Shown here piece by piece: positions 1 through 64,000 of a stretch of 64,000 nt of DNA; position 1 is the stretch's first letter, and each line of letters opens with the position of its first letter. Source of the DNA: Taibaiella chishuiensis (GTDB lineage: Bacteria > Bacteroidota > Bacteroidia > Chitinophagales > Chitinophagaceae); NCBI RefSeq assembly GCF_003014535.1, contig NZ_PYGD01000003.1, positions 124,001 through 188,000 of the forward strand, in the 5' to 3' direction. The translations under genes and the position numbers were made by a program. The notes beneath the pieces are model-generated. The model had not been told where the DNA came from. It worked only from the letters and a program-made list of their open reading frames with translations, and did not search any database.

Positions 1-1362
1 GTCGGGCAGTATAAAGAACTGGGCGTCTTCGCCGGCGCCGGTAATCAGGGCGATACCTTTTTCGGTAAGATCAACGCTGTTTTGTTTTTCGTCGATATAG
101 AAGTAAAGCTCTTCGTTTACTTTCGGCATATGACGCTGCTGTTCGCCGATGTAATGGTTCTCGGCTTTCTGCAGGATCTGTTTGTTACCTTCTTCACTCA
201 GGTATTTAATGATCGCTGAGTTTTTGGGTAAACCCCTGAAGGCGCGATACAGCTGCAGACCGCCCGTTTCTTTATCTGACTTGCCGTCGGCGATCAGTTT
301 TTTAGCTTCGGTAAGGGCCTGGTTGACCACGCGGCGCTGGGCTTCCAGCAGTTTTTCGATACGGGGTTTCAGGATATGGAACTGTTGTTCGTCGCCTTTA
401 GGTACCGGGCCGGAAATAATCAGCGGGGTACGGGCGTCATCGATCAGTACGCTATCCACCTCATCCACCATGGCGAAGTGATGTTTGCGCTGCACCATTT
501 CTTCGGGGCTGTGCACCATGTTATCCCTCAGGTAGTCGAAGCCGAATTCGTTATTGGTACCGTAGGTCAGGTCGGCCAGGTAAGCCTTGCGCCGCTGCGG
601 CGAGTTAGGTTGGTGTTTATCGATACAGTCTACGGTCAGACCCAGCCATTCGAACACGGGGCCGTTCCATTCCTGGTCACGACGGGCCAGGTAGTCATTC
701 ACCGTTACTACGTGTACGCCACGCCCGGTAAGGGCATTGAGGTAAGCCGGCAGGGTAGATACCAGCGTTTTACCTTCACCCGTTGCCATTTCGGCAATTT
801 TACCTTGGTGCAGTACCGTACCACCGATCAGCTGTACGTCGTAGTGCTGCATATTCCAGGTTACTTCTACGCCTGCGGCGCTCCAGTTGTTATTATAGAT
901 TGCCTGGTCGCCTTCGATACGCAGGTAGTCGCGGGTTTCGGCCAGTTCTTTGTCCAGCTCGGTAGCTGTAGATACGACTTCGGTATTGTTTTTAAAACGG
1001 CGAGCCGTTTCTTTTACTACGGCAAAGGCTTCGGGTTGGATCTGCTCCAGTATCTCTTCGAGTACTTCGTTGCTCCTCTTTTCCAGTTTATCTACTTCGT
1101 CGTAGATCGCTTCTTTGGCATGGATATCCATATCCGGATCGGCTTCCGCCTCTGCTTTTTTAGCAGCGATCTGGTTGGTAATATCGGCCAGGTGCGCCTG
1201 GATACGCTCCCTGAATTCTACTGTTTTAAGACGCAGCTGGTCGTTGGTCAGCGAGGCATAACTTTCGAAGTGATTATTGATCTCTTTAATCAGCGGCATG
1301 ATCTTTTTTACGTCTTTCTCAGACTTGCTGCCGCCAAACATTTTGGATATGAAACCTAACAT
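1..1362 (-). CDS. secA: Preprotein translocase ATPase SecA (N-terminal part, cut by window edge)
   Basis: SecA is the ATPase that drives proteins through the SecYEG channel. The 454 residues present run from the start ATG to the window edge, so the C-terminal half lies outside. The Walker A motif MATGEGKT is at residues 189-196 and the DEVD helicase box at 297-300, followed by a typical [12 protein letters not shown] stretch. Residues of about 60-150 form an acidic and Lys-rich insertion before the nucleotide-binding motifs, as is usual in Bacteroidota SecA. The start is the Met of the conserved [11 protein letters not shown] opening. Identification is secure from the motifs alone. Confidence 0.97.
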
Positions 1363-1428
1363 GGCTTGAATTTTGGAATTTTAATGGATGGTGTGTTAAA
1401 AAAACAGATCGGGCAAAAATGGCCGGTT

Positions 1429-1884
1429 CTATTCTCTTAAAATCCTGTTCCTGCTTGCAATTCCTGCCCTTTCGTCAATAAGCGGGGCATAATAGCGTGT
1501 TGCTGTAGGTTGATATGCGATAACCGGTTCGGCCGTTGTCAACAACTGTACCGGGAGACCAAATATTGAGGTCGATACAGTTCCTTTATAGTCCTTATCG
1601 AAAATAAGATAAACGGTAATGGCATCGCCACTGCCGGTAGGGCGGGTGGCTATTTTGAATTTGCCGGTCTGCAGGCCTTTATCCCGCAATACTTTCGACA
1701 GTTCGAAGGTAAACTCGGGGCCATATACCGTGGCTGCTTCGGCCAGGTCTGCCGAATGGCTTATGGTGATCTCATGACCTTCCTGTCCTGGTCCCTGTGC
1801 CTTTGCCCTGTTACACGAGGTAACGGTTGCGATAGTAGTAATCGCAACGAGGAAAGTAAAATAAGAGACTCTTTTAATGGTCAT
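1429..1884 (-). CDS. Small secreted lipoprotein of unknown function
   Basis: No family is recognised. An upstream in-frame Met at 1923 would add 13 residues. I prefer the Met at 1884 because it opens directly into a lipoprotein signal: basic MTIKR, a hydrophobic stretch, then a lipobox ending TVTSC with Cys at residue 24. The mature part is about 128 residues, rich in beta-prone segments, with no catalytic motif seen. It is probably a membrane-anchored periplasmic or surface protein. It lies between secA and a secreted T9SS protein on the same strand, separated from the latter by a terminator, so it is probably a separate transcript. Confidence 0.7.
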   Translation of the reverse strand: MTIKRVSYFTFLVAITTIATVTSCNRAKAQGPGQEGHEITISHSADLAEAATVYGPEFTFELSKVLRDKGLQTGKFKIATRPTGSGDAITVYLIFDKDYKGTVSTSIFGLPVQLLTTAEPVIAYQPTATRYYAPLIDERAGIASRNRILRE

Positions 1885-2030
1885 GATCAGGTATAAATAC
1901 TGCCAGAATAAGATGTAAATCAAAATTCATGCAAAATTGGCCCCAACTGCCATATAGGCACGTCTTCGGGCGTACAAAGGTAACGAAACCATGGGTAAAT
2001 ATTAAATTATAATAGCTGTGTGGGTATTAC

Positions 2031-2070
2031 AAAAGCAAATTGCGGCAGATTAAGGGCTGCCGCAATTTAT
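2031..2070 (-). terminator. Intrinsic terminator of the minus-strand T9SS gene
   Basis: The 12-bp arms AAATTGCGGCAG (2037-2048) and CTGCCGCAATTT (2057-2068) form a perfect hairpin. Read on the minus strand it is followed by GCTTTTG. It sits just downstream of the stop of the 2122-3264 gene. Confidence 0.75.
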
Positions 2071-2121
2071 GTATTTGTGTATTGTTTATGTGATTTATGC
2101 CTTCTGCAATTTTATAAATCG

Positions 2122-3264
2122 CTATTTGGTTAATACCATACGTTTGGAGTCCGCTTCCTGGCCGTTTACGATTAACGAATAAATGTACATACCGGGCGAC
2201 AGTGCTGCGCCATCGATTATTACGCTGCCCTTACCTCTTGCCGTTACCGGTATTTCTTTAAGCAGACTGCCCTGCAGGTTAAAGATATACAGCGAAGCCG
2301 CAGCGACATTTTGCGGTAGGAAATAGCTGATCTCGGTTTTCGCCGAAAAAGGATTAGGGCTATTCTGGTACAGCTTTACACCGGTGGCATGGGTTGCGCT
2401 GCCGTCGTTTTCCTGCCTGGCCTGCGTGCAGCAGGTATTCACGATGGTGTTGAGCTGTGTTTTCATTGTGGCTATTTCGGTTTCCTGGGCGGCCACTATT
2501 TTTTGCAGTAGCTCGGTCTGCCGGCTAAGGGCATCCAGGGCCCCTGTTTTTTCTGCAATTTGTCCCTGCTGTTCTTTCATTGCTTCGATCAGCACCGGGA
2601 TCAGGCCGATGTAATTTACCGACAATATACCCTTGGTGTCGATTTTGACCAGTTCCGGGAATACCTTTTGTACTTCCTGTGCTATTACACCGTATTCCAC
2701 TGCGGTAGGCGATGTTGCGGTTGCCTTTCTTTCCGGGCTATTGAAGTATACGTCTTTCTCGTAGCGTTTGCCATTAAGTTTACTGATGTTCTGGAGCGCA
2801 TGCTCCAATGGCGTAATGTTTTTCTTCAGACGCTGGTCGGAGGTTTTTAAGTAATCACCGCTGATGCGTATATCGCCGGTTACCTCCAGGGGGAATTGCG
2901 GATCCATATTGCCGATGCCAACTTTTGCCGTTGTGGCACTTATAAACAGGCTGGCTCCATTCCAGGTGCCGGTGCCCGTTTTGAAGCCACCGATCGCGAA
3001 ATCATTTTTGTCGTAGGTAAGCGTCATGATATCGGGTGTATACCCCCAGTTGCTGGTAATAGTACCTCCGCGGCCCAGGTAGCCGGTAGTCGTAGTGCCG
3101 ATTTTTATTTCATAGGTACTCGCGGTAATGTCCCCGCCTACATTCAAGGGGGCGCCTTCGGTTGCCGGAGTGCCGACAACCACACTGCCATTGCTGTTTA
3201 CTTTTAATTGTGCGCCGGCGTAAATACTGTTGAGGCACAGGAGTACGATAATCGATTTTTTCAT
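2122..3264 (-). CDS. Secreted tail-fibre-type protein: S74 chaperone domain plus T9SS sorting domain
   Basis: This 380-residue protein starts with a signal peptide (residues 1-19, ending YAGAQ). Residues 20-140 are Gly/Thr-rich beta repeats like phage-tail or adhesin stalks. Residues 142-230 match the peptidase S74 intramolecular chaperone domain, opening with SDQRLKKNI and containing YGVIAQEVQKVFPELV. Residues 228-278 look like a coiled coil. The C-terminus (297-380) is a type IX secretion sorting domain, starting YQNSPNPF and ending in a Lys-containing beta strand. It is probably exported and attached to the cell surface. Whether the S74 domain self-cleaves here is not known. It lies 26 bp after the next secreted-protein gene, so they are probably co-transcribed. 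Confidence 0.88.
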   Translation of the reverse strand: MKKSIIVLLCLNSIYAGAQLKVNSNGSVVVGTPATEGAPLNVGGDITASTYEIKIGTTTTGYLGRGGTITSNWGYTPDIMTLTYDKNDFAIGGFKTGTGTWNGASLFISATTAKVGIGNMDPQFPLEVTGDIRISGDYLKTSDQRLKKNITPLEHALQNISKLNGKRYEKDVYFNSPERKATATSPTAVEYGVIAQEVQKVFPELVKIDTKGILSVNYIGLIPVLIEAMKEQQGQIAEKTGALDALSRQTELLQKIVAAQETEIATMKTQLNTIVNTCCTQARQENDGSATHATGVKLYQNSPNPFSAKTEISYFLPQNVAAASLYIFNLQGSLLKEIPVTARGKGSVIIDGAALSPGMYIYSLIVNGQEADSKRMVLTK

Positions 3265-3290
3265 GATATTTAGTTTGAAATGGTTTTGAA

Positions 3291-5279
3291 TTATTGGATG
3301 AGGTAAGTGCTGCCGGTTTCGACGTTTACATGGGTAGTCATTTTTACTTTTTCGCCGGCTTTAAAACGGATGTTGGCCTGGTCGTTGATGTTGACCTCGC
3401 CGGCGGTGCGGGTGGGCACAGCTACCTCTTTACCGATATAGATGTTTTTACCCACGATGTATTGATCGCCGGTCAGGACCTCGTTCTGTATATATACATC
3501 CCGGTCTATGGTATTCAACATGCCAATGCCGGTAACTGTTGTTGTAGTTGGGCTGGCCATGCAATTACTGTTGTCGGGCAGCCCTGCTTTAACGCCAGCC
3601 TGGTAACCCGGTACAAAATTGAGAAAGCTGTGATAGCCGCTGAGCTTGAGTTTTAGCCCGGTTTCTATACAACAGTATGCGCCACTGTCAAAGGTTACGG
3701 AGTGGGCGCCCGACAAAGTGAAGGAATCCCTGAAGCGCAGGGTGCCGCCGTTTTCCACGAGGATGTTTTTGCCGGTTACTTCGGTACCTTTTAAATACAA
3801 GTACTCGTTGTCGTGTACCACGAAATTCTTCAGGGCATTATTGCCTTTATTGATGGCTGCTATGTATAAGAGCGAGTCGCCGCTGCCATACCTGTACCTG
3901 GGGTTCAACCCATCGTATTTATGGGCTTGTGTGGCATTATCGAGCCATATGCTTTCGTACTCCTCCCATTGCCATACATACCTGATGTCGGGAAATTCGG
4001 TAGCGTATTTATATTGATCCTGCAGTTCTGTTGTGTTGAAAAAACGGGCCGGGCTCTCGGCCGGGTACAGTGCAGAGTTTACGGGGCGGGCATACGAAGC
4101 ATAGGCGCGTAGTACATTGTTGCGATAAAGAGTTTTTGCTGTGGCGGTGCTGAAATAATTTTCTGCAAAATCGAAAGAGGCACGGGCTTTCATAAAGTCA
4201 TTTCTCGTTTTATGGTAATAGGTTTGTTCCTGGCCGTCTATGATCTCGATACGCGAACCCTGTGCCGCTTCCAGCATGCCTTCCAGGAAATGTACGCCAA
4301 GTCCCGGGTGGGTACGCAGGTAGTTATGGTACACTTTATAATCCAGGGAATTGACGAAATCGTGATGAATGGACGAAGGGCCTGTAGTCAATATTATTTT
4401 TGCGTCCGGGAAATTGTTTTTTATTGCTGTAAGTATCTCTGCTCCGCGTTGTTTTACATCGACGAGGATTTTTGCGATATCAGCCCGTTTAGCGGTATCC
4501 AATATGGCATAATAAAAGTGGGATGTGTCCGCCCATTCTGTAAACACGCCATAATAATAAGGAACAAGTTTCTGCGGGCCCGTGGGTGTGTTGGCCATGC
4601 TGGTAGCAGGATCCCACCAGTAGATGTATTGTGCCGGTTGCGGGAAGAGATCCTCTATGCTGTGCTGGTTATCGTTGGCCTGATCGATACGGCAAAAAGC
4701 GTGGGTAGAGCCATTTCTCAAGTCGTAAGTGGCAAACTGTCTGCAATAGAATAAGAGGTTGAAGTTTTCCGGGCCGCCATACATTTCGGTATCGAGTATA
4801 ATGCCTTCCAGGCCGCTGGCCTTCGCAATCCTGGCTGCAGCACCCAGGTTGGTTATCATTTTGCCCCAATTAACGGTGTCACTCCAGGATATCCAATTCT
4901 GATCGAACAAAGTCAGCATCATAAAATTGCTTTTAAACTTTGCGAAGTTGCAGGCGGACATATCGGCTACGGCGCTATCGTAGTTGGCATCAAGGATCGT
5001 GTTGGCAGGGTTAAATACCGAGAAACAAAGTTCGCCCGGTGCGCCCCTTCCGCCCAGCATCCCCGGGGCGCCGGGGGTATCCAGGTTGTTGGGGAGAAAA
5101 CTGATGCTTAACCCTTCGTAAGGCACCCGGTTTTCCCAACTTGTATACTGGTTGCGCAACATACGCGTGTCGGGACCATACTTCGAAAAGTTGAGCAACC
5201 TGGGCTGTGCACGGCCAAAGACCGGCAACAGCAAGAGCACGTATAAACATAGTGTCGGTAATGTGTTGTTGGATTTCAT
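3291..5279 (-). CDS. Large secreted protein, possibly a glycoside-hydrolase-like fold
   Basis: No family is recognised with certainty. The 662-residue product begins with a clear signal peptide (basic start, Leu-rich core, cleavage near GRAQ). I use the Met at 5279 because the Met at 5297 adds only six polar residues before it. The N-terminal two thirds have aromatic- and acid-rich stretches, such as an LEGIILDTEMYGG segment and a VWQWEEYE segment, resembling TIM-barrel glycosidases. The last ~170 residues are short repetitive beta strands (an NILVENGGTLRF type of stack), as found near the C-terminus of exported Bacteroidota proteins. I do not see a standard T9SS sorting motif. The glycosidase idea is inference. 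Confidence 0.65.
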   Translation of the reverse strand: MKSNNTLPTLCLYVLLLLPVFGRAQPRLLNFSKYGPDTRMLRNQYTSWENRVPYEGLSISFLPNNLDTPGAPGMLGGRGAPGELCFSVFNPANTILDANYDSAVADMSACNFAKFKSNFMMLTLFDQNWISWSDTVNWGKMITNLGAAARIAKASGLEGIILDTEMYGGPENFNLLFYCRQFATYDLRNGSTHAFCRIDQANDNQHSIEDLFPQPAQYIYWWDPATSMANTPTGPQKLVPYYYGVFTEWADTSHFYYAILDTAKRADIAKILVDVKQRGAEILTAIKNNFPDAKIILTTGPSSIHHDFVNSLDYKVYHNYLRTHPGLGVHFLEGMLEAAQGSRIEIIDGQEQTYYHKTRNDFMKARASFDFAENYFSTATAKTLYRNNVLRAYASYARPVNSALYPAESPARFFNTTELQDQYKYATEFPDIRYVWQWEEYESIWLDNATQAHKYDGLNPRYRYGSGDSLLYIAAINKGNNALKNFVVHDNEYLYLKGTEVTGKNILVENGGTLRFRDSFTLSGAHSVTFDSGAYCCIETGLKLKLSGYHSFLNFVPGYQAGVKAGLPDNSNCMASPTTTTVTGIGMLNTIDRDVYIQNEVLTGDQYIVGKNIYIGKEVAVPTRTAGEVNINDQANIRFKAGEKVKMTTHVNVETGSTYLIQ

Positions 5280-5944
5280 AAAATGCGAGTTTGCCACAAA
5301 AATGAAAAAAATAAATGCGGTTGTAACCGGTGCTATGTTATTTTAAAATGCATGAACAGGTTGCTTGTTTTAGTTGTATATTTATTTGTACTAATTTGAA
5401 AAAAATAAAAGATTTTATTTTTGTATTCTTAAAAAAGTATTTATGTTTGTGTCATCAATCGCGGTTGCTTATCGCATTGTGGCGAAACTGTTTTTATATT
5501 TAGCAAGAACGAAGGCTGTACTTAAAACCTGAGAGCTTTTATTTACCCACGGCCACCGGTATACGCTAGGTTCACGATAGCATCGTGGCGTTTGGCATCT
5601 ACTTGTGGGAGGGTTTCTCAGGGCCTTAGTACGAGTGGTGTAAAAACGTCCACGATGTTTTTTTATGCCTTTCTTTTTCCCTGCTATCCATTTTAAGTTT
5701 ACCTGTAGTATAAGCGTTCCTATCCAACTCCCAGGCGGAGGTACGCTTATGTAGCAACTACACGCATGCCGCAATTCATTGCGGTTATTACCTCACTACC
5801 AGCTATACTTTGCAAGCGGGCCTCCGGCCCGGTATTGTAAGCGTTACGAACGTAATGCTCACCGTATGCACCTGTTCCTGCCCGGAACCTGCGCACTATA
5901 CGGAACGGAAAAGGATTGTGAATACCTCATCTTAAAAGACCTAT
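5280..5944. other. Intergenic region of about 665 bp between divergent units
   Basis: AT-rich at the left (5290-5460) and mixed after that. It contains a promoter-like pair at 5420-5449 pointing right. I find no convincing CDS. A minus-strand frame of 101 codons (5469-5774) is basic, Arg/Pro/Ser-rich and lacks protein-like codon use. The segment 5560-5665 includes the small inverted repeat CACGAT-agc-ATCGTG. It could hold a non-coding RNA or a long 5' leader for the RiPP locus. Confidence 0.5.
5420..5449 (+). promoter_or_regulatory. Bacteroidota-type promoter, possibly for the grasp-with-spasm locus
   Basis: TTTG at 5420-5423 and TATGTTTG at 5442-5449 with an 18-nt spacer match the TTTG / TAnnTTTG elements of the phylum's primary sigma factor. 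Transcription would start near 5455, giving a 5' region of about 490 nt before the first peptide ORF. Confidence 0.45.
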
Positions 5945-6130
5945 ATGGAAAGGGAATACCTCAACAGCTTTATCCTCGAGCTCGATCCGGCCGAGGCGGT
6001 GAAAAAAGTGCTGTACCCGGAATACGATCTGGCGGTCATGGCTGCACAACCATGTTGCTACACCTCCGTGATCATAGCAACAGCGACAACGCCTGCACCG
6101 GTGTACACGTATGTTTTTACCACCGGTTAA
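5945..6130 (+). CDS. Small peptide, candidate second RiPP precursor or leader ORF
   Basis: This 61-residue peptide lies just upstream of the grasp-with-spasm precursor. Residues 1-33 are acidic and leader-like, with alternating charged and hydrophobic residues. Residues 34-61 change character: a CC pair at 37-38, then a Thr/Val/Ala/Pro-rich tail with no charged residues, ending TTG. Codon use (GTG, CTG, TAC, CCG, ATC) agrees with neighbouring real genes. It has no similarity I can see to the next precursor. A peptide with a charged leader and a Cys/Thr-rich tail beside RiPP maturases is a plausible substrate, but the gene itself is only moderately supported. Confidence 0.5.
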   Translation: MEREYLNSFILELDPAEAVKKVLYPEYDLAVMAAQPCCYTSVIIATATTPAPVYTYVFTTG

Positions 6131-6251
6131 ATTATTTGTATCGCGGCCGTATACAAACACAGGAAGACACGCCCGTAACCTGGATAAATCGGCGTACGCT
6201 GAATCTGCCCTATGGCGTAAAGACAAGGGCCGTTAAAATGTATTGTAACCC

Positions 6252-6479
6252 ATGAAACTTGAATCTTTGAATGCTCCGGCTTTTGCGCCGCTCGCTCCTG
6301 GTTTGATGGCCCATGTGCTGGGTGGTACCCCCACCTCGGGCTATATGGTAGACCTGCCTGGCGGTGTTAAATTCAGGTGCGCATCCGACTGTACCGAAAT
6401 CGATGGCAACGGCAATTTCTATGCCGAATTCTACGACGCACATGGTTGCCTGATCAGGACCTATATGTACAAGAATTAG
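6252..6479 (+). CDS. Putative RiPP precursor peptide of the grasp-with-spasm system
   Basis: A 75-residue peptide with a leader-like N-terminus (MKLESLNAPAF...) that ends in VLGG at residues 22-25, a double-glycine-type site. The following 50-residue core contains Cys43, Cys47 and Cys66, several Thr/Ser/Tyr, and Asp/Glu residues that could act as acceptors for ATP-grasp cross-linking. It is first in line before an ATP-grasp maturase and a SPASM maturase, and is followed by a hairpin that would favour high expression of the peptide. The assignment as substrate is inferred from size, leader form and context. The modified product is unknown. Confidence 0.75.
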   Translation: MKLESLNAPAFAPLAPGLMAHVLGGTPTSGYMVDLPGGVKFRCASDCTEIDGNGNFYAEFYDAHGCLIRTYMYKN

Positions 6480-6487
6480 CCTTTGAG

Positions 6488-6524
6488 CCGGAACGGGTAC
6501 CTGTAAACCCGTTCCGGTGTTTTA
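6488..6524 (+). terminator. Hairpin after the grasp-with-spasm precursor (partial terminator)
   Basis: CCGGAACGGGT (6488-6498) pairs with ACCCGTTCCGG (6507-6517) over 11 bp, followed by TGTTTTAAAT. The T tract is imperfect, so some read-through into the maturase genes is expected. Confidence 0.6.
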
Positions 6525-6544
6525 AATCATTAAAAGCAAGCAAT

Positions 6545-7525
6545 ATGATAAAGTATTTCCGGACCGGGCTTGTACTATTTTTACTCGTGTCCGCTTATAG
6601 CCTGCGGGCAAGCCCTGGCAAGGGTCTGCGGTATGCTGCGCTAAAAAATAAAGCGGAGTTATGTATCCTGGATAGCAACTATACCGGCGCCTTACACTAT
6701 TACCGGGCTGCCTTTGCCTGTCACCCCGCCGCGCAGCGCGATCTTTACAATGCCTTTATTGCAGCTTATTACTGCAGGGATTCTGCTATGGCAAAGGCTT
6801 ACTACAACGAAATGGTTGCCCTGGGCCAGACCGCGCAAAGGCTTTCTACGCTTAGGTTTGGCCGTTTGCACCGCAACGAGCCGCTGTATCGCTGGCTGGA
6901 GCGCGATTACGAAGCGTTGCATGCAAGGGCGCTCGGGAGCCCGGTTGCAGCCTATGCTGCGGTTATGGATTCGGTATTTGATGCCGACCAGGCCGTAAGG
7001 GTCAATTACCAGCACCTGAGCCCGGAGGAAATAAAAGTGATGATCGCCCGGGACTCGGTCAATATCACCTTCCTGAAAAATCTTATCGCAAGCCACGGAT
7101 TCCCGGGGTACCGGCAAACAGGTCTTTTCGACCGGGCTACGGAAGGCTGGGTGCATGGTAACTCCGCGATCTTCTTCCTGCTGTGGCACAGCCGCAACCT
7201 GAGCACCGAACTCGATACGGAAATGATAGCGGCTGTACATGCAGGCGATCTGCCGCCGGAAGATTATGCCCTCATCATGGATTCAAGAACGCACGAAAAC
7301 CGCTATGGAAGCCGGCCACCGGGTTATAATGTTCAGGCTGAGGTGACCTTCGACCTGCTGCCTGATACGGCAGAAGCCGCTATCGACCGGCACCGGGCCG
7401 GGCTGGGTTTGTGCAACCTGGCGGACTACAGGCGCAAGCTGGTCTTCCAGCACAGGGGTAGTGTTTTTTATTTTTTTTCGGGTATGCATATGGCGCTTGC
7501 CCTATCTTTTTTACCGATACAATAA
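6545..7525 (+). CDS. Secreted DUF6624-like protein in the RiPP locus
   Basis: A 326-residue protein with a signal peptide (residues 1-22, ending LRASPG). The central region is helical and repeat-like. Residues of about 180-265 have the pattern I associate with DUF6624: a segment ending ASHGFPGYRQTG, then a helix containing FFLLWHSRN, a GDLPPEDYALIMDSR segment and NRYGSRP. Function is unknown. A longer frame opens at 6377, but it overlaps the precursor, and the ATG at 6545 leads directly into the signal peptide. It sits between precursor and maturase with 11 bp before the ATP-grasp gene, so it is part of the locus. It could act on, sense or protect against the product outside the cytoplasm (inference). 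Confidence 0.65.
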   Translation: MIKYFRTGLVLFLLVSAYSLRASPGKGLRYAALKNKAELCILDSNYTGALHYYRAAFACHPAAQRDLYNAFIAAYYCRDSAMAKAYYNEMVALGQTAQRLSTLRFGRLHRNEPLYRWLERDYEALHARALGSPVAAYAAVMDSVFDADQAVRVNYQHLSPEEIKVMIARDSVNITFLKNLIASHGFPGYRQTGLFDRATEGWVHGNSAIFFLLWHSRNLSTELDTEMIAAVHAGDLPPEDYALIMDSRTHENRYGSRPPGYNVQAEVTFDLLPDTAEAAIDRHRAGLGLCNLADYRRKLVFQHRGSVFYFFSGMHMALALSFLPIQ

Positions 7526-7536
7526 GTACCCTTACC

Positions 7537-8577
7537 ATGAATAAAAAGAAACTCCTGGTGCAAAGCAGCAGTACCGATGCCTCAACCAACGATGTACTCG
7601 ATTGGCTGTATTACTTGTCCGGGGGAGATTATGCTGTAGTGCGGCTCAACGATACGGGCTATATACGGTCTGTTACCGTACAGATGAATAACCGGGAGCA
7701 ACGGATATGCCTGGCTACCCAGGACCGCGAACTGTACCTGGACGAGCTGGATAGCCGCTGGTACCGCCGCGGCCGGCTTTCCTTACCGGCTGCAACTTTT
7801 ACCAAAACAGACGCTGAAACCTTTGCCCTGGCTTTACATACCCGGCGTTATGTAGATGCGGAAACGGATGTGGTCTGCAATTTTATAGAAAATAACCTGG
7901 ACCGGTATACGGCTAGCCTGAACAGGCAGGCTGACGACGGGATCAATAAACTGGACCTGCTGCAACTGGCTGCCGAACTGGGGATCAGTATACCGGATAC
8001 CCTGGTGACGAATGAACGGCAAGCCTTGCTGGCCTTTGGTTTGAAGTATCCGATGCTGGTGACCAAATCGTTGGGGCGTAATGCTTTTACCTGTCCGCTG
8101 GAGCAGGCCGGGTCGGTAAAGCTGGGTATGGGTACAGTATTGATAAATGCCGCCGATATCAATACGCTATATGCCGCAGCCGGTGGCCCGCTGGCATTGC
8201 CGGCGTTGTACCAGCAATATGTAGATAAGCAACTGGAGTTGCGCATATTTTACCTGGACGGGGCATTTTACCCGATGGCGATCTTCTCGCAGGCAGATGC
8301 GCGCACGCGTGTCGATTTCCGGCACTACGACCCGGCGCGGCCTAACCGCTGCGTACCCTATCAATTGCCTGAGCCCGTGGAACGCAAGCTGGATGCGCTG
8401 ATGCAACATGCCGGTCTTACCAGTGGCTCTGTAGATATGATCCTGACGCCGGATAACGATTATGTTTTCCTGGAAGTGAACCCTGTAGGGCAATTCCAAT
8501 GGCTGGCGCGTAATTGTAATTATGATATCGACCGGCAGATAGCCGCTTACCTTTTAAACGGATATGATGATGAATAA
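7537..8577 (+). CDS. gwsG: ATP-grasp peptide maturase, grasp-with-spasm system
   Basis: A 346-residue ATP-grasp enzyme. By analogy to graspetide ligases it would use ATP to activate an Asp/Glu side chain of the precursor and join it to a Ser/Thr/Lys. The N-terminal ~150 residues form the substrate-side domain, with a WRRRG-like WYRRGRLS segment at 75-82 as in MdnB/MdnC-type enzymes. The ATP-grasp part shows a nucleotide-binding Lys177 (VTKSLG), an ELRIFYLDG strand (234-242), Asp300 (SGSVDMI) and the metal ligands Glu313 and Asn315 in FLEVNPVGQFQWL. The stop overlaps the start of the following 70-aa ORF. Family assignment is good, but the chemistry on this substrate is inferred. Confidence 0.88.
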   Translation: MNKKKLLVQSSSTDASTNDVLDWLYYLSGGDYAVVRLNDTGYIRSVTVQMNNREQRICLATQDRELYLDELDSRWYRRGRLSLPAATFTKTDAETFALALHTRRYVDAETDVVCNFIENNLDRYTASLNRQADDGINKLDLLQLAAELGISIPDTLVTNERQALLAFGLKYPMLVTKSLGRNAFTCPLEQAGSVKLGMGTVLINAADINTLYAAAGGPLALPALYQQYVDKQLELRIFYLDGAFYPMAIFSQADARTRVDFRHYDPARPNRCVPYQLPEPVERKLDALMQHAGLTSGSVDMILTPDNDYVFLEVNPVGQFQWLARNCNYDIDRQIAAYLLNGYDDE

Positions 8578-8776
8578 CCCTGATCTTAAAATACGGGTGG
8601 CGGACTGGCTGGACCAGAACCGTGGAGCCCTTCCCTTAAACAGCCTGCACTGGGAACCCTTGTTGGTACCGCCTGCCAGCGGCGGGCCGGATGCCTTAAC
8701 CCATTGCCTGGGCAAGTACGATGCCCGGGTACAACAAACCGACTTTTTTTACAAAGCGATTTCAAAAATACCCTGA
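8564..8776 (+). CDS. 70-residue ORF coupled to both maturase genes, function unknown
   Basis: It starts within the end of gwsG (ATGATGATGAATAA, so 8564, 8567 or 8570 could be the start) and its stop TGA overlaps the ATG of gwsS. Such double coupling supports a real gene made in step with the maturases. The peptide is mixed in charge, with single Trp residues at about 14 and 26, a PPASGGPD turn near 36-43 and one Cys near 48. I see no signal peptide and no known domain. It could be a small recognition or bridging subunit, or another substrate. No function can be given from the sequence. Confidence 0.6.
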   Translation: MMMNNPDLKIRVADWLDQNRGALPLNSLHWEPLLVPPASGGPDALTHCLGKYDARVQQTDFFYKAISKIP

Positions 8777-9864
8777 TGGTTATGGAAGAATTGTTACTGC
8801 TGTATGCCTGCTGTATCCCGGTGCGGGGCGCCCGGCGTTCGGTGATCTGCGACCTGCAACGGGCGCAGGTATTCCCGGTACCCAATAGCCTGTACGACCT
8901 GTTTGATGCCCGGGGACGCCTGCGGCTCAGCCAGCTGCGCAGGAGCAACACCGATACCGCAGACCGTGCAGTGCTGGAGGAATACATCGGTTTCCTGCTG
9001 CGGGAAGAACTGGCTTTCCTCTGTTCCGAGGCGGAAGCGCCCCGTTTCCCGCGGCTTTCGCGCGAATGGTTGTACCCCGCCGTAATCAGTAATTGTATTA
9101 TCGACGCCCGGCATACTACGGCGCATATTCATGCAGACCTGCTGGAACAGCTGGCTGCGCTTTGTTGCAATCATATCCAGTTCCGTTTTTTTGAAACGGT
9201 GGACCGCTATTGGCTGGAGCAGTTATTGGACCTTATCGCACAGAGCCAGGTAAAGTCGGTGAGCCTGTTGCTCAGAGCAGGAGCAGATGCGGATTCCGAA
9301 GGCTGGCCGGACCAGCTTTTGGCACGTTACCTGAAAATACAAAACCTTACTATACATGGCTGCAAAGCCAGCCAGTGTATTGCCTGGGCCAGACCCGGGC
9401 AGGCCCGCCCGGTATGGGCTGTTATGGAAGTGCTGTCGGCACTTCATTGCGGTGTTATTGCTCCACATTATTTCAGTCCCAATATCCCGGCTTTTACCGA
9501 AGCGCTTCATTATAATTCCTGCCTGAACCGTAAGCTCAGTATCGATGCCGCAGGGTATATCCGTAACTGTCCCTCGATGCCCGCTACGTTCGGGCATGTG
9601 GATGATACGCGCCTGGCCGACGCCATCCGGCAGCCTGGCTTTCAACAATACTGGACGCTTACCAAAGACGAGATTGCGGTATGCCGCGATTGCGAATTCC
9701 GCTACATCTGTACCGATTGCAGGGCTTACCTCGAAGAGCCGGATAACGACCGGAGCAAGCCCCTTAAATGTGGTTATGACCCGTATACCGCTACCTGTCA
9801 GGATTGGAGCAGTTCGCTCTTGCGGCAGGCTACATTCGGGCACTATCAACAACAAACTTCGTAG
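8776..9864 (+). CDS. gwsS: SPASM-domain peptide maturase, grasp-with-spasm system
   Basis: A 362-residue protein with a C-terminal SPASM auxiliary iron-sulfur domain: Cys249, Cys265, then Cys303-xx-Cys306-x5-Cys312-xx-Cys315, and Cys332 and Cys341. The N-terminal barrel-like part lacks the CxxxCxxC motif that binds the radical-SAM cluster, and the expected position (near residue 107, SNCIIDARH) holds a single Cys. As I recall, this absence is a feature of the grasp-with-spasm family. The start at 8776 is chosen because it overlaps the preceding stop as TGATG; a frame from 8704 would overlap that ORF. It is the last gene of the locus. Confidence 0.85.
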   Translation: MVMEELLLLYACCIPVRGARRSVICDLQRAQVFPVPNSLYDLFDARGRLRLSQLRRSNTDTADRAVLEEYIGFLLREELAFLCSEAEAPRFPRLSREWLYPAVISNCIIDARHTTAHIHADLLEQLAALCCNHIQFRFFETVDRYWLEQLLDLIAQSQVKSVSLLLRAGADADSEGWPDQLLARYLKIQNLTIHGCKASQCIAWARPGQARPVWAVMEVLSALHCGVIAPHYFSPNIPAFTEALHYNSCLNRKLSIDAAGYIRNCPSMPATFGHVDDTRLADAIRQPGFQQYWTLTKDEIAVCRDCEFRYICTDCRAYLEEPDNDRSKPLKCGYDPYTATCQDWSSSLLRQATFGHYQQQTS

Positions 9865-9896
9865 TATCTTATCTTTCCCGCAAAAAACACGCAGGT

Positions 9897-9928
9897 TTTG
9901 ATTCCCGTTGTTTTTCAACTTAATTTCG
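9897..9928 (+). promoter_or_regulatory. Promoter candidate for the HipA-like kinase
   Basis: TTTG at 9897-9900 and TAATTTCG (one mismatch to TAnnTTTG) at 9921-9928 with a 20-nt spacer, 36 bp before the start codon at 9965. Confidence 0.45.
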
Positions 9929-9964
9929 CCCGGCAGCTCTTACTGCATCCAAACGGGATTATTT

Positions 9965-10762
9965 ATGAAGGACAAGAATGTCGAACTGAGAAGGGTAAAT
10001 GTAACGCGTTACATTACTCCGTTGCGCGAAGGCGGTTCTATGCCGGCGATCGCAGAGGCCGACGATGGCTTTATGTATGTACTGAAATTCAGGGGGGCAG
10101 GGCAGGGGCCCAAGGCACTGATCGCCGAGTTGATCGGTGGCGAGCTGGCGCGCCTGCTGGACCTGAAGATGCCCGAGCTGGTATTTGCCGAACTGGACGA
10201 AGCCTTTGGCCGTACCGAACCCGACGAGGAAATACAGGACCTGCTGAAAGCGAGTACGGGTACGAATCTTGCATTGCACTATCTTTCCGGTTCTATTACC
10301 TTCGATGCTACGGTAACGCCTGTGGCGCCCGACCTGGCTTCCCGTATCGTATGGCTCGATTGCCTTATTACCAATGTAGACCGCACGGCCCGCAATACCA
10401 ATATGCTGGTTTGGAATAAAGAGCTCTGGCTGATCGATCATGGTGCCTCCCTGTATTTTCATCACTCGTGGCATAACTGGGAAGAGCAGGCCAAACGCCC
10501 TTTTACGCTGATCAAGAACCATGTGTTATTACCTTTCGCTACCGAATTGGCGCGTGCAGACGAGCAGTTGCGTACCATGATCGGCAGGGAGCAACTGGAA
10601 GCCATCGTAGCGCAGATACCCGACGACTGGCTGATGTTTGAGCCCGCTTTTGAAACGGCAGAGGAACACCGGCAGGCCTATGTGCACTTCCTGGAAACCC
10701 GTATCGCCCATTCCTCCACTTTTGTAAAAGAAGCCCAAGATGCAAGAGCAGCACTTATTTGA
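9965..10762 (+). CDS. HipA-like family kinase
   Basis: A 265-residue kinase-like protein of the short HipA family. A VLKFRGAGQGP stretch (39-49) carries the likely nucleotide Lys41. NVDRTARNTNM (137-147) gives the catalytic Asp139 and metal-binding Asn residues, and LIDHGAS has DHG (158-160) in place of DFG. There is no HipB-type regulator next to it. Instead it overlaps by 23 bp a DUF3037 gene, a pairing seen widely in bacteria. The start at 9965 was chosen because the region from 9908 reads poorly. Substrate and role are unknown. A toxin-antitoxin role should not be assumed without a partner regulator. Confidence 0.85.
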   Translation: MKDKNVELRRVNVTRYITPLREGGSMPAIAEADDGFMYVLKFRGAGQGPKALIAELIGGELARLLDLKMPELVFAELDEAFGRTEPDEEIQDLLKASTGTNLALHYLSGSITFDATVTPVAPDLASRIVWLDCLITNVDRTARNTNMLVWNKELWLIDHGASLYFHHSWHNWEEQAKRPFTLIKNHVLLPFATELARADEQLRTMIGREQLEAIVAQIPDDWLMFEPAFETAEEHRQAYVHFLETRIAHSSTFVKEAQDARAALI

Positions 10763-11123
10763 GTACGCCGTGATCCGCGTTGTGCCCAGGGTGGAGCGTG
10801 AAGAATTCCTGAATATAGGCATCATCCTGTTTTGCACCTCCCGCAATTTCCTGGAATTAAAATATGAACTCGATACGGAGCGCTTCCGCATCTTTACCGA
10901 AGGTATGGATACCGGTATCTTCGAAGATAACCTGCATGCTTTCCAACGTATCTGTAAGGGAGGGACTGCTGCAGGACCGATCGGCCTGTTGCCCGCGCGC
11001 GAACGTTTCCGTTGGATCACCGCTACGCGCAGCAGTATCCTGCAGACCTCGAAGGCGCATTCGGGTTTTTGTACCGATGCCGCTGCAGCGCTCGACCGGC
11101 TGATGCAACAACTGGTGTATTAA
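10740..11123 (+). CDS. DUF3037 domain protein
   Basis: A 127-residue protein matching DUF3037 by its opening (YAVIRVVPRVEREEFLNIGIILF) and its overall length. It has no signal peptide or catalytic motif that I can name. It overlaps the HipA-like kinase gene, so the two are translationally coupled and probably work together. It ends 7 bp before the convergent FGE-like gene. Confidence 0.85.
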   Translation: MQEQHLFEYAVIRVVPRVEREEFLNIGIILFCTSRNFLELKYELDTERFRIFTEGMDTGIFEDNLHAFQRICKGGTAAGPIGLLPARERFRWITATRSSILQTSKAHSGFCTDAAAALDRLMQQLVY

Positions 11124-11130
11124 AAGTGGC

Positions 11131-11970
11131 TCAGGGTGCGGTCTGTGGCTTTACCACCCTGAAGCCCTGGTTGCTGAATGAAGCGTGCCGGCTTACCCGG
11201 CCGATATCTGCGGAGTTGAAAAAGCTGCAGGCATTTTTACTGCACCACCAGGAGCCCCCGCGTGCATGGGCCAGCTTCCGGTCTTTGGGATCGCCGGGCA
11301 AACTGCCTTCGCAAAACTCGAATACATTACCATATACATCGTACAGGCCATAGGCATTGGGCTTAAAACTGGCTACAGGAGCGGTATACAGGTATCCGTC
11401 GCTGCTATCGGCAACACGGTGGTCGCGGCCATGCCATATATTGGCATAGATACCGATCTGCGTTTTATCCTTGCCCCAGAAGTAAAGATCCGGGCTGCCT
11501 GCACGGGCTGCTATTTCCCATTCCTCGAAACCGGGTAACCGTACCCCTGCCCAGCGGCAGTAGGCTTGTATATCGGTATAACTGATTGTCGTTACCGGGT
11601 GGTGTTCTTTGCCGCTCAGATCGCCCCGGCTGCGGCCGTTGGGATAACGCCAGTTGGCGGTACTGTCCTGCAGCCAGGCAAACTCGGCCAGGCCGGGTTC
11701 GAATACCATGGCGTTTTTCAGGCGTTCGGCATCGGTACGGTATTGGGTTGCGGCTACAAACCGGGCAAACTGTTGGTTGGTAACTTCGGTAGCGCCGATG
11801 GTATAGGCCTTTACGGTTACCTGCCGCAGGGGATTGAGCTTATGGCCCTGCTGGCCTACACTGTAGGTGCCGGCCGGTATGGTTACAAATGCCGTATCCT
11901 GTTGTGCCCTGGCCTGGCGGCCGTGCAGCAGGATACCCAGGAGCATCGATCCGTAAAGCAGGTAACGCAT
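11131..11970 (-). CDS. Secreted formylglycine-generating-enzyme (SUMF1) family protein
   Basis: A 279-residue protein with a signal peptide (residues 1-22, ending ARAQQ) and a complete FGE-sulfatase fold: IPAGTYSVG at 31-39, ATEVTNQQFARF at 60-71, RLPGFEEWEIAARAG at 144-158, YDVYGNVFEFC at 210-220 and RGGSWWC at 237-243. Two cysteines, Cys243 and Cys248, are spaced exactly as the catalytic pair of true FGE (C-x4-C); most paralogues of this fold lack them. No sulfatase gene lies nearby. It might modify an exported protein or be a structural relative, for example a gliding-motility GldK/J-like protein. Family is certain, activity is open. Confidence 0.88.
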   Translation of the reverse strand: MRYLLYGSMLLGILLHGRQARAQQDTAFVTIPAGTYSVGQQGHKLNPLRQVTVKAYTIGATEVTNQQFARFVAATQYRTDAERLKNAMVFEPGLAEFAWLQDSTANWRYPNGRSRGDLSGKEHHPVTTISYTDIQAYCRWAGVRLPGFEEWEIAARAGSPDLYFWGKDKTQIGIYANIWHGRDHRVADSSDGYLYTAPVASFKPNAYGLYDVYGNVFEFCEGSLPGDPKDRKLAHARGGSWWCSKNACSFFNSADIGRVSRHASFSNQGFRVVKPQTAP

Positions 11971-11991
11971 ATTGTTTGTTTTGAACGCAGG

Positions 11992-12726
11992 TTATTTGCC
12001 GCTGTTGTAAAATTCCATGGCCCTTTTAATGATAAGCTCTTCGTTGGCCCGGTTGTACTGCAGGTACGATTGGTAATTGCTTTCGGGGCCGTAGAGCTTT
12101 GTATAGGTGGCCGTTTTTTTGAAAGGCGCGTATTGAGCCTGTTCCATCAGGAGCAGCAGTACGGTCAGTAGATCATGGTCTTTACGGTCCAGTTTGTAGA
12201 TACTGAGCAGGAAGGGGATCAGCTCTTTGCCTTTAACCGCAACGATAGCCGTTTTGTAATTGACCCCTACGTGTTTGCTGCGGCCTACCGATTCTTTGAT
12301 CAATGCCATTACCGAGTCCCGGTTTGCAGCCAGGAAGCCCGTCTGACGGTCGCTCCAGCTGTATTCGTCGAAGGCATCGGGCAGGCGGCCAAATATTTTC
12401 AGGTGTTCGTCCTGTATGGGCGGCATCACATCGCAGTTCTGGCTGTAAGCTTCAGCATGTATCATATGATACGTAAACTTTTCGCGCAGGGGCAGCGCCT
12501 GGTAAGTCTTTGCCTTCATGCTGCGGTTCTCGTCCGCGTCGTTGCTAATGCCGGTAATCAGGCTTTTTACATGTGCCAGGCCATAAGGCGGCACAGTGGC
12601 TTTGTACCGGTATTCGTGGTAGACCTGGCTTTCTTTGCTGGGTTCTTGCCATCCGTCGTCTTCCTGGGCGGCGAGCCTGCCCGCGGTCAATACAAATAAT
12701 AACAGGTAACAGTATTTCATGATCAT
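11992..12726 (-). CDS. Secreted protein of unknown function
   Basis: A 244-residue protein with a signal peptide (MIMKYCYLLLFVLTAG..., cleavage near LAAQ at residue 21). The start could also be the Met two codons later. The mature part is mainly helical and charged, with no transmembrane segment. It has no domain I recognise. Residues 150-225 have helical repeat character (hydrophobic LIPFLLSIYKL and LLTVLLLLMEQA segments). It lies 21 bp upstream, in gene order, of the FGE-like gene on the same strand, so the two are probably co-expressed in the periplasm or at the surface. Confidence 0.65.
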   Translation of the reverse strand: MIMKYCYLLLFVLTAGRLAAQEDDGWQEPSKESQVYHEYRYKATVPPYGLAHVKSLITGISNDADENRSMKAKTYQALPLREKFTYHMIHAEAYSQNCDVMPPIQDEHLKIFGRLPDAFDEYSWSDRQTGFLAANRDSVMALIKESVGRSKHVGVNYKTAIVAVKGKELIPFLLSIYKLDRKDHDLLTVLLLLMEQAQYAPFKKTATYTKLYGPESNYQSYLQYNRANEELIIKRAMEFYNSGK

Positions 12727-12747
12727 GGTTTTTTGACTTTGGGTAAC

Positions 12748-13809
12748 TTACCGCAGTTTTACCCTGGGGTCGATCCAGGTATAGATCAGGTCGGTAAGCA
12801 TATTGATGATGACAAAGACGGCAGCAGTAATGAGGATGGCGCCCATTACGACCGGGAAGTCGAATTTGTCGAGCGAGTCCACCGTAAGTTTACCGATGCC
12901 TTTCCAGCTAAATATAAACTCTACAAAAAAGGAACCGGCGAGCAGTTCTGCCAGCCAACCGGATATGGCCGTCACTACGGGGTTCAGGGCATTAGGCAGG
13001 GCATGACGCCATACTACCTGCCGTTTGTTCAGCCCTTTGGCGTAAGCGGTGCGGATATAATCCTGTGATAACACATCGAGCAGGGCGCTGCGGGTAAGTT
13101 GCGTAATAATGGCCAGGGGCCTGATGCCCAGGGTAAAGGCGGGTAAGACCAGGTTGCGCAGCGCCAGGTGCCGGCCGCCGAAGGTATCGTACTCCCACAA
13201 GCTGCCCACCATACTGAGGCCGGTAATGCCGCTGAGCCAGTAACCGAATATATAGGCAATAATGAGTCCTGCAAAAAAAGAAGGCGCCGAAATGCCCGCC
13301 ACGCTTGCCAGGATAGCGGAGGTATCCCATACAGTACCCTTTTTCAGGGCAGCCAGCACGCCCAGGCCAATGCCCAGTACCGTTGCCACGATCATGGCGG
13401 TAAAGGCGAGCAGGATGGTGCCGGGCAAGGCATCGGATAATACATCCCATACGGGGCGTTTGCTCTGGTAAGATCGGCCAAGATAGGGTTGCTTCAAAAC
13501 CAAGGCTTTATCTTTGCCCAGGGAAACAAGAACGTGGTAATGGTATTTGTCCCGGCTGGCACTGTCGCGGTTATGGAGCGCAAGCGGCGAAATATCGTTC
13601 AGGTACAGGAAATACCGGGTCATTACCGGTTTATCGAGATTCAGTTCTTTACGCACATTTTCTATAGAAGCCAGGTCGCTGCGCTGCCCCATGGTCAGCC
13701 TGGCCGGATCGTCGGGTAACACGTTAAACAGGAGAAAAACCAAGGTGATTACGCCCCAGAGCACCGACAGGCCGTACAGCAGTTTGCGGAGTAAATAGCG
13801 TAAAGTCAA
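12748..13809 (-). CDS. Peptide/nickel-type ABC transporter permease (DppB family)
   Basis: A 353-residue inner-membrane protein of the DppB/OppB class. The N-terminal MTLRYLLRKLLYGLSVLWGV helix and NVLPDDPARLTMG segment are typical. The EAA loop, which docks the ATPase, is at about 255-280 (AYAKGLNKRQVVWRHALPNAL). About six membrane helices are visible, and the C-terminus YTWIDPRVKLR is characteristic. A loop of about 60 residues after the first helix is longer than in enterobacterial DppB. No second permease, ATPase or binding protein is adjacent in this window, so the partners must be encoded elsewhere. Confidence 0.9.
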   Translation of the reverse strand: MTLRYLLRKLLYGLSVLWGVITLVFLLFNVLPDDPARLTMGQRSDLASIENVRKELNLDKPVMTRYFLYLNDISPLALHNRDSASRDKYHYHVLVSLGKDKALVLKQPYLGRSYQSKRPVWDVLSDALPGTILLAFTAMIVATVLGIGLGVLAALKKGTVWDTSAILASVAGISAPSFFAGLIIAYIFGYWLSGITGLSMVGSLWEYDTFGGRHLALRNLVLPAFTLGIRPLAIITQLTRSALLDVLSQDYIRTAYAKGLNKRQVVWRHALPNALNPVVTAISGWLAELLAGSFFVEFIFSWKGIGKLTVDSLDKFDFPVVMGAILITAAVFVIINMLTDLIYTWIDPRVKLR

Positions 13810-13970
13810 ATCTTATATTTTTTGTATGTGAAATTAGTGCATTATCACGCAGTAAAGCTAAAGATTTTCGATGGCAAAACGGGCTTTGCCCCCTGCAATT
13901 TAAATAAATTTTAGCCCTTTGTTTCTTTGATAATTCAAAACTTCGATCTATCTTACAAGACTTATTTTAT

Positions 13971-15182
13971 ATGGCTTCAAAACCTCATATATCGCCCTCG
14001 TTTTCCTATATTCCCCTGGAGGAAACATTGGAAATTATTCCGAAAAGGAAGCAACTGTTTATTGGTATTCCCAAGGAAACTTCGTTCCAGGAAAACAGGG
14101 TGCCGCTTACTCCCGAGTCGGTATCGGTACTGGTGCAAAATGGCCATGAAGTGGTGGTGGAGCACAATGCCGGCGAGCATTCTTTCTATTTCGATACCGA
14201 TTTCAGCGAGGTAGGGGCCCGTATCGTTTACGATAAGGCCGAGGTGTATAAAGCGCATATGATCATCAAATCGGCGCCTATATCCGAAGAGGAAACAGAA
14301 TTGCTGCAACCGAATCATGTGGTGATATCGCCCATCCACCTGCCTTTTCTTAAAGCCTCGATGGTGGAAACCCTGATGAAGAAAAAAATCATCGGTATTA
14401 CCTTCGACTCGATCAAAGATGATTCCGGTATTTATCCTATCGTGCGCTCCATGAGCGAGATCGCGGGCAGTTCGGCCATACTTACCGCCGCCAAATACCT
14501 GGGCAATGCCCACAACGGCAAGGGTATCCTGCTGGGCGGCATCTCCGGGGTACCGCCGGCCAAGGTCGTAATCATCGGCGCCGGGGTTGTGGGCGAGTAT
14601 GCTTCCCGTACGGCACTGGGCCTGGGGGCTTCGGTAAAGGTGTTCGATAATTCCATTTACCGGCTCATGCGGTTACAGAATAATATCGGCCGTCGTTTGT
14701 TTACCTCGGTGCTTGATCCGCGCGAGCTGAGTAATGAGCTGAGGAGTGCGGATGTGGCTGTAGGCGCACTGAAACCGGTAAACGGCATCACACCTGTTGT
14801 GGTTACGGAAGAAATGGTCAGCAATATGAAGTCGGGCTCGATCATTGTAGATGTCAGCATCGATCGTGGCGGTTGTTTCGAGACCTCCCGGCCTACGTCG
14901 CACGAGCATCCTATTTTTAAGAAATACGATGTATTACATTACTGCGTTCCCAATATTGCTTCCGGCGTATCGCGTACGGCCTCGCGCGCGATCAGCAATG
15001 TATTGATGCCTATCGTACTGGAATGCGCCGATATGGGTGGGGTGGAACATTTGCTGCAAACCAAGCCCGGCATCCGGAATGGCGTCTATTTATATAAAGG
15101 TTGTGTGACCAACGCACCTATCGCCCGCCGGTTTGAGAAGAAGTATACGGATCTTGATCTGCTTATGGCCAACCCGATCTAA
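13971..15182 (+). CDS. ald: Alanine dehydrogenase
   Basis: A 403-residue AlaDH/PNT family enzyme that interconverts L-alanine and pyruvate plus ammonia with NAD. Motifs include IGIPKETSFQENRVPLTPESV near the N-terminus, the substrate-site Lys in MIIKSAPIS, the catalytic His in VISPIHLPF, and the Rossmann glycine motif VVIIGAGVVGEYASRTALGLGA. VDVSIDRGGCFETSRPTSHEHPIF is also typical. An N-terminal extension of about 20 residues precedes the canonical start, as in several Bacteroidota sequences. It stands alone between a minus-strand transporter gene and a TerB-like gene. Confidence 0.93.
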   Translation: MASKPHISPSFSYIPLEETLEIIPKRKQLFIGIPKETSFQENRVPLTPESVSVLVQNGHEVVVEHNAGEHSFYFDTDFSEVGARIVYDKAEVYKAHMIIKSAPISEEETELLQPNHVVISPIHLPFLKASMVETLMKKKIIGITFDSIKDDSGIYPIVRSMSEIAGSSAILTAAKYLGNAHNGKGILLGGISGVPPAKVVIIGAGVVGEYASRTALGLGASVKVFDNSIYRLMRLQNNIGRRLFTSVLDPRELSNELRSADVAVGALKPVNGITPVVVTEEMVSNMKSGSIIVDVSIDRGGCFETSRPTSHEHPIFKKYDVLHYCVPNIASGVSRTASRAISNVLMPIVLECADMGGVEHLLQTKPGIRNGVYLYKGCVTNAPIARRFEKKYTDLDLLMANPI

Positions 15183-15264
15183 GCCTGTGGCGGGCAGGAG
15201 TGTGGTGGTACGCAGGTCGTAACCTGGATTTTTACTATTTACCCGAAACTAACTGCACTAGAAA

Positions 15265-15621
15265 ATGCCCAACAAAAGAACCAATAAGACGATTGCCGGA
15301 TACCACCTGCTGATGATCCTCGCTGCTGCCGATTTCCGCTTTAAAACCTCTGAAGATATGGTGATCAGGGCTTACCTCGAACAGGAATTCCCTTTTCATG
15401 TAAGCTTGGATAACGAAATGGCCATTATCAGTGCGCTTAAGCCCGATGAATGGGAAGGCCACTTTTTGAAGTATATGGATGACTTTTACGACGATGCCAC
15501 GCCCGAAGAAGTAAATAATATGCTGCAGTTTGCCCTGGATCTTACCAAAGCCGATAACGTAATTACCAAGGAAGAAAATTACTACCTCCAACTGCTTTTT
15601 GATGCCTGGCATGCTGAGTAA
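15265..15621 (+). CDS. TerB-like small acidic protein
   Basis: A 118-residue, acidic, all-helical protein. Its layout (YHLLMILAAADFRFKTSEDMVI, then LTKADNVITKEENYYLQLLFDAW near the end) resembles the TerB/TERB-like helical fold, where an acidic helix pair binds metal. The similarity is by pattern only. It is 82 bp downstream of ald on the same strand and converges with lptC, ending 19 bp from it. Function is unknown. Confidence 0.65.
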   Translation: MPNKRTNKTIAGYHLLMILAAADFRFKTSEDMVIRAYLEQEFPFHVSLDNEMAIISALKPDEWEGHFLKYMDDFYDDATPEEVNNMLQFALDLTKADNVITKEENYYLQLLFDAWHAE

Positions 15622-15640
15622 GCTGCCCTAAGGCTGTTAG

Positions 15641-16243
15641 TTATTCGGCATCTGCCGCCGGAAAATCCGAATTATTAACCGGGATGGTACCTCTTTGCCT
15701 GCGAATACGGAACCAGGTAAAGTCCTGGTTGGATTCCATGCCTTCGCCATAGGTGATCTGGTCGCCGGTGGTGATCCGTACAAACTTTTCGGTGTAAAAG
15801 CGTTCGAGGTTCTGGTTATAGATCAGTTCCTCGGTCTGCAGTTTTTCGCCTCTCCGGTTTATCACCACCACGCTGTCGCGTACGATAATGTTACCGCTTT
15901 TTGGGTAATACCGTGCCGTGCGTGCCGTAAGCGTGCTTTCTACCTTCAGGCTGTCGTTAAAGAAATCTACCTTAAGTCCCTTCAGCATATCTACATAGGG
16001 CGGGTTGGCGTTGTCGTTTTTAATAAATTCGTTGGTGTGCAGCTCCGCTTTGGTCTTGCCCTTTTCGCTACGGATAAAGGTAACATCGATGGCCCGGTCG
16101 TTTTCAAAATCCTTGGTCTGGGCATCGGGGGGCAATTGTTTAAGGTCGTTGCTACAGGCGCTCAGCAATATAAAGCAGACCACAAGGAGAAGCCCTTGTG
16201 GTCTGGAATTAAAGAAGTTGAATTTTTGCTTGCGGATGATCAT
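15641..16243 (-). CDS. lptC: LPS export ABC transporter periplasmic protein LptC
   Basis: A 200-residue LptC-family lipoprotein that would bridge the inner-membrane LPS extractor and LptA. A hydrophobic segment (residues 17-29) ends in the lipobox LLSAC. The mature part is a beta-jellyroll with the family pattern: VTFIRSEKGKTKAELHTNEF, VDFFNDSLKVESTLTARTARYYPKSGNIIVRDSVVVINRRGEKLQTEELIY. Length fits Bacteroidota LptC. It lies downstream of an outer-membrane protein gene and coaX in the same direction. Confidence 0.85.
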   Translation of the reverse strand: MIIRKQKFNFFNSRPQGLLLVVCFILLSACSNDLKQLPPDAQTKDFENDRAIDVTFIRSEKGKTKAELHTNEFIKNDNANPPYVDMLKGLKVDFFNDSLKVESTLTARTARYYPKSGNIIVRDSVVVINRRGEKLQTEELIYNQNLERFYTEKFVRITTGDQITYGEGMESNQDFTWFRIRRQRGTIPVNNSDFPAADAE

Positions 16244-16272
16244 ATGCGGGTAAGCAGCTTTAATCGCCTGCT

Positions 16273-17604
16273 CTAGTCATATTTACGTTTCTGGAACCAA
16301 ATATCGTTCAGGGAGAAGCCCAGGGTGAATTTTACATAAAACTCCCTGGCCAGGTTGTTCTGAATGGTGCCGCGCTGACCGATGTCGAGGGCGGTATTAA
16401 CACGCCCGAACTGGTTGTAGTTACGTTTTAACGGGAAAGTAGCGCCGACTGTACCGCCTACATAAGTAATATTGGTATTGTCGAACTGCAGGTTATCCTT
16501 GCCGTAATAAGCGCCCAGGCGATAAGTAACGGTGGAGAAATAATTTTTTACTGCAGAAGAATTCGGCGTGATTTCGCCACCTACAGACATGCGGTAGGCA
16601 TTTTGTGCGATCCGGTCGCGGTTTCCGAAATTGCTGAATTTAGACCAGTCGGTATAAATAAAATCTGCGCCCACGCTCCAGTTGAAGTCTTTACCGTAAT
16701 GGATGCCGAAGCTGTATTCCGCAGGCAATTGCATTTTACCTTTAAAGCCTGTTCCCGATCCTGTTATGGTATCCGACAGCAGTTCGGTAACGCCGGAAGA
16801 GTTGGTAACATAGTTATAGGCAACATTGTAGACGTCCCGGTCTATGTTGAGCTTCTGGGAGAGGGTTAATGTAGCGCCGATGCTCAGGTACTTTTCCTTG
16901 GGCAATTGTGCACGGTACATGATACCGCCTTTCCAGTACAGGCCGCCGATACCGTTATACTTCGAAAATTCGGAGTTGCGTGAATGGGTAGTATCGTTAT
17001 TGGAAAAAGTACTGGTGTTACGTACGTTGCCAAACATATAACCGGCATTAAACCCGAGCGAGAACCCTTTGTATTTGCCCGAAAGGCCGAGATATGCGTA
17101 CTGCATACTGCCCGAGCCGTTGTAGTTGACAATGGCCTTACCGATGCCGTTTACACCACTGAGCGTGTCGTTGGAATTATAATAGGTGTTGGACACCGGC
17201 GAAATACCAAAGCTCATACCGGCATGTTTACCCATCGGGATGCCCACATTCACATACGAAATGGTAGCGGTACCGGAGTTGGTACTTACGCCATCCATAT
17301 AGATGCTTTTGGAGCGACCTTCGAATGCAAAATCCAGGGTAGTGACTTTCAGGAAGCTGTAAGACGCGGGATTGAAGCTGTTTACGGAAAAGTAGTCCGT
17401 ATACGCGGAACCAATACCACCCATGCTACGCAGCGAGGCGTGCCGGGTATCGGACATGTCGCCCATGCCATAACGGGAATAAGGGGAGTTTGCCTTATTG
17501 GCTTTGGGGCCCGAGTCATCACTCATCGATTGAGCGGATGCCGAAAGGCCGGTGAGCAGTAGCGTTGCTAATAAAAGGAATTGCGTCTTGGTTTTAGCGC
17601 ACAT
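16273..17604 (-). CDS. Outer-membrane beta-barrel protein
   Basis: A 443-residue protein with a signal peptide (ending SASAQ, about residue 25) and many alternating aromatic/polar strands rich in Gly, Asn, Ser and Tyr. The N-terminal NSPYSRYGMGD and SMGGIGSAYTDYFSVNSFNPASY segments are typical of FadL/OmpP1-like barrels in Bacteroidota. It is placed directly after coaX, whose end it overlaps by 11 bp, and before lptC. The cargo is unknown. The neighbouring lptC suggests an envelope-biogenesis setting, but that is context only. Confidence 0.75.
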   Translation of the reverse strand: MCAKTKTQFLLLATLLLTGLSASAQSMSDDSGPKANKANSPYSRYGMGDMSDTRHASLRSMGGIGSAYTDYFSVNSFNPASYSFLKVTTLDFAFEGRSKSIYMDGVSTNSGTATISYVNVGIPMGKHAGMSFGISPVSNTYYNSNDTLSGVNGIGKAIVNYNGSGSMQYAYLGLSGKYKGFSLGFNAGYMFGNVRNTSTFSNNDTTHSRNSEFSKYNGIGGLYWKGGIMYRAQLPKEKYLSIGATLTLSQKLNIDRDVYNVAYNYVTNSSGVTELLSDTITGSGTGFKGKMQLPAEYSFGIHYGKDFNWSVGADFIYTDWSKFSNFGNRDRIAQNAYRMSVGGEITPNSSAVKNYFSTVTYRLGAYYGKDNLQFDNTNITYVGGTVGATFPLKRNYNQFGRVNTALDIGQRGTIQNNLAREFYVKFTLGFSLNDIWFQKRKYD

Positions 17605-18319
17605 TATGTCGTAAAATTGTGTTTAAGCCCTTTAACAGGAGCTGGGAATCTGCAAATATCTGATTTTTTAGCTTGCCGGCAAAAAGTCCTGCGTTGCCAC
17701 CGGTTAAAACGACATTCAGACCGGAATATTGTTCCTTATAATAATTTATCATGCCATCGATCTCAGCAGCGATACCCAGCATTACACCGCTGCGGATACT
17801 GGTTTCCGTATCGTAACCCAGTATCGGTGTGTCGCCCGTCTCGCTGACCAGGGGCAATTTGTCGGTAAATTCATGCAAAGCCCTGAAGCGCAATTGTAGG
17901 CCGGGGCTGATACTGCCGCCCCGGAAGGCCTTGTTCTGGTGTACGAAATTATAGGTAATGGCCGTGCCCACGCTCACCACCAGGTTGTTCCGGTCGGGAT
18001 AGGCGGCATTAGCGCCAACGGCTATGGCCAGGCGGTCCATACCCAGCGAATCGGGGCTGTGGTAGGCATTCATGATAGGCAGGTTGGTGTTGCTGCTCAA
18101 TACCACCAGGGGCGCCTGCTCCTGCAGCAGGATCTTCAATTCGGGGGGATGGTTGGCTACGGAGCAAAGGATCACCGCCTTGGGCTGCTTTTCTGCAACC
18201 AGGGCCATCAGGCCGGTCAGGGCTTCTTCTTCCGAAAAATTATAATCGGCAACCAGCGTCTGCTCCTGGAAAAAAGCGGCTTTCACACGGGTGTTGCCCC
18301 AGTCTATACATAAATGCAT
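17594..18319 (-). CDS. coaX: Type III pantothenate kinase
   Basis: A 241-residue CoaX that phosphorylates pantothenate at the first step of coenzyme A synthesis. The ASKHA-fold motifs are visible: CIDWGNTRVKAAFF for phosphate binding at 4-17, SLGMDRLAIAVGANAAYP with the catalytic Asp, VVSVGTAITYNFV, GGSISPGLQLR and LTGGNAGLFA. Length is normal. The 3' end overlaps the outer-membrane protein gene by 11 bp. Confidence 0.95.
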   Translation of the reverse strand: MHLCIDWGNTRVKAAFFQEQTLVADYNFSEEEALTGLMALVAEKQPKAVILCSVANHPPELKILLQEQAPLVVLSSNTNLPIMNAYHSPDSLGMDRLAIAVGANAAYPDRNNLVVSVGTAITYNFVHQNKAFRGGSISPGLQLRFRALHEFTDKLPLVSETGDTPILGYDTETSIRSGVMLGIAAEIDGMINYYKEQYSGLNVVLTGGNAGLFAGKLKNQIFADSQLLLKGLNTILRHNVR

Positions 18320-18387
18320 ACAAAAAAATTAGAACGTCAATAAATATTTCCTGTACGGAAGGGTTAATGGTTTAAAACGGGAGTGCG

Positions 18388-18993
18388 TTAATTCAGGCTG
18401 ATGCGGGATTTCAGCAGTTCCATATCGTCCATGGCCGACATAATGGTATTGAAATGACGGCGCAGGTATTCCATGCGCTGTACTTCATTAAAAATGCATA
18501 ACAGTTCGTATTCCTGTTCCCTGGCCAGGCCTACTTTATGGGCAATGTCATAGGAAGTCCATTCGGTAAGGCCCGCCGGAACACCGTCTTCAATATTGAG
18601 GAACTGGTACAGGCGGATCACTTCCTTAACGATCATCCGCGAAAGGTCAGGATGTACCTTCATCTTGTCATTATCGGGATAATTAACAATGGCGCCGGCA
18701 TAGTGTTTGTCGGGCAGGCTTGGTATCACTTCCAGGATGCGGAATACCTGGATTCCTTTTACCTTGATGTCCATACTGCCGTCTTCGTTACGTTTGAGCA
18801 GTTCGGTAACTTCTACGAGGGTGCCGTATTCACTTATTTTGCCTTGTTGCAGCGAGGGTATGCCAAATGTTTTTTGTTCTTCCAGGCATTCGTTGATCAG
18901 CTGTTTATACCTGGGTTCGAAAATATGGAGTTTCAAAGACTGGTCGGGATATACAATGATATCTAAAGGAAATATCGGGATAAAATTCGTCAT
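18388..18993 (-). CDS. LON peptidase N-terminal (substrate-binding) domain protein
   Basis: A 201-residue protein consisting only of the LON substrate-binding domain, without ATPase or protease parts. It opens with IPIFPLDIIVYPDQSLKLHIFEPRYKQLI, the hallmark of the domain, and continues with GTLVEVTELLKRNEDGSMDIKVKGIQVFRI. The C-terminal ~70 residues are helical. It is divergent from the trp leader region. Role is unknown; a non-proteolytic chaperone or adaptor is one possibility. Confidence 0.88.
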   Translation of the reverse strand: MTNFIPIFPLDIIVYPDQSLKLHIFEPRYKQLINECLEEQKTFGIPSLQQGKISEYGTLVEVTELLKRNEDGSMDIKVKGIQVFRILEVIPSLPDKHYAGAIVNYPDNDKMKVHPDLSRMIVKEVIRLYQFLNIEDGVPAGLTEWTSYDIAHKVGLAREQEYELLCIFNEVQRMEYLRRHFNTIMSAMDDMELLKSRISLN

Positions 18994-19076
18994 TACTGGA
19001 AGCGCTGCTTAACGGGTCAAGGTCCGGGTTCTTAACAAAAATACTGTTTGCAATATAAAACATTTTTGTTCTTTTT

Positions 19077-19107
19077 TTTGGAGAATAGCGAAAGATAATT
19101 ACTTTTG
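19077..19107 (+). promoter_or_regulatory. Promoter of the trp operon
   Basis: TTTG at 19077-19080 and TACTTTTG at 19100-19107 with a 19-nt spacer, followed by C, form a near-ideal Bacteroidota promoter. Transcription should start near 19113, giving about 50 nt before the leader peptide. Confidence 0.75.
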
Positions 19108-19161
19108 CTCCCGAGGGTATTTTATGCGCCGGCTTTTTGTGCGCTTCCCACATTCCAAATT

Positions 19162-19239
19162 ATGATACTTCATACAATTACAAATCAATATTGGTGGCAT
19201 TCACGATGGCAACACGTGAACAGCGCTGATATGTACTAA
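19162..19239 (+). CDS. trpL: trp operon leader peptide with three Trp codons
   Basis: A 25-codon ORF beginning ATGATACTTCAT and ending TAA. Codons 11, 12 and 16 are TGG (WW-HSR-W), three tryptophans in six codons in a peptide of 25, far above chance. It lies between the trp promoter and an intrinsic terminator that precedes trpE. Codons 18-21 carry the segment that can pair with the terminator loop. A ribosome waiting for Trp-tRNA at codons 11-12 would leave that segment free, while one that reaches the stop codon would cover it. This is the layout of a classic ribosome-mediated attenuator. Confidence 0.88.
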   Translation: MILHTITNQYWWHSRWQHVNSADMY

Positions 19240-19295
19240 TTGTATCAACTTATACCGGGAAACCGGCTTGCTGTTCAGGCAAGCCGGTTTTTTTT
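19217..19295 (+). promoter_or_regulatory. trp attenuator: antiterminator and terminator
   Basis: Terminator: AACCGGCTTG (19261-19270) pairs with CAAGCCGGTT (19280-19289) over 10 bp, followed by a run of eight T. Antiterminator: TGAACAGCG (19217-19225) pairs with TGCTGTTCA (19269-19277), which lies in the terminator loop and the top of its 5' arm, so the two structures exclude each other. The upstream arm lies inside the leader peptide ORF, 8 nt or more after the Trp codons. Confidence 0.85.
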
Positions 19296-19337
19296 CGCCC
19301 GTACCTGATCTCCCCCAACTTTTAAATATTTACGCCA

Positions 19338-20732
19338 ATGACTTTTGATTTTAAAGTCCGACAGCGCCGTCTGCCTGCAGACGCCCATACCCCGGTAAGC
19401 GCTTACCTCAAATTAAGGGACCTGTTTCCCCGTAACCTGCTGCTGGAAAGCTCCGACTTCCATGGCCGCGAAAACAGCTACTCCTACCTCTGCTTCGGGC
19501 CTGTTGCCGGTCTTGAACTGAACGGCAATGTGTTCCGGCAACAGTTGCCCGATGGGTCGGTCGAAGAACGGTCGCTGCTGCCCGGTACGCTGGTCGAAAC
19601 GGTTACGGCCTGTATGCAGCAGTACCGGTTCGAGGCCGCGGCACAGCCCGGTTGCACGGGCCGCTTTTTCGGGCATGTCAATTACGATGCCGTACAACAT
19701 TTCGAACAGCTGGAACTGAGGCCCGGTGCCGATGCCCTGCCTTCCGTACTGCTTCAGGTGTACCGGTATATGCTGGTCTTCGATCATTTTCATCATGCCT
19801 TGTACCTCACCGAGCATTATACGGATGAAGCGGCGCCCGGCGGCCTCGACTTTATCGAAGCCCAGCTGCGCACCGGGCATCCCGGCACCTATCACTTCCG
19901 TACCGATGGCGCGGAGCAAAGCCAGGTGTCCGACCAGGAATACCTCGATATCGTAGCGCAGGCCCGTAAACATTGCCTGCGGGGCGATGTGTTCCAGATG
20001 GTCCTTTCCCGTGGTTTTTCCATCGGGTTTAAGGGCGATGATTTTAATGTCTACCGCGCCCTGCGTACCGTCAATCCTTCGCCTTACCTGTTTTATGCCG
20101 ACTATGGCAACTATCGCCTGTTCGGTTCCTCGCCCGAAGCACAATTGAAAATAGAAGGGGGCCGCGCCGTTATCCATCCCATTGCCGGTACCTGCCGGCG
20201 TACCGGCAACGAAGCTGAAGATAAACAACTGGCCGAGGCCCTGCTGGCCGATCCTAAAGAGAATGCCGAACATGTAATGCTGGTCGACCTGGCCCGCAAC
20301 GACCTGAGTCGCAGCTACGACGAAGTCCATGTAACGGTGTTCAAAGCCCTGAAGCAATTTGCCCATGTCATCCATATCGTCAGCGAGGTGAGCGGCGAGC
20401 AGGCCCGCAACCAGAGCCCTTTTGCAGTGCTTTCCGAAGTGTTTCCCGCGGGTACCCTTTCCGGTGCGCCCAAGCATATGGCCATGCAGCTGATCGATAA
20501 GCTGGAGCGCTACAGCAGGGGCTATTACGGCGGCTGTACCGGTTTTATGAGCCCGGACGGCGATACCAATATGGCGATCATGATCCGGTCGTTCATGAGC
20601 CGTGACAATACCCTGTATTTCAGAGCTGGCGCGGGTGTGGTGGCTTCTTCGGTTCCCGAACGCGAACTGATGGAAGTGCAGGAAAAACTAAAAGGTTTAA
20701 GACTTGCCCTGGAACTGGCTTGTACGCTTTGA
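19338..20732 (+). CDS. trpE: Anthranilate synthase component I
   Basis: A 464-residue TrpE that makes anthranilate from chorismate with ammonia supplied by TrpG. The chorismate-binding domain shows VFQMVLSRGFSIGFKGDDFNVYRALRTVNPSPY, HPIAGTCRRTGNEAEDKQLAEALLADPKENAEHVMLVDLARNDL split by normal spacing, FPAGTLSGAPKHMAMQ and RAGAGVVASSVPERELMEVQEKL. The N-terminal ~190 residues form the regulatory lobe, with LLESSDFHGRENSYS near the usual Trp-feedback site. First structural gene after the attenuator. About 30 bp precede trpG. Confidence 0.96.
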   Translation: MTFDFKVRQRRLPADAHTPVSAYLKLRDLFPRNLLLESSDFHGRENSYSYLCFGPVAGLELNGNVFRQQLPDGSVEERSLLPGTLVETVTACMQQYRFEAAAQPGCTGRFFGHVNYDAVQHFEQLELRPGADALPSVLLQVYRYMLVFDHFHHALYLTEHYTDEAAPGGLDFIEAQLRTGHPGTYHFRTDGAEQSQVSDQEYLDIVAQARKHCLRGDVFQMVLSRGFSIGFKGDDFNVYRALRTVNPSPYLFYADYGNYRLFGSSPEAQLKIEGGRAVIHPIAGTCRRTGNEAEDKQLAEALLADPKENAEHVMLVDLARNDLSRSYDEVHVTVFKALKQFAHVIHIVSEVSGEQARNQSPFAVLSEVFPAGTLSGAPKHMAMQLIDKLERYSRGYYGGCTGFMSPDGDTNMAIMIRSFMSRDNTLYFRAGAGVVASSVPERELMEVQEKLKGLRLALELACTL

Positions 20733-20763
20733 TCCAAGGGCTTCATAAAAAAACAGTATAACG

Positions 20764-21330
20764 ATGAAAGTACTTCTGGTAGATAATTACGACAGCTTTA
20801 CCTATAACCTCGCCCTGCTGGTTAAAAGCATAACCGGCAGCCATCCTGTAGTGCAGCGCAACGATCAGCTGGAGTTGGATGCCATAGCGCAATACGATAA
20901 AATCATGCTTTCGCCCGGGCCGGGCCTGCCCGAAGAAGCAGGTTTGTTGCTTAAGGTCATCGAACGGTATGCCGCTACGAAAAGCATACTGGGCGTATGT
21001 CTTGGCCACCAGGCCATAGCACAGGTATTTGGCGGCGGACTGGCCAATCTCAGCCAGGTGTATCATGGTGTGGCAACGCCGGTGGCGCCCTGTGCCGGCG
21101 ATCCTTTGTTCGAAGGACTGGGCCCGGTGTTCGATGCAGGCCGTTATCACTCCTGGGTGGTAAGCGATACGATGTTTCCCGATACGCTGGAGGTGACGGC
21201 CCGCGATAGCGGCGGGTTGATTATGGCGCTGCGGCACCGGCAGTATGATGTACGCGGCGTGCAGTTTCACCCCGAAAGTATACTGACGCCTGCCGGTAAA
21301 ACACTCCTGGCCAACTGGCTGAGCGTATAG
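20764..21330 (+). CDS. trpG: Anthranilate synthase glutamine amidotransferase component II
   Basis: A 188-residue class I glutamine amidotransferase supplying ammonia to TrpE. It starts VLLVDNYDSFTYNL, has the nucleophile Cys in ILGVCLGHQAIAQVFGG and the His-Glu pair in GVQFHPESILTP. Length is normal for stand-alone TrpG. No fusion to TrpD is present, unlike some Bacteria. Confidence 0.96.
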   Translation: MKVLLVDNYDSFTYNLALLVKSITGSHPVVQRNDQLELDAIAQYDKIMLSPGPGLPEEAGLLLKVIERYAATKSILGVCLGHQAIAQVFGGGLANLSQVYHGVATPVAPCAGDPLFEGLGPVFDAGRYHSWVVSDTMFPDTLEVTARDSGGLIMALRHRQYDVRGVQFHPESILTPAGKTLLANWLSV

Positions 21331-21370
21331 AACCGTTCCATGATTATTGTTTCAAAAAAAATTATAAATA

Positions 21371-22417
21371 ATGAGTATCAACAACGTTTTACTACAACCG
21401 GCCGGAGCCTTGCCCCACCTGATGAAACAAGTGCTGAACCGGCTGCGTACCTACGAAACCCTGAGCAGGGAAGAGGCGAAAGAAGTGCTGCTCGCCATTA
21501 ATGCCGGTTATGTCAACGAACACCAGGTCACCGCATTTATGTCGGTGTATATGATGCGCCGGCCTTCCATTGCAGAGCTTTCCGGCTTTCGCGACGCCTT
21601 GCTCGAACAGGGTGTAGTCCCGGGCCTGGAGGCTGTGGAGGCCATCGATATCGTGGGTACCGGCGGTGACGGCAAAAATACCTTCAATATCTCCACGCTG
21701 TCGGCCATCGTGGTGGCGGGCGCCGGGTATAAGGTAATTAAACATGGTAACCATGGCGCGACCTCGGTAAGCGGATCATCGGATGTGCTCGAATACCTGG
21801 GCTACCGGTTTACGACCGAAGCGCGGGTGCTTAACCGGCAACTGGAAACAGCAAATATTACCTTCCTCCATGCGCCCTTGTTTCACCCGGCCATGAAGCG
21901 GGTGGCGCATATCCGCCGTAACCTGGGCGTACGCACCTTCTTCAACCTGCTCGGCCCGGTCAGCAACCCGGCGCAACCGGGCTTCCTGCTGCTCGGCGCC
22001 AATTCGCTGCCCGTTGCCCGTATGTACCATTACCTGTTGCAGGATGCCGGGCAGGAATACCGTGTGGTATACAGCCTCGATGGTTATGACGAATTATCGC
22101 TCACCGGCGAAGCCAAATTACTGGGGCCCGCTACAGACCGCATATTGTCGCCCGCCGATTTTGGCTATGCTGCTATAGCGCCACAGGAACTCGAAGCAGG
22201 CGACGGTGTACAGCAGGCCGCCACTATATTCAAAGCCGTACTGGACAATACGGCTACCAGGGCGCAACAACAAGTGGTTATTGCTAACAGCGCCCTGGCC
22301 ATCCAATGCCGCAGCGGGCTGCCGCTTGCCGACTGCATGGCACAGGCAGAGGAGTCGCTGCGCTCCGGCAAAGCCCTGTCGGTATTCCAACAACTTTTAA
22401 AAACTACTTTGTTATGA
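21371..22417 (+). CDS. trpD: Anthranilate phosphoribosyltransferase
   Basis: A 348-residue TrpD that joins anthranilate to PRPP. Motifs: DIVGTGGDGKNTFNISTLSAIVVAGAG for PRPP binding, KHGNHGATSVSGSSDVLEYLG (the HGN loop) and FFNLLGPVSNPAQPGFLLLGA. The KHGNH form, where KHGNR is common, is a small deviation in an otherwise standard sequence. The stop overlaps the trpC start (ATGA), so the two are translationally coupled. Confidence 0.95.
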   Translation: MSINNVLLQPAGALPHLMKQVLNRLRTYETLSREEAKEVLLAINAGYVNEHQVTAFMSVYMMRRPSIAELSGFRDALLEQGVVPGLEAVEAIDIVGTGGDGKNTFNISTLSAIVVAGAGYKVIKHGNHGATSVSGSSDVLEYLGYRFTTEARVLNRQLETANITFLHAPLFHPAMKRVAHIRRNLGVRTFFNLLGPVSNPAQPGFLLLGANSLPVARMYHYLLQDAGQEYRVVYSLDGYDELSLTGEAKLLGPATDRILSPADFGYAAIAPQELEAGDGVQQAATIFKAVLDNTATRAQQQVVIANSALAIQCRSGLPLADCMAQAEESLRSGKALSVFQQLLKTTLL

Positions 22418-23193
22418 ATATCCTCGATGAAATTATCGCCCGCAAAAAGACAGCCGTAGCCGACGCGATAAAGGCAGTCCCGGTAAGCAAGCTTGAGCAA
22501 AGCCCGCTTTTTTCAAGGCCCGTGGTTTCGTTTCGGAACGCCATCGGCGATCCCGCGCGTAAAGGCATCATTGCCGAGTTTAAAAGAAAGTCGCCCTCGG
22601 AAGGTGTAATCAATGACAAGGCCGACCTGCTGCAGGTAACCTCGGCTTATACCCATGCCGGCGCCAGCGCCTTGTCCATACTGACGGATACCGCTTATTT
22701 CGGCGGAAGCAACGGCGACCTGGAAATGGCCAGGAGCCACGAGCAGGTGGCCCTGTTGCGCAAGGAATTTATCGTAAACGAATACCAGGTATTCGAAGCC
22801 CGGGCTATTGGTGCAGACGCCATATTGCTGATCGCCGCAGCCTTAACGGCCAAGGAGGTATTGCTGCTCTCGTTGCGCGCCCGGTCGTTGGGCCTGGAAG
22901 TGTTGCTGGAGCTGCATACCGAAGAGGAGCTTGGCCATTTGAATCCCTTTGTCGATGTAGTGGGCGTTAATAACCGTAACCTGGGCACCTTCAGCACTGC
23001 GCTGCAAACCTCGCTGGATCTCTTCCCGGCCTTGCCTGCCGAGATGTTTAAGATATCCGAAAGCGGTATCCATAACCCCGCAGATGTAAAGATGCTTAAA
23101 GATGCAGGCTATGATGGTTGCCTGGTGGGCACCGCTTTTATGAAGCAGCCTGATCCCGGTCGTGCTTTTCGCGATTTTATAAAACAATGCTGA
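22414..23193 (+). CDS. trpC: Indole-3-glycerol phosphate synthase
   Basis: A 259-residue TIM-barrel enzyme of Trp synthesis. It has ILDEIIARKKTAV at the start, GIIAEFKRKSPSEGVI with the catalytic Lys, LSILTDTAYFGG, FIVNEYQVFEARAIGADAILLIAA, VVGVNNRNLGTF and KISESGIHNPADVKML. The start at 22414 overlaps the trpD stop. A longer frame from 22306 would run deep into trpD and is not used. Confidence 0.95.
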   Translation: MNILDEIIARKKTAVADAIKAVPVSKLEQSPLFSRPVVSFRNAIGDPARKGIIAEFKRKSPSEGVINDKADLLQVTSAYTHAGASALSILTDTAYFGGSNGDLEMARSHEQVALLRKEFIVNEYQVFEARAIGADAILLIAAALTAKEVLLLSLRARSLGLEVLLELHTEEELGHLNPFVDVVGVNNRNLGTFSTALQTSLDLFPALPAEMFKISESGIHNPADVKMLKDAGYDGCLVGTAFMKQPDPGRAFRDFIKQC

Positions 23194-23194
23194 T

Positions 23195-23815
23195 ATGGAA
23201 GTGAAAGTATGCGGCCTTACCCGGCCCGGCAATATTGAAGCCGTAATCGGGGCCGGTGCAGATTATATCGGTCTTATATTTTACCCGGCCTCAAAACGTT
23301 ACGTGGCAAAGGATGCAGCATTACAGCAGTTTGTAAGGCAACTAAAAAGCGTTCGGAAAGTGGGCGTATTTGTTGATGCCGCTGAAGCCGAAGTGCTGGA
23401 TGCCGTGCGGCGTTACCGGCTCGATATCGTACAACTGCATGGCGCGGAAACGCCAGCTTATTGCCGGCGTATAAATACAGGCGTACCGGTGTGGAAAGCA
23501 TTTGCGATGCAGCCGGGTTTTGCTTTTGAACAGTTGGATGCTTACGCACCTTTTTGCGACCGTTTCCTGTTCGATACGCCCGGCGCGGGTTACGGCGGTA
23601 CGGGCCAGGCCTTCGATCATACCTTACTCCGCGACCATAAGCTGCCTCTGCCTTTTATGCTGGCCGGTGGTATAGGCCCCGGCGATGCAACAACCCTAAA
23701 AGGCTTACAGCTCGCCGGTTTACAAGGCGTAGACCTGAACAGCCGTTTCGAAATACAACCGGGTTATAAAGATGCGGCCCGGATCAAAAACTTTATCTAT
23801 GCAATACACAGTTGA
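23195..23815 (+). CDS. trpF: Phosphoribosylanthranilate isomerase
   Basis: A 206-residue TrpF. Signature parts are VKVCGLTRPGNIEAVIGAGADYIGLIFYPASKRYV with the catalytic Cys at the N-terminus, KVGVFVDAAEAEVLDAV, VQLHGAETPAYC, FLFDTPGAGYGGTGQAFD with the catalytic Asp, and LAGGIGPGDATTL. It is a separate gene from trpC (in enterics the two are fused) and its last 17 bp overlap trpB. Confidence 0.94.
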   Translation: MEVKVCGLTRPGNIEAVIGAGADYIGLIFYPASKRYVAKDAALQQFVRQLKSVRKVGVFVDAAEAEVLDAVRRYRLDIVQLHGAETPAYCRRINTGVPVWKAFAMQPGFAFEQLDAYAPFCDRFLFDTPGAGYGGTGQAFDHTLLRDHKLPLPFMLAGGIGPGDATTLKGLQLAGLQGVDLNSRFEIQPGYKDAARIKNFIYAIHS

Positions 23816-25022
23816 TGAATATGGCTACTACGGCCGCTTTGGCGGGGCCTTCGTACCCGAAATATTACAGGCGAATATAGCAGCACTCAAAGCGGCATTC
23901 CGCCGCTATAAGGACGATCCTGCTTTTTGCGCCGAGTTCGAACAATTGCTGAAAGACTATGTGGGCCGGCCTTCGCCGCTGTACCGCGCACAAAGGCTTT
24001 CTGACTTTTATAAAACGAATATCTATCTTAAACGCGAAGACCTGAACCATACCGGCGCACATAAGATCAATAACACCATCGGCCAGATCCTGCTGGCCAA
24101 ACGGATGGGCAAAACACATGTGATCGCCGAAACCGGCGCCGGGCAACATGGTGTAGCCACAGCTACTGTTTGTGCCCTGATGGATATTCGCTGCACGGTG
24201 TTTATGGGTGCTACCGATATCGAACGGCAACGGCCCAATGTGGAGCGTATGCAATTGCTGGGAGCGGCCGTGGAAGCGGTGCACAGCGGCAGCAAGACCC
24301 TGAAAGATGCGGCCAATGAGGCGATACGCTACTGGATTGCGCATCCGGCCGATACACACTATATCATCGGTTCGGTGATCGGCCCCGATCCTTACCCCGA
24401 AATGGTGACCCATTTCCAACAGGTGATCAGCCGGGAAATGAGAGCACAACTGAAAGAAAAGACGGGCAGCGAACTGCCTGCTGCGGTTATCGCCTGTGTA
24501 GGCGGCGGCAGCAATGCGGCCGGCGCTTTCTATCACTTTCTCGACGATGCGGATGTGGCGCTTATAGCGGTAGAGGCCGCGGGCAGGGGCATCAGCTCAG
24601 GCGAAACGGCGGCAACGATTGCTACCGGAACCGAAGGCATTATACATGGCAGCCGTACCCTGCTGATGCAGACGGCCGACGGCCAGATCGTAGAGCCCTA
24701 CAGTATTTCCGCCGGACTGGATTATCCCGGCATCGGTCCCCTGCATGCGCACCTGCATATAAGCGGGCGCGCCCGTTTCCTGGCTGCAACTGACGGGCAG
24801 GCGCTGGATGCCGCATTCCGCCTCATGCAACTGGAAGGGATCATACCTGCGCTCGAGTCGGCGCATGCCCTTGCGGCCCTTGACCAGCTATCTTTCGGAT
24901 CACAGGATCATATCGTGCTCTGCCTGTCGGGCAGGGGCGATAAGGATCTTGCCGCTTATCATACCGCTGCGGCCGAACGGTCTGCTGCAGCTGCTTTTGC
25001 TTACCAACATTTCAGCTTGTAA
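23799..25022 (+). CDS. trpB: Tryptophan synthase beta chain
   Basis: A 407-residue PLP enzyme that condenses indole and serine. The PLP Lys is in the LNHTGAHKINNTIGQ motif. ETGAGQHGVATAT (with the catalytic Glu), VIACVGGGSNAAGAFYHFLDD (phosphate loop) and GRGDKD near the C-terminus are all present. The start at 23799 is inside the trpF end and gives the conserved YYGRFGGAFVPE opening. Normal TrpB1 length. Confidence 0.96.
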   Translation: MQYTVDEYGYYGRFGGAFVPEILQANIAALKAAFRRYKDDPAFCAEFEQLLKDYVGRPSPLYRAQRLSDFYKTNIYLKREDLNHTGAHKINNTIGQILLAKRMGKTHVIAETGAGQHGVATATVCALMDIRCTVFMGATDIERQRPNVERMQLLGAAVEAVHSGSKTLKDAANEAIRYWIAHPADTHYIIGSVIGPDPYPEMVTHFQQVISREMRAQLKEKTGSELPAAVIACVGGGSNAAGAFYHFLDDADVALIAVEAAGRGISSGETAATIATGTEGIIHGSRTLLMQTADGQIVEPYSISAGLDYPGIGPLHAHLHISGRARFLAATDGQALDAAFRLMQLEGIIPALESAHALAALDQLSFGSQDHIVLCLSGRGDKDLAAYHTAAAERSAAAAFAYQHFSL

Positions 25023-25027
25023 TATTT

Positions 25028-25801
25028 ATGAACCGGATCGATCATCTTTTTCAAAACAGGGAGCAACCTGTTTTATCTGTTTACTTTACGGCCGGTTATC
25101 CCGGTCGCGACGATACCCGCGAGATCATCCTGTCGCTCGATGCTGCAGGAGCGGATATGCTCGAGATCGGTATCCCTTTTTCCGACCCCGTGGCCGATGG
25201 GCCTGTAATACAGGACAGCAGCGCTATTGCGCTACGCAATGGCATGAGTATCGGATTGCTTTTCCGGCAGCTGCAGGGCATCCGGGATGAGACCGCGATA
25301 CCACTTGTGCTGATGGGATATGTGAACCCCGTATTGCAATACGGTATGGAGCGCTTCTGCGCCGATGCAAAGGCTGCGGGTATCGACGGGCTTATTATAC
25401 CCGACCTGCCGGTAAGAGAATATGCGCTTCATTACAAGGATATAGTGGAGGCTTCGGGTTTGCATATGATATTCCTGGTAACACCGGCAACACCCGCCGA
25501 CCGCCTGCAGGAAATAGACCGTTTAAGCCGTGGCTTTATCTATCTCGTTACTGCGGCGGGCACCACCGGCGGCGCGCTCAGCGGTAGCGACGAACAGCAG
25601 GCTTACTTCGAACATATCGGCCGTTCGGGATTAACGCAGCCATTGGTAGCCGGTTTCGGCATCAGCAATAAACAGGACTTTAATCGTGTGTGCCAATATA
25701 CGCGGGGCGCCATTGTAGGCAGTGCCTTTATCCGTATGCTGGGCGCAGCAAATACAGACCTGCGGGGCAATATAGCGGAGTTCGTACAAGCGTTCCGGTA
25801 A
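25028..25801 (+). CDS. trpA: Tryptophan synthase alpha chain
   Basis: A 257-residue TIM-barrel subunit that cleaves indole-3-glycerol phosphate and passes indole to TrpB. It shows LEIGIPFSDPVADGPVIQDSS with the catalytic Glu and Asp, PLVLMGYVNPVLQYG, GLIIPDLPVREY, GFIYLVTAAGTTGGA and PLVAGFGISNKQD. It is the last trp gene. About 40 bp after its stop lies the next promoter. Confidence 0.95.
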   Translation: MNRIDHLFQNREQPVLSVYFTAGYPGRDDTREIILSLDAAGADMLEIGIPFSDPVADGPVIQDSSAIALRNGMSIGLLFRQLQGIRDETAIPLVLMGYVNPVLQYGMERFCADAKAAGIDGLIIPDLPVREYALHYKDIVEASGLHMIFLVTPATPADRLQEIDRLSRGFIYLVTAAGTTGGALSGSDEQQAYFEHIGRSGLTQPLVAGFGISNKQDFNRVCQYTRGAIVGSAFIRMLGAANTDLRGNIAEFVQAFR

Positions 25802-25844
25802 GGTAAGCGCCTTGTTAAATTGTACTTTTTTACAAAAAATATAT

Positions 25845-25874
25845 TTTGTTCTTTCATTATTGTACCTATCTTTG
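25845..25874 (+). promoter_or_regulatory. Promoter of the phe/tyr/aro operon
   Basis: TTTG at 25845-25848 and TATCTTTG at 25867-25874 with an 18-nt spacer and a following C. Start of transcription is expected about 5-7 nt later, near 25880, which is at or next to the leader-peptide ATG at 25881. Confidence 0.7.
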
Positions 25875-25880
25875 CCCGCA

Positions 25881-25964
25881 ATGAACAACGCCCAGGTGCA
25901 ATATTATTTTGGTTTTTTCTATTTCTATTTTAAGAATGGACCGGGTTTCGTTTGTCAGGATTAA
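25881..25964 (+). CDS. pheL: Phe/Tyr-rich leader peptide of the pheA operon
   Basis: A 27-codon ORF ending in TAA. Residues 8-17 are YYFGFFYFYF, nine aromatic residues out of ten, and Phe23 adds another: six Phe and four Tyr in all. It precedes an intrinsic terminator and the pheA gene. Codons 20-22 contain the segment GGACCGGG that pairs perfectly with the terminator's 5' arm. The position right after the aromatic run is what a ribosome-stalling attenuator needs. Because both Phe and Tyr codons are used, the operon may respond to shortage of either. Confidence 0.88.
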   Translation: MNNAQVQYYFGFFYFYFKNGPGFVCQD

Positions 25965-26023
25965 AGCATACTAAAACTTAATTTCTACATACAATCCCGG
26001 TCCGGAAAGGCCGGGATTTTTTA
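25938..26023 (+). promoter_or_regulatory. phe attenuator: antiterminator and terminator
   Basis: Terminator: AATCCCGG (25993-26000) pairs with CCGGGATT (26011-26018) and is followed by a T run. Antiterminator: GGACCGGG (25938-25945) is the exact complement of CCCGGTCC (25996-26003), covering most of the terminator's 5' arm and part of its loop. The two folds are mutually exclusive, and the upstream arm starts 6 nt after the Phe/Tyr codon cluster. Confidence 0.85.
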
Positions 26024-26067
26024 TTGCCGGTCATGTTCGGAGCGGGGCTTAAACAAACGAATACTAT

Positions 26068-26916
26068 ATGCAGTGTATAGCAATTCAGGGATTTGAAGGC
26101 TCTTTCCACCAGGTGGCCGCACAACGGTTTTACGGGGCATCTACAGCGGTGCTTACCTGTGCTACCTTTCGCGAGGTGGTTGCTAAAGCGCAGCACGACG
26201 AGCGTTGTGCCGGTGCGCTGATGGCGATCGAGAATTCGATTGCCGGCAGTATTTTGCCCAACTATAACCTGCTTAAGAAAAGCGGGCTCCGGATCATCGG
26301 CGAAGTGTACCTCGAGATCAGCCAAAACCTGCTCGTATACCCGGGTACGCCGCTCAGTGCGATCAGGGAGGTGCATTCGCATCCCATGGCCCTGCTGCAA
26401 TGCCAGGACTTCCTGGACCGGCATAGCTGGAAGCTGGTCGAGACGGAGGATACCGCCCTTAGTGCGCGTCACATACAGCAAAACCAAAGCAGGCATATAG
26501 CCGGTATCGCTTCGACCCTTGCGGCGCAGTTGTACGGGCTCGATGTTGCCGCGGCCGATATCCAGACCATGAAGCATAACTATACCCGCTTCCTGGTACT
26601 TTCGAGAGATGCAGGAGCGCCCGAAGCGGCCCCGGCCAACAAGGCCTCGGTATATTTTCATGTCCATAACGAGAAAGGAAGCCTGGCCAAGGTCTTGCAG
26701 GTTATTGCCGGCTGCGGTATTGACCTCAGCAAACTGCAAAGCTTCCCAATACCGGGCAGCAACTGGCAATACAGCTTTCATGCCGACCTGGAGTTTGAAC
26801 ACCGGGCACAGCTGGACCAGGCTTTGAAACAACTGGACAAGGTTACTACTGAACTGCATCTCTACGGGGTTTATGCCGCCGGGCTGAGAGCCGGACTTCA
26901 ACTGTTATACCCTTAA
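26068..26916 (+). CDS. pheA: Prephenate dehydratase with ACT domain
   Basis: A 282-residue monofunctional prephenate dehydratase making phenylpyruvate. The catalytic domain (1-180) has AIQGFEGSFHQVAAQRF, ALMAIENSIAGSILPNYNLL and the catalytic Thr in NYTRFLVLSRD. The C-terminal ACT domain (about 195-270), with HNEKGSLAKVLQVIAGCGIDLSKLQSFPI, binds Phe for feedback inhibition. No chorismate mutase part is attached; in this organism it is fused to the DAHP synthase three genes downstream. Confidence 0.95.
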   Translation: MQCIAIQGFEGSFHQVAAQRFYGASTAVLTCATFREVVAKAQHDERCAGALMAIENSIAGSILPNYNLLKKSGLRIIGEVYLEISQNLLVYPGTPLSAIREVHSHPMALLQCQDFLDRHSWKLVETEDTALSARHIQQNQSRHIAGIASTLAAQLYGLDVAAADIQTMKHNYTRFLVLSRDAGAPEAAPANKASVYFHVHNEKGSLAKVLQVIAGCGIDLSKLQSFPIPGSNWQYSFHADLEFEHRAQLDQALKQLDKVTTELHLYGVYAAGLRAGLQLLYP

Positions 26917-26930
26917 AAAAATAAAACGCA

Positions 26931-28082
26931 ATGACTACGATCGCAAAGCGGCTCGAAAGCGTTACCGAATACTACTTCTCCCAAAAGCTGCGGGAAATAG
27001 AACAGCTTAATAAAGCCGGTAAACACATCATTAACTTAGGTATAGGTAGCCCCGACCTGCCGCCGCACCCTGCGGTAGTCAGCAGCCTGCAGCAGCATGC
27101 GGCACCGCCCGAAGTACATGGCTACCAGGGCTACAAGGGCGTACCCGCGTTGCGCCTGGCTTTTGCAGACTGGTACCGTAAATGGTATACCGTGCACCTG
27201 GACCCGGAAACTGAGGTATTGCCGCTTATGGGTTCCAAAGAGGGGATCATGCATATTTGTATGACCTACCTGGAAGCGGGTGACGAGGCCCTCATCCCCG
27301 ACCCGGGTTACCCGACCTATGCCAGCGCCGTTACCCTGGCCGGGGCAACTCCTGTTAGCTACCGGCTGGAAGCTGCGCTGGACTGGCAGCCCGACCTGGA
27401 GGCCTTGTCGGCACAGGATCTGAGCCGCGTTAAATTAATGTTTGTCAACTACCCGCATATGCCTACGGGGCAGCAGGCGCCCGAAGGCTTGTTTGCCGCA
27501 CTGGTGGCGTTTGCCCGTAAACACGATATCCTGCTGGTTCACGATAATCCTTATAGCTTTATCCTGAACGACCGGCCGGTAAGCCTTTTGAGCATACCCG
27601 GGGCTATAGATGTGGCCCTGGAGCTCAACTCCCTGAGCAAGTCGCATAATATGGCCGGCTGGCGCGTGGGCGTGCTTTGCGGGGCGGCGGCGCATATTGC
27701 TGCAGTATTGCGGTTTAAGAGTAATATGGACAGCGGTATGTTCCTGCCCCTGCAGCTGGCAGCTGTTACGGCCCTGGGGCTTGGCGAGGATTGGTACCGG
27801 GAGCTGAATACCATCTATGCTGCGCGTCGCGAAAAGGTATACCAGGTCATGGAGCTGCTGGATTGCCGCTATGCCCCGGACCAGGTCGGTCTTTTTGTAT
27901 GGGGCCGTATTCCCGATCGCTACGAAGATGCCTATGCGCTCAGCGACGAGGTCTTGTATCGCTGCGGTGTGTTTATAACGCCCGGCGGTATATTCGGCAG
28001 CCAGGGCGACCGGTATATCCGGATCAGTCTTTGCGGCGATATAGCGCGTTTTGAAGAGGCAATAACACGGATCAGTAAATAA
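26931..28082 (+). CDS. Class I/II aminotransferase, probably for aromatic amino acids
   Basis: A 383-residue fold-type I PLP enzyme. PLP contacts include GSKEGIMH (phosphate-side), DPGYPTYASA, NYPHMPTG with the Asn, HDNPYSFI with the Asp/Tyr pair, and the Schiff-base Lys in LNSLSKSHNMAGWRVG. Its place between pheA and tyrA points to transamination of phenylpyruvate and 4-hydroxyphenylpyruvate to Phe and Tyr. By sequence it resembles LL-DAP/aspartate aminotransferases too, so substrate assignment rests on context. Confidence 0.88.
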   Translation: MTTIAKRLESVTEYYFSQKLREIEQLNKAGKHIINLGIGSPDLPPHPAVVSSLQQHAAPPEVHGYQGYKGVPALRLAFADWYRKWYTVHLDPETEVLPLMGSKEGIMHICMTYLEAGDEALIPDPGYPTYASAVTLAGATPVSYRLEAALDWQPDLEALSAQDLSRVKLMFVNYPHMPTGQQAPEGLFAALVAFARKHDILLVHDNPYSFILNDRPVSLLSIPGAIDVALELNSLSKSHNMAGWRVGVLCGAAAHIAAVLRFKSNMDSGMFLPLQLAAVTALGLGEDWYRELNTIYAARREKVYQVMELLDCRYAPDQVGLFVWGRIPDRYEDAYALSDEVLYRCGVFITPGGIFGSQGDRYIRISLCGDIARFEEAITRISK

Positions 28083-28119
28083 TATAAACAGAGCGTAAGC
28101 GAATAATTAACTTTGAATC

Positions 28120-28968
28120 ATGAAAATAGCAGTGGTGGGTATCGGACTTATCGGCGGGTCTATGGCACTGGTACTAAAAGCCCAGGGTTTTGCCTCGGTT
28201 GTACTGGGGGTAGACAGCAACGAAAGTCACGCAGCAAAAGCATTGGCGGGTAATCTCGTCGATGCGGTAACTGATCTCGCCGGGGCTGTGGCCAACAGTG
28301 ACGTGGTTATCTTGAGTGCACCCGTAAACGTTTGTACCGATCTGTTGCCCCGGGTGCTCGACCTGGTGGACCGGCAGGTAGTACTGGATACGGGTTCCAC
28401 AAAAATGTCCCTGCTGGACGCAGTAAAGGGACATGCAAAAAGAGGACGGTATGTGGCCACACACCCGATGTGGGGTACGGAATTCAGCGGCCCCGAAGCG
28501 GCTACCTTACAGGCTTTTAAAGGCCGTGCCAATGTAATCTGCAACGCTGAAGAAAGCGATGAAGATGCCCTGGCTTTAGTAAAAGAGCTTTATGGAACGC
28601 TGGGCATGTACCCGGTTTATATGGATGGGTATAACCACGATGTACACGTGGCTTATATCAGCCATATCTCACACATCACCTCTTTTGCCCTGGCAAATAC
28701 TGTTCTGGAAAAAGAAAAGGAAGAAGACGCCATCTTCGAACTGGCCAGCGCCGGTTTCGAAAGCACGGTAAGGCTCGCCAAAAGCAGCCCGGCTATGTGG
28801 ATGCCCATCTTCCGGCAAAATAAGGAAAACATACTGGACGTACTGAACGAGCACATCTCCCAATTGCGCAAGTTTAAATCCTGTATCGAAAAGGAAAACT
28901 GGACTTACCTGACCGAGTTGATGGAACACGCTAACAAGATCAGGCAGGTACTGGACCGTAAATCATAA
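28120..28968 (+). CDS. tyrA: Prephenate dehydrogenase
   Basis: A 282-residue NAD(P)-dependent enzyme making 4-hydroxyphenylpyruvate. The Rossmann motif is VVGIGLIGGSMALVLK at the N-terminus. DTGSTKMSLLDAV and HPMWGTEFSGPEAA hold the catalytic His region, and HDVHVAYISHISHITSFALA is the helical dimerisation part. The NAD-binding and C-terminal domains fill the whole length, so no ACT domain is attached. Confidence 0.94.
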   Translation: MKIAVVGIGLIGGSMALVLKAQGFASVVLGVDSNESHAAKALAGNLVDAVTDLAGAVANSDVVILSAPVNVCTDLLPRVLDLVDRQVVLDTGSTKMSLLDAVKGHAKRGRYVATHPMWGTEFSGPEAATLQAFKGRANVICNAEESDEDALALVKELYGTLGMYPVYMDGYNHDVHVAYISHISHITSFALANTVLEKEKEEDAIFELASAGFESTVRLAKSSPAMWMPIFRQNKENILDVLNEHISQLRKFKSCIEKENWTYLTELMEHANKIRQVLDRKS

Positions 28969-29015
28969 TTGAATAACCCGCCGTAAACAACGGCAAGAAA
29001 ATACATGCTGGTATA

Positions 29016-30110
29016 ATGGAAACAAACAGCACCACCGATGCATCGGTCATCGGTAAAATATGGAATAAAAGGCCGCTGATCATTTCGGGGCCCTGCAGTG
29101 CAGAAACAGAAGAGCAGGTAATACAAACAGCGCTCCAGCTTAAAGAGACCGGCAAGGTGGATATCCTGCGTGCCGGCATCTGGAAACCGCGTACCCGCCC
29201 GGGTAATTTTGAAGGCATAGGCGCCAAAGGCTTGCCCTGGATGCAACAGGCCCGCAAGCTGACCGGTTTGCCCCTGGCCGTGGAAGTAGCTACTGCCAAG
29301 CAGGTAGAAGATGCGCTGCACTTCGATATCGATGTGCTCTGGATCGGCGCACGTACTACCGTTAATCCTTTTAGCGTACAGGAACTGGCCAATGCCTTAA
29401 GGGGCGTGAATGTACCGGTATTCATCAAAAACCCGGTAAATGCAGATCTTGAATTATGGATCGGCGCTATGGAGCGTGTGGCCAAAGCCGGGGTAGACAA
29501 GCTGGGCCTTATTCACCGCGGCTTCTCCTCCTATGGCAATACCGAATTCAGGAATGCGCCTATGTGGCACCTGGCCATCGAAATGAAACGCAGGTACCCC
29601 GGTGTGCCTTTCCTGATCGACCCTTCGCACATTTGCGGTAACCGGCATATGCTGCAGGAAGTAACGCAGAATGCCATAGACCTCGATTACGATGGTGCGA
29701 TTATCGAAAGCCATATCGACCCGGATAATGCCTGGAGCGATGCCAAACAACAGGTAACCCCGCAAAGACTTAAAGAACTGTTGGATGATATCGTATGGCG
29801 TAAGGAAACGATTGCCTCCGAGGAGCTGCATGCCAACCTCGAAAAGCTGCGCCAGCAGATCAACCAACTCGACGATGAAGTGCTGAAGCTGTTGAGCCTG
29901 CGCATGAAAGTAGCTGAGCAGATTGGCCAGTACAAAAAAGACAACCGCATTACCATCCTGCAGACCAATCGCTGGAATGAAGTGCTGGAGCGCGTTTGCA
30001 AGTCCGGTGAGAAACTGGGGCTGAGCCGCGAATTCGTTACCCAGTATTTCGATGCCATACACCTGGAAAGCATCAAGCACCAGGATGCCGTAATGAACCA
30101 GCATGGCTGA
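29016..30110 (+). CDS. aroF: Bifunctional DAHP synthase (type I beta) / chorismate mutase
   Basis: A 364-residue fusion. Residues 1-265 are a KDO8P-synthase-like DAHP synthase: ISGPCSAETEEQ, ILRAGIWKPRTRPGNFEG, IGARTTVNPFSVQ, VFIKNPVNAD, IHRGFSSYG, PFLIDPSHICGNR and IESHIDPDNAWSDAKQQVTP. Residues of about 272-360 are an AroQ-type chorismate mutase (LEKLRQQINQLDDEVLKLLSLRMKVAEQIGQYK). The protein thus performs both the first step of the shikimate pathway and the branch-point step to prephenate, which can let prephenate control the pathway entry. The fusion is common in Bacteroidota. Confidence 0.93.
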   Translation: METNSTTDASVIGKIWNKRPLIISGPCSAETEEQVIQTALQLKETGKVDILRAGIWKPRTRPGNFEGIGAKGLPWMQQARKLTGLPLAVEVATAKQVEDALHFDIDVLWIGARTTVNPFSVQELANALRGVNVPVFIKNPVNADLELWIGAMERVAKAGVDKLGLIHRGFSSYGNTEFRNAPMWHLAIEMKRRYPGVPFLIDPSHICGNRHMLQEVTQNAIDLDYDGAIIESHIDPDNAWSDAKQQVTPQRLKELLDDIVWRKETIASEELHANLEKLRQQINQLDDEVLKLLSLRMKVAEQIGQYKKDNRITILQTNRWNEVLERVCKSGEKLGLSREFVTQYFDAIHLESIKHQDAVMNQHG

Positions 30111-30152
30111 TGCCTGTTTTAAACTTAACTAATACACGTAATACACGAATCG

Positions 30153-31169
30153 ATGACAGAGCATATCATTGCTTTTCCCGGTGGTACGACCCGCTTCTGC
30201 TTTGATGCAGACCTGGAGCAGTTGCGCCAGCTTGCCCCGCCGGAAAAGAGTTTTATCCTTACCGACGAAAACGTAATGATCCACTACCAGCGGGAGCTGA
30301 AGCCCTGGCAGGTAATCACGATACCTGCAGGCGAAGCCTCCAAATCGCTGGAAACAGTGGATGATGTGGTGCGCCAGCTGATTGCCCTCGATGCCGGCCG
30401 GGATGCGCTCCTGGTGGGCGTTGGCGGCGGTGTGGTAACGGATATCGCAGGCTTTGTAGCCGGTATTTATAAACGGGGCATACGCTGCGGTTTTGTGCCT
30501 ACCTCTATCCTCGCTATGGTGGATGCCGCTATCGGTGGCAAAAACGGGGTGGATATCGGGGCCTTTAAAAATATGATCGGCCTGGTGCGCCAGCCGGAGT
30601 TCCTGCTTTATGATTATCGTTTATTGCAAACCTTGCCGGAAGAAGAATGGATCAATGGCTGGGCCGAGATCATTAAACATGCCTGTATCCGCGACGAAGC
30701 CATGTTTGGCCTGCTCGAACAGCACCGGCTCGAAGATTTTCAAAAGAACGGGCAACTCCTGCATAAGCTGGTTATGAAGAATGCTTTGCTGAAAGCGGGC
30801 ATCGTAGCGCAGGATGAACTGGAGCAGGGCGACCGCAAACTGCTGAACTTCGGGCATACCCTGGCACACGCCATCGAGAATGTGTACCAGTTGCCGCATG
30901 GTTTTGCGGTGGCTATAGGTATGGTGTTTGCGGCAAAACTTTCCGAACAGCATACCGGCTTTCCGGCTACCGGCCGGCTCGTCGCACTGCTGGAGCGTTA
31001 CGGCCTGCCGGTATCAATGGACTTCGATAAGGACCAGGCGCTGCACCTGATGCAGGCCGACAAGAAAAAAGCGAACGGGCTTATTCATTACATCCTGCTG
31101 GAAACGTTGGGCAAGGCGGTTATCCAACCCCTGTCTGTCGATACCCTGCGACAACAAATAGCACTATAA
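30153..31169 (+). CDS. aroB: 3-dehydroquinate synthase
   Basis: A 338-residue AroB that cyclises DAHP to 3-dehydroquinate. It shows IPAGEASKSLETVDDVV, VGVGGGVVTDIAGFVAGIYKRGI for NAD, PTSILAMVDAAIGGKNGVD and the zinc-binding parts WAEIIKHACI and NFGHTLAHAIEN. Normal length. It starts 42 bp after the DAHP synthase gene and ends 5 bp before aroA. Confidence 0.95.
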   Translation: MTEHIIAFPGGTTRFCFDADLEQLRQLAPPEKSFILTDENVMIHYQRELKPWQVITIPAGEASKSLETVDDVVRQLIALDAGRDALLVGVGGGVVTDIAGFVAGIYKRGIRCGFVPTSILAMVDAAIGGKNGVDIGAFKNMIGLVRQPEFLLYDYRLLQTLPEEEWINGWAEIIKHACIRDEAMFGLLEQHRLEDFQKNGQLLHKLVMKNALLKAGIVAQDELEQGDRKLLNFGHTLAHAIENVYQLPHGFAVAIGMVFAAKLSEQHTGFPATGRLVALLERYGLPVSMDFDKDQALHLMQADKKKANGLIHYILLETLGKAVIQPLSVDTLRQQIAL

Positions 31170-31174
31170 AGAAC

Positions 31175-32440
31175 ATGGAAATAAAGATAAAGCCCGGTGC
31201 GGTAAAAGGAACCGTTATGGCGCCGGCTTCCAAGAGTGTGATGCAGCGTGCCTGTGCGGCTGCATTGCTTAAAGGCGGCGAAACGGTGATCCGTAACTAT
31301 GGCCGGTCTAACGACGACCAGGCCGCCCTGCAGATCATTACCGACCTTGGGGCTACCGTAAATTATACCGACGATGATACGCTTACCATATCCTCGGCCG
31401 GTATCAAGGCTGCAGGCAGTGTTATTCATTGTGGTGAAAGCGGTTTGTCGGTGCGTATGTTTACGCCCATAGTGGCCTTGCTCGACCGGCCGATGACCAT
31501 AACCGGTGCAGGTAGCCTGCTGACCCGGCCCATGAGCTTCTGGGATACCTTATTGCCGCAGCTCGGCGTAGTGGCCGCAAGCGATAAGGGTTGCCTGCCC
31601 CTGCAGGTACAAGGCCCCTTACAGCCGGCCGATATCCATATCGATGGCGGGCTGAGTTCCCAGTTCCTTACGGGACTGCTGTTTGCTTATGCAGGCGCAG
31701 GCGCTTCCGGTAAACGCATCGTGGTAGAGGGGCTGAAAAGCAGGCCCTATGTGGATCTTACCCTGAAGATCATGAAAGACTTCGGGTTGCCGGCGCCTGT
31801 TAACCAGCAATACGAAAGTTTCTACTTCCCGGAGCAGTATGAGAAAAGCGATGTTCCGCGTAAAGTTGATTTTACGGTAGAGGCCGACTGGAGCAGCGCG
31901 GCTATGCTGATGGTAGCCGGCGCTATAGCCGGGAGCGTAACGGTAAAGGGGCTGGATGTATTTTCGGAGCAGGCCGATAAAAAAGTGCTCGAAGCCCTGC
32001 AGGATTGTGGTTGCCATCTATCCATCCAGGTCGATGAAGTAACGGTGCGTAAAAATAACCTTAAGCCTTTTCATTTCGATGCTACCCATTGTCCCGACCT
32101 GTTTCCGCCGTTGGTGGCCCTGGCCGCCTGTTGCGCCGGTACCAGCGTTATCGAAGGGGTAGATAGGCTGGTACACAAAGAGAGTAACAGGGCGCTTACC
32201 CTGCAGGAGGAATTCGGCAAGATGGGTATAACCATTACCCTGCAGGACGATAAGATGCTGATCAAAGGGGGAGCTATACGGGGCGCTGTGGTACATTCCC
32301 GCCACGATCACCGTATTGCCATGGCCTGCGCGGTTGCTGCATTGGCAGCCGATGGTCCCGTGCTGATCGAAGCGGCCGAAGCCGTATCGAAATCCTATCC
32401 CCGCTTTTTCGACGACCTGGAAAGCCTCGCCACAGCCTAG
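31175..32440 (+). CDS. aroA: 3-phosphoshikimate 1-carboxyvinyltransferase (EPSP synthase)
   Basis: A 421-residue EPSP synthase. PASKSVMQRACAAALLKGGETVI (shikimate-3-phosphate site with the catalytic Lys), CGESGLSVRMFTPIVALL, DGGLSSQFLTGLLFAY, VEADWSSAAMLMVAGAI and HDHRIAMACAVAAL are all visible. The loop normally reading GNAGTA/GTaxRf in class I enzymes reads GESGLSVRM here, a variant form as in other Bacteroidota. Slightly shorter than E. coli AroA (427). Confidence 0.93.
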   Translation: MEIKIKPGAVKGTVMAPASKSVMQRACAAALLKGGETVIRNYGRSNDDQAALQIITDLGATVNYTDDDTLTISSAGIKAAGSVIHCGESGLSVRMFTPIVALLDRPMTITGAGSLLTRPMSFWDTLLPQLGVVAASDKGCLPLQVQGPLQPADIHIDGGLSSQFLTGLLFAYAGAGASGKRIVVEGLKSRPYVDLTLKIMKDFGLPAPVNQQYESFYFPEQYEKSDVPRKVDFTVEADWSSAAMLMVAGAIAGSVTVKGLDVFSEQADKKVLEALQDCGCHLSIQVDEVTVRKNNLKPFHFDATHCPDLFPPLVALAACCAGTSVIEGVDRLVHKESNRALTLQEEFGKMGITITLQDDKMLIKGGAIRGAVVHSRHDHRIAMACAVAALAADGPVLIEAAEAVSKSYPRFFDDLESLATA

Positions 32441-32491
32441 CAGAACCGGGATTTTCTTTTTACATTACATGGTGCAAATACAATTCCTGAT

Positions 32492-33517
32492 ATGAATACT
32501 TTCGGCAGAGTTTTTAGAATAGCCGTATTTGGCGAGTCGCATGGCGCCTGTGCCGGCGTTACGATAGACGGTGTGCCGGCGGGCCTGGAGCTGGGCCTGG
32601 AGGCTTTCCTGCCCGACCTGGAACGGCGTAAAGGCGGACTGCAAAAAGGCACGACACCCCGGAAAGAAGACGATCTGCCCCTGTTCCTGAGCGGTCTGTT
32701 TAACGATTACAGTACCGGCGCGCCGCTTACGATCCTGTTCGAAAACCGCAACACCCGCAGCGGCGATTATGAAAAGCAGCGGGCCATACCCCGGCCCGGG
32801 CATGCCGATTTTGTAGCCCATCAAAAATTCGGTGGTTTTGAAGACTACCGCGGCAGTGGTCACTTCAGCGCGCGGCTTACCGTGGGTATCGTTGCGGCGG
32901 GTGTGGTGGCCAAAAAACTGATCGCGGCATTGCTGCAACAAGAAATAGCTATCCGCGCTTCGATCCTCGAGATCGGTGGTGAGCCGGACCTGGATAAGGG
33001 ACTGGACAAGGCGATTGCCGCTAAGGATACCATAGGCGGTATTATCGAATGCCGTTGTTCCGGTTTGCCGGCCGGCCTGGGCGAGCCCTTCTGGGATAGC
33101 ATGGAGTCTGTGCTGGCCCATGCGTTGTTTGCTATTCCTGCTGTTAAAGGTGTAGAATTCGGCGCGGGTTTTGGTGCGGCGCGTATGTTTGGCAGCGAGC
33201 ATAACGATAGTATCGAAGATGCTTCCGGTAAAACACGAACCAACCATGCCGGTGGTATCGTGGGCGGTATCAGCAATGGTAACGAGCTGGTGTTCCGCAT
33301 CGCCATCAAGCCCACCTCGTCTACGCCTAAGGAGCAGGAATCGCTGAACTGGGAAACCGGGCAGCAGGAAATTTTTTCCGTAAAAGGCCGCCACGACCTC
33401 TGCGTGGCCCTGCGGGCGCCGGTTATCGTCGAAGCCATGACCGCTATAGCCCTGGCCGACCTGCTGTTGCTTACGCATCGCGACCGGGTTGCCGGAACAG
33501 GGTTGCAGGGCAGGTAG
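32492..33517 (+). CDS. aroC: Chorismate synthase
   Basis: A 341-residue FMN-dependent enzyme that makes chorismate, the common substrate of the trp and phe units. Family signatures include FGESHGACAGVTIDGVPAGLEL, RPGHADFVAHQKFGGFEDYRGSGHFSARLTVGIVAAG split over residues 100-140, GAGFGAARMFGSEHND, NHAGGIVGGISNGNELVFRIAIKPTSS and GRHDLCVALRAPVIVEAMTAI. It is the last gene of the aromatic cluster; aroD/Q, aroE and aroK are not in this window. Confidence 0.95.
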   Translation: MNTFGRVFRIAVFGESHGACAGVTIDGVPAGLELGLEAFLPDLERRKGGLQKGTTPRKEDDLPLFLSGLFNDYSTGAPLTILFENRNTRSGDYEKQRAIPRPGHADFVAHQKFGGFEDYRGSGHFSARLTVGIVAAGVVAKKLIAALLQQEIAIRASILEIGGEPDLDKGLDKAIAAKDTIGGIIECRCSGLPAGLGEPFWDSMESVLAHALFAIPAVKGVEFGAGFGAARMFGSEHNDSIEDASGKTRTNHAGGIVGGISNGNELVFRIAIKPTSSTPKEQESLNWETGQQEIFSVKGRHDLCVALRAPVIVEAMTAIALADLLLLTHRDRVAGTGLQGR

Positions 33518-33640
33518 CAGCCCTAACTGCAACAGTTTTGATATGTTATACGATTTAGAAAAATTGTAACGTTCTATAGCAACGGAACTGCGGGAATTCC
33601 GGGAGTAAATTCCGGAAATAGCTTAATTTCGCAGCGGAAT

Positions 33641-34147
33641 ATGAAAATACGTATTGGGTTATCTTTATTGCTGGTCGCATTATTTGCCTTTGTGGGCAGT
33701 TGCGGGGTGTACAGCCTTAGCGGCGCCAGTATCGAGGGCAAAACGATCAATATCAGGACCCTCGAAAACCGGGCGATGAATGTGGTGCCTACCCTGAGTC
33801 CTTCGCTCACCGATAAGATCAGGAACAGGATCCTATCCCAGACCGGTCTTGCGGCCGTAAATACCGAGACCGCGGATTACGATGTGAAAGGTGTCATTAC
33901 CGGTTATAACGTTTCTATTTCAGGTTTGCAGGGTACCAACCAGGCCTCGGATAACAGGCTTACGATTACCGTAGAAGTAACCTTTACCAACCGGCGCGAC
34001 GACAAGGCCAGTTTTAAACAGAGTTTTGGGCGCTTTGCCGACTTTAGGGCCAATGAGCAGTTACAATCCGTGGAGGGCAGGCTGATCGAGGAGATCGGCA
34101 ACCAGCTGGCCGACGATATTTTCAATAAGGCTTTTGTAAACTGGTAA
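33641..34147 (+). CDS. lptE: LPS-assembly lipoprotein LptE
   Basis: A 168-residue lipoprotein. The signal peptide ends in the lipobox FVGSC with Cys21, followed directly by GVYSLSGASIEGKTINI, the usual opening of Bacteroidota LptE. The rest alternates beta strands and helices (PSLTDKIRNRILSQTGL, RLTITVEVTF, GRLIEEIGNQLADDIFNKAFVNW). LptE plugs the LptD barrel at the outer membrane. A separate lptC lies at 15.6 kb, and an LptF/G permease at 52.9 kb. Confidence 0.85.
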   Translation: MKIRIGLSLLLVALFAFVGSCGVYSLSGASIEGKTINIRTLENRAMNVVPTLSPSLTDKIRNRILSQTGLAAVNTETADYDVKGVITGYNVSISGLQGTNQASDNRLTITVEVTFTNRRDDKASFKQSFGRFADFRANEQLQSVEGRLIEEIGNQLADDIFNKAFVNW

Positions 34148-34192
34148 GGCCCGCGCCTGCAATATCTACCGCTATATTATAAATTTATACTT

Positions 34193-34954
34193 TTGATTAC
34201 TACAGATACGATCACAGGCTGGCTCAGGGATCCGGATCAGTTCCAGGGCGTTGTTCCGCAGCTTTTGCAAAAGCTGACGGAGGACTATCCCTATTTCCTG
34301 CCCGGGCACTACCTGAAACATATCGCCTTACAGCAGGACGCGCAGCACCTGTACGCGCTACTGCAGGCTTTCCCGGCCAACAGGGTGGTGTTGCAACAAT
34401 TGCTCGACCCGGTCGAAGAGCAACTGGAAGTACTGATGGAAGAGCCCGTAGTGCCGGAAACCGACCTGCTCGAGGCGCTGGGTATAACTCAACAGCCGGC
34501 TATGGTCGCCGATTATTTTTCCCAGCAGGGCATTGAAGTGTCCAGCGACCTGCCGGAGGCGGAGGAACTTGCGCCGCATACCGAGGAAGAAAAATCCTTG
34601 CTGGTGGTGATGAGTTTCGAAGAATGGCTGAGTTATATCAATACCAAAAGCCGCAAGGAAAAAGAGGAAGAAGCCGAGCAGAAAGCGCTCAAAACCATGT
34701 GGCAAAAGCAAAAACTGGCTGCTGCTATCGAGGAAGAGAGCGACGAAATACCGGAATCCGTATTCGAAATGGCGGTTAATTCCATTGCCCGGAACGACGA
34801 CTGGGTAAGCGAATCCATGGCAGAGGTATACGCCCGCCAGGGTAAGGCGCAAAAAGCAATCGAGATATATGAGAAATTAAGTTTGCTTAATCCTGAAAAA
34901 AATACTTATTTTGCTGCCAAAATAGAAAATTTACAAAAAGATTTAGAAATATGA
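34193..34954 (+). CDS. Tetratricopeptide-like cytoplasmic protein of unknown function
   Basis: A 253-residue acidic protein starting at TTG (34193); no ATG is in frame until deep inside. Residues 1-90 are helical and Leu/Gln-rich. Residues 155-185 are a strongly charged coiled-coil stretch (SRKEKEEEAEQKALKTMWQK type). Residues 200-250 contain one TPR-like helix pair (DDWVSESMAEVYARQGKAQKAIEIYEKLSLLNPEKN). The stop overlaps the secG start as ATGA, so the two are coupled, and it follows lptE by 45 bp. Function is not known, but the context is envelope export. Confidence 0.75.
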   Translation: MITTDTITGWLRDPDQFQGVVPQLLQKLTEDYPYFLPGHYLKHIALQQDAQHLYALLQAFPANRVVLQQLLDPVEEQLEVLMEEPVVPETDLLEALGITQQPAMVADYFSQQGIEVSSDLPEAEELAPHTEEEKSLLVVMSFEEWLSYINTKSRKEKEEEAEQKALKTMWQKQKLAAAIEEESDEIPESVFEMAVNSIARNDDWVSESMAEVYARQGKAQKAIEIYEKLSLLNPEKNTYFAAKIENLQKDLEI

Positions 34955-35271
34955 CAACCTTGATCGTTATAATCATTATGATTGCCTGCCTGGTGCTTGG
35001 GTTCTTTGTGCTGATTCAGAAACCCAAAGGTGGTGGCCTGTCCGGATCATTCGGCAGCATTGGCACTCAGGTGATGGGCGTGAAGCAGTCCGGCGACGTA
35101 ATGGAAAAAGGAACCTGGTATACCATGGCCATTATCGCTGTACTTTGTGTGGGTTCTGTATTCACCCTGGGCCGTATCAACCCTAATGCCGGTCGCGAAA
35201 AAGACCAGGCTGCCCAGCAGCAACAACAACAGCAACAGCAAGGTCAGAAACCTGCTGCTCCTGCCAAATAA
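34951..35271 (+). CDS. secG: Preprotein translocase subunit SecG
   Basis: A 106-residue SecG, the small subunit of the SecYEG channel. Two membrane helices flank the conserved loop QKPKGGGLSGSFGSIGTQVMGVKQSGDVMEKGTW. The tail after the second helix is unusual: a run of nine Gln (with AAQ before it) and a final PAAPAK. The gene starts within the stop of the upstream TPR-like ORF. Confidence 0.95.
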   Translation: MTTLIVIIIMIACLVLGFFVLIQKPKGGGLSGSFGSIGTQVMGVKQSGDVMEKGTWYTMAIIAVLCVGSVFTLGRINPNAGREKDQAAQQQQQQQQQGQKPAAPAK

Positions 35272-35305
35272 TATTATCTGCTTGTTAAAAACATACCTTA
35301 TAGTT

Positions 35306-35340
35306 AAAGGCCCGTTTGTAAAAGCGGGCCTTTACATTTT
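35306..35340 (+). terminator. Intrinsic terminator after secG
   Basis: AAAGGCCCG (35306-35314) pairs with CGGGCCTTT (35325-35333), followed by ACATTTTATT. It would end the lptE-secG transcript. Confidence 0.75.
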
Positions 35341-35390
35341 ATTAAGTTGCAACAGTTTGTTTTAGGTTATATTTGACCTAAATTAAGATC

Positions 35391-35855
35391 ATGAAACAGG
35401 TAGTCCTATTGATGATGGTAGCCCTTGGCCTTGCCTTGCCGGCTACTGCGCAGCTAAAGCCCGTGGCCCAGAAACCGGTACACTGGAGTTTTATCGTTCA
35501 GAAGAAAAAAAACGGGGAGTATCGCCTGGAGGCGCATGCCATAATGGATAAGGGGTTTCACATATGGGCGCTGGATGCCGGCGGCGACGGCTCGTTGATC
35601 CCCACCAGCTTTGTATCGGCTACCCTGGCCAAGGGCGCCTGGACCAGCGATTGGAAAGAGCAGGCGCCGCCTGTTGTACAAACCCTTGCGTTTATAGAGG
35701 GCGCCGTACGCTGGCACCAGCATGAAATTACTTTTTACCGCGACTTTAAGGCGCCAGCCGGTACCCGCATCAAAGGCGGCGTTGAATTCCAGACCTGTAA
35801 CGAAGAAATGTGTTACCCGCCGGCAACCGAACTTTTTGAAACAACAGCGCCCTGA
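35391..35855 (+). CDS. Stand-alone DsbD N-terminal (alpha) domain, secreted
   Basis: A 154-residue exported protein with a signal peptide (residues 1-20, ending ATAQ). The remaining part matches the N-terminal immunoglobulin-like domain of thiol:disulfide interchange protein DsbD, including the paired-Cys motif FQTCNEEMCYPP near residue 135-146 that relays electrons. The membrane and thioredoxin domains of DsbD are absent, as the gene is complete with its own terminator. It may serve as a periplasmic electron-accepting or chaperone-like partner; role is not known. Confidence 0.85.
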   Translation: MKQVVLLMMVALGLALPATAQLKPVAQKPVHWSFIVQKKKNGEYRLEAHAIMDKGFHIWALDAGGDGSLIPTSFVSATLAKGAWTSDWKEQAPPVVQTLAFIEGAVRWHQHEITFYRDFKAPAGTRIKGGVEFQTCNEEMCYPPATELFETTAP

Positions 35856-35878
35856 CCGGGACGTGGTATCATATGCAG

Positions 35879-35912
35879 AAAGCCGGGGACCTCGGGGTTA
35901 CCGGCTTTTTTA
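35879..35912 (+). terminator. Intrinsic terminator after the DsbD-domain gene
   Basis: AAAGCCGG (35879-35886) pairs with CCGGCTTT (35901-35908), followed by a T run. Confidence 0.75.
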
Positions 35913-35930
35913 TATGGGTAAAATTTTGAC

Positions 35931-36470
35931 TTACAGTTTTTTTACGATCTCCCAGAGTACGATGCCAACCGTTACCGAAATATTGAGCGAATGCTTGGCG
36001 CCCCATTGCGGTATTTCGATACAGCCGTCGCAAAGGGCCAGCGCTTCGTCGCTTACGCCGCTTACTTCATTGCCAAATACCAGGGCTATTTTATCGGTAG
36101 GGTCGAAGCTGATATCCTGCAGGGCTATGCTGTTGTGAGCCTGTTCCACGGCCCATACCTGGTAGCCTTCTTCTTTAAGCCGTACCAGGGCCTGGCTTAC
36201 CTGCTGCGCATATTGCCAGGGTACGGTTTCGGTAGCGCCAAGGGCTGTTTTGTGTATGTCGCGGTGGGGAGGCTGGGGGGTATATCCGCAGAGGCAGATG
36301 CCCGCGCCGTTAAAGGCATCTGCTGTACGGAAGGCCGAACCTACATTATGCATACTCCGCACATCGTCCAGGATAATCCAGACGGGAAAACGGGTGATTT
36401 CTTTTATTTCGGCCACGCTGAACCTATCCAGCTCCTCGATTGTCTTTTTTGTAAAACTTTTTGAAATCAT
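35931..36470 (-). CDS. TrmH/SpoU-family RNA 2'-O-methyltransferase
   Basis: A 179-residue SPOUT methyltransferase. Motifs: ILDDVRSMHNVGSAFRTADAFN (motif 1), ALVFGNEVSGVSDEAL (motif 2) and EIPQWGAKHSLNISVTVGIVLWEI (motif 3, SAM knot). It lacks the N-terminal substrate-binding domain of RlmB, so it is more like TrmL/TrmH minimal forms. The target nucleotide cannot be named from the sequence. Confidence 0.9.
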   Translation of the reverse strand: MISKSFTKKTIEELDRFSVAEIKEITRFPVWIILDDVRSMHNVGSAFRTADAFNGAGICLCGYTPQPPHRDIHKTALGATETVPWQYAQQVSQALVRLKEEGYQVWAVEQAHNSIALQDISFDPTDKIALVFGNEVSGVSDEALALCDGCIEIPQWGAKHSLNISVTVGIVLWEIVKKL

Positions 36471-36492
36471 AATGCTGCAAAGAAAAGAAATG

Positions 36493-36524
36493 TTGTTTTG
36501 AAAAAATATTGTTTACTAATTTTG
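36493..36524 (+). promoter_or_regulatory. Promoter candidate for clpS
   Basis: TTG at 36493-36495 and TAATTTTG at 36517-36524 with a 21-nt spacer, about 57 bp before the clpS ATG. Confidence 0.5.
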
Positions 36525-36581
36525 TAGTAAATAAACGGGAGCCAAAAAGACTTTCCGCAAAAATTGCCTGAAACTACAACT

Positions 36582-36884
36582 ATGGAACCGTATCAAAAAT
36601 CAATGGCGGAGTTTAACCCCTGGAAAAAAGAGCAGTTCGATACCGATGTATTGGACGACCGTCTTTGTCATTTGATCTTGTGGAATGACGATGTCAATAC
36701 CTTCGATTGGGTAATTGAATCGTTGATTGAGATTTGTGCGCATACGCCGGAGCAGGCAGAGCAATGTGCCCTGCTGATCCATTACCAGGGTAAGTATGCA
36801 GTGAAGAAAGGCGACTTCGATACCTTGCGCCCCATGTGCGAGGCGATGATCGACCGGGGTATTAATTCGACGATAGATAATTGA
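36582..36884 (+). CDS. clpS: ATP-dependent Clp protease adaptor ClpS
   Basis: A 100-residue adaptor that delivers N-degron substrates to ClpAP. The core has HLILWNDDVNTFDWVIESLIEICAHTPEQAEQCALLIHYQGKYAVKKG within residues 30-80, with the NDDxNTF motif that binds the N-terminal residue of substrates. The ATG at 36582 is used; an extension to a TTG at 36564 is possible but less likely. A bidirectional terminator follows directly. Confidence 0.93.
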   Translation: MEPYQKSMAEFNPWKKEQFDTDVLDDRLCHLILWNDDVNTFDWVIESLIEICAHTPEQAEQCALLIHYQGKYAVKKGDFDTLRPMCEAMIDRGINSTIDN

Positions 36885-36925
36885 TTCAAAAAGAAACGGC
36901 GCCATCGGCGCCGTTTCTTTTTGAA
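36885..36925. terminator. Bidirectional intrinsic terminator after clpS
   Basis: Arms of 19 nt, 36885-36903 and 36907-36925, form a near-perfect stem with a 3-nt loop: a GGCGCC core flanked by A and T tracts that serve as the T run in either direction. Confidence 0.85.
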
Positions 36926-36988
36926 AATAGGTATGTTTTATAAAGGCGGCTCCCCTGGTGGCTAACTTTATCAAAGCCAGCTAACCGA

Positions 36989-37020
36989 TGAGATCCTTCG
37001 CTGCGCTCAGGATGACAGCG
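36989..37020. repeat. Short palindromic intergenic repeat (REP-like)
   Basis: GAGATCCTTCGCTGCGCTC followed by AGGATGACAGCG, with arms ATCCT/AGGAT around a GC-rich centre. I know closely similar sequence as a dispersed intergenic element in many bacterial genomes; only one copy is present here. It lies between clpS and the FAH-family gene. Confidence 0.5.
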
Positions 37021-37029
37021 TCCCTTTGA

Positions 37030-38031
37030 CTACTTCTTCAAGGCCAGGATAGAGAAATCGGTATCGACCTTCTTGATCGTATTGACCAGGCGGCCCATAC
37101 CTTCAATTTCCATTTCTACTACATCGTCAGGTTGCAGCCATTGCTCCTTGTAATCGGGGTTATTAAGTTTGCCGGTGCCGTTCAGTTCCAGGAAACAACC
37201 GGTACCCACCGTACCGCTGCCGATCACGTCGCCGGGCAGGATATCGGCGCCATAAGCGCAACGCTCCAGGATCTCGGCAAAGGTCCAGTCCATATCGCCT
37301 ACATTACCTTCGCTTACCTGGATGCCGTTTACCTTACAGGTCATTTTAAGGTTAAATGCCGCGCCGGTATGGCCTTCTTTAGCCGGTATGCGGTACGCAT
37401 CCAGCTCATCGGGGGTTACCATCCAGGGACCAATTACCGTAGAGAAATCTTTGCCTTTGGCAGGGCCGAGGTTCAGCAGCATTTCTTCCATTTGCAGGCG
37501 GCGTGCGCTCATGTCGTTCATGATGCAATAACCGGCAATATAGCTGTCGGCCTCGGCAGCCTTGATATTGCGGCCTTTTTTACCAACGATGGCTGTGGCT
37601 TCCAGTTCGAAGTCCAGCTTCTCAAAATGGTCGGGCATACAGTCGATAGGACCAGGGCCCTGTATGGCGTTATGATTGGTAAAGTAGAAAATCGGGTATT
37701 GATCGAATTCTGGGATCATGTCTACCTTACGGTTGCGGCGGGCCGCAGCTACGTGTTGCCGGAAGGCATAACCATCGCGGCAGGAGGTGGGCTTCGGAAC
37801 CGGGGCCAGTACCTGTACCTGCTCGAAATCGCGCGACTCGATCGTGAGTGAACCACCCTTGATATTGGCTTCAGCTTCGCGGGCTATGGCCGACAGGCGT
37901 TCCCAGTCTTCCAGCATCTGCATCATGGTTTGCGGCAGGCGGTTATCGGCCTCGCTCAGGTTGTACAGTTGTCCATCGATATAGAAAGCAACCTGCTCCC
38001 TGTTGTTGTTGATATACGTTACTAATTTCAC
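37030..38031 (-). CDS. Fumarylacetoacetate hydrolase family protein
   Basis: A 333-residue FAH-fold enzyme. The metal site is visible as ELEATAIVGKKGRNIKAAEA and IAGYCIMNDMSARRLQMEE, with KDFSTVIGPWMVTPDEL and LPGDVIGSGTVGTGCFLELNG near the end. Members cleave C-C bonds of acylpyruvates or fumarylacetoacetate. The length and the FYFTNHNAIQGPG segment suggest a fumarylacetoacetase-like role in Tyr breakdown, but no other catabolic genes are nearby. Confidence 0.85.
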   Translation of the reverse strand: MKLVTYINNNREQVAFYIDGQLYNLSEADNRLPQTMMQMLEDWERLSAIAREAEANIKGGSLTIESRDFEQVQVLAPVPKPTSCRDGYAFRQHVAAARRNRKVDMIPEFDQYPIFYFTNHNAIQGPGPIDCMPDHFEKLDFELEATAIVGKKGRNIKAAEADSYIAGYCIMNDMSARRLQMEEMLLNLGPAKGKDFSTVIGPWMVTPDELDAYRIPAKEGHTGAAFNLKMTCKVNGIQVSEGNVGDMDWTFAEILERCAYGADILPGDVIGSGTVGTGCFLELNGTGKLNNPDYKEQWLQPDDVVEMEIEGMGRLVNTIKKVDTDFSILALKK

Positions 38032-38081
38032 CTTAATACTGTTTTTAGATATTCAAAAAAATAGTTCAGATCATCCGGGTA

Positions 38082-38957
38082 TTATTCGGCCGGGGTCGCG
38101 GCGGCTGCTTTATGCGATTTGAACTGGGCATTGTTCTTGCCGGTAGGCAGGGTAAAGCCCAGGCTCAAGATCAGCTCGTAACAACCAAAGGCCTGGCGGG
38201 CGGTACCTTCATACACTTTGAGGCCGCTGTACCGGGCATAGTCGAACTTCTGCGCAAATTCCAGGTAGCCATATTTAAACGCGGTAACCCGCAATGCTGT
38301 TTCCACACCCGCATTCCAGCCGCCGATCTGGAAGCCTGGTTTATTGGCCTGTCCGAAAAGCGAGTTCTCTACATGCGGGATAACCGGTCCGATACCGGCT
38401 TTGGTCAGCAGGTCTACTTTCAGGTATTTATTATTGGTATGATAAATCTGGAAACGCTTAACCAGGTTAAACAACAGGAAATTGGCGCCATTGTTCAGGA
38501 AGTAATAGAAGCCGTTATCGCCCGAAAAGTTGACGCGCTCATCTACTTCCTTGCCCTCTCTTTTGCCCTGTACCCTTACCTCCTGGCCTTCGGTAATGAT
38601 GTACTTGGTATGGTCGAAGTTGATCTCGAAAGCGAAGTCCTGCTTTTCGTTGAAGAAATAACCGAGGCGGTAGTTGTATTGCGGTACGGTTAATGCGGTA
38701 TTGAAAAAGTCTTCGTCCCAGCCGCGGCGGTCGTGCGCTTTTACATTGACCATTTTATAGTCGTTGCCCAGGCCCGGCTGTTTTACGTGTACGGTAGAGC
38801 GGGTATACCATTCAGTATTGTAACCCCAGCTAAAATACAGGCTCCCGTTTTTTACGATGCCCATATAACTTTTACCCTCGCGTTGCGCGAATGAGGAGGT
38901 GGCGGAAAGTGCGATCAGCAGCAGGCTGGCGATCGGTGCGCTAAATTTGAACTTCAT
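38082..38957 (-). CDS. Outer-membrane beta-barrel protein of unknown function
   Basis: A 291-residue protein. I start it at 38957, where MKFKFSAPIASLLLIALSATSSFAQ forms a clean signal peptide; the frame extends 23 codons upstream but those do not look coding. The mature chain alternates aromatic and polar residues (FYYFLNNGANFLLFNLVKRFQIY and similar), as in small 8-12-stranded barrels. A final Ala/Pro/Lys-rich tail follows the last strand. No enzyme motif was recognised. Confidence 0.7.
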   Translation of the reverse strand: MKFKFSAPIASLLLIALSATSSFAQREGKSYMGIVKNGSLYFSWGYNTEWYTRSTVHVKQPGLGNDYKMVNVKAHDRRGWDEDFFNTALTVPQYNYRLGYFFNEKQDFAFEINFDHTKYIITEGQEVRVQGKREGKEVDERVNFSGDNGFYYFLNNGANFLLFNLVKRFQIYHTNNKYLKVDLLTKAGIGPVIPHVENSLFGQANKPGFQIGGWNAGVETALRVTAFKYGYLEFAQKFDYARYSGLKVYEGTARQAFGCYELILSLGFTLPTGKNNAQFKSHKAAAATPAE

Positions 38958-39024
38958 GAATCCGGAATAATTAAACGGCGCAAAGGTAGGGCAATATTTG
39001 TTGCGCAATACCAATGCCGCATAC

Positions 39025-39057
39025 ACAAAAAAATAAGGCGGCCCGAGGCCGCCTTAT
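39025..39057 (-). terminator. Intrinsic terminator of the ABC transporter pair
   Basis: ATAAGGCGGCC (39033-39043) pairs with GGCCGCCTTAT (39047-39057). On the minus strand it is followed by a run of T (plus-strand A run at 39027-39033). Confidence 0.85.
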
Positions 39058-39064
39058 CATCATT

Positions 39065-40348
39065 TTATTTTTTCATGAGCCATTTGCCCACTTCTTTAAA
39101 CGTTATTTTTTTGCCATACATCAGGATGCCGGTACGGTAAATCTTGCCGGCCATCCAGGTAGTGCCCAGGAAGCCGCCCACCAGCAATACTGCCGACAAG
39201 GCCAGTTGCCAGCCCGGTACGCCAAAGGGAATACGGGCCATCATAACGATAGGGGAGGTGAGCGGGAACAGGCTGCCGAAAAGCGCCAGGCCGCTATTGG
39301 GGTCTTTAATGGCCGACGACATGATTACAAAACCCAGGATGATGGGCAGGGTAATGGGCATGGTAAGCTGGTTGGACTCCTGCGGATCTTCGTTGACCAG
39401 GCTGCCCACTGCGGCGAATAAAGAGGCATAGAGGAAATAGCCGCCCAGGAAGTAAAACAGGAACCACAGCGAAATCTGCAGCCAGTTAACGCTATGCAGC
39501 ATAGCCGAAATACCCGCGGCAACATCGTTGCCGGTATTGGCCTGTGCTGCTGCCTGGTTCATGACCTCGGGGTTGGAAGCAAAGCCTGCACCCATAGATC
39601 CTGCCAGTACCGTCATGGCGATCACGATCAGCGCGATCCAGATCAGGAACTGCGTAAGGCCTACCAGGGCTACGCCGATTATTTTACCCAGCATGAGCTG
39701 GTAAGGTTTTACCGAGCTTACAATGATCTCGGCAATACGGTTGGTCTTCTCTTCCATAACGCTGCGCATAACACTCATACCATAAAACAGCATGAACATA
39801 TACAACAGCAGGCCGCAGGCATAACCGATGCCGAAAGCGGCTTCGTTGCTGGTAGCCTTGCCTTCCACATTGGGTTGTACCGAAATGGTCTCGTCCTGGA
39901 GGAAGCGCAGTTTATCTTTATCCACGCCGGCTTCCTGCATCCGGTCCTGCATCACGATATCGTTAAGCTGGTTCTCGATATCTTTCTGGGCTTCCATACC
40001 CAGTTGTTTTTCGCTGAAGAGGTTAAACTTCGCTTTTTCGTTTTTATTGAAAGGCGGTATATACAATACGGCATCGTACTGTTCTTTGGCCAGGCTTTGC
40101 TTCAGGGTTTCGAGCGGGGTATGCTCAAAGGTGAAGCTGATCTTTTTGGAGCTTTCCAGCTTCTGGTCAAAGGTTTTGCTTTCGTCCAGTACGGCTATCT
40201 TTTTCTGGTCGCCGGAGCTGAGCGAGATACCGGCTACCAGCGCCACCATGCCCACCAGCAGTACTGGTATCAGCAGGGTAAGTATAATAAAGGAACGCTT
40301 GCGTACCCGGGTCAGGTACTCTCTTTTTATAATAATGAGTGTTTTCAT
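39065..40348 (-). CDS. ABC transporter permease, NatB/ABC-2 type
   Basis: A 427-residue membrane protein of the ABC-2 exporter type. A first helix (about 17-40) is followed by a large extracytoplasmic domain (about 45-180) and a block of five to six helices towards the C-terminus. The MEEKTNRIAEIIVSSVKPYQLMLGKIIG stretch is characteristic of NatB-like permeases, and NEDPQESNQLTMPITLPII follows. The gene pairs with the ATPase just upstream. The substrate is unknown; sodium, peptides and antibiotics are all known for the family. Confidence 0.9.
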   Translation of the reverse strand: MKTLIIIKREYLTRVRKRSFIILTLLIPVLLVGMVALVAGISLSSGDQKKIAVLDESKTFDQKLESSKKISFTFEHTPLETLKQSLAKEQYDAVLYIPPFNKNEKAKFNLFSEKQLGMEAQKDIENQLNDIVMQDRMQEAGVDKDKLRFLQDETISVQPNVEGKATSNEAAFGIGYACGLLLYMFMLFYGMSVMRSVMEEKTNRIAEIIVSSVKPYQLMLGKIIGVALVGLTQFLIWIALIVIAMTVLAGSMGAGFASNPEVMNQAAAQANTGNDVAAGISAMLHSVNWLQISLWFLFYFLGGYFLYASLFAAVGSLVNEDPQESNQLTMPITLPIILGFVIMSSAIKDPNSGLALFGSLFPLTSPIVMMARIPFGVPGWQLALSAVLLVGGFLGTTWMAGKIYRTGILMYGKKITFKEVGKWLMKK

Positions 40349-40394
40349 TGTCTTGCTTGTTGTGTTGGAAATGGGATAACGACGGTATTAGAGC

Positions 40395-41315
40395 TTATGC
40401 CACGAATTCCCGTGCAGCCGGAGTGCCCTGTACTAAACGGATAAAGATATCGTTGAGCGAAGGCAGGATCTCTTCGAAAGCAAGAATGTTGTTGCCCTGG
40501 TTGATATAATGCAGCAGTACCTGGTTGGCCGGCACATTTTCATTCAGGTGGAACATCAGTTTGTTCTGCTCTTGTTTCAATACCTGTATGTCGGCAGGCA
40601 GGGGGGCATCGGGATTGCTGAGCGTAAGGCTGAAGAGGTTTTCCTTAAAGTCCTGCTTCACCTGTTTTACACTGCCATCCAAAATCTTTTTGCCCTGGTT
40701 GACGAGGATGATCTGGTCGCAGATCTCTTCTACCTGCTCCATACGGTGCGTACTGAAGATAATGGTAGTGCCTTCCTGTGCCAGCCGGAAGATCTCGTCT
40801 TTCAGTACATTGGCATTTACCGGGTCGAGGCCGCTGAAGGGTTCGTCGAGGATCAGCAGTTTGGGGTTATGGATCACCGTGGTTACAAACTGCAGCTTCT
40901 GGCTCATACCTTTACTCAGGTCTTCCACTTTTTTATTCCACCAGGTGGTCATGTCCAGCCTTTTGAACCATTGTTTGCTGCGGAACTCGGCTTCACTTTT
41001 CGAAAGGCCTCTCAGCTGGGCCAGGTATACCGCCTGTTCCCCGATCTTCATTTTTTTATACAACCCTCTTTCTTCGGGCATATAACCGATCTCGCCGATG
41101 TGACGGCCGGAGTCGAAAGGCTCGCCGTTGAAGAGAATATTACCGGAGTCGGCGTAGAATATGCCGGTGATCATGCGCAGCAAGGTGCTTTTGCCCGCGC
41201 CGTTAGGACCGAGCAGGCCAAAAATGCTGCCCGGCGCGATATCGAAACTGATGTCGTCGACGGCGCGTTGCGTGGCATAATATTTTTTCAGGTGCTGGAC
41301 TGAAAGTAGAGCCAT
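40395..41315 (-). CDS. ABC transporter ATP-binding protein, NatA type
   Basis: A 306-residue ATPase. Walker A is GLLGPNGAGKSTLLR, the signature is DLSKGMSQKLQFV, Walker B is LLILDEPFSGLDPVN and the H-loop is IIFSTHRMEQVEE. An extra C-terminal domain of about 90 residues (after 215) is typical of NatA-like exporters. It forms one unit with the ABC-2 permease gene 46 bp downstream. Confidence 0.93.
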   Translation of the reverse strand: MALLSVQHLKKYYATQRAVDDISFDIAPGSIFGLLGPNGAGKSTLLRMITGIFYADSGNILFNGEPFDSGRHIGEIGYMPEERGLYKKMKIGEQAVYLAQLRGLSKSEAEFRSKQWFKRLDMTTWWNKKVEDLSKGMSQKLQFVTTVIHNPKLLILDEPFSGLDPVNANVLKDEIFRLAQEGTTIIFSTHRMEQVEEICDQIILVNQGKKILDGSVKQVKQDFKENLFSLTLSNPDAPLPADIQVLKQEQNKLMFHLNENVPANQVLLHYINQGNNILAFEEILPSLNDIFIRLVQGTPAAREFVA

Positions 41316-41428
41316 AGTGTTAGTTTATTACTTCCGGATATCGGGAGCTGGTCAATACAGGTTACGAATTTAAAGGAACTCAAAGTTGCAGGAAAGCCTG
41401 CAGATATTAATCACCCGTTAAGGGGGGA

Positions 41429-41860
41429 TTAGCCGGTAATGCTCACGCTGATCTGCCTTTCGTCGGGCGAGAGCAAAGAAAACGAAGCGTAGAGCGTACC
41501 CGGAGGTAAGAGCTCGGGGGCCCGTTCCGGCCATTCGATAATGCAATAGGCGCCCTTGCCCTGCAGCATATCTTCTATGCCTGCATTAATGGCATCGTCG
41601 GCATCGTGCAGCCTGTACCAGTCCGAGTGGTAAATGGTGCGCTCCTGCCCCTCCTGTACAAAAGTATATTCATTGATCAGGCTGAAGGTAGGGCTGCTTA
41701 CTGCATCCTGTACACCCAGGTAGCGGCACAGCGCACTGGTAAAGGTAGTCTTGCCGGCGCCCAGTGTACCGCTGAAAGCCATGATGCGGTAGTCCTGTGC
41801 ATATTGCCAGAATTGCTGTACCGCCTCTGCTATATTGTTGAGTGTATAAGTGATCTGCAT
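41429..41860 (-). CDS. tsaE: tRNA threonylcarbamoyladenosine biosynthesis ATPase TsaE
   Basis: A 143-residue P-loop protein needed for t6A37 formation with TsaB and TsaD. Walker A is GTLGAGKTTFTSAL, then SSPTFSLINEYTF and the HSDWYRLHDADDAINAGIEDML and CIIEWPERAPELLP motifs. Normal length for the family. Confidence 0.94.
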   Translation of the reverse strand: MQITYTLNNIAEAVQQFWQYAQDYRIMAFSGTLGAGKTTFTSALCRYLGVQDAVSSPTFSLINEYTFVQEGQERTIYHSDWYRLHDADDAINAGIEDMLQGKGAYCIIEWPERAPELLPPGTLYASFSLLSPDERQISVSITG

Positions 41861-42207
41861 ATGGGCTGCAAATTACTTAAACTGTTTTACAGCAGAAAGT
41901 CCGGTTTCCTGCACCGCTGCAAAAGGTGGTATTTACGGGCCCGCGGGCAGATTTTCGACCTCCCGCAATAGATTATGTACCGTCAGACCATCGGTTGGTA
42001 ACGGGTAACGGCGCGTTGGTACAATATTTTTTCTTTAAACAATTGTTTATTAGTTATTTGTAATTACGTGATTATTTTTCACTAAAAAACACAAAAAGAT
42101 ATTATATTTATCGCTTTAATGCGATATTTGTTTTTTACGATAAAAAGGAGGTAATCCGAAAATCCTTAAACAGAGTAGGAATCTTATAAACTAAAAAAAG
42201 AAGACCA
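41861..42207. other. Intergenic region upstream of the MNIO RiPP locus
   Basis: About 350 bp, AT-rich from 42020 on. It holds the inverted repeat TATCGC (42109-42114) / GCGATA (42121-42126) with a 6-nt loop, which could be an operator or a small hairpin. No clear TTTG/TAnnTTTG promoter pair is seen, though the promoter for the precursor must lie here. No ORF is supported. Confidence 0.5.
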
Positions 42208-42438
42208 ATGAAAAAGAACACACCTGTAAAACTGACCCTGACCCGTAAAACTGTAATGAGCCTTTCTGCACAGCAGAATGTAGCCGGTGGTATCGATGTT
42301 GCTGCAAGCGATCTGAAAAAGTGCGTACCCCTGACTGTAGCTCCGCCACAGTGCTGCCCGGCCTGCCGTTCCGGTGCTAACGCCACTGTAGCTAAAGAAT
42401 TCTGCATGGATATCCTCGACGGATTAAATAACCTGTAA
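42208..42438 (+). CDS. Cys-rich RiPP precursor peptide of an MNIO system
   Basis: A 76-residue peptide. The first 28 residues are a Lys/Thr/Leu-rich leader (KLTLTRKTVMSLSAQQ) ending in AGG, much like leaders of Bacteroidota RiPPs annotated as class I lanthipeptide-type. The core carries Cys39, Cys49, Cys50, Cys53 and Cys66 in a KKC...QCCPAC...FC arrangement. A DUF692/MNIO gene, whose family members rearrange or oxidise peptide cysteines, follows 87 bp downstream. No lanthipeptide dehydratase or cyclase is present. The assignment as MNIO substrate is inferred from position and Cys content. Confidence 0.85.
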   Translation: MKKNTPVKLTLTRKTVMSLSAQQNVAGGIDVAASDLKKCVPLTVAPPQCCPACRSGANATVAKEFCMDILDGLNNL

Positions 42439-42462
42439 TCTGCTGCTACGCCTGAAAGAGTT

Positions 42463-42508
42463 ACAGAGCCTGGGTTGTTGGATGCGACCAGGCTCTGTGA
42501 TTTTTTTT
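42463..42508 (+). terminator. Strong terminator between RiPP precursor and MNIO gene
   Basis: ACAGAGCCTGG (42463-42473) pairs perfectly with CCAGGCTCTGT (42488-42498), followed by GA and eight T. It sits only 24 bp after the precursor stop and before the MNIO start, so most transcripts should contain the precursor alone. Confidence 0.88.
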
Positions 42509-42525
42509 GTACCCCCTGTAAAAAC

Positions 42526-43425
42526 ATGCCTATGAAAACGCCGACCGGGATAGGGCTGATGTATAATATGGCCCTGGATCCTTACTTCGATCTCTACCCC
42601 GAAACCATCGACTACGTGGAAATAACCCCCGATATCCTGTTGCAGGACAAAGGGCCCGGGCAGCCCGGGCGGTTTGTACAGGCGCCGCGCGAATGGGATA
42701 CTGTGCGCCGGCTGGCGCGCCGCTGGCCTATGGTAGCGCATCATGTCGGGTTTTCGCTGGGTACCGACGGCTATTTCGACGAGGAATACCTCGAAAATGT
42801 AATACAGATGCACCGGGAATTCGGCTTTCACTGGCACAGCGACCACCTCTCCTACTCCAAACTGATCGAAGAAGGGCAACCCGAGTACAATACCTGCCTG
42901 GCCTTGCCGATACCCTACGATTCGGAATCGCTGGAGATGCTGATCAAAAAGACGCGTTATATCCGCTCGCGTATCGATCTGCCGTTCTTTATTGAGAACA
43001 ATGTTTATTTTACCGAGATCCCCGACGAAGAGTTTACGGAAGGTGAATTTGTAAAGGCACTATGCACAAGAGGCGACTGTGGTTTCCTGCTCGACCTGCA
43101 TAACGTGTATGTCAATGCCGTCAATTTTAATTTCGACCCTATTGCCTTTATCGACAGCCTCGATCTAAGCATGGTAGAGGAGATTCATATAGCGGGTGGC
43201 GACGAAATAGGCGGTATGCGTATGGACTCGCATTCGGGGCCTTGCCCTGAAGTGGTATGGGAGCTGCTCGATTATGTATTGCCCAGGGCGCCCAGGCTGC
43301 GGGGCATCACCTTCGAAGTGGATGAATCGTACCTGCCGCTGATCGGTTTTGAAAGCGTGGCCCGCGAGTTGCAGCGTGCCCGTGCTTTGTGGGATTTACA
43401 TAAAACGCCCAGCCATGTCGCTTAA
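42526..43425 (+). CDS. DUF692/MNIO-family multinuclear iron oxidase, RiPP maturase
   Basis: A 299-residue TIM-barrel protein of the MNIO family (relatives MbnB and TglH), which uses two or three iron ions and oxygen to alter peptide residues, mostly cysteines. Likely metal ligands, by family pattern, are His72/His73 (MVAHHVGFSLG), Asp106 and His107 (HWHSDHLSY, where Glu-His is more usual), Glu157/Asn158 (FIENNVY), Asp190 and Asn193 (LLDLHNVYVN), His221 (EIHIAGG), Asp234/His236 (DSHSG) and Glu264 (TFEVDES). The start at 42526 comes after the terminator; 42532 is also possible. Its last 11 bp overlap the next gene. Confidence 0.9.
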   Translation: MPMKTPTGIGLMYNMALDPYFDLYPETIDYVEITPDILLQDKGPGQPGRFVQAPREWDTVRRLARRWPMVAHHVGFSLGTDGYFDEEYLENVIQMHREFGFHWHSDHLSYSKLIEEGQPEYNTCLALPIPYDSESLEMLIKKTRYIRSRIDLPFFIENNVYFTEIPDEEFTEGEFVKALCTRGDCGFLLDLHNVYVNAVNFNFDPIAFIDSLDLSMVEEIHIAGGDEIGGMRMDSHSGPCPEVVWELLDYVLPRAPRLRGITFEVDESYLPLIGFESVARELQRARALWDLHKTPSHVA

Positions 43426-44137
43426 GTCGTACCAACTGGCGCTTGCCGCGATCGTGGCCAGTCCGCAAAAGGGTAAGGCCTATGCCGCCGACCCTGCACT
43501 GCTGGAGGCAGAGTTTGAGCTTACGCCCGCCGAGCGCGACCGGCTGCTGTATATGCTGCAGCAAAAGGGCATGCGTATTAACTATATGCTGTACCAGACC
43601 AACCGGATGACACCCCTGTCCATCTTTATGCCCTATACCTTCAAGGTATTGCGGCCACAACTGCTCGGTATCGTACAGCAATTCTGGAAAGTATATCCCA
43701 AAACGGCTTTCCAGTTTAAAGAAGAGATCGTTTTGTTCAGCGATTTTTTAAAAGAAAAAATAGACCGGGATGGATTGGATGCCCCATTCCTGCGCGACGT
43801 GATCCGCCTGGAAGACGGGTTGAACGATATCCGTTTCGGTATGCAGCCGCCGGCCGCTCCGGGCATTTTCAGCCTGCATCCTGCCGTGCGTGTGCTGCGC
43901 ACCACGGTCGATCCCCAATTACTGGCCGAAGCCATGGTTACTTACGACCATACCGCGGCGGCCCCCCTTATACCGCCAGCCGGCGGACCTTTCCTGATGC
44001 GGTACATTACCCGCCTCGAACTTTTCCCGGTTACCGCTGCCCTGGCTGCGGCATTGGAGCAGGGTAACCTGCCCGAGGAAAGCATGCCCCAGGACCTTGT
44101 CGACCAGGGCCTGGTACTTTGCGGTGCGCTGCAATAG
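43415..44137 (+). CDS. Putative MNIO partner protein (substrate recruitment)
   Basis: A 240-residue cytoplasmic protein, starting inside the MNIO gene end and so coupled to it. Residues of about 40-100 have a pattern like the DUF2063/MbnC-type partner proteins: an INYMLYQTNR segment, then LRPQLLGIVQQFWKVYP and FSDFLKEKI. Partners of this kind are required by several MNIO enzymes to present the leader. The C-terminal half (about 150-240) is not recognised. The family assignment is by pattern only, while the link to the MNIO enzyme is strong from the overlap. Confidence 0.7.
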   Translation: MSLKSYQLALAAIVASPQKGKAYAADPALLEAEFELTPAERDRLLYMLQQKGMRINYMLYQTNRMTPLSIFMPYTFKVLRPQLLGIVQQFWKVYPKTAFQFKEEIVLFSDFLKEKIDRDGLDAPFLRDVIRLEDGLNDIRFGMQPPAAPGIFSLHPAVRVLRTTVDPQLLAEAMVTYDHTAAAPLIPPAGGPFLMRYITRLELFPVTAALAAALEQGNLPEESMPQDLVDQGLVLCGALQ

Positions 44138-44295
44138 TCGCAAAACCGCTTCCATAGCCACTTTTGTTGTTTTGCCATGGGCGTCACTGCGGCGCCCGTA
44201 CCGGTATGGACCGGGCACGGGAAACCTGTTAAACTTTAGCTTCATCTGTTGCACAATTTGATTAACTTTGCAACCTTTCAAAAGCATCTGAGATC

Positions 44296-45633
44296 ATGTT
44301 TGATAATTTAAGCGACCGCCTCGACTCGGCCTTTAAACTTTTAAAAGGAGAAGGCCGTATATCTGAAATTAATGTAGCCACTACGGTAAAAGAGATACGT
44401 CGTGCCCTGGTGGATGCCGATGTGAACTATAAAATAGCCAAAGAATTTACCGATAAAGTAAAAGATAAAGCGCTGGGTGAAAAAGTGCTGACCGCCGTTT
44501 CGCCCGGGCAACTGATGGTAAAGATCGTTAAGGACGAGCTGGTGGAACTGATGGGTGGTACCGAAACTGAGCTTGACCTGAGCGACAAACCGACCATTAT
44601 CCTGATTGCGGGTCTGCAGGGTTCGGGTAAAACGACCTTCTCCGGCAAACTGGCCAATTACCTCAATACCAAAAAACATAAAAAACCACTGCTGGTAGCC
44701 GGCGACGTATACCGTCCGGCGGCGATCAACCAGCTGCAGGTACTGGGCGAACAAATTAAAGTACCGGTATATACCGAACCCGAAAATAAAGATGTGGTAC
44801 AGATCGCGCTGAACGCGATCGCCCAGGCTAAAAAAGATGGCAACGGCGTCGTGATTATCGATACCGCGGGCCGCCTGGCCGTAGACGAGGCCATGATGAC
44901 CGAGGTGGCCAATATTAAAAATGCCGTAAACCCGAGAGAGATCCTGTTCGTTGTCGATTCGATGACCGGCCAGGATGCCGTAAATACTGCCAAAGCCTTT
45001 AACGACCGCCTCGACTTTACCGGTGTGGTACTGACCAAGCTCGACGGTGATACCCGCGGTGGTGCTGCCCTTTCGATCCAGTATACCGTAACCAAGCCCA
45101 TCAAGTTTGTGAGCATGGGCGAAAAGCTCGATACCCTCGATGTGTTCTACCCCGAGCGTATGGCACAGCGTATCCTGGGTATGGGCGATATCATCTCGCT
45201 GGTAGAGCGCGCGCAGGACCAGTTCGACGAGGAAGAAGCCAAAAAGATCGAAAAGAAGATCCGGGCCAATAAATTTGATTTCGACGATTTTAAAACCCAG
45301 CTGGGCCAGATCAAGAAAATGGGTAATATCAAAGACCTGTTGGGTATGATCCCCGGTATCGGTAAAGCCATCAAGGATATCGACATCAGCGACGACGCCT
45401 TTAAAGGGATCGAAGCCATGATCGACTCCATGACGCCGCAGGAACGCGCTAATCCCGATATCATCACCCCTGCACGCCGCAAGCGTATTGCCGTGGGCGC
45501 CGGTAAGGATATCTCCGAAATGAATGCCTTTATGAAACAGTTCGAGCAGATGCGGGGTATGATGAAGCAGATGAATAAGTTTAAAGGTATGGGTATGCCG
45601 GGTATGGGTATGCCGATGATGGGCCGTAAGTAA
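44296..45633 (+). CDS. ffh: Signal recognition particle protein Ffh
   Basis: A 445-residue SRP54 GTPase. The N domain (1-85) includes ADVNYKIAKEFTDKVKDKA, the G domain has GLQGSGKTTFSGKLANYL (G1), DTAGRLAVDEAMM (G3) and TKLDGDTRGGAALS (G4 region), and the M domain is Met-rich, ending GMPGMGMPMMGRK. Complete and of normal length. It begins about 160 bp after the MNIO partner gene, and appears to be a separate housekeeping unit with its own terminator. Confidence 0.97.
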   Translation: MFDNLSDRLDSAFKLLKGEGRISEINVATTVKEIRRALVDADVNYKIAKEFTDKVKDKALGEKVLTAVSPGQLMVKIVKDELVELMGGTETELDLSDKPTIILIAGLQGSGKTTFSGKLANYLNTKKHKKPLLVAGDVYRPAAINQLQVLGEQIKVPVYTEPENKDVVQIALNAIAQAKKDGNGVVIIDTAGRLAVDEAMMTEVANIKNAVNPREILFVVDSMTGQDAVNTAKAFNDRLDFTGVVLTKLDGDTRGGAALSIQYTVTKPIKFVSMGEKLDTLDVFYPERMAQRILGMGDIISLVERAQDQFDEEEAKKIEKKIRANKFDFDDFKTQLGQIKKMGNIKDLLGMIPGIGKAIKDIDISDDAFKGIEAMIDSMTPQERANPDIITPARRKRIAVGAGKDISEMNAFMKQFEQMRGMMKQMNKFKGMGMPGMGMPMMGRK

Positions 45634-45679
45634 TTAAGGATACGGGCCCGGCAACGCCTGGTTATAAAAATATAAAAAT

Positions 45680-45714
45680 AAGCCCCTTACATATTGTTGT
45701 AAGGGGCTTTTGTA
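45680..45714 (+). terminator. Intrinsic terminator after ffh
   Basis: AAGCCCCTTACA (45680-45691) pairs with TGTAAGGGGCTT (45698-45709), followed by TTGT. Confidence 0.85.
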
Positions 45715-45800
45715 TGGCCCGGGCATGCCGCCCGGCGTTGTTGTGAACAACAGTTCAGTAAATTCGCTACATTTGTCCCGTTTTTTAAAAAAATCATAAA

Positions 45801-46979
45801 ATGAAAGAAGTAGTTATCGTATCTGCCGTACGCACTCCCATAGGTAGCTGGGGTGGATCATTAAAAGATTTTTCTGCTACCCAATTGGGTGCGATAGCCA
45901 TTAAAGGAGCACTGGATAAGATAGGCCTGGATGTGAACGAAGTGAATGAAGTGCTGATGGGCAGTGTTATGCAGGCCAACCTGGGCCAGGCTCCGGCCCG
46001 CCAGGCGGCTAAATTTGCAGGTCTGCCCGACAATGTGATCTGTACTACAGTGAACAAAGTATGTGCCAGCGGTATGAAAGCGGTAATGCAGGGTGCACAG
46101 GCTATTATGCTGGGCGATGCCGATGTGGTGGTTGCCGGCGGTATGGAGAGCATGAGCAATGTGCCTTTCTACAGTCCTAACCTGCGTTGGGGTAATAAAT
46201 ATGGTAACGTAAGCCTGATCGACGGCCTGGCCAAAGACGGTCTTACCGATGTATACCACAACTATCCTATGGGTAATGCTGCCGAGCTGTGTGCTTCGGA
46301 GTGCAATATCAGCCGCGAAGAGCAGGATGCATTTGCCATCCAGAGCTACCAGCGCAGCCAGGCTTCCGTTAACGAAGGCCGCTTTGCCAACGAGATCGTA
46401 CCGGTAGAGATTCCGCAGCGTAAAGGCGATCCAATTAAATTTGAAAAAGACGAAGAGCCTTTTAACGTAAAATTCGATAAGATTCCGGCGCTGAACTCAG
46501 CCTTCGTAAAAGGTGGTTCGGTAACTGCTGCCAACGCGTCTACCATGAACGACGGCGCTGCCGCCCTGGTACTGATGAGCCGCGAAAAGGCCGATGCCCT
46601 GGGCATTAAGCCCCTGGCGGTTATCAAAGGTTATGCCGATGCGGAGCAGGCTCCGGAGTGGTTTACCACAACGCCCGCCAAAGCCGTGCCTAAAGCCGTA
46701 GCCAAAGCAGGTCTGAAACTGGAAGACGTAGAATACTTCGAACTGAACGAAGCCTTCAGCGTGGTGGGCATTGCCAACTGTCAGAAAATGAACCTGAAAC
46801 CAGAGCAGGTAAACGTAAACGGCGGTGCGGTAGCACTGGGTCACCCGCTGGGTGCAAGTGGCGCCCGTATCCTGGTTACCCTGATCAATGTACTGGAACA
46901 GAAAAATGCGAAGATCGGCGCAGCCGGTATCTGCAACGGTGGCGGTGGCGCCAGCGCGGTAGTGATCGAGCGTATCTAA
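45801..46979 (+). CDS. Acetyl-CoA C-acetyltransferase (thiolase)
   Basis: A 392-residue thiolase. The acylated Cys is in VNKVCASGMKAVMQGAQ. The C-terminal motifs NGGAVALGHPLGASGARILVTL (catalytic His) and GICNGGGGASAVVIERI (second Cys) are complete. VVAGGMESMSNVPF is also standard. It can condense two acetyl-CoA or cleave acetoacetyl-CoA; direction and chain length cannot be read from the sequence. No other beta-oxidation genes lie close. Confidence 0.94.
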   Translation: MKEVVIVSAVRTPIGSWGGSLKDFSATQLGAIAIKGALDKIGLDVNEVNEVLMGSVMQANLGQAPARQAAKFAGLPDNVICTTVNKVCASGMKAVMQGAQAIMLGDADVVVAGGMESMSNVPFYSPNLRWGNKYGNVSLIDGLAKDGLTDVYHNYPMGNAAELCASECNISREEQDAFAIQSYQRSQASVNEGRFANEIVPVEIPQRKGDPIKFEKDEEPFNVKFDKIPALNSAFVKGGSVTAANASTMNDGAAALVLMSREKADALGIKPLAVIKGYADAEQAPEWFTTTPAKAVPKAVAKAGLKLEDVEYFELNEAFSVVGIANCQKMNLKPEQVNVNGGAVALGHPLGASGARILVTLINVLEQKNAKIGAAGICNGGGGASAVVIERI

Positions 46980-46999
46980 GCGGTAACATAAATAGCATT

Positions 47000-47034
47000 G
47001 TAAAGCTGTCCTGGTAAGGGCAGCTTTACGCGTT
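47000..47034 (+). terminator. Weak hairpin after the thiolase gene
   Basis: GTAAAGCTG (47000-47008) pairs with CAGCTTTAC (47021-47029). The following GCGTTTA is a poor T run, so termination is uncertain. Confidence 0.4.
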
Positions 47035-47171
47035 TATAGCATTCGGGGAAAATGTTAATGAATGTTCAAATTTGGGGCCCGCAGGTAAAGTTTTCATTAA
47101 GGTCGTGTTTTTTATAGATGACTTATTTTACATTTGTTTAGTAAACACAAAACCCACCCTTAACAAACCTG

Positions 47172-47912
47172 ATGAACAGATCTACATTACGAAGCACAGC
47201 CGTGCTTCTGGCACTTTTTACCCTTAACCGCGCCGCTGCCCAGGAAGAATACTCGCCCAACCGCTGGAAAGAAAGCCTGCGCCTCAACCTTAAAGACGAG
47301 CCGGTACACTATACCGATACGGTATTTGTCAATACGACCGACCGTCAGGCTATCGACGTCGTGATTGGCGGTTATGCCTACCGGGGTACTGTAAACCAGG
47401 ATTCGCTCAATATCGGCAGCCGCACCTTCCACGTCGTAAAAAACGAAGAGGGCGAACTGCGCTTGAAGTATGGTAAACTGGTCCATGTATTTACACGCGA
47501 GCCCAAAGGCATGGTAGCTGCCGATGCTCCCGAATTTGCCGCACAAAACCGCATACCGGACGAGCCGTTGACCAAGCTAAACCAGAAACAACTGCATGGC
47601 ACCTGGCTGGTCTACAAGAAAAGCCTCAGGGAAGGCGCCGATGCCGATGTGAAGAATATTCCCTACTTCCGGAAACTGGAGTTGTATGCAACTGCCGGCA
47701 AAGGGAAAGCGCAAAAATCCCGGAATGGACAAAAGGGCTATATGATACTGGCCTCGAATATCGCCTGGAAAGTAGCCGGCATAAAGGGCGGTGAAATCAG
47801 CCTGCTTACCACGCTTAACCAACCCGTTACCGTAAAGGTGCTGCGCCAGACGCCCAACGAGCTGTTGATCGAGGACGACTACAAAGTGGTATACTTCCTG
47901 AAGAAACATTAA
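47172..47912 (+). CDS. Secreted protein with lipocalin-like C-terminal part, function unknown
   Basis: A 246-residue exported protein with a signal peptide ending RAAAQ (residue 24). Residues 40-120 are beta-rich and Asp/Tyr-containing. Residues of about 138-246 (KQLHGTWLVYKKSLREG, then a run of strands ending DDYKVVYFLKKH) have the beta-barrel rhythm of lipocalin-like proteins. The similarity is by pattern only, with no ligand site recognised. Confidence 0.65.
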   Translation: MNRSTLRSTAVLLALFTLNRAAAQEEYSPNRWKESLRLNLKDEPVHYTDTVFVNTTDRQAIDVVIGGYAYRGTVNQDSLNIGSRTFHVVKNEEGELRLKYGKLVHVFTREPKGMVAADAPEFAAQNRIPDEPLTKLNQKQLHGTWLVYKKSLREGADADVKNIPYFRKLELYATAGKGKAQKSRNGQKGYMILASNIAWKVAGIKGGEISLLTTLNQPVTVKVLRQTPNELLIEDDYKVVYFLKKH

Positions 47913-47938
47913 TACATCCCCCGGTGAAAAAACTTGTT

Positions 47939-47975
47939 GCAGGCCGCTTACTACAAGCGGCCTGCCGTTTTACCG
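47939..47975. terminator. Bidirectional terminator between convergent genes
   Basis: GCAGGCCGCTT (47939-47949) pairs with AAGCGGCCTGC (47955-47965) with a 5-nt loop. CGTTTTA follows on the plus strand and AACAAGTTTTTTC on the minus strand, serving both neighbours. Confidence 0.8.
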
Positions 47976-47988
47976 GGGGAGCGGCGCC

Positions 47989-48660
47989 TTAAGAAAGGCC
48001 TGCAATCAGGTTGATGGTGAGCGCCACGATAATGGTATTGAAGCCAAACGAGATGAGGCCATGCAGCAACACCGTTTTGCGTAAGCGCGAAGAACTGACC
48101 GCGACATCGGATACCTGGAAAGTCATACCGATCACGAACGAGAAATAGGCGAAATCGAGAAAGCCGGGCTGGGGCTCCTCGGGAAACTCCAGTCCGCCGG
48201 CATGTACCTCGGGGTGCTGCCGGTGGTCGGCATAAAACATATAGGCATACCGCGTGGTAAAGAGGGTATGTACCAGGGTCCAGGACAGCAGCAGGCCCAG
48301 GAAGGCGGTTACCAGCAGGAACGAGAGCTGGCTATGCTCTTTGCGGCCAAGCAGGAGCAGGAATACCGTAAGGAAGCCGGCCATCGTGGCCAACAGCGAC
48401 AGTACGAATACGGTAATGCCCTTTTCGTGCTGCAATTGTGCCTCCCTGCGCATAACGCTGTGACTGAGTGGTTTAAAAAAACCGACCCAGCTCAGCAGCA
48501 GGAAACAAAGACAGAAAATATCCCAGCCGAGCAGGATGCACAGGGCTTGCTGGGTGCCGGCCCCGGATGCGGCCAAGTAGGTAATGATGCCTGCCAATGC
48601 GCTGATTGCCAGCTTTTTTGCGCCACTTAAGCGGTGAGAAACCGGTGCTTTTTTGCTCAT
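47989..48660 (-). CDS. DUF1345 membrane protein
   Basis: A 223-residue inner-membrane protein with about five to six helices. The family pattern is seen in GWDIFCLCFLLLSW, HTLFTTRYAYMFYADH and the C-terminal DFAYFSFVIGMTFQVSDVAVSSSRLRKTVLLHGLISFGFNTIIVALTINL, which is diagnostic for DUF1345. Function is unknown. Confidence 0.88.
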   Translation of the reverse strand: MSKKAPVSHRLSGAKKLAISALAGIITYLAASGAGTQQALCILLGWDIFCLCFLLLSWVGFFKPLSHSVMRREAQLQHEKGITVFVLSLLATMAGFLTVFLLLLGRKEHSQLSFLLVTAFLGLLLSWTLVHTLFTTRYAYMFYADHRQHPEVHAGGLEFPEEPQPGFLDFAYFSFVIGMTFQVSDVAVSSSRLRKTVLLHGLISFGFNTIIVALTINLIAGLS

Positions 48661-48751
48661 TATAGTTCTAAGATAATGATTATTTGTAATAAAGGTTATT
48701 TCTGGAAATGTTTCTTATATTTGCCTTTTCCAATAAACTTTAAATAAGTAA

Positions 48752-49381
48752 ATGAGTATCATAATTCTCCTGGTTTTTGCATATTTGATCGGCTCCATAC
48801 CAACGGCAGTTTGGGTTAGTAAAAGGATTTACGGACTGGATATCAGGGAACACGGCAGCGGTAATGCAGGCGCTACCAATACATTCAGGGTTTTAGGAAA
48901 AAAAGCAGGTATCGGCGTCATGATCGTGGATATGCTGAAAGGTTTTGTGGCAGTGAAGTTATCTTATCTTGCCGGTTTTCATTCCGGTTCCGAACAACTT
49001 ACTAATTTACAGGTTGGCCTGGGCCTTTGCGCCGTAGTAGGCCATATCTTTCCCATATGGGCCGGTTTCCGGGGCGGTAAGGGTATTGCAACCCTCTTCG
49101 GTATGATCCTGGCTATCCATCCTATTGTTGCGATCAGCCTGGTGGCCGTATTCCTGCTGATGCTCTTCCTGACCCGTTACGTATCCCTGAGCTCTATGGC
49201 GGCCAGCGTGGCTTTCCCCGTACTGATCCTCTTTATTTTTAAAGACCAGGCGCCCGAGATCTCTTATAAACTGTTTGCCATTGCTACGGCTTGTATGGTA
49301 GTGCTTACCCATCATAAAAACATCAGCAGGCTGCTTGCCGGTAATGAAAGCAAAGTACGCCTGATCAAACGCAGGAAATAA
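48752..49381 (+). CDS. plsY: Acyl-phosphate glycerol-3-phosphate acyltransferase PlsY
   Basis: A 209-residue membrane enzyme that starts phospholipid synthesis from acyl-phosphate. The three conserved loops are present: GSIPTAVWVSKRIYGLDIREHGSGNAGATNTFR, HIFPIWAGFRGGKGIAT and HHKNISRLLAGNE. About five membrane helices. Normal length. A TATATTTG element is at 48716-48723, but no good upstream element is visible. Confidence 0.95.
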   Translation: MSIIILLVFAYLIGSIPTAVWVSKRIYGLDIREHGSGNAGATNTFRVLGKKAGIGVMIVDMLKGFVAVKLSYLAGFHSGSEQLTNLQVGLGLCAVVGHIFPIWAGFRGGKGIATLFGMILAIHPIVAISLVAVFLLMLFLTRYVSLSSMAASVAFPVLILFIFKDQAPEISYKLFAIATACMVVLTHHKNISRLLAGNESKVRLIKRRK

Positions 49382-49403
49382 CGATACGGATAAACGATAT
49401 TCA

Positions 49404-49438
49404 GAAAAGTCTTTCGCGGTTTTGCGGAAGACTTTTTT
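49404..49438 (+). terminator. Intrinsic terminator after plsY
   Basis: AAAAGTCTTTCGC pairs with GCGGAAGACTTTT around the loop GGTTTT, and the run TTTTTT ends the element. Confidence 0.8.
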
Positions 49439-49541
49439 AATTGCCTACCGCAAAGCCTGTATTTTTTATTAATTTGGCTGTCGCTAGGTTTTCTGTGAAC
49501 TAATTACGCAGAAATGTATTTTAACCTGTAAAAGCTAACCG

Positions 49542-50351
49542 ATGAAAAGTCTGTCCCTGCTCCGTACCCTTGCATTGGCTGCCGTTGCACTTTCGGCGCC
49601 GGCCTGCTACCGCAATCCCGTTACCGGCCGCTCTTCGCTCAACCTCGTGGATGAGGGCACGCTCAACAATATGTCGCAGCAGCAATACACGAGCTTTATG
49701 GCCACCAATAAGCCGGTAAACGGCACCGGCGACGCTACCCAGGTAAAGCGGGTAGGCGAGAAGCTGGCGGCCGCGATCAACCGGTATTTTGCCTCCAAGG
49801 GGCAGAGTAGTGTATTGAACGGTTATAAATGGGAGTTTAACCTGGTCAATTCGAAAGAGGCCAATGCCTGGTGTATGCCGGGTGGCAAGGTAGTAGTATA
49901 CTCCGGTATATTGCCGGTAACGAAAACCGAGGCCGGCTTGGCCGTGGTGATGGGGCACGAGATCGCGCATGCCATTGCCCGCCACGGCAACGAGCGTATG
50001 AGCCAGGGCCTGGTGCAACAGGCCGGCGGAGCGGCGCTTTCGGTAGCGCTGGCCAATAAACCTGCAGAGACACAACAGTTGTTTAATACGGCCTACGGCG
50101 TTACCAGCAATGTGGTGGGTATCCTACCTTATTCCCGCAAGCATGAGAGCGAGGCCGATGAAATGGGGCTTATCTTTATGGCTATGGCGGGTTACGATCC
50201 CAACGAGGCGGTAGCCTTCTGGCAACGTATGGCCGCCCTGGGCGGCAGTAAGCCACCGGAGTTGCTGAGCACGCACCCGGGCGACCAGACCCGCATCGAC
50301 CAGATCAAAAAGCTGATCCCGAAAGCGATGCAATACTATACCAAAAACTAG
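49542..50351 (+). CDS. M48-family metallopeptidase lipoprotein
   Basis: A 269-residue exported zinc protease. The lipobox SAPAC puts the lipidated Cys at residue 22, so the enzyme is membrane-anchored in the periplasm. The zinc site is HEIAH at 139-143, with the third ligand in the HESEAD segment at 201-206. NAWCMPGGKVVVYSGILPV is typical of LoiP/BepA-type quality-control proteases. It lacks the TPR domain of BepA. It is probably involved in outer-membrane protein maintenance (family knowledge). Confidence 0.9.
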   Translation: MKSLSLLRTLALAAVALSAPACYRNPVTGRSSLNLVDEGTLNNMSQQQYTSFMATNKPVNGTGDATQVKRVGEKLAAAINRYFASKGQSSVLNGYKWEFNLVNSKEANAWCMPGGKVVVYSGILPVTKTEAGLAVVMGHEIAHAIARHGNERMSQGLVQQAGGAALSVALANKPAETQQLFNTAYGVTSNVVGILPYSRKHESEADEMGLIFMAMAGYDPNEAVAFWQRMAALGGSKPPELLSTHPGDQTRIDQIKKLIPKAMQYYTKN

Positions 50352-50381
50352 GCCCCGTAAGACCTCCTCAACGACTGCCGC

Positions 50382-51050
50382 ATGCTGCATCCTTTTTTTA
50401 AAGTCTCTCCGCTTAAAAGAATCCTCAGTTATATCGTACCGGTAACTGTGGCGTATAGCCATGGCACCGAAAATACCTTCCTCGAGTTTATCCTCTACCG
50501 TAACCAGTGGCAGCTGGCCACCGAGGATGCGCTGTATTCCGACGGCAACCGGTATGAACCTTTCCGGCTGGCGTTTAAGCATATCGAAAAGCAGCACCTG
50601 GCAACACTTTCCAGCTGTCTTATACTCGGTACGGGCCTGGGCAGCATCGCCCAGATCCTCTGCAGCCGCTACGGCTACAAGGGGCATTTTTCGCTGGTGG
50701 AAATAGACCGTACCATATTGGATTGGGCCACCGACCAGTTAACCACACAGGGTATCGTTAACATTAGCGCCCATTGCTGCAATGCCGCGGGTTTTGTAAA
50801 AGAAGATGTAAAACAGTACGACCTGGTCTGTATCGATATCTTCCAGGGCCGCGAGGTGCCCGAGGTATTTACCGAGCTCGAGTTTTTGCGTAATGCCAGG
50901 CAAAGGCTTGCTGAGGGCGGCATCTGGATCATGAACTATATCATCAACGATGAAAAGGAACTGGCCGCCTATATGAGAAATATACGTTCGGTTTTTTCGG
51001 TGGTGGATGTGGTGGAAAAGGGCGAGAACCGCATTCTTATTTGCCGCTAA
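50382..51050 (+). CDS. Spermidine-synthase-like methyltransferase-fold protein
   Basis: A 222-residue Rossmann-fold protein. The nucleotide-site pattern SCLILGTGLGSIAQIL, followed by FSLVEIDRTILDWA and YDLVCIDIFQGREVPEVF, resembles spermidine synthases and related transferases. The gatekeeper sequence GGxDGG of true SpeE is not evident. There is no signal peptide. It lies 30 bp after the M48 gene. Substrate is unknown. Confidence 0.75.
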   Translation: MLHPFFKVSPLKRILSYIVPVTVAYSHGTENTFLEFILYRNQWQLATEDALYSDGNRYEPFRLAFKHIEKQHLATLSSCLILGTGLGSIAQILCSRYGYKGHFSLVEIDRTILDWATDQLTTQGIVNISAHCCNAAGFVKEDVKQYDLVCIDIFQGREVPEVFTELEFLRNARQRLAEGGIWIMNYIINDEKELAAYMRNIRSVFSVVDVVEKGENRILICR

Positions 51051-51151
51051 GGCTGGCTGTAAGTCCCCTGGGGACTAGTTTATAGCCGACTGGAAAATAT
51101 AAAGGCTTTGGTTATTGCGCAATAAAATTACCGTAACCACAAGCGTATACC

Positions 51152-51195
51152 ATACAAAAGCGCGGGTCTCCATAAGGGGACCCGCGCTTTTGTAT
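51152..51195. terminator. Bidirectional terminator between convergent genes
   Basis: The 17-nt arms 51152-51168 and 51179-51195 are fully complementary, with a GCGCGGGTC core and flanking A/T tracts (ACAAAAG / CTTTTGT). Confidence 0.8.
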
Positions 51196-51208
51196 ACAAC
51201 GGAAAAAA

Positions 51209-52075
51209 CTAGCCGAGGTAAGACTTCAGCAGCTTACAACGGTTGGTCGTTCTCAGTTTGGTAATGGCTTTATCCTTGATCTGGCGCACCCTTTCGCGGG
51301 TCAGGCCGAAGCGCTCGCCGATGTCTTCGAGCGATACGGGGTTTTCGGAACCGATACCGAAATACAGCATCAGCACATCGCGCTGGCGGTCGGTAAGCGT
51401 GCTTAAGGAGCGGGCTACTTCGAGGCGCAGCGAATCGCAATGTTCGATCTGGCGGTCGGCTTTAAGCGAGTTGCCGTTTTCCAGTACGTCGAGCAGGGTA
51501 TTGTCTTCGCCATCGATAAACGGCGCATCCATGCTTACATGGCGTGCGGCCACGCCCAGCGTGGTTTCTACTTCGTCGAGCTCGATGCCCAGCAGGCTGG
51601 CCAGCTCTTCGGAGGAGGGTTCGCGTTCGTATTCCTGCTCGAGCAGGGAGTAAGCTTTGCTGATCTTATTGGTCAGGCCCACTTTATTGAGCGGCAGGCG
51701 TACGATACGGCTTTGTTCGGCGAGTGCCTGGAGGATCGATTGGCGGATCCACCATACGGCATACGAAATGAATTTAAAACCCCTGGTTTCGTCAAAGCGT
51801 TGTGCTGCTTTGATAAGGCCCAGGTTACCTTCGTTGATCAGGTCGCTGAGGGATAAACCCTGGTTCTGATATTGTTTAGCCACTGAAACCACGAAACGTA
51901 AATTGGCATTGGTCAGTTTTTCCAGGGCGTGTTGATCGCCCTGTTTTATTCGGACCGCCAATTGCACTTCCTCTTCGGGGGTTATGAGGTCAACTTTACC
52001 AATTTCCTGGAGATACTTTTCTAAAGACTGGCTCTCTCTATTGGTAATAGATTTCGTGATTTTCAATTGACGCAT
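51209..52075 (-). CDS. rpoD: Primary RNA polymerase sigma factor RpoD/SigA
   Basis: A 288-residue sigma-70 of the short Bacteroidota type, without the long N-terminal 1.1 and spacer regions of E. coli RpoD. It starts [27 protein letters not shown], which is nearly invariant in this phylum; I use that Met rather than the one two codons upstream. Region 2 ([39 protein letters not shown]...[11 protein letters not shown]) and region 4 ([27 protein letters not shown]) are complete. It is the factor expected to recognise the TTTG/TAnnTTTG promoters listed here. Confidence 0.96.
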
Positions 52076-52149
52076 GGACATGTGTGTGTAAAATTTTAAT
52101 TACAAATAGGATGATTTTTATTTCAATTAACAATTAGACAACAATATAG

Positions 52150-52181
52150 CAAAGCTAACGATTCAGAACGTTTAACCCAAA
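52150..52181 (-). promoter_or_regulatory. Promoter of rpoD
   Basis: On the minus strand, TTTG (52181-52178) and TAGCTTTG (52157-52150) with a 20-nt spacer, followed by C, form a good primary promoter. The start codon is about 75 bp downstream. Confidence 0.7.
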
Positions 52182-52343
52182 AAAAATTAAATAAATATTA
52201 ACATGCTTGGGGCAAGGGTTTGGCGCTACTTTGATAGAAATGAGAAATTAAACCGAAAAAAAACTTTGATAATTGGGTTCTTTTTATATTATTGCAACCG
52301 GTATCGGACGGCAATACCGAATTCACAATATTTAATACATTCT

Positions 52344-52727
52344 ATGAAGTCAAAAAAAGCAATGTTCACAGTAGAGTATCCGGTGAGATGTTCTCCAGCT
52401 ATCTTATATGAATTTTTATCGACGCCCAATGGTTTACAGGAATGGTTTGCAGATAAGGTCGACCAGAAAGAAGATACTTTCTATTTCAGCTGGAACAGTG
52501 CCACCGATGAAGCAGAGCGCGTAGGTTTTGAGGAAAACGAATTTGTACGCTACCGCTGGGAGTATTACGGCGATGAAGAGTTTTTTGAATTCAGGATTAT
52601 GCAAAGCCCTGTTACCAACGAAACGATTTTACAGATCACCGATTTTGCCGATAAAACAGATGTAAAAGACCAGCAGCAACTCTGGAATACACAGGTAAGC
52701 GACCTGAAACACCGCATCGGCAGCTAA
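52344..52727 (+). CDS. START-like (SRPBCC) domain protein
   Basis: A 127-residue protein with the AHSA1/START-like helix-grip pattern: FTVEYPVRCSPAILYEFLSTPNGLQEWFADKV, then alternating strands with FYFSWNS and VRYRWEYYGDEEFFEFRI, and a C-terminal helix QQQLWNTQVSDLKHRIG. The frame extends upstream to 52203, but that part is AT-rich and not protein-like, so I start at 52344. Ligand is unknown. The gene is divergent from rpoD, as in related genomes. Confidence 0.8.
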   Translation: MKSKKAMFTVEYPVRCSPAILYEFLSTPNGLQEWFADKVDQKEDTFYFSWNSATDEAERVGFEENEFVRYRWEYYGDEEFFEFRIMQSPVTNETILQITDFADKTDVKDQQQLWNTQVSDLKHRIGS

Positions 52728-52788
52728 TCTTAACGATATTTATACCGGCGCCGGGCAATAAGCTGCAGCGCTGCACGTTAAAAAAAAC

Positions 52789-52818
52789 AAGCGTATCTGA
52801 ACGATACGCTTTATTTTT
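52789..52818 (+). terminator. Intrinsic terminator after the START-like gene
   Basis: AAGCGTATC (52789-52797) pairs with GATACGCTT (52803-52811), followed by TATTTTTG. The same TATTTTTG (52812-52819) also fits a promoter -7 element for the next gene. Confidence 0.75.
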
Positions 52819-52862
52819 GCAGCCGGCGCCAACCGCCTCTATTATAATATCGACCAGCCTTC

Positions 52863-54341
52863 ATGAATATCCGCATAAAAAAATTAGACCTGCTCATCCT
52901 GCGCAGTTTTATGGGGCCCTTCGTGGTTACGTTCTTCGTGGTGCTCTTCGCGTTTACCATGCAGTTCTACTGGCTGTATATGGACGAGCTGATCGGCAAG
53001 GGCCTGGGCGTATGGCTTATGGTGCAGCTCATGGCCCTCATGTCGGCTACCCTGTTTCCCTTTGCCCTGCCGCTGGGTATCCTCCTGGCTTCCATTATGA
53101 CCTTTGGCAGCCTGGGCGAGAACTACGAACTCGTCGCCATCAAATCGTCGGGCATTTCCCTGTTCCGCTTTATGCGCCCGCTTATCGTCTTTATCGCTTT
53201 TATCGCGGTATTCGCTTTCTTTTTTAACAACTACGTCATCCCGGTCACCAATCTTAAATCCTATTCGCTGCTGTACGATATGCGTAACCAGAAGCCGACC
53301 ATGGACATTAAGGAGGGTATCTTTAACCGCGATATCGATGGGTTTGCCATCAGGGTAGGGAAGAAAGGCAAGGACGGGCAGACCATCAAGGACGTGATCA
53401 TTTACGACCACACTACGGGCCAGGGTAATAACAACGCGGTATACGCCACCAGTGGCCGTATGTATCCCTCGCCGGATAACCGCTACCTTATTTTTGAACT
53501 GCACAATGGCTGCCGTTACGAAGAGGATAACAGCAGGGGCATGAATTACCAGACCCGCATGAATTTCGGGAAATGGTATAAGGTGTTCGACCTTTCCAAA
53601 TTTGCCTTTACCCGTACCAAAGAAGAACTCTTTAAGGGTAACGAAGAGATGATGAATGTGGGACAGTTGCGCTACAATATCGACAGCTTCTACAAAAAAC
53701 GCGAGTTCACTACCCGCGATATCGACCGCTACCTGGACCCTTATTTTTCCATTTACCAGAAGCGGCATAAAGACAGCGTGCTGTACCAGCAACTGGAGCA
53801 GTACAAGGGCAGGACCGTTGCTTATAAACAATCGTTCTTCGATATCGTGCCTGATAGCCTGCACCAGCGCACGGTACAGACCACCGAGTCCAACCTGCGC
53901 AACCTGCAGCGCCTGGTGGGTATCGTATCGGCCGATACCAAGGTGCAAAGCGAAAAGATCAACAGTTTCGAGATTGCCTGGCATAAAAAATATACCCTTT
54001 CCTTTGCCTGTATGCTCCTGTTCCTGATCGGGGCGCCGCTTGGCGCTATTATCCGTAAAGGTGGCCTGGGCATGCCGGTGGTTATTGCCATCGTGTTTTT
54101 TATTATCTACTTTATTATATCGAGTACCGGTGAAAAGCTGGCACAGCAAGGGGCGGTAACGCCCTGGTACGGTATGTGGCTGGCCACAGCCGTGTTATTG
54201 CCCATCGCTTTTGTGATCATGGTTACGGCGCGCAACGATTCGCCGGTATTTAATAAAGAGTGGTATGTAAGAATGTGGTCGAAGATCAAAGGGCGATTCG
54301 TAAAAGAAAAGAAAGAGCAAACGCCTGCTGCCAAGCGTTGA
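52863..54341 (+). CDS. LptF/LptG-family LPS export permease (YjgP/YjgQ)
   Basis: A 492-residue inner-membrane protein of the LPS-extracting ABC transporter LptB2FG. Helices lie at about 18-40, 55-85, 105-125 and three near the C-terminus (380-460), with a large periplasmic jellyroll domain of about 250 residues between. LDLLILRSFMGPFVVTFFVVLFAF at the start and PFALPLGILLASIMTFGSLGENYELVAIKSSGISLFRFMRPLI are family signatures. Bacteroidota often use one or two such permeases; which one this is cannot be told. Confidence 0.92.
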   Translation: MNIRIKKLDLLILRSFMGPFVVTFFVVLFAFTMQFYWLYMDELIGKGLGVWLMVQLMALMSATLFPFALPLGILLASIMTFGSLGENYELVAIKSSGISLFRFMRPLIVFIAFIAVFAFFFNNYVIPVTNLKSYSLLYDMRNQKPTMDIKEGIFNRDIDGFAIRVGKKGKDGQTIKDVIIYDHTTGQGNNNAVYATSGRMYPSPDNRYLIFELHNGCRYEEDNSRGMNYQTRMNFGKWYKVFDLSKFAFTRTKEELFKGNEEMMNVGQLRYNIDSFYKKREFTTRDIDRYLDPYFSIYQKRHKDSVLYQQLEQYKGRTVAYKQSFFDIVPDSLHQRTVQTTESNLRNLQRLVGIVSADTKVQSEKINSFEIAWHKKYTLSFACMLLFLIGAPLGAIIRKGGLGMPVVIAIVFFIIYFIISSTGEKLAQQGAVTPWYGMWLATAVLLPIAFVIMVTARNDSPVFNKEWYVRMWSKIKGRFVKEKKEQTPAAKR

Positions 54342-54376
54342 TAGCGCAGCAAGCGGCGTTGCCGTATGTATCTCTC

Positions 54377-55054
54377 ATGGAAAACAGCATGGCTTCTTCA
54401 GGTTCCCTAAGCCGCCGGGGGCGGTTGCAGGGCGGTATCTATTTTATCGGGTTTGCCGTAGTATGGTTGCTGGCCGGCGGTGTATTGCTGGCGCTCGAGC
54501 AGGAGCGCAGTATCTACCGCGCCATCAACGGGCAGCATACCCCGCTGCTCGATACGGTGCTGCCATATGTTACCCATATGGGCGAGGCCACCTTTATCAT
54601 CCCGGTATTGTTCCTGCTGTTCCTCTTCAAACGCTTCCGCAACGGGCGTTTTGCGCTGGCTATGCTGCTGTGTAATATTACGCCTTTCCTGGTGGTGCAG
54701 GCTATTAAAGGCCTGGTCAATGCCCCCCGTCCTTTATTGTATTTCGACAATGCCAGCTGGATCAACCGGGTGGCCGGCCAGCCCGAAAACTATAATTACA
54801 GTTTTCCCTCGGGACATAGCGAAGGCGCATTCGGCCTGTTCTGTTTCCTGTCGCTGATCCTGCCACGCCGTTATGCGCCCTGGGGTATCGTGTTCTTTGG
54901 TATTGCCCTGTCTATCGGTTATTCCCGCATTTATCTCTCCCAGCATTTCTATGCCGATGTATATGCAGGCAGCCTGTTGGGTACCTTTTGCTGTGCCTTG
55001 TCGTTCTGGCTGGTCGATCCCTTCCGTATGCGCAGGCAGCAGGGGGTGCTTTAA
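54377..55054 (+). CDS. PAP2-superfamily membrane phosphatase
   Basis: A 225-residue membrane phosphatase with the full three-part active site: KGLVNAPRP, FPSGHSEGAFG and YSRIYLSQHFYADVYAG. Five to six membrane helices are visible. Substrates in the family include undecaprenyl-pyrophosphate and phosphatidate; undecaprenyl recycling fits the adjacent envelope genes, but that is inference. The start at 54377 was chosen because the extension to 54260 runs back into the LptF/G gene. Confidence 0.9.
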   Translation: MENSMASSGSLSRRGRLQGGIYFIGFAVVWLLAGGVLLALEQERSIYRAINGQHTPLLDTVLPYVTHMGEATFIIPVLFLLFLFKRFRNGRFALAMLLCNITPFLVVQAIKGLVNAPRPLLYFDNASWINRVAGQPENYNYSFPSGHSEGAFGLFCFLSLILPRRYAPWGIVFFGIALSIGYSRIYLSQHFYADVYAGSLLGTFCCALSFWLVDPFRMRRQQGVL

Positions 55055-55407
55055 TAAAAGGCATCTTCGAAATGAACGATCTCTGCGGCTTTGCCGGCTT
55101 TTATTAAAATCGCGATCACATCGAAGCGGATGGGCTGTTCGCTGTCGTTAGCTTCGAGGTAAGCCATGGCGGCCTCTTTCAGGTGTTGCTGCTTGCGGTA
55201 ATGTACCGCTTCTTCGGGAAAGCCGAATTGGTAACCGCTGCGGGCTTTTATTTCCGAAAACACCAGTATGGCGCCGTCCAGCGAAATAATGTCGATTTCC
55301 CTATGGCCCGAACGGTAGTTTGTAGCGATTATGGTATGGCCCTTATTAATTAAAAATTGACAGGCCAATATTTCACCGTTCTTCCCTAATTCATTATGTT
55401 TGCTCAA
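55051..55407 (-). CDS. YraN/UPF0102 family endonuclease-like protein
   Basis: A 118-residue PD-(D/E)xK-type protein: GKNGEILACQFLINKGHTIIATNYRSGHREIDIISLDGAILVFSEIKAR over residues 8-56, containing the Glu-Asp-Glu-x-Lys set of the fold. Typical UPF0102 length. Its last 4 bp overlap the end of the convergent PAP2 gene. Function in vivo is not established. Confidence 0.92.
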   Translation of the reverse strand: MSKHNELGKNGEILACQFLINKGHTIIATNYRSGHREIDIISLDGAILVFSEIKARSGYQFGFPEEAVHYRKQQHLKEAAMAYLEANDSEQPIRFDVIAILIKAGKAAEIVHFEDAFY

Positions 55408-55429
55408 TTTTTAACTTTAATTTAGACCG

Positions 55430-56410
55430 ATGGACAAATTAATTGCTTCATTTACCGCACAGTTGAGGGAAGCGTTACAGATAGGGGCTTCCTTTAATTT
55501 TCAACATGAAGCGAAACCTGTTCAGCATGTGGTAATCTCCGGCCTGGGCGGTAGTGGTATAGGCGCAAGCATTGTCCAAAATTATACATCCGGTAATATA
55601 AAAGTACCGGTAATTGTCAATAAAAATTATTTCCTGCCGGCCTTTGTCAACGAACACTCGCTGGTGATCATATCTTCCTATTCGGGTAATACCGAAGAGA
55701 CCATACAGGCCTTTAAAGAAGCGGTACGCAAAAAAGCAACGGTGGTATGTATTACCTCCGGTGGCACCATTGCCCGCGAGGCCGGCCGTAAAAAGCTGGA
55801 CTGCATTATTATCCCGCCGGGTATGCCGCCACGGGCCTGTCTTTGCTACTCTTTTGTACAGGCCTTATACATCCTGAACCGTTATGGCCTGATCAACAAG
55901 AGCTTTGAAAAAGACCTGAAGAAAACCATAGGCCTGCTGGACGACAACGAAAAAGCCATTAAGGACCAGGCCAAAAAAATGGCCCGCAAAATGAATGGCA
56001 AATTGCCCATCCTGTATGTCGACGCGCATATGGAAGGCGTGGCCGTGCGCTGGCGCCAGCAGATCAACGAAAATGCCAAGATGCTGTGCTGGCACAATAT
56101 CGTTCCGGAAATGAACCACAACGAAATTGTAGGCTGGAAAGACAAACGGGACGATTGCGTAGTGGTATTCCTGCGTAATGAGAATGATTACGAAAGGGTG
56201 CAGATGCGCATGGAGATCAATAAAAAAATGATCCGCAAGTGTACCAGCCAGGTTTACGAGATCTGGTCGAAAGGCAGCAGCTACCTGGAGCAGGCGCTGT
56301 ACCTGGTGTACATCGGCGATTGGTTGTCCTGGTACCTCGCGGTAGACCATCATGTAGATGCCAACGAGGTAGCCGCGATCGACTTTTTAAAGGGGGAACT
56401 GCTCCGGTAG
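55430..56410 (+). CDS. Bifunctional phosphoglucose/phosphomannose isomerase
   Basis: A 326-residue SIS-fold isomerase interconverting fructose-6-phosphate with glucose- and mannose-6-phosphate. SIS motifs: ISGLGGSGIGASIVQNY near 36-52 and VIISSYSGNTEETIQAFKEA near 78-97. VPEMNHNEIVGW holds the catalytic Glu and His, and the C-terminal LVYIGDWLSWYLA is standard. Length fits the archaeal/Bacteroidota bifunctional class. Confidence 0.9.
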   Translation: MDKLIASFTAQLREALQIGASFNFQHEAKPVQHVVISGLGGSGIGASIVQNYTSGNIKVPVIVNKNYFLPAFVNEHSLVIISSYSGNTEETIQAFKEAVRKKATVVCITSGGTIAREAGRKKLDCIIIPPGMPPRACLCYSFVQALYILNRYGLINKSFEKDLKKTIGLLDDNEKAIKDQAKKMARKMNGKLPILYVDAHMEGVAVRWRQQINENAKMLCWHNIVPEMNHNEIVGWKDKRDDCVVVFLRNENDYERVQMRMEINKKMIRKCTSQVYEIWSKGSSYLEQALYLVYIGDWLSWYLAVDHHVDANEVAAIDFLKGELLR

Positions 56411-56439
56411 GACAGGGTTACCCGGTAACAGATTTTTAA

Positions 56440-56469
56440 ATCCCGGTTGCTTCAGGTACCGGGATTTTT
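56440..56469 (+). terminator. Intrinsic terminator after PGI/PMI
   Basis: ATCCCGGT (56440-56447) pairs with ACCGGGAT (56458-56465) and is followed by TTTTC. Confidence 0.75.
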
Positions 56470-56542
56470 CTTGTCCATTTTTTACATCGTTATTAGCACC
56501 GAAAGCCGGAAATTTGTGCTGGTATCTATAAAATAAGTTCCC

Positions 56543-57985
56543 TTGCGCCGTTTTTTTGTACAGAATGTTTTCTTTCTTATTCTCATCAACCTTATCGTAA
56601 AGCCGCTGTGGATCTTTGCGATCGACCGTAATGTGCAGAATGCGGTAGGGCATGAGATCTATGGGCAATACGGCGCCCTGTTTAACTTTACCGTTATTTT
56701 TCAGGTATTGCTCGACTTCGGCTTGCAGAGTTACAACAGCCGTACGGTAGCGCAGTCGCCCCGCACGCTGCAAAGCATGTTGCCCAATATTATGGTGGCC
56801 AAGCTCATGCTTTCGGTAGCGTACCTGCTGCTGGTTATGGGGCTGGGCCTGGTTATGGGTTATCGCGGGCAGGTGCTCCTGCTGTTGTTCCTGCTGGGTA
56901 TCGTACAGGTGCTTACCTCCTTCCTGTTGTACCTGCGCAGTAATGTGTCGGCCCTGCATAAGTTCAAGACGGATAGCCTGCTCTCGGTCGCCGACCGTTT
57001 TTTTATGATCGGTATTTGTTCCCTGCTGTTGTTCCATCCGTATTTTTCGGGCCGGTTCCGGATCGAATGGTTCGTGTATGCGCAGATCGCGGCCTATCTC
57101 ACCACATCGGTAATCGCGCTGGTTATCTGTACCCGCCTCAGTCCCATCAGCTGGCGGCATTACGACCTGCGCAAGGTCTGGGCCATTTGTAAAAAGAGCG
57201 GTCCTTACGCCTTGCTCATTTTCCTGATGGCCATTTACCTGCGGGCCGATATGGCTATTATCGAGCGGCTGCTGCCTGATGGGAAATACCAGGCCGGTGT
57301 ATATGCGGCAGCCTACCGCTTCCTGGATGTGGCCAATAATATAACCGGAGTGCTGTTTGCCGGTATGCTGCTGCCTATATTTGGCCGTATGCTGGCCCAG
57401 CAGGAGCCCGTACAGCCCCTGCTGCGGCTTACGGTAAACCTGCTGTTGCCTGTGGCAATAACTGCCGTAGTTGCTGCGTTCCTGTTAGGACCGGCCATTA
57501 TGAAGGCGAATTACCATGAGGCCACGGATTACGACGGGCAGGTATTCGCGTTGCTGATGCTGGCCTATCCCGGTTTTTGTATCGGGTATATTTATTCTAC
57601 CTTACTGGTGGCTAACGGCAATATACGCTTGCTCACCATCAATTCGGTAATAGCGGTAGTGATCAACCTCGGCATGAATTTTGCATTGATACCCCGGTAC
57701 GGTGCCTGGGCTGCAGCCCTGAGCTGTTGCGTTACGCAATTGTTCCTGTCGTTGATCAATATCGGCTGCGCCCGCAGGTTAATGCAATTACCGCGCAACT
57801 ATAAATGGCTGGGGCAGTACCTGTTATTTACCGTGCTGGTCGTGGCTGCGGGTATGGGGGTCATGCGGTTGCAGGCGCACCTGCTCTTGCAGCTGCTGCT
57901 GATCGCTGCGGGCGGCGGACTGGCTATGCTGTTGTGCGGTTTTGTGCCGTTTAAGAAGATTGCGGAAATGCTGGTCAAGAGATGA
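56543..57985 (+). CDS. Polysaccharide flippase (Wzx/MATE-like)
   Basis: A 480-residue membrane protein with about 12-14 helices of the MOP flippase superfamily. The N-terminal VQNVFFLILINLIVKPLWIFAIDRNVQNAVG and DFGLQSYNSRTVAQSP segments are typical of polysaccharide-biosynthesis flippases, which move lipid-linked sugar units to the periplasmic face. The start is a TTG at 56543, since no ATG is close. No glycosyltransferase genes are adjacent, so the glycan is unknown. Confidence 0.85.
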   Translation: MRRFFVQNVFFLILINLIVKPLWIFAIDRNVQNAVGHEIYGQYGALFNFTVIFQVLLDFGLQSYNSRTVAQSPRTLQSMLPNIMVAKLMLSVAYLLLVMGLGLVMGYRGQVLLLLFLLGIVQVLTSFLLYLRSNVSALHKFKTDSLLSVADRFFMIGICSLLLFHPYFSGRFRIEWFVYAQIAAYLTTSVIALVICTRLSPISWRHYDLRKVWAICKKSGPYALLIFLMAIYLRADMAIIERLLPDGKYQAGVYAAAYRFLDVANNITGVLFAGMLLPIFGRMLAQQEPVQPLLRLTVNLLLPVAITAVVAAFLLGPAIMKANYHEATDYDGQVFALLMLAYPGFCIGYIYSTLLVANGNIRLLTINSVIAVVINLGMNFALIPRYGAWAAALSCCVTQLFLSLINIGCARRLMQLPRNYKWLGQYLLFTVLVVAAGMGVMRLQAHLLLQLLLIAAGGGLAMLLCGFVPFKKIAEMLVKR

Positions 57986-58132
57986 TATTTTATTGCAATA
58001 AGACATTTTTCCAAATAATACCGTAATCTTGCATCGTCTGGAAAAAAAACGGGAATTTTGATTTTCCCGGATTTTTATATTTTTTAAATACAAATTACTG
58101 CGGCGCCGGGTGCCGGTCTGCAGGAGCATAAC

Positions 58133-60757
58133 ATGGCTAAGAACCTATTAATTGTGGAGTCGCCTGCCAAGGCAAAAACCATTGAAAAGATTCTGGGTAA
58201 GGATTTTGAAGTGAAATCAAGTTTCGGACATATCCGTGATCTCGACAAAGAGGGGATGGGTATTGATATAGAACACGGATTTACGCCAAGATATAGTGTA
58301 TCAGATGACAAGAAGAAAGTGGTTGCAGAACTGAGGGCTAAAGCGAAAGCGGCCAACGAAGTATGGCTGGCAACGGATGAGGACCGCGAAGGGGAAGCGA
58401 TAAGCTGGCACCTTTGCGAAGTGCTGGGCCTGAACCCCGCCCAGACAAAACGTATTGTTTTCCACGAAATTACCAAACCTGCCATACAGGCCGCTGTAAC
58501 CAATCCGCGGCTGGTCGATATGAACCTGGTTAATGCGCAACAGGCGCGCCGGGTACTGGATCGCCTGGTGGGTTTCGAAATATCGCCCGTACTGTGGCGC
58601 AAACTGAGCGGTGGCAGCAGCCTGAGCGCCGGCCGTGTGCAATCGGTAGCGGTACGCCTTATCGTAGAACGCGAAAGAGAGATCAACCAGTTTAAGGCCA
58701 CCAGCGACTACCGGACCGAGGCTACTTTTGAAGCCAATGATATCAACGGCCGTAAGGTGAACTTCAAAGCCGAAGGCGCGCGTTTTGCAGATAATAAGAC
58801 CGCCAGGACCTTTCTCGAAAAATGCGTACAAGCCAGCTTTAAGGTAGAAGATGTACAGGTTAAACCCGGCAAACGCTCGCCGGCAGCGCCTTTTACCACT
58901 TCTACCCTGCAGCAGGAGGCCAGCCGTAAACTGGGTATGTCGGTATCGCGCACCATGCGTGTGGCGCAAACCCTTTACGAAAATGGTCATATTACCTATA
59001 TGCGTACCGACTCGGTAAACCTGTCGGTGACTGCGCTCGAAAACGCTGCCGAAGTGATCCGCCGCCAGTTTGGCGAGCCTTATTACCAGCGTCGCCAGTT
59101 CCAGAACAAGAACCAGTCGGCCCAGGAGGCGCACGAGGCCATCAGGCCTACCGATATGGCAGTAAGCAATATCGGCGATGTCGACGGGCAACGCCTGTAC
59201 GAACTGATCTGGAAGCGTACCCTGGCCTCGCAGATGGCCGATGCGCAACTGGAAAAAACAGTAGCCCGAATCGGTATTTCTACCGTAAACGATAAACTGA
59301 CCGCTACCGGCGAAGTGCTGAAATTTGAAGGCTTCCTTAAAGTATATATCGAGAGTAAGGACGATGAGGATGAAGACGAGAACACCGGTATGCTGCCGCC
59401 GCTGGTTGCAGGCCAGGCCCTGCCGCTGGTAGAGCTGAAAACCACAGAACGCTTTAGCCGCCCGGCTCCCCGTTATACGGAGGCTTCGCTGGTTAAGAAG
59501 TTGGAAGAACTGGGTATCGGCCGCCCGTCTACCTACGCACCAACCATCAGTACGGTACAGCAGCGTAACTATGTAGAGCGTAAGGACCGCGAAGGCGTAC
59601 AGCGCAACTTCCAGGTGCTTCGCCTGCGCAACAACGAAATTACCGAAGTACAATCTACCGAAAATACCGGCGCCGAAAAAGGCAAATTGTTCCCTACCGA
59701 TCTCGGTATGGTGGTTACCGACTTCCTCAACGAACACTTTACCCAGATCATGGATTATGGCTTTACGGCCAATATCGAAAACGAATTCGACCAGATCGCA
59801 GCGGGCAAAAAAGTGTGGAATAATATGATCGGCAATTTCTACGAACCCTTCCATAAAACGGTGGAAGAAACTATGGAAAATGCTGAGCGGGTTAAAGGCG
59901 AACGCGTACTGGGTCCCGACCCGGAAAGCGGTAAGCCCGTAGTGGCCCGCCTGGGCCGCTTTGGCCCGATGGTACAGATCGGCAGCGCCGAAGACGAGGA
60001 TAAACCCCGCTTCGCTACGATCAAGTCAACGCAGAGTATCGAGACCATTACGCTTGAAGAAGCGCTGGACCTCTTTAAGCTGCCCTTTACCCTCGGCGAC
60101 TTCGAAGACAAGGAAGTGAGTGTAGGTGCCGGCCGCTTTGGTCCTTATGTAAAATGGGGCGAACAATTTATCTCCATACCCCGCACCGAAGACCCGCTTA
60201 CTGTAGATATGGACCGTGCCCTGGAACTGATCCGGGAAAAACAGGAGGCCGATGCGCCGATCGGTTACTACGACGGTAAGCCGGTAAGCAAGGGCAAAGG
60301 CCGTTTCGGTCCTTTTATCAAATGGGAAGACCTCTTTATCAATATACCCCGGGCTTACGATTTCGATAACCTGAAACAAAGCGATGTCGACGAGCTGGTA
60401 AGTAAAAAACTGGAGAAAGAAGCCAATCGCTTTATCCAGCAATGGCCCGAAGAGAAGATCGCGATCGAAAACGGCCGTTGGGGCCCCTTTATCCGGTTTG
60501 GCAAACAGATGCTGAAGCTGGGTCGCAGGGCCGATGGCGAAAAGTATACCGCCGAAGACCTGGCCGGTATTGGCCTGGAAGAAGTAAAGCAGATGATCGT
60601 AGCCATAGACCCGACGGCATTCGAAAAGAAAACGAAAAAGGCAGCGGCTAAAAAAGCACCGGCTAAGAAAGGCGTGGCGCTTAAAAAGACCGCCACTGTC
60701 AAAAAAGCCGCTTCTAAAAAAGCCGCGCCCAAGAAAGAGGCTGCCAAGAAAAAATAA
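58133..60757 (+). CDS. topA: DNA topoisomerase I
   Basis: An 874-residue type IA topoisomerase. The TOPRIM domain (LLIVESPAKAKTIEKILG, then ATDEDREGEAISWHLCEVL) is at 4-110. The active-site Tyr289 is in ITYMRTDSVNLS, and EAHEAIRPTDM follows. The C-terminus carries several short Gly-Arg-Phe-Gly-Pro repeats (GRFGPMVQIG, GRFGPYVKWG, GRFGPFIKWE, GRWGPFIRFG), as in Bacteroidota and Gram-positive TopA, with no zinc fingers. The last ~45 residues are a Lys/Ala-rich, histone H1-like tail that may bind DNA. Confidence 0.97.
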   Translation: MAKNLLIVESPAKAKTIEKILGKDFEVKSSFGHIRDLDKEGMGIDIEHGFTPRYSVSDDKKKVVAELRAKAKAANEVWLATDEDREGEAISWHLCEVLGLNPAQTKRIVFHEITKPAIQAAVTNPRLVDMNLVNAQQARRVLDRLVGFEISPVLWRKLSGGSSLSAGRVQSVAVRLIVEREREINQFKATSDYRTEATFEANDINGRKVNFKAEGARFADNKTARTFLEKCVQASFKVEDVQVKPGKRSPAAPFTTSTLQQEASRKLGMSVSRTMRVAQTLYENGHITYMRTDSVNLSVTALENAAEVIRRQFGEPYYQRRQFQNKNQSAQEAHEAIRPTDMAVSNIGDVDGQRLYELIWKRTLASQMADAQLEKTVARIGISTVNDKLTATGEVLKFEGFLKVYIESKDDEDEDENTGMLPPLVAGQALPLVELKTTERFSRPAPRYTEASLVKKLEELGIGRPSTYAPTISTVQQRNYVERKDREGVQRNFQVLRLRNNEITEVQSTENTGAEKGKLFPTDLGMVVTDFLNEHFTQIMDYGFTANIENEFDQIAAGKKVWNNMIGNFYEPFHKTVEETMENAERVKGERVLGPDPESGKPVVARLGRFGPMVQIGSAEDEDKPRFATIKSTQSIETITLEEALDLFKLPFTLGDFEDKEVSVGAGRFGPYVKWGEQFISIPRTEDPLTVDMDRALELIREKQEADAPIGYYDGKPVSKGKGRFGPFIKWEDLFINIPRAYDFDNLKQSDVDELVSKKLEKEANRFIQQWPEEKIAIENGRWGPFIRFGKQMLKLGRRADGEKYTAEDLAGIGLEEVKQMIVAIDPTAFEKKTKKAAAKKAPAKKGVALKKTATVKKAASKKAAPKKEAAKKK

Positions 60758-60772
60758 CAGGATACCGTATAA

Positions 60773-60812
60773 AGAAAGCCTGCAACACAGCGTTGCAGGC
60801 TTTCTTGCTTAT
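60773..60812. terminator. Bidirectional terminator between topA and the response regulator
   Basis: AGAAAGCCTGCAAC (60773-60786) pairs with GTTGCAGGCTTTCT (60792-60805). A T-rich stretch follows on either strand. Confidence 0.85.
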
Positions 60813-60831
60813 ATATATCGTCAGCGTTGGT

Positions 60832-61479
60832 TTATAGTTTTACGATCCCGTTGCGGATGGCATACATTACCAGTCCCACGCGGGTTTTGACCTGCAGCTT
60901 CTCACAGATCTTTTCGCGGTATCCTTCCACCGTTTTAGGACTGAGGAACATTTTATCGGCAATCTCCTTATACGTCATCTCGCTGGCCATCAGGTGCAGC
61001 AGCTCCATTTCCCGCTCCGATAGCAGTTTGGCGGGCACCAGCCTGGGGTCTGTTTCCGTATTGTTGATAATATGGATCAGGTGCTGCGATACCATGGGCG
61101 AGTAGTAGAAGCCGTGCCTTTGCACTTCGTGCATTGCCCGCAGCAGTTCCGAGGGCTCGGCATCTTTAAGGATATAACCCCGGGCGCCGCAACGCAACAT
61201 ACGGATAATACACTCTTCGCTGTCGTACATCGACAGGGCAATCACCTTTACCTGCTTGTGGTTCTGGAACAGCCATTGGGTGGCGCTGTAGCCGTCCATC
61301 AGCGGCATATTGATATCCATAAGGATCACATTGGGCAGCGGATGCTTCTCGAGCTGTTGCTGCATATCGATACCGTTATCCGCCTCGAACAGCACGTCGA
61401 AGTCGGGGTTGTTGCGGATAAAGCTCGACAGCCCGTTCCGCAGTAATTTATGATCGTCGATCAGGGCAACAGTGATCAT
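60832..61479 (-). CDS. NarL/LuxR-family response regulator
   Basis: A 215-residue regulator. The receiver domain (1-125) shows IDDHKLLRNGL with the acidic pair, the phosphorylated Asp55 in VILMDINMPLMDG, the Ser of IALSMYDSEE and Lys of GYILKDAEPSEL. The LuxR-type HTH is at 150-215 (LSEREMELLHLMASEMTYKEIADKMFLSPKTVEGYREKICEKLQV). It is downstream of, and surely paired with, the histidine kinase gene 37 bp away. Targets are unknown. Confidence 0.94.
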   Translation of the reverse strand: MITVALIDDHKLLRNGLSSFIRNNPDFDVLFEADNGIDMQQQLEKHPLPNVILMDINMPLMDGYSATQWLFQNHKQVKVIALSMYDSEECIIRMLRCGARGYILKDAEPSELLRAMHEVQRHGFYYSPMVSQHLIHIINNTETDPRLVPAKLLSEREMELLHLMASEMTYKEIADKMFLSPKTVEGYREKICEKLQVKTRVGLVMYAIRNGIVKL

Positions 61480-61516
61480 GGTGGATAATGATTAAAGTAA
61501 AAAAGATAAAAGCCGG

Positions 61517-62302
61517 TTACTGGTCGCCGCTGTTTACGGTAATGCCGATCTGCGTGCCTTTGCCCGGTGTACTGGTTATCGAGAGGGTGCAGCCGATCAG
61601 TTTGCTGCGATGCTCCATATTCAATATGCCTACTCCTTTGCCGGTTTGCTGCATGTCGAAACCGTTGCCGTTATCGCGTACGCTTATATTTAAGGCGGTA
61701 TCGGTATAGTCCATTTTTATGGCTACATGTGTGGCCCCGGCATGTTTTACGGTATTGTTCAGGCATTCCTGTATCATGCGGTACAGGATCAGCCGGCGTT
61801 CGGGGCTGATGGTAAATGCCGTGCCCCGGGTCTCGAAATCAGTTTCAAATTTACGCGTGCGTTTCAACATATCCAGCTCCCGCAGTATAGATTCTTCCAG
61901 GTTCTTTTCCTTTACGTAATCGGTATTCAGCGTTTTGGAAATATCGCGGAGGTCGTTGATCGCAGTATTCAGCAGTTCTTTGGTTTGGGTAACATGCTCC
62001 CGTATCGGCTCCTGGTCGTTCATGGCGATCAGGGAGATGTTGAGTTTGGCCAGGCTCAGTACCTGCCCGATATTGTCGTGCAGCTCCTGCGACAGGGAGT
62101 GAAAGGTAGACTCCTGGGCTTCGAGCTGCGCCTGGAGCAGTTCCTGCCGGAATTCTTCTTCCAGTTTCAGGCGCTGATCGTAATACTCCCTTTGTTTTTT
62201 ACGGTAAAGAACAATCAGGAAGATGAGCGTGAGCGCAAAGAAAAGCAGGATGGCAGTGCCTCCCAGGATCGTGACTAATATTTCGTTGGTTTGCTGCGGC
62301 AC
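61517..62302 (-). CDS. Sensor histidine kinase (HisKA_3 / NarX-like)
   Basis: A 261-residue kinase with one N-terminal membrane helix (about 8-34) and almost no extracytoplasmic part, so it probably senses an intramembrane or cytoplasmic signal. A coiled coil (35-65) leads to the HisKA_3 box with the phosphorylated His in SLSQELHDNIGQVLSLAK (about residue 75). The ATPase domain has YRMIQECLNNTVKHAGAT (N box), DNGNGFD and GVGILNMEHR (G boxes). Such short kinases in Bacteroidota often respond via partner proteins. Confidence 0.92.
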   Translation of the reverse strand: MPQQTNEILVTILGGTAILLFFALTLIFLIVLYRKKQREYYDQRLKLEEEFRQELLQAQLEAQESTFHSLSQELHDNIGQVLSLAKLNISLIAMNDQEPIREHVTQTKELLNTAINDLRDISKTLNTDYVKEKNLEESILRELDMLKRTRKFETDFETRGTAFTISPERRLILYRMIQECLNNTVKHAGATHVAIKMDYTDTALNISVRDNGNGFDMQQTGKGVGILNMEHRSKLIGCTLSITSTPGKGTQIGITVNSGDQ

Positions 62303-62353
62303 GATAAGTTATATTAAATCGGTTGAATGCTGTAGGCCCAGCCTGGTGCAAAC

Positions 62354-62980
62354 TTAGTACTGCTTTCTGGCAATGGCAAATGCCACCAGGTAGAGCAGGT
62401 ACAGGACCAGGTTCATCATATTGCTCATGATATTGAGGCTATGGGAAAAGGCCGGGTTAACGTGTTCGATATAGGCGCTGTACCCAAATAAGAGTACCGT
62501 GCCGGGATAGTACAGGAAATTACTGCAGTTGATCCAGAAGTTACCGTCAGATTTCAACGAATGCTGTATCGGTTTTTGCAGCAGCTCGTAAAAGAAACAA
62601 CCACTCCACACCGATACGCATACCGCAAGGAATACAAAATCGATGTAATTGTTTTGCCAGAGATACCCGGGGGTGGCCAGGGAAAGCACAAATACGGCGG
62701 TAAGAAAAAAAACGAGGCCGGCATACAGCAGCTTTCGCTTGTTACGGGCCAGCAATACATGATAGTAGACCAGCAGGAGCAGCAGTTCGCCTATAAAGTA
62801 GAGATGGTCTACCAGTGCGATATAGGGCGCCTTAAGTTGTCTTTTGGTTACCTCGGTTACCAGTACGGTGATGATGATGCCGAGCATCACTTTGAGCGCC
62901 GGGCCCAGATGCTTCCTCCTGATGATCCCCACGGCAATGTTACCACAGAGTAATAAAATGTATAAATACCAGAGCGACAT
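62354..62980 (-). CDS. Inner-membrane protein, unknown function
   Basis: A 208-residue hydrophobic protein with about six membrane helices and short loops, ending KQY. No charged catalytic motif is seen, and I cannot assign a family. It lies 51 bp upstream of the histidine kinase gene on the same strand and may be co-transcribed with the two-component pair. A role in signal input is possible but only by position. Confidence 0.7.
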   Translation of the reverse strand: MSLWYLYILLLCGNIAVGIIRRKHLGPALKVMLGIIITVLVTEVTKRQLKAPYIALVDHLYFIGELLLLLVYYHVLLARNKRKLLYAGLVFFLTAVFVLSLATPGYLWQNNYIDFVFLAVCVSVWSGCFFYELLQKPIQHSLKSDGNFWINCSNFLYYPGTVLLFGYSAYIEHVNPAFSHSLNIMSNMMNLVLYLLYLVAFAIARKQY

Positions 62981-63083
62981 TGTCGGTGTATTAGGGGTAA
63001 TGGCTGTAGGGTATATTCCGGCGCGCTCCTTGCCCGGGCCGGGGCTCCGGCAGGGAGCACGGGAATATAGGTACGGTAATTGC

Positions 63084-63557
63084 TTAACGGAGCACGGTAT
63101 CTAAATCGCCGAAGGTCCTGGTATTTTTCCAGGTTTCTTCGCCATGCAGCTGTCCGTTGCAATGCAGGTCGAGTATCTGGAAGCTATTGTCTGAAGCCAG
63201 CAGGGATACCGTCAGTTTCTGAATGCCTTCCACGGTATGGATACCGGGCAGTGCCGCGATATAGCCGTCGGTGGGCACCTTGTTCAGCAAACGCTGCACG
63301 CGGCTCCTGTCCATAAAGATCGCCATGTTGTCATCATTGGGATCGTCGTGACAAATGCCGGAAGCGTTGGCCACCAGGGTTTCCCGCAGGTTTATCGAGT
63401 ATTGCCTGATGTTATCGTAGGTTTCGCCGGGCGACGGGCTTTCCGCCATTGCATTATTGAGTAACAGCTTCACTTCGTTATACACGGAGTTATCTACAAC
63501 CGGTTGGATGGTGGTCAGTATCTGGGCGACCTGAGCTAACGTTAATGCCATGTTCAA
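63084..63557 (-). CDS. Small soluble protein of unknown function
   Basis: A 157-residue protein without signal peptide or membrane segment; a second Met two codons in (63551) is equally possible as start. Residues 1-80 are helical (LTLAQVAQILTTIQPVVDNSVYNEVKLLL). A middle part contains a CHDDPNDDN stretch (Cys69 onward), which could bind a metal. The C-terminus has mixed strands. No family recognised. It is probably the first gene of the minus-strand group leading to the two-component system. Confidence 0.6.
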   Translation of the reverse strand: MNMALTLAQVAQILTTIQPVVDNSVYNEVKLLLNNAMAESPSPGETYDNIRQYSINLRETLVANASGICHDDPNDDNMAIFMDRSRVQRLLNKVPTDGYIAALPGIHTVEGIQKLTVSLLASDNSFQILDLHCNGQLHGEETWKNTRTFGDLDTVLR

Positions 63558-63684
63558 TGGATTTTAAATTTATTAAGGAGGGGATCTGCCTGCAAAGGTA
63601 GAATTTTATAACGGCCTACAGAACAGTAGTTTCCCTCGGGAAGGCAGGGGAAATTTCCCCTGTTTGAATTCCGGAGTTTTACTC

Positions 63685-63715
63685 TTGTACAGGCTTGCGG
63701 GGCGCTGTATTTTTG
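63685..63715 (+). promoter_or_regulatory. Promoter candidate for an unassigned transcript
   Basis: TTG at 63685-63687 and TATTTTTG at 63708-63715 with a 20-nt spacer, followed by C. Confidence 0.5.
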
Positions 63716-63920
63716 CATCATCAATCGGGAACGAAATGATTGTTGCCCCGGTAAACACCAGGAACCATGAATTAAACTTACCCCCCTATATACCATGTTG
63801 CGGGGTACCCCCGTCGGGACTTTTGTAGCTGAATCTGTCACCGCACGGCCTGCAACAAACAACCAATGCACCGAAAACAATTGGTTGGAAATGCCCGGAG
63901 TCTGCACCGGCCCATTTCTC

Positions 63921-63963
63921 GAAAGTTTACTGTACTCCCAAACCAGTAAACTTTCTTTTTTTT
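63921..63963 (+). terminator. Strong intrinsic terminator with no upstream plus-strand gene
   Basis: GAAAGTTTACTG (63921-63932) pairs perfectly with CAGTAAACTTTC (63944-63955), followed by eight T. The minus-strand side has no T run, so it acts rightward. Confidence 0.85.
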
Positions 63964-64000
63964 ATACCCCTGCCTTACGGCGTCCCTTCCAAACAATAAG

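Follow-up and report, generated by a model that had tools for sequence, protein, structure and literature searches.

The DNA at positions 42,208 to 44,137 of the window (the whole stretch of 64,000 nucleotides that was analysed) holds an intact and conserved locus, best read as a minimal MNIO-type RiPP locus in which a TglI-like partner would present the segment C50–G56 of a small precursor to the MNIO, and this enzyme would oxidise the Cys pair of that segment with iron and O2. The probability assigned to this reading is about 0.68. On sequence grounds, the locus represents a new sub-branch of the MNIO RiPPs, in which the carriers differ while the candidate target motif is well defined. MNIO enzymes keep giving unexpected peptide chemistry, and a bottleneck lies in finding out which precursors and which residues they act on. 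Across the seven loci compared here, the likely target of this clade narrows to two Cys in a seven-residue motif.

Organization of the locus

The three genes, which encode a Cys peptide, an MNIO, and a partner protein, are located on the + strand of contig C3 of a 5.84 Mb genome, with tsaE on the − strand on one side and an ffh-like gene on the other. The features are as follows:

42145..42181, + strand: DUF805b cis-regulatory RNA (RF02914); Rfam gathering match, 45.4 bits
42208..42438, + strand: precursor peptide, 76 aa, five Cys
42208..42291, + strand: leader, residues 1–28, ending in AGG, class I lanthipeptide-like; NF038153 E 0.017 (below cut-off); aligned with four Taibaiella paralogs
42355..42375, + strand: conserved core motif C50-P-A-C53-R-S-G56, proposed modification site; C..C[RL]SG is found upstream of 7/7 clade MNIO genes
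42454..42507, + strand: terminator/attenuator hairpin in the gap between precursor and enzyme; z −5.1
42532..43425, + strand: MNIO (DUF692) maturase, start ATG 42532 or 42526; PF05114, alignment, AlphaFold2 model similar to TglH 8hci_B
43415..44137, + strand: partner, helical domain and RRE-like C-terminal part, TglI-like; AlphaFold2 model similar to TglI 8hci_A

Most of what the preliminary description of this DNA had reported was recovered. The precursor has 76 aa, a Lys/Thr-rich leader ending in AGG, and five Cys (residues 39, 49, 50, 53, and 66), and the strong terminator that follows it consists of a hairpin and a T-run (−34.4 kcal/mol, with none of 200 shuffles as stable). The MNIO with its metal ligands is also clear (PF05114, E 4.2e-53; motif residues invariant in six aligned sequences), as is the overlapping partner gene, whose start overlaps the end of the MNIO gene by 11 nt. 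The statement that lanthionine machinery is lacking holds near the locus but not genome-wide, as contigs C1 and C7 together carry PF04738 dehydratase matches at three sites.

Two groups of neighbouring genes were considered as cluster members and rejected. The ABC-2 transporter pair at 39065-41315 and tsaE are taken as housekeeping context, because the loci of T. koreensis (L009) and T. helva (L010) have similar ORFs, compared by eye, at corresponding positions but on the opposite strand. A gene for a Fur-family regulator (PF01475) lies between tsaE and the precursors in T. koreensis, and a similar ORF appears in the ORF list of T. helva; this regulator is placed outside the window's set, since its closest counterpart in the window's genome shares only 35% identity and lies on another contig. 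Upstream of the precursor, a short inverted repeat with a T-run is present at 42109-42126, although such sites are no commoner than in shuffles.

Distribution of the gene set

The order precursor–MNIO–partner is maintained in all seven related loci, in which the MNIO and partner genes overlap or nearly touch. When the MNIO was used as query (E 1e-40), matches appeared in 6 of 294 genomes sampled from a larger family group, while an MNIO alignment (E 1e-50) found 3 of 396 genomes of the order, adding G569, and 1 of 395 genomes of the phylum, which was the window's own. These family, order, and phylum sets are overlapping samples, and the total amounts to seven genomes of one family, with L009 and L010, which share coordinates with G101 and G001, counted once each. 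An MNIO of any kind (PF05114, E 1e-10) occurs in 39 of the 294 family genomes, which indicates that the clade of the window, with 6, is a minority there. In the fourth genome of the genus (G174), no match to the MNIO was found at E 1e-40, and other genes lie upstream of ffh.

The pairing of precursor, MNIO, and partner, which had been put forward from the window alone, is upheld by this conserved order and by the distribution of the precursor itself. A profile built from the five Taibaiella precursors returned 22 rows in the 294 genomes, five of them full-length (E 5.1e-25 or better), and all five are encoded beside a window-type MNIO; the full-length relatives are thus not precursors that occur mostly apart from such an enzyme. 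The other 17 rows are leader-only matches or noise, and C..C[RL]SG was absent from all frames of these 17 loci, one of which (L056) has the looser CTPCQSG. In the open-licence PMC literature, no paper was found that combines MNIO, precursor peptide, and 'CRSG', and Chitinophag- appears together with MNIO in PMC12636315 alone. The search found no characterised member of the window's MNIO clade.

The MNIO enzyme and its partner

The MNIO scores 180.7 bits against PF05114 (gathering cut-off 25). In the ORF list this gene begins with TTG at 42475, but the aligned relatives point to the ATG at 42532 (or 42526) as the start. Counting from the codon at 42529, H71, D105-H106, E156, D189-x-H191-N192, H220, D233-x-H235, and E263 are invariant in six aligned MNIOs; these are presumably the MNIO metal-site motifs, and by sequence comparison they match TglH and 3BWW. 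For HvfB, the available text of the source names N175, D242, and H244 as putative third-site ligands (PMC13419390). The AlphaFold2 model (mean pLDDT 83.1) finds TglH as its best structural match (8hci_B, E 2.1e-21), followed by 8hi7, 3bww, and MbnB. Scores against NCBIfam models are all far under the cut-offs, with 149/310 bits for BufB (NF050167), 135/360 for HvfB, 108/400 for ApyH, and 55/600 for ChrH (NF050165), and the MNIOs of three relatives show the same picture. The enzyme is 69–70% identical to those of T. koreensis and T. helva and has a length of about 298 aa, versus 363 positions in the ChrH model.

The seven MNIOs form one group in both trees that were built (94/97 in a 27-row tree, 87/96 in a 16-row tree), so that, as far as the alignments go, the support for their common grouping is good but not decisive. 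The group stands apart from the bufferin-type enzymes of the family in both trees and from ChrH-type enzymes in the 27-row tree. The bufferin-type enzymes make up their own clade (100/99 and 100/100), with group labels that are partly the author's judgement, as only L064 of the nine 'buf' rows was scored (BufB 368 bits, cut-off 310). No viral relatives of the MNIO were found among 83 pattern matches, and plasmid MNIOs were rejected as relatives, the best 20 of 355 records being only 27.7–30.9% identical (five were examined). Two further MNIO genes, 488 and 516 codons long, encode an additional C-terminal part (L088 793-2259 and L089 718-2268; no precursor was identified). On a Burkholderia stagnalis plasmid (L093 1716-1949), a small Ala-rich ORF in which CAA units recur precedes an MNIO gene and a methyltransferase gene.

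For the partner protein, no Pfam family scored above its cut-off (best MobC_2, E 0.21), with no match to DUF2063, and ApyI (NF050149, E 0.029, below cut-off) is the sole NCBIfam model matched at E ≤1. A structure search with its AlphaFold2 model (mean pLDDT 76.7) retrieved TglI (8hci_A, E 3.5e-4), the next entries, 3dee (E 0.41) and MbnC (E 1.4), both being not significant. According to the models, enzyme and partner both resemble TglHI most in fold. Searches with the partner of G569 against plasmids and with that of G212 against alignment A2 gave no match.

Precursor peptides and the C-x-x-C-[RL]-S-G motif

T. koreensis and T. helva encode two tandem precursors each, with the same leader type as that of the window. 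Cys39, 49, 50, 53, and 66 are invariant in all five Taibaiella precursors, which contain five to seven Cys, and Cys39, 49, and 66 are conserved within Taibaiella only. The carriers of the other loci look different: G125 and G279 encode short peptides with two copies of C-P-x-C-R-S-G-F, and the carrier in G161 and G569 is a scaffold some 80 aa long that contains GCQACLSG and no cysteines besides the two of the motif. Pro is not conserved at motif position 2 (Gln in G161 and G569), and a BLASTP comparison of the precursors of the window and G125 aligns them at the motif only. C-x-x-C-[RL]-S-G is the sole detected feature common to the precursors of the seven loci. The earlier proposal that the QCCPAC/FC cysteines are all modified can therefore be narrowed, given the restriction of Cys39, 49, and 66 to Taibaiella and the two-Cys carriers of G161 and G569, which provide simple test substrates.

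A six-frame scan of 25 sequences (the window and 24 of 97 loci, 243,473 nt) detected C..C[RL]SG 11 times, in every case ≤600 nt upstream of one of the 7 MNIO genes and on the same strand; as the motif was defined on these loci, this count tests specificity, that is, rarity elsewhere, and is not a prediction. Over 102 non-viral sequences (534,371 nt, with overlaps), the same places were found plus one more in L101 (G058). At position 1537 (+) of L101, CQTCRSG lies within a stretch that matches the scaffold profile (E 0.004) and contains two stops. G058 shows no PF05114 match at E 1e-10, and this motif match may be due to chance or represent a decayed copy. In the 294 genomes, the scaffold profile found the G058 stretch in addition to G161 and G212, both of which had been used in building it.

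The resemblance of the leader to lanthipeptide-type leaders, which had been noted before, does exist, but it stays below the curated cut-off of NF038153 (15.3 bits, cut-off 22, for the window); two of the four other Taibaiella precursors give E 0.012 and 0.0097, and the remaining two no match. Of the seven loci, only those of Taibaiella show a leader of this type. As to hydropathy, the one property compared here, the highest 12-residue value is 1.12 in nine precursors of the clade versus 2.08–2.38 in four Chr-type precursors.

G212 may connect the chryseobasin-type site with the CxxC[RL]SG site. Its scaffold is homologous to those of L029 (E 1e-6) and L018 (E 0.002), each value coming from a single comparison, and its site reads CLTCGLGG, which is the CxxCGxG pattern of chryseobasins. 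Its MNIO is placed with ChrH-type enzymes in the 27-row tree (92/92, long branch) and is unplaced in the 16-row tree. At L087 1091-2767 (G212), an MNIO gene is accompanied by a separate downstream gene and the CLTCGLGG precursor.

RNA elements around the precursor gene

In five of the seven loci (the window, L009, L010, L019, and L017), the gap that separates the last precursor from the MNIO gives a better fold than its shuffles (z −5.1, −4.1, −3.6, −3.2, and −4.5), with 2/200 shuffles as good as the hairpin in L019 and 0 in the other four. No hairpin beyond shuffles was detected in this gap in L018 and L029 (z −1.4 each), or between the tandem precursors of L009 (z +0.9).

The DUF805b RNA, which stops 26 nt short of the start codon of the precursor, is the only match in the window's 64 kb to reach Rfam's gathering score; it comprises a 4-bp stem and an inferred UCC/GGA pseudoknot. 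It precedes the precursor in five of the seven loci, reaching the Rfam gathering score in three (the window, L019 5219-5251, and L017 5141-5173) and remaining below it in L009 and L010 (E 2.5e-4 and 7.4e-4). No match was obtained in L018, L029, and L087, or in 20 other loci (119,402 nt). The core pattern appears in at least 120 viral-contig stretches (L102-L221), which indicates that the element is not specific to this RiPP. Of 125 elements (the viral matches listed plus L045, L019, L017, and the window), 124 are followed by an ATG frame no more than 200 nt away; among the matches listed, 113 of the 124 frames start 15–29 nt after AGAGTAGG. Counting only distinct viral elements among the matches listed, 84 of 85 have a frame and 73 a start 15–29 nt away. 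In 87 of the 89 distinct elements among the matches listed, the nucleotide preceding CCGAAAA is complementary to the one following AGAGTAGG, versus a mean of 61 and a maximum of 71 in shuffles that ignore relatedness, and this pairing supports the pseudoknot, which is absent from the Rfam structure line. Overall, the core looks like a general start-codon-proximal element. In L045 (G223), the DUF805b core also lies some 25 nt ahead of the gene for a 62-aa Cys peptide with a GG leader (1492-1680, − strand; NF038153 27.9 bits, cut-off 22). No papers on the DUF805 RNA were found in the open-licence PMC literature.

Proposed mechanism and alternative explanations

In the proposed pathway, the TglI-like partner would recognise the 76-aa precursor through its leader and present the C50-P-A-C53-R-S-G segment to the multi-iron MNIO, which, to judge from the aligned carriers, most likely oxidises the Cys50/Cys53 pair using iron and O2. 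A reaction involving both residues is favoured because the motif pair is the sole Cys feature common to all carriers and its spacing is fixed. The best guess for the product would be a four-electron oxidation in which both cysteines take part, resembling most closely the thioether macrocycle and heterocycle that ChrH/DybH install on CPxCGxG. In the available text of the sources, chryseobasin is described with a thioether from the thiol of the first Cys to the beta carbon of the second, together with an imidazolidinedione, the mass change being −4 Da when methylation is left aside (PMC10214503, PMC12636315). Chr-like chemistry is not implied by ancestry, since the ChrH score of the MNIO lies below those of BufB and HvfB. 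After modification, a C39-peptidase exporter whose gene lies at another place in the genome would probably remove the leader, cleaving behind GG. This step is suggested by a C39-peptidase ABC transporter gene located one small ORF away from the partner gene in G125, the only locus with such a neighbour (the other flanks were inspected by eye), and by one strong and one weak C39 match (119.6 and 29.2 bits) elsewhere in the window's genome. The hairpin may keep the level of the enzyme below that of the precursor, while the DUF805b element may tune precursor translation.

The main alternative for the product is a Cys-derived metal-binding heterocycle. The MNIO would convert one or both motif Cys, each singly, into a 5-thiooxazole or an oxazolone-thioamide, and the result would be a copper-binding peptide comparable to bufferins, oxazolins, or methanobactin. 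This is possible but somewhat doubtful. BufB and HvfB are the top-scoring NCBIfam models, the Cys pair (and the five to seven Cys in Taibaiella) would suit a metal site, a Fur-family regulator is encoded upstream of the L009 precursors, and the order C-[RL]-S is faintly like the C-[AG]-S of methanobactin. Nevertheless, the precursor lacks the EGKCG motif and, judged by hydropathy only, a hydrophobic signal-like N-terminus, and the bufferin-type enzymes form a separate clade. It is less probable still that CxxC[RL]SG is an unmodified docking motif and that the MNIO changes another residue. The precedent is ApyA, whose conserved Cys motif is, in the available text of PMC11117315, essential yet unmodified, so that the motif could act as a docking site here; moreover, ApyI is the one model that the partner recalls. 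Against this stand the lack of any other feature seen to be common to the carrier types and the two precursors that hold the motif twice.

That the precursor is a lanthipeptide substrate, with a dehydratase acting in trans and the MNIO as a bystander, is highly improbable. Its leader resembles those of class I lanthipeptides and dehydratase matches exist on C1 and C7, but a class I lanthipeptide locus was rejected because the leader reaches only 15.3 of the 22 bits of NF038153 and the dehydratase matches are on other contigs only. Furthermore, the motif adjoins an MNIO with other leaders too, this leader type being exclusive to Taibaiella among the seven loci, and C..C[RL]SG occurs in 0/17 of the leader-only or noise loci. 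Returning to the oxidised Cys pair as the preferred reading, its boldest form is a portable warhead, in which one MNIO clade would install a new two-Cys cross-link, related to but unlike the hydantoin macrocycle of chryseobasin, on a heptad that evolution would have transferred to three or more dissimilar carriers, including a borrowed lanthipeptide-type leader. This extension is tentative; if true, it would define a new RiPP class. The earlier suggestion of a new product class may still apply, with the qualification that the motif resembles the known chryseobasin site CPxCGxG.

Comparison with known systems

Bufferins and oxazolins are suggested by the top-scoring models of the window's MNIO, BufB and HvfB, but the enzyme reaches less than half of both cut-offs (149/310 and 135/360), the precursor has no EGKCG and, by hydropathy, no signal-like N-terminus, and the partner has no DUF2063 match. 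Among solved structures, those of the pearlin enzymes TglHI come nearest to the window's MNIO (8hci_B) and its partner (8hci_A), although the precursors are unlike. TglH acts on a C-terminal Cys of a carrier peptide. The aminopyruvatide enzymes ApyHI share the combination of an MNIO and a separate RRE-type partner; they differ in acting on a C-terminal Asp, according to the available text of PMC11117315, and the window's MNIO scores 108/400 bits to ApyH. By description only, a likeness can also be drawn with adjamnio-7, whose putative precursors are presented in the available text of the source as signal-peptide-less with a CxxC motif, the represented member being from Novilysobacter (PMC12452194).

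Chryseobasin/DybA (ChrH subfamily) offers the closest parallel at the site itself, as an MNIO also acts on a C-P-x-C-x-x-G heptad in Bacteroidota (CPACRSG in the window versus CPACGMG). The window's own genome encodes a ChrH-type MNIO at C3:210322 (NF050165 380 bits, below the cut-off of 600), and L035 (9315-11315) and L008, on C3 of the own genome but outside the window, some 43 kb downstream of its MNIO, contain short precursors ending in CPPCGRG, CPACGMG, and CPGCGMG before a ChrH-type MNIO; this is a chryseobasin/DybA-like locus. Contrary to the C-terminal CPxCGxG of chryseobasins, CPACRSG is internal in the window's precursor, and across the clade the motif is internal or repeated, with [RL]S in place of Gx. 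By hydropathy, the window's set also lacks a signal-like N-terminus; it includes a TglI-like partner, and its MNIO belongs to another clade, is shorter than the ChrH model, and scores 55/600 bits to it (NF050165). With a chryseobasin-like heptad paired with an enzyme of another clade, one can ask directly whether the motif or the ancestry of the enzyme dictates the chemistry.
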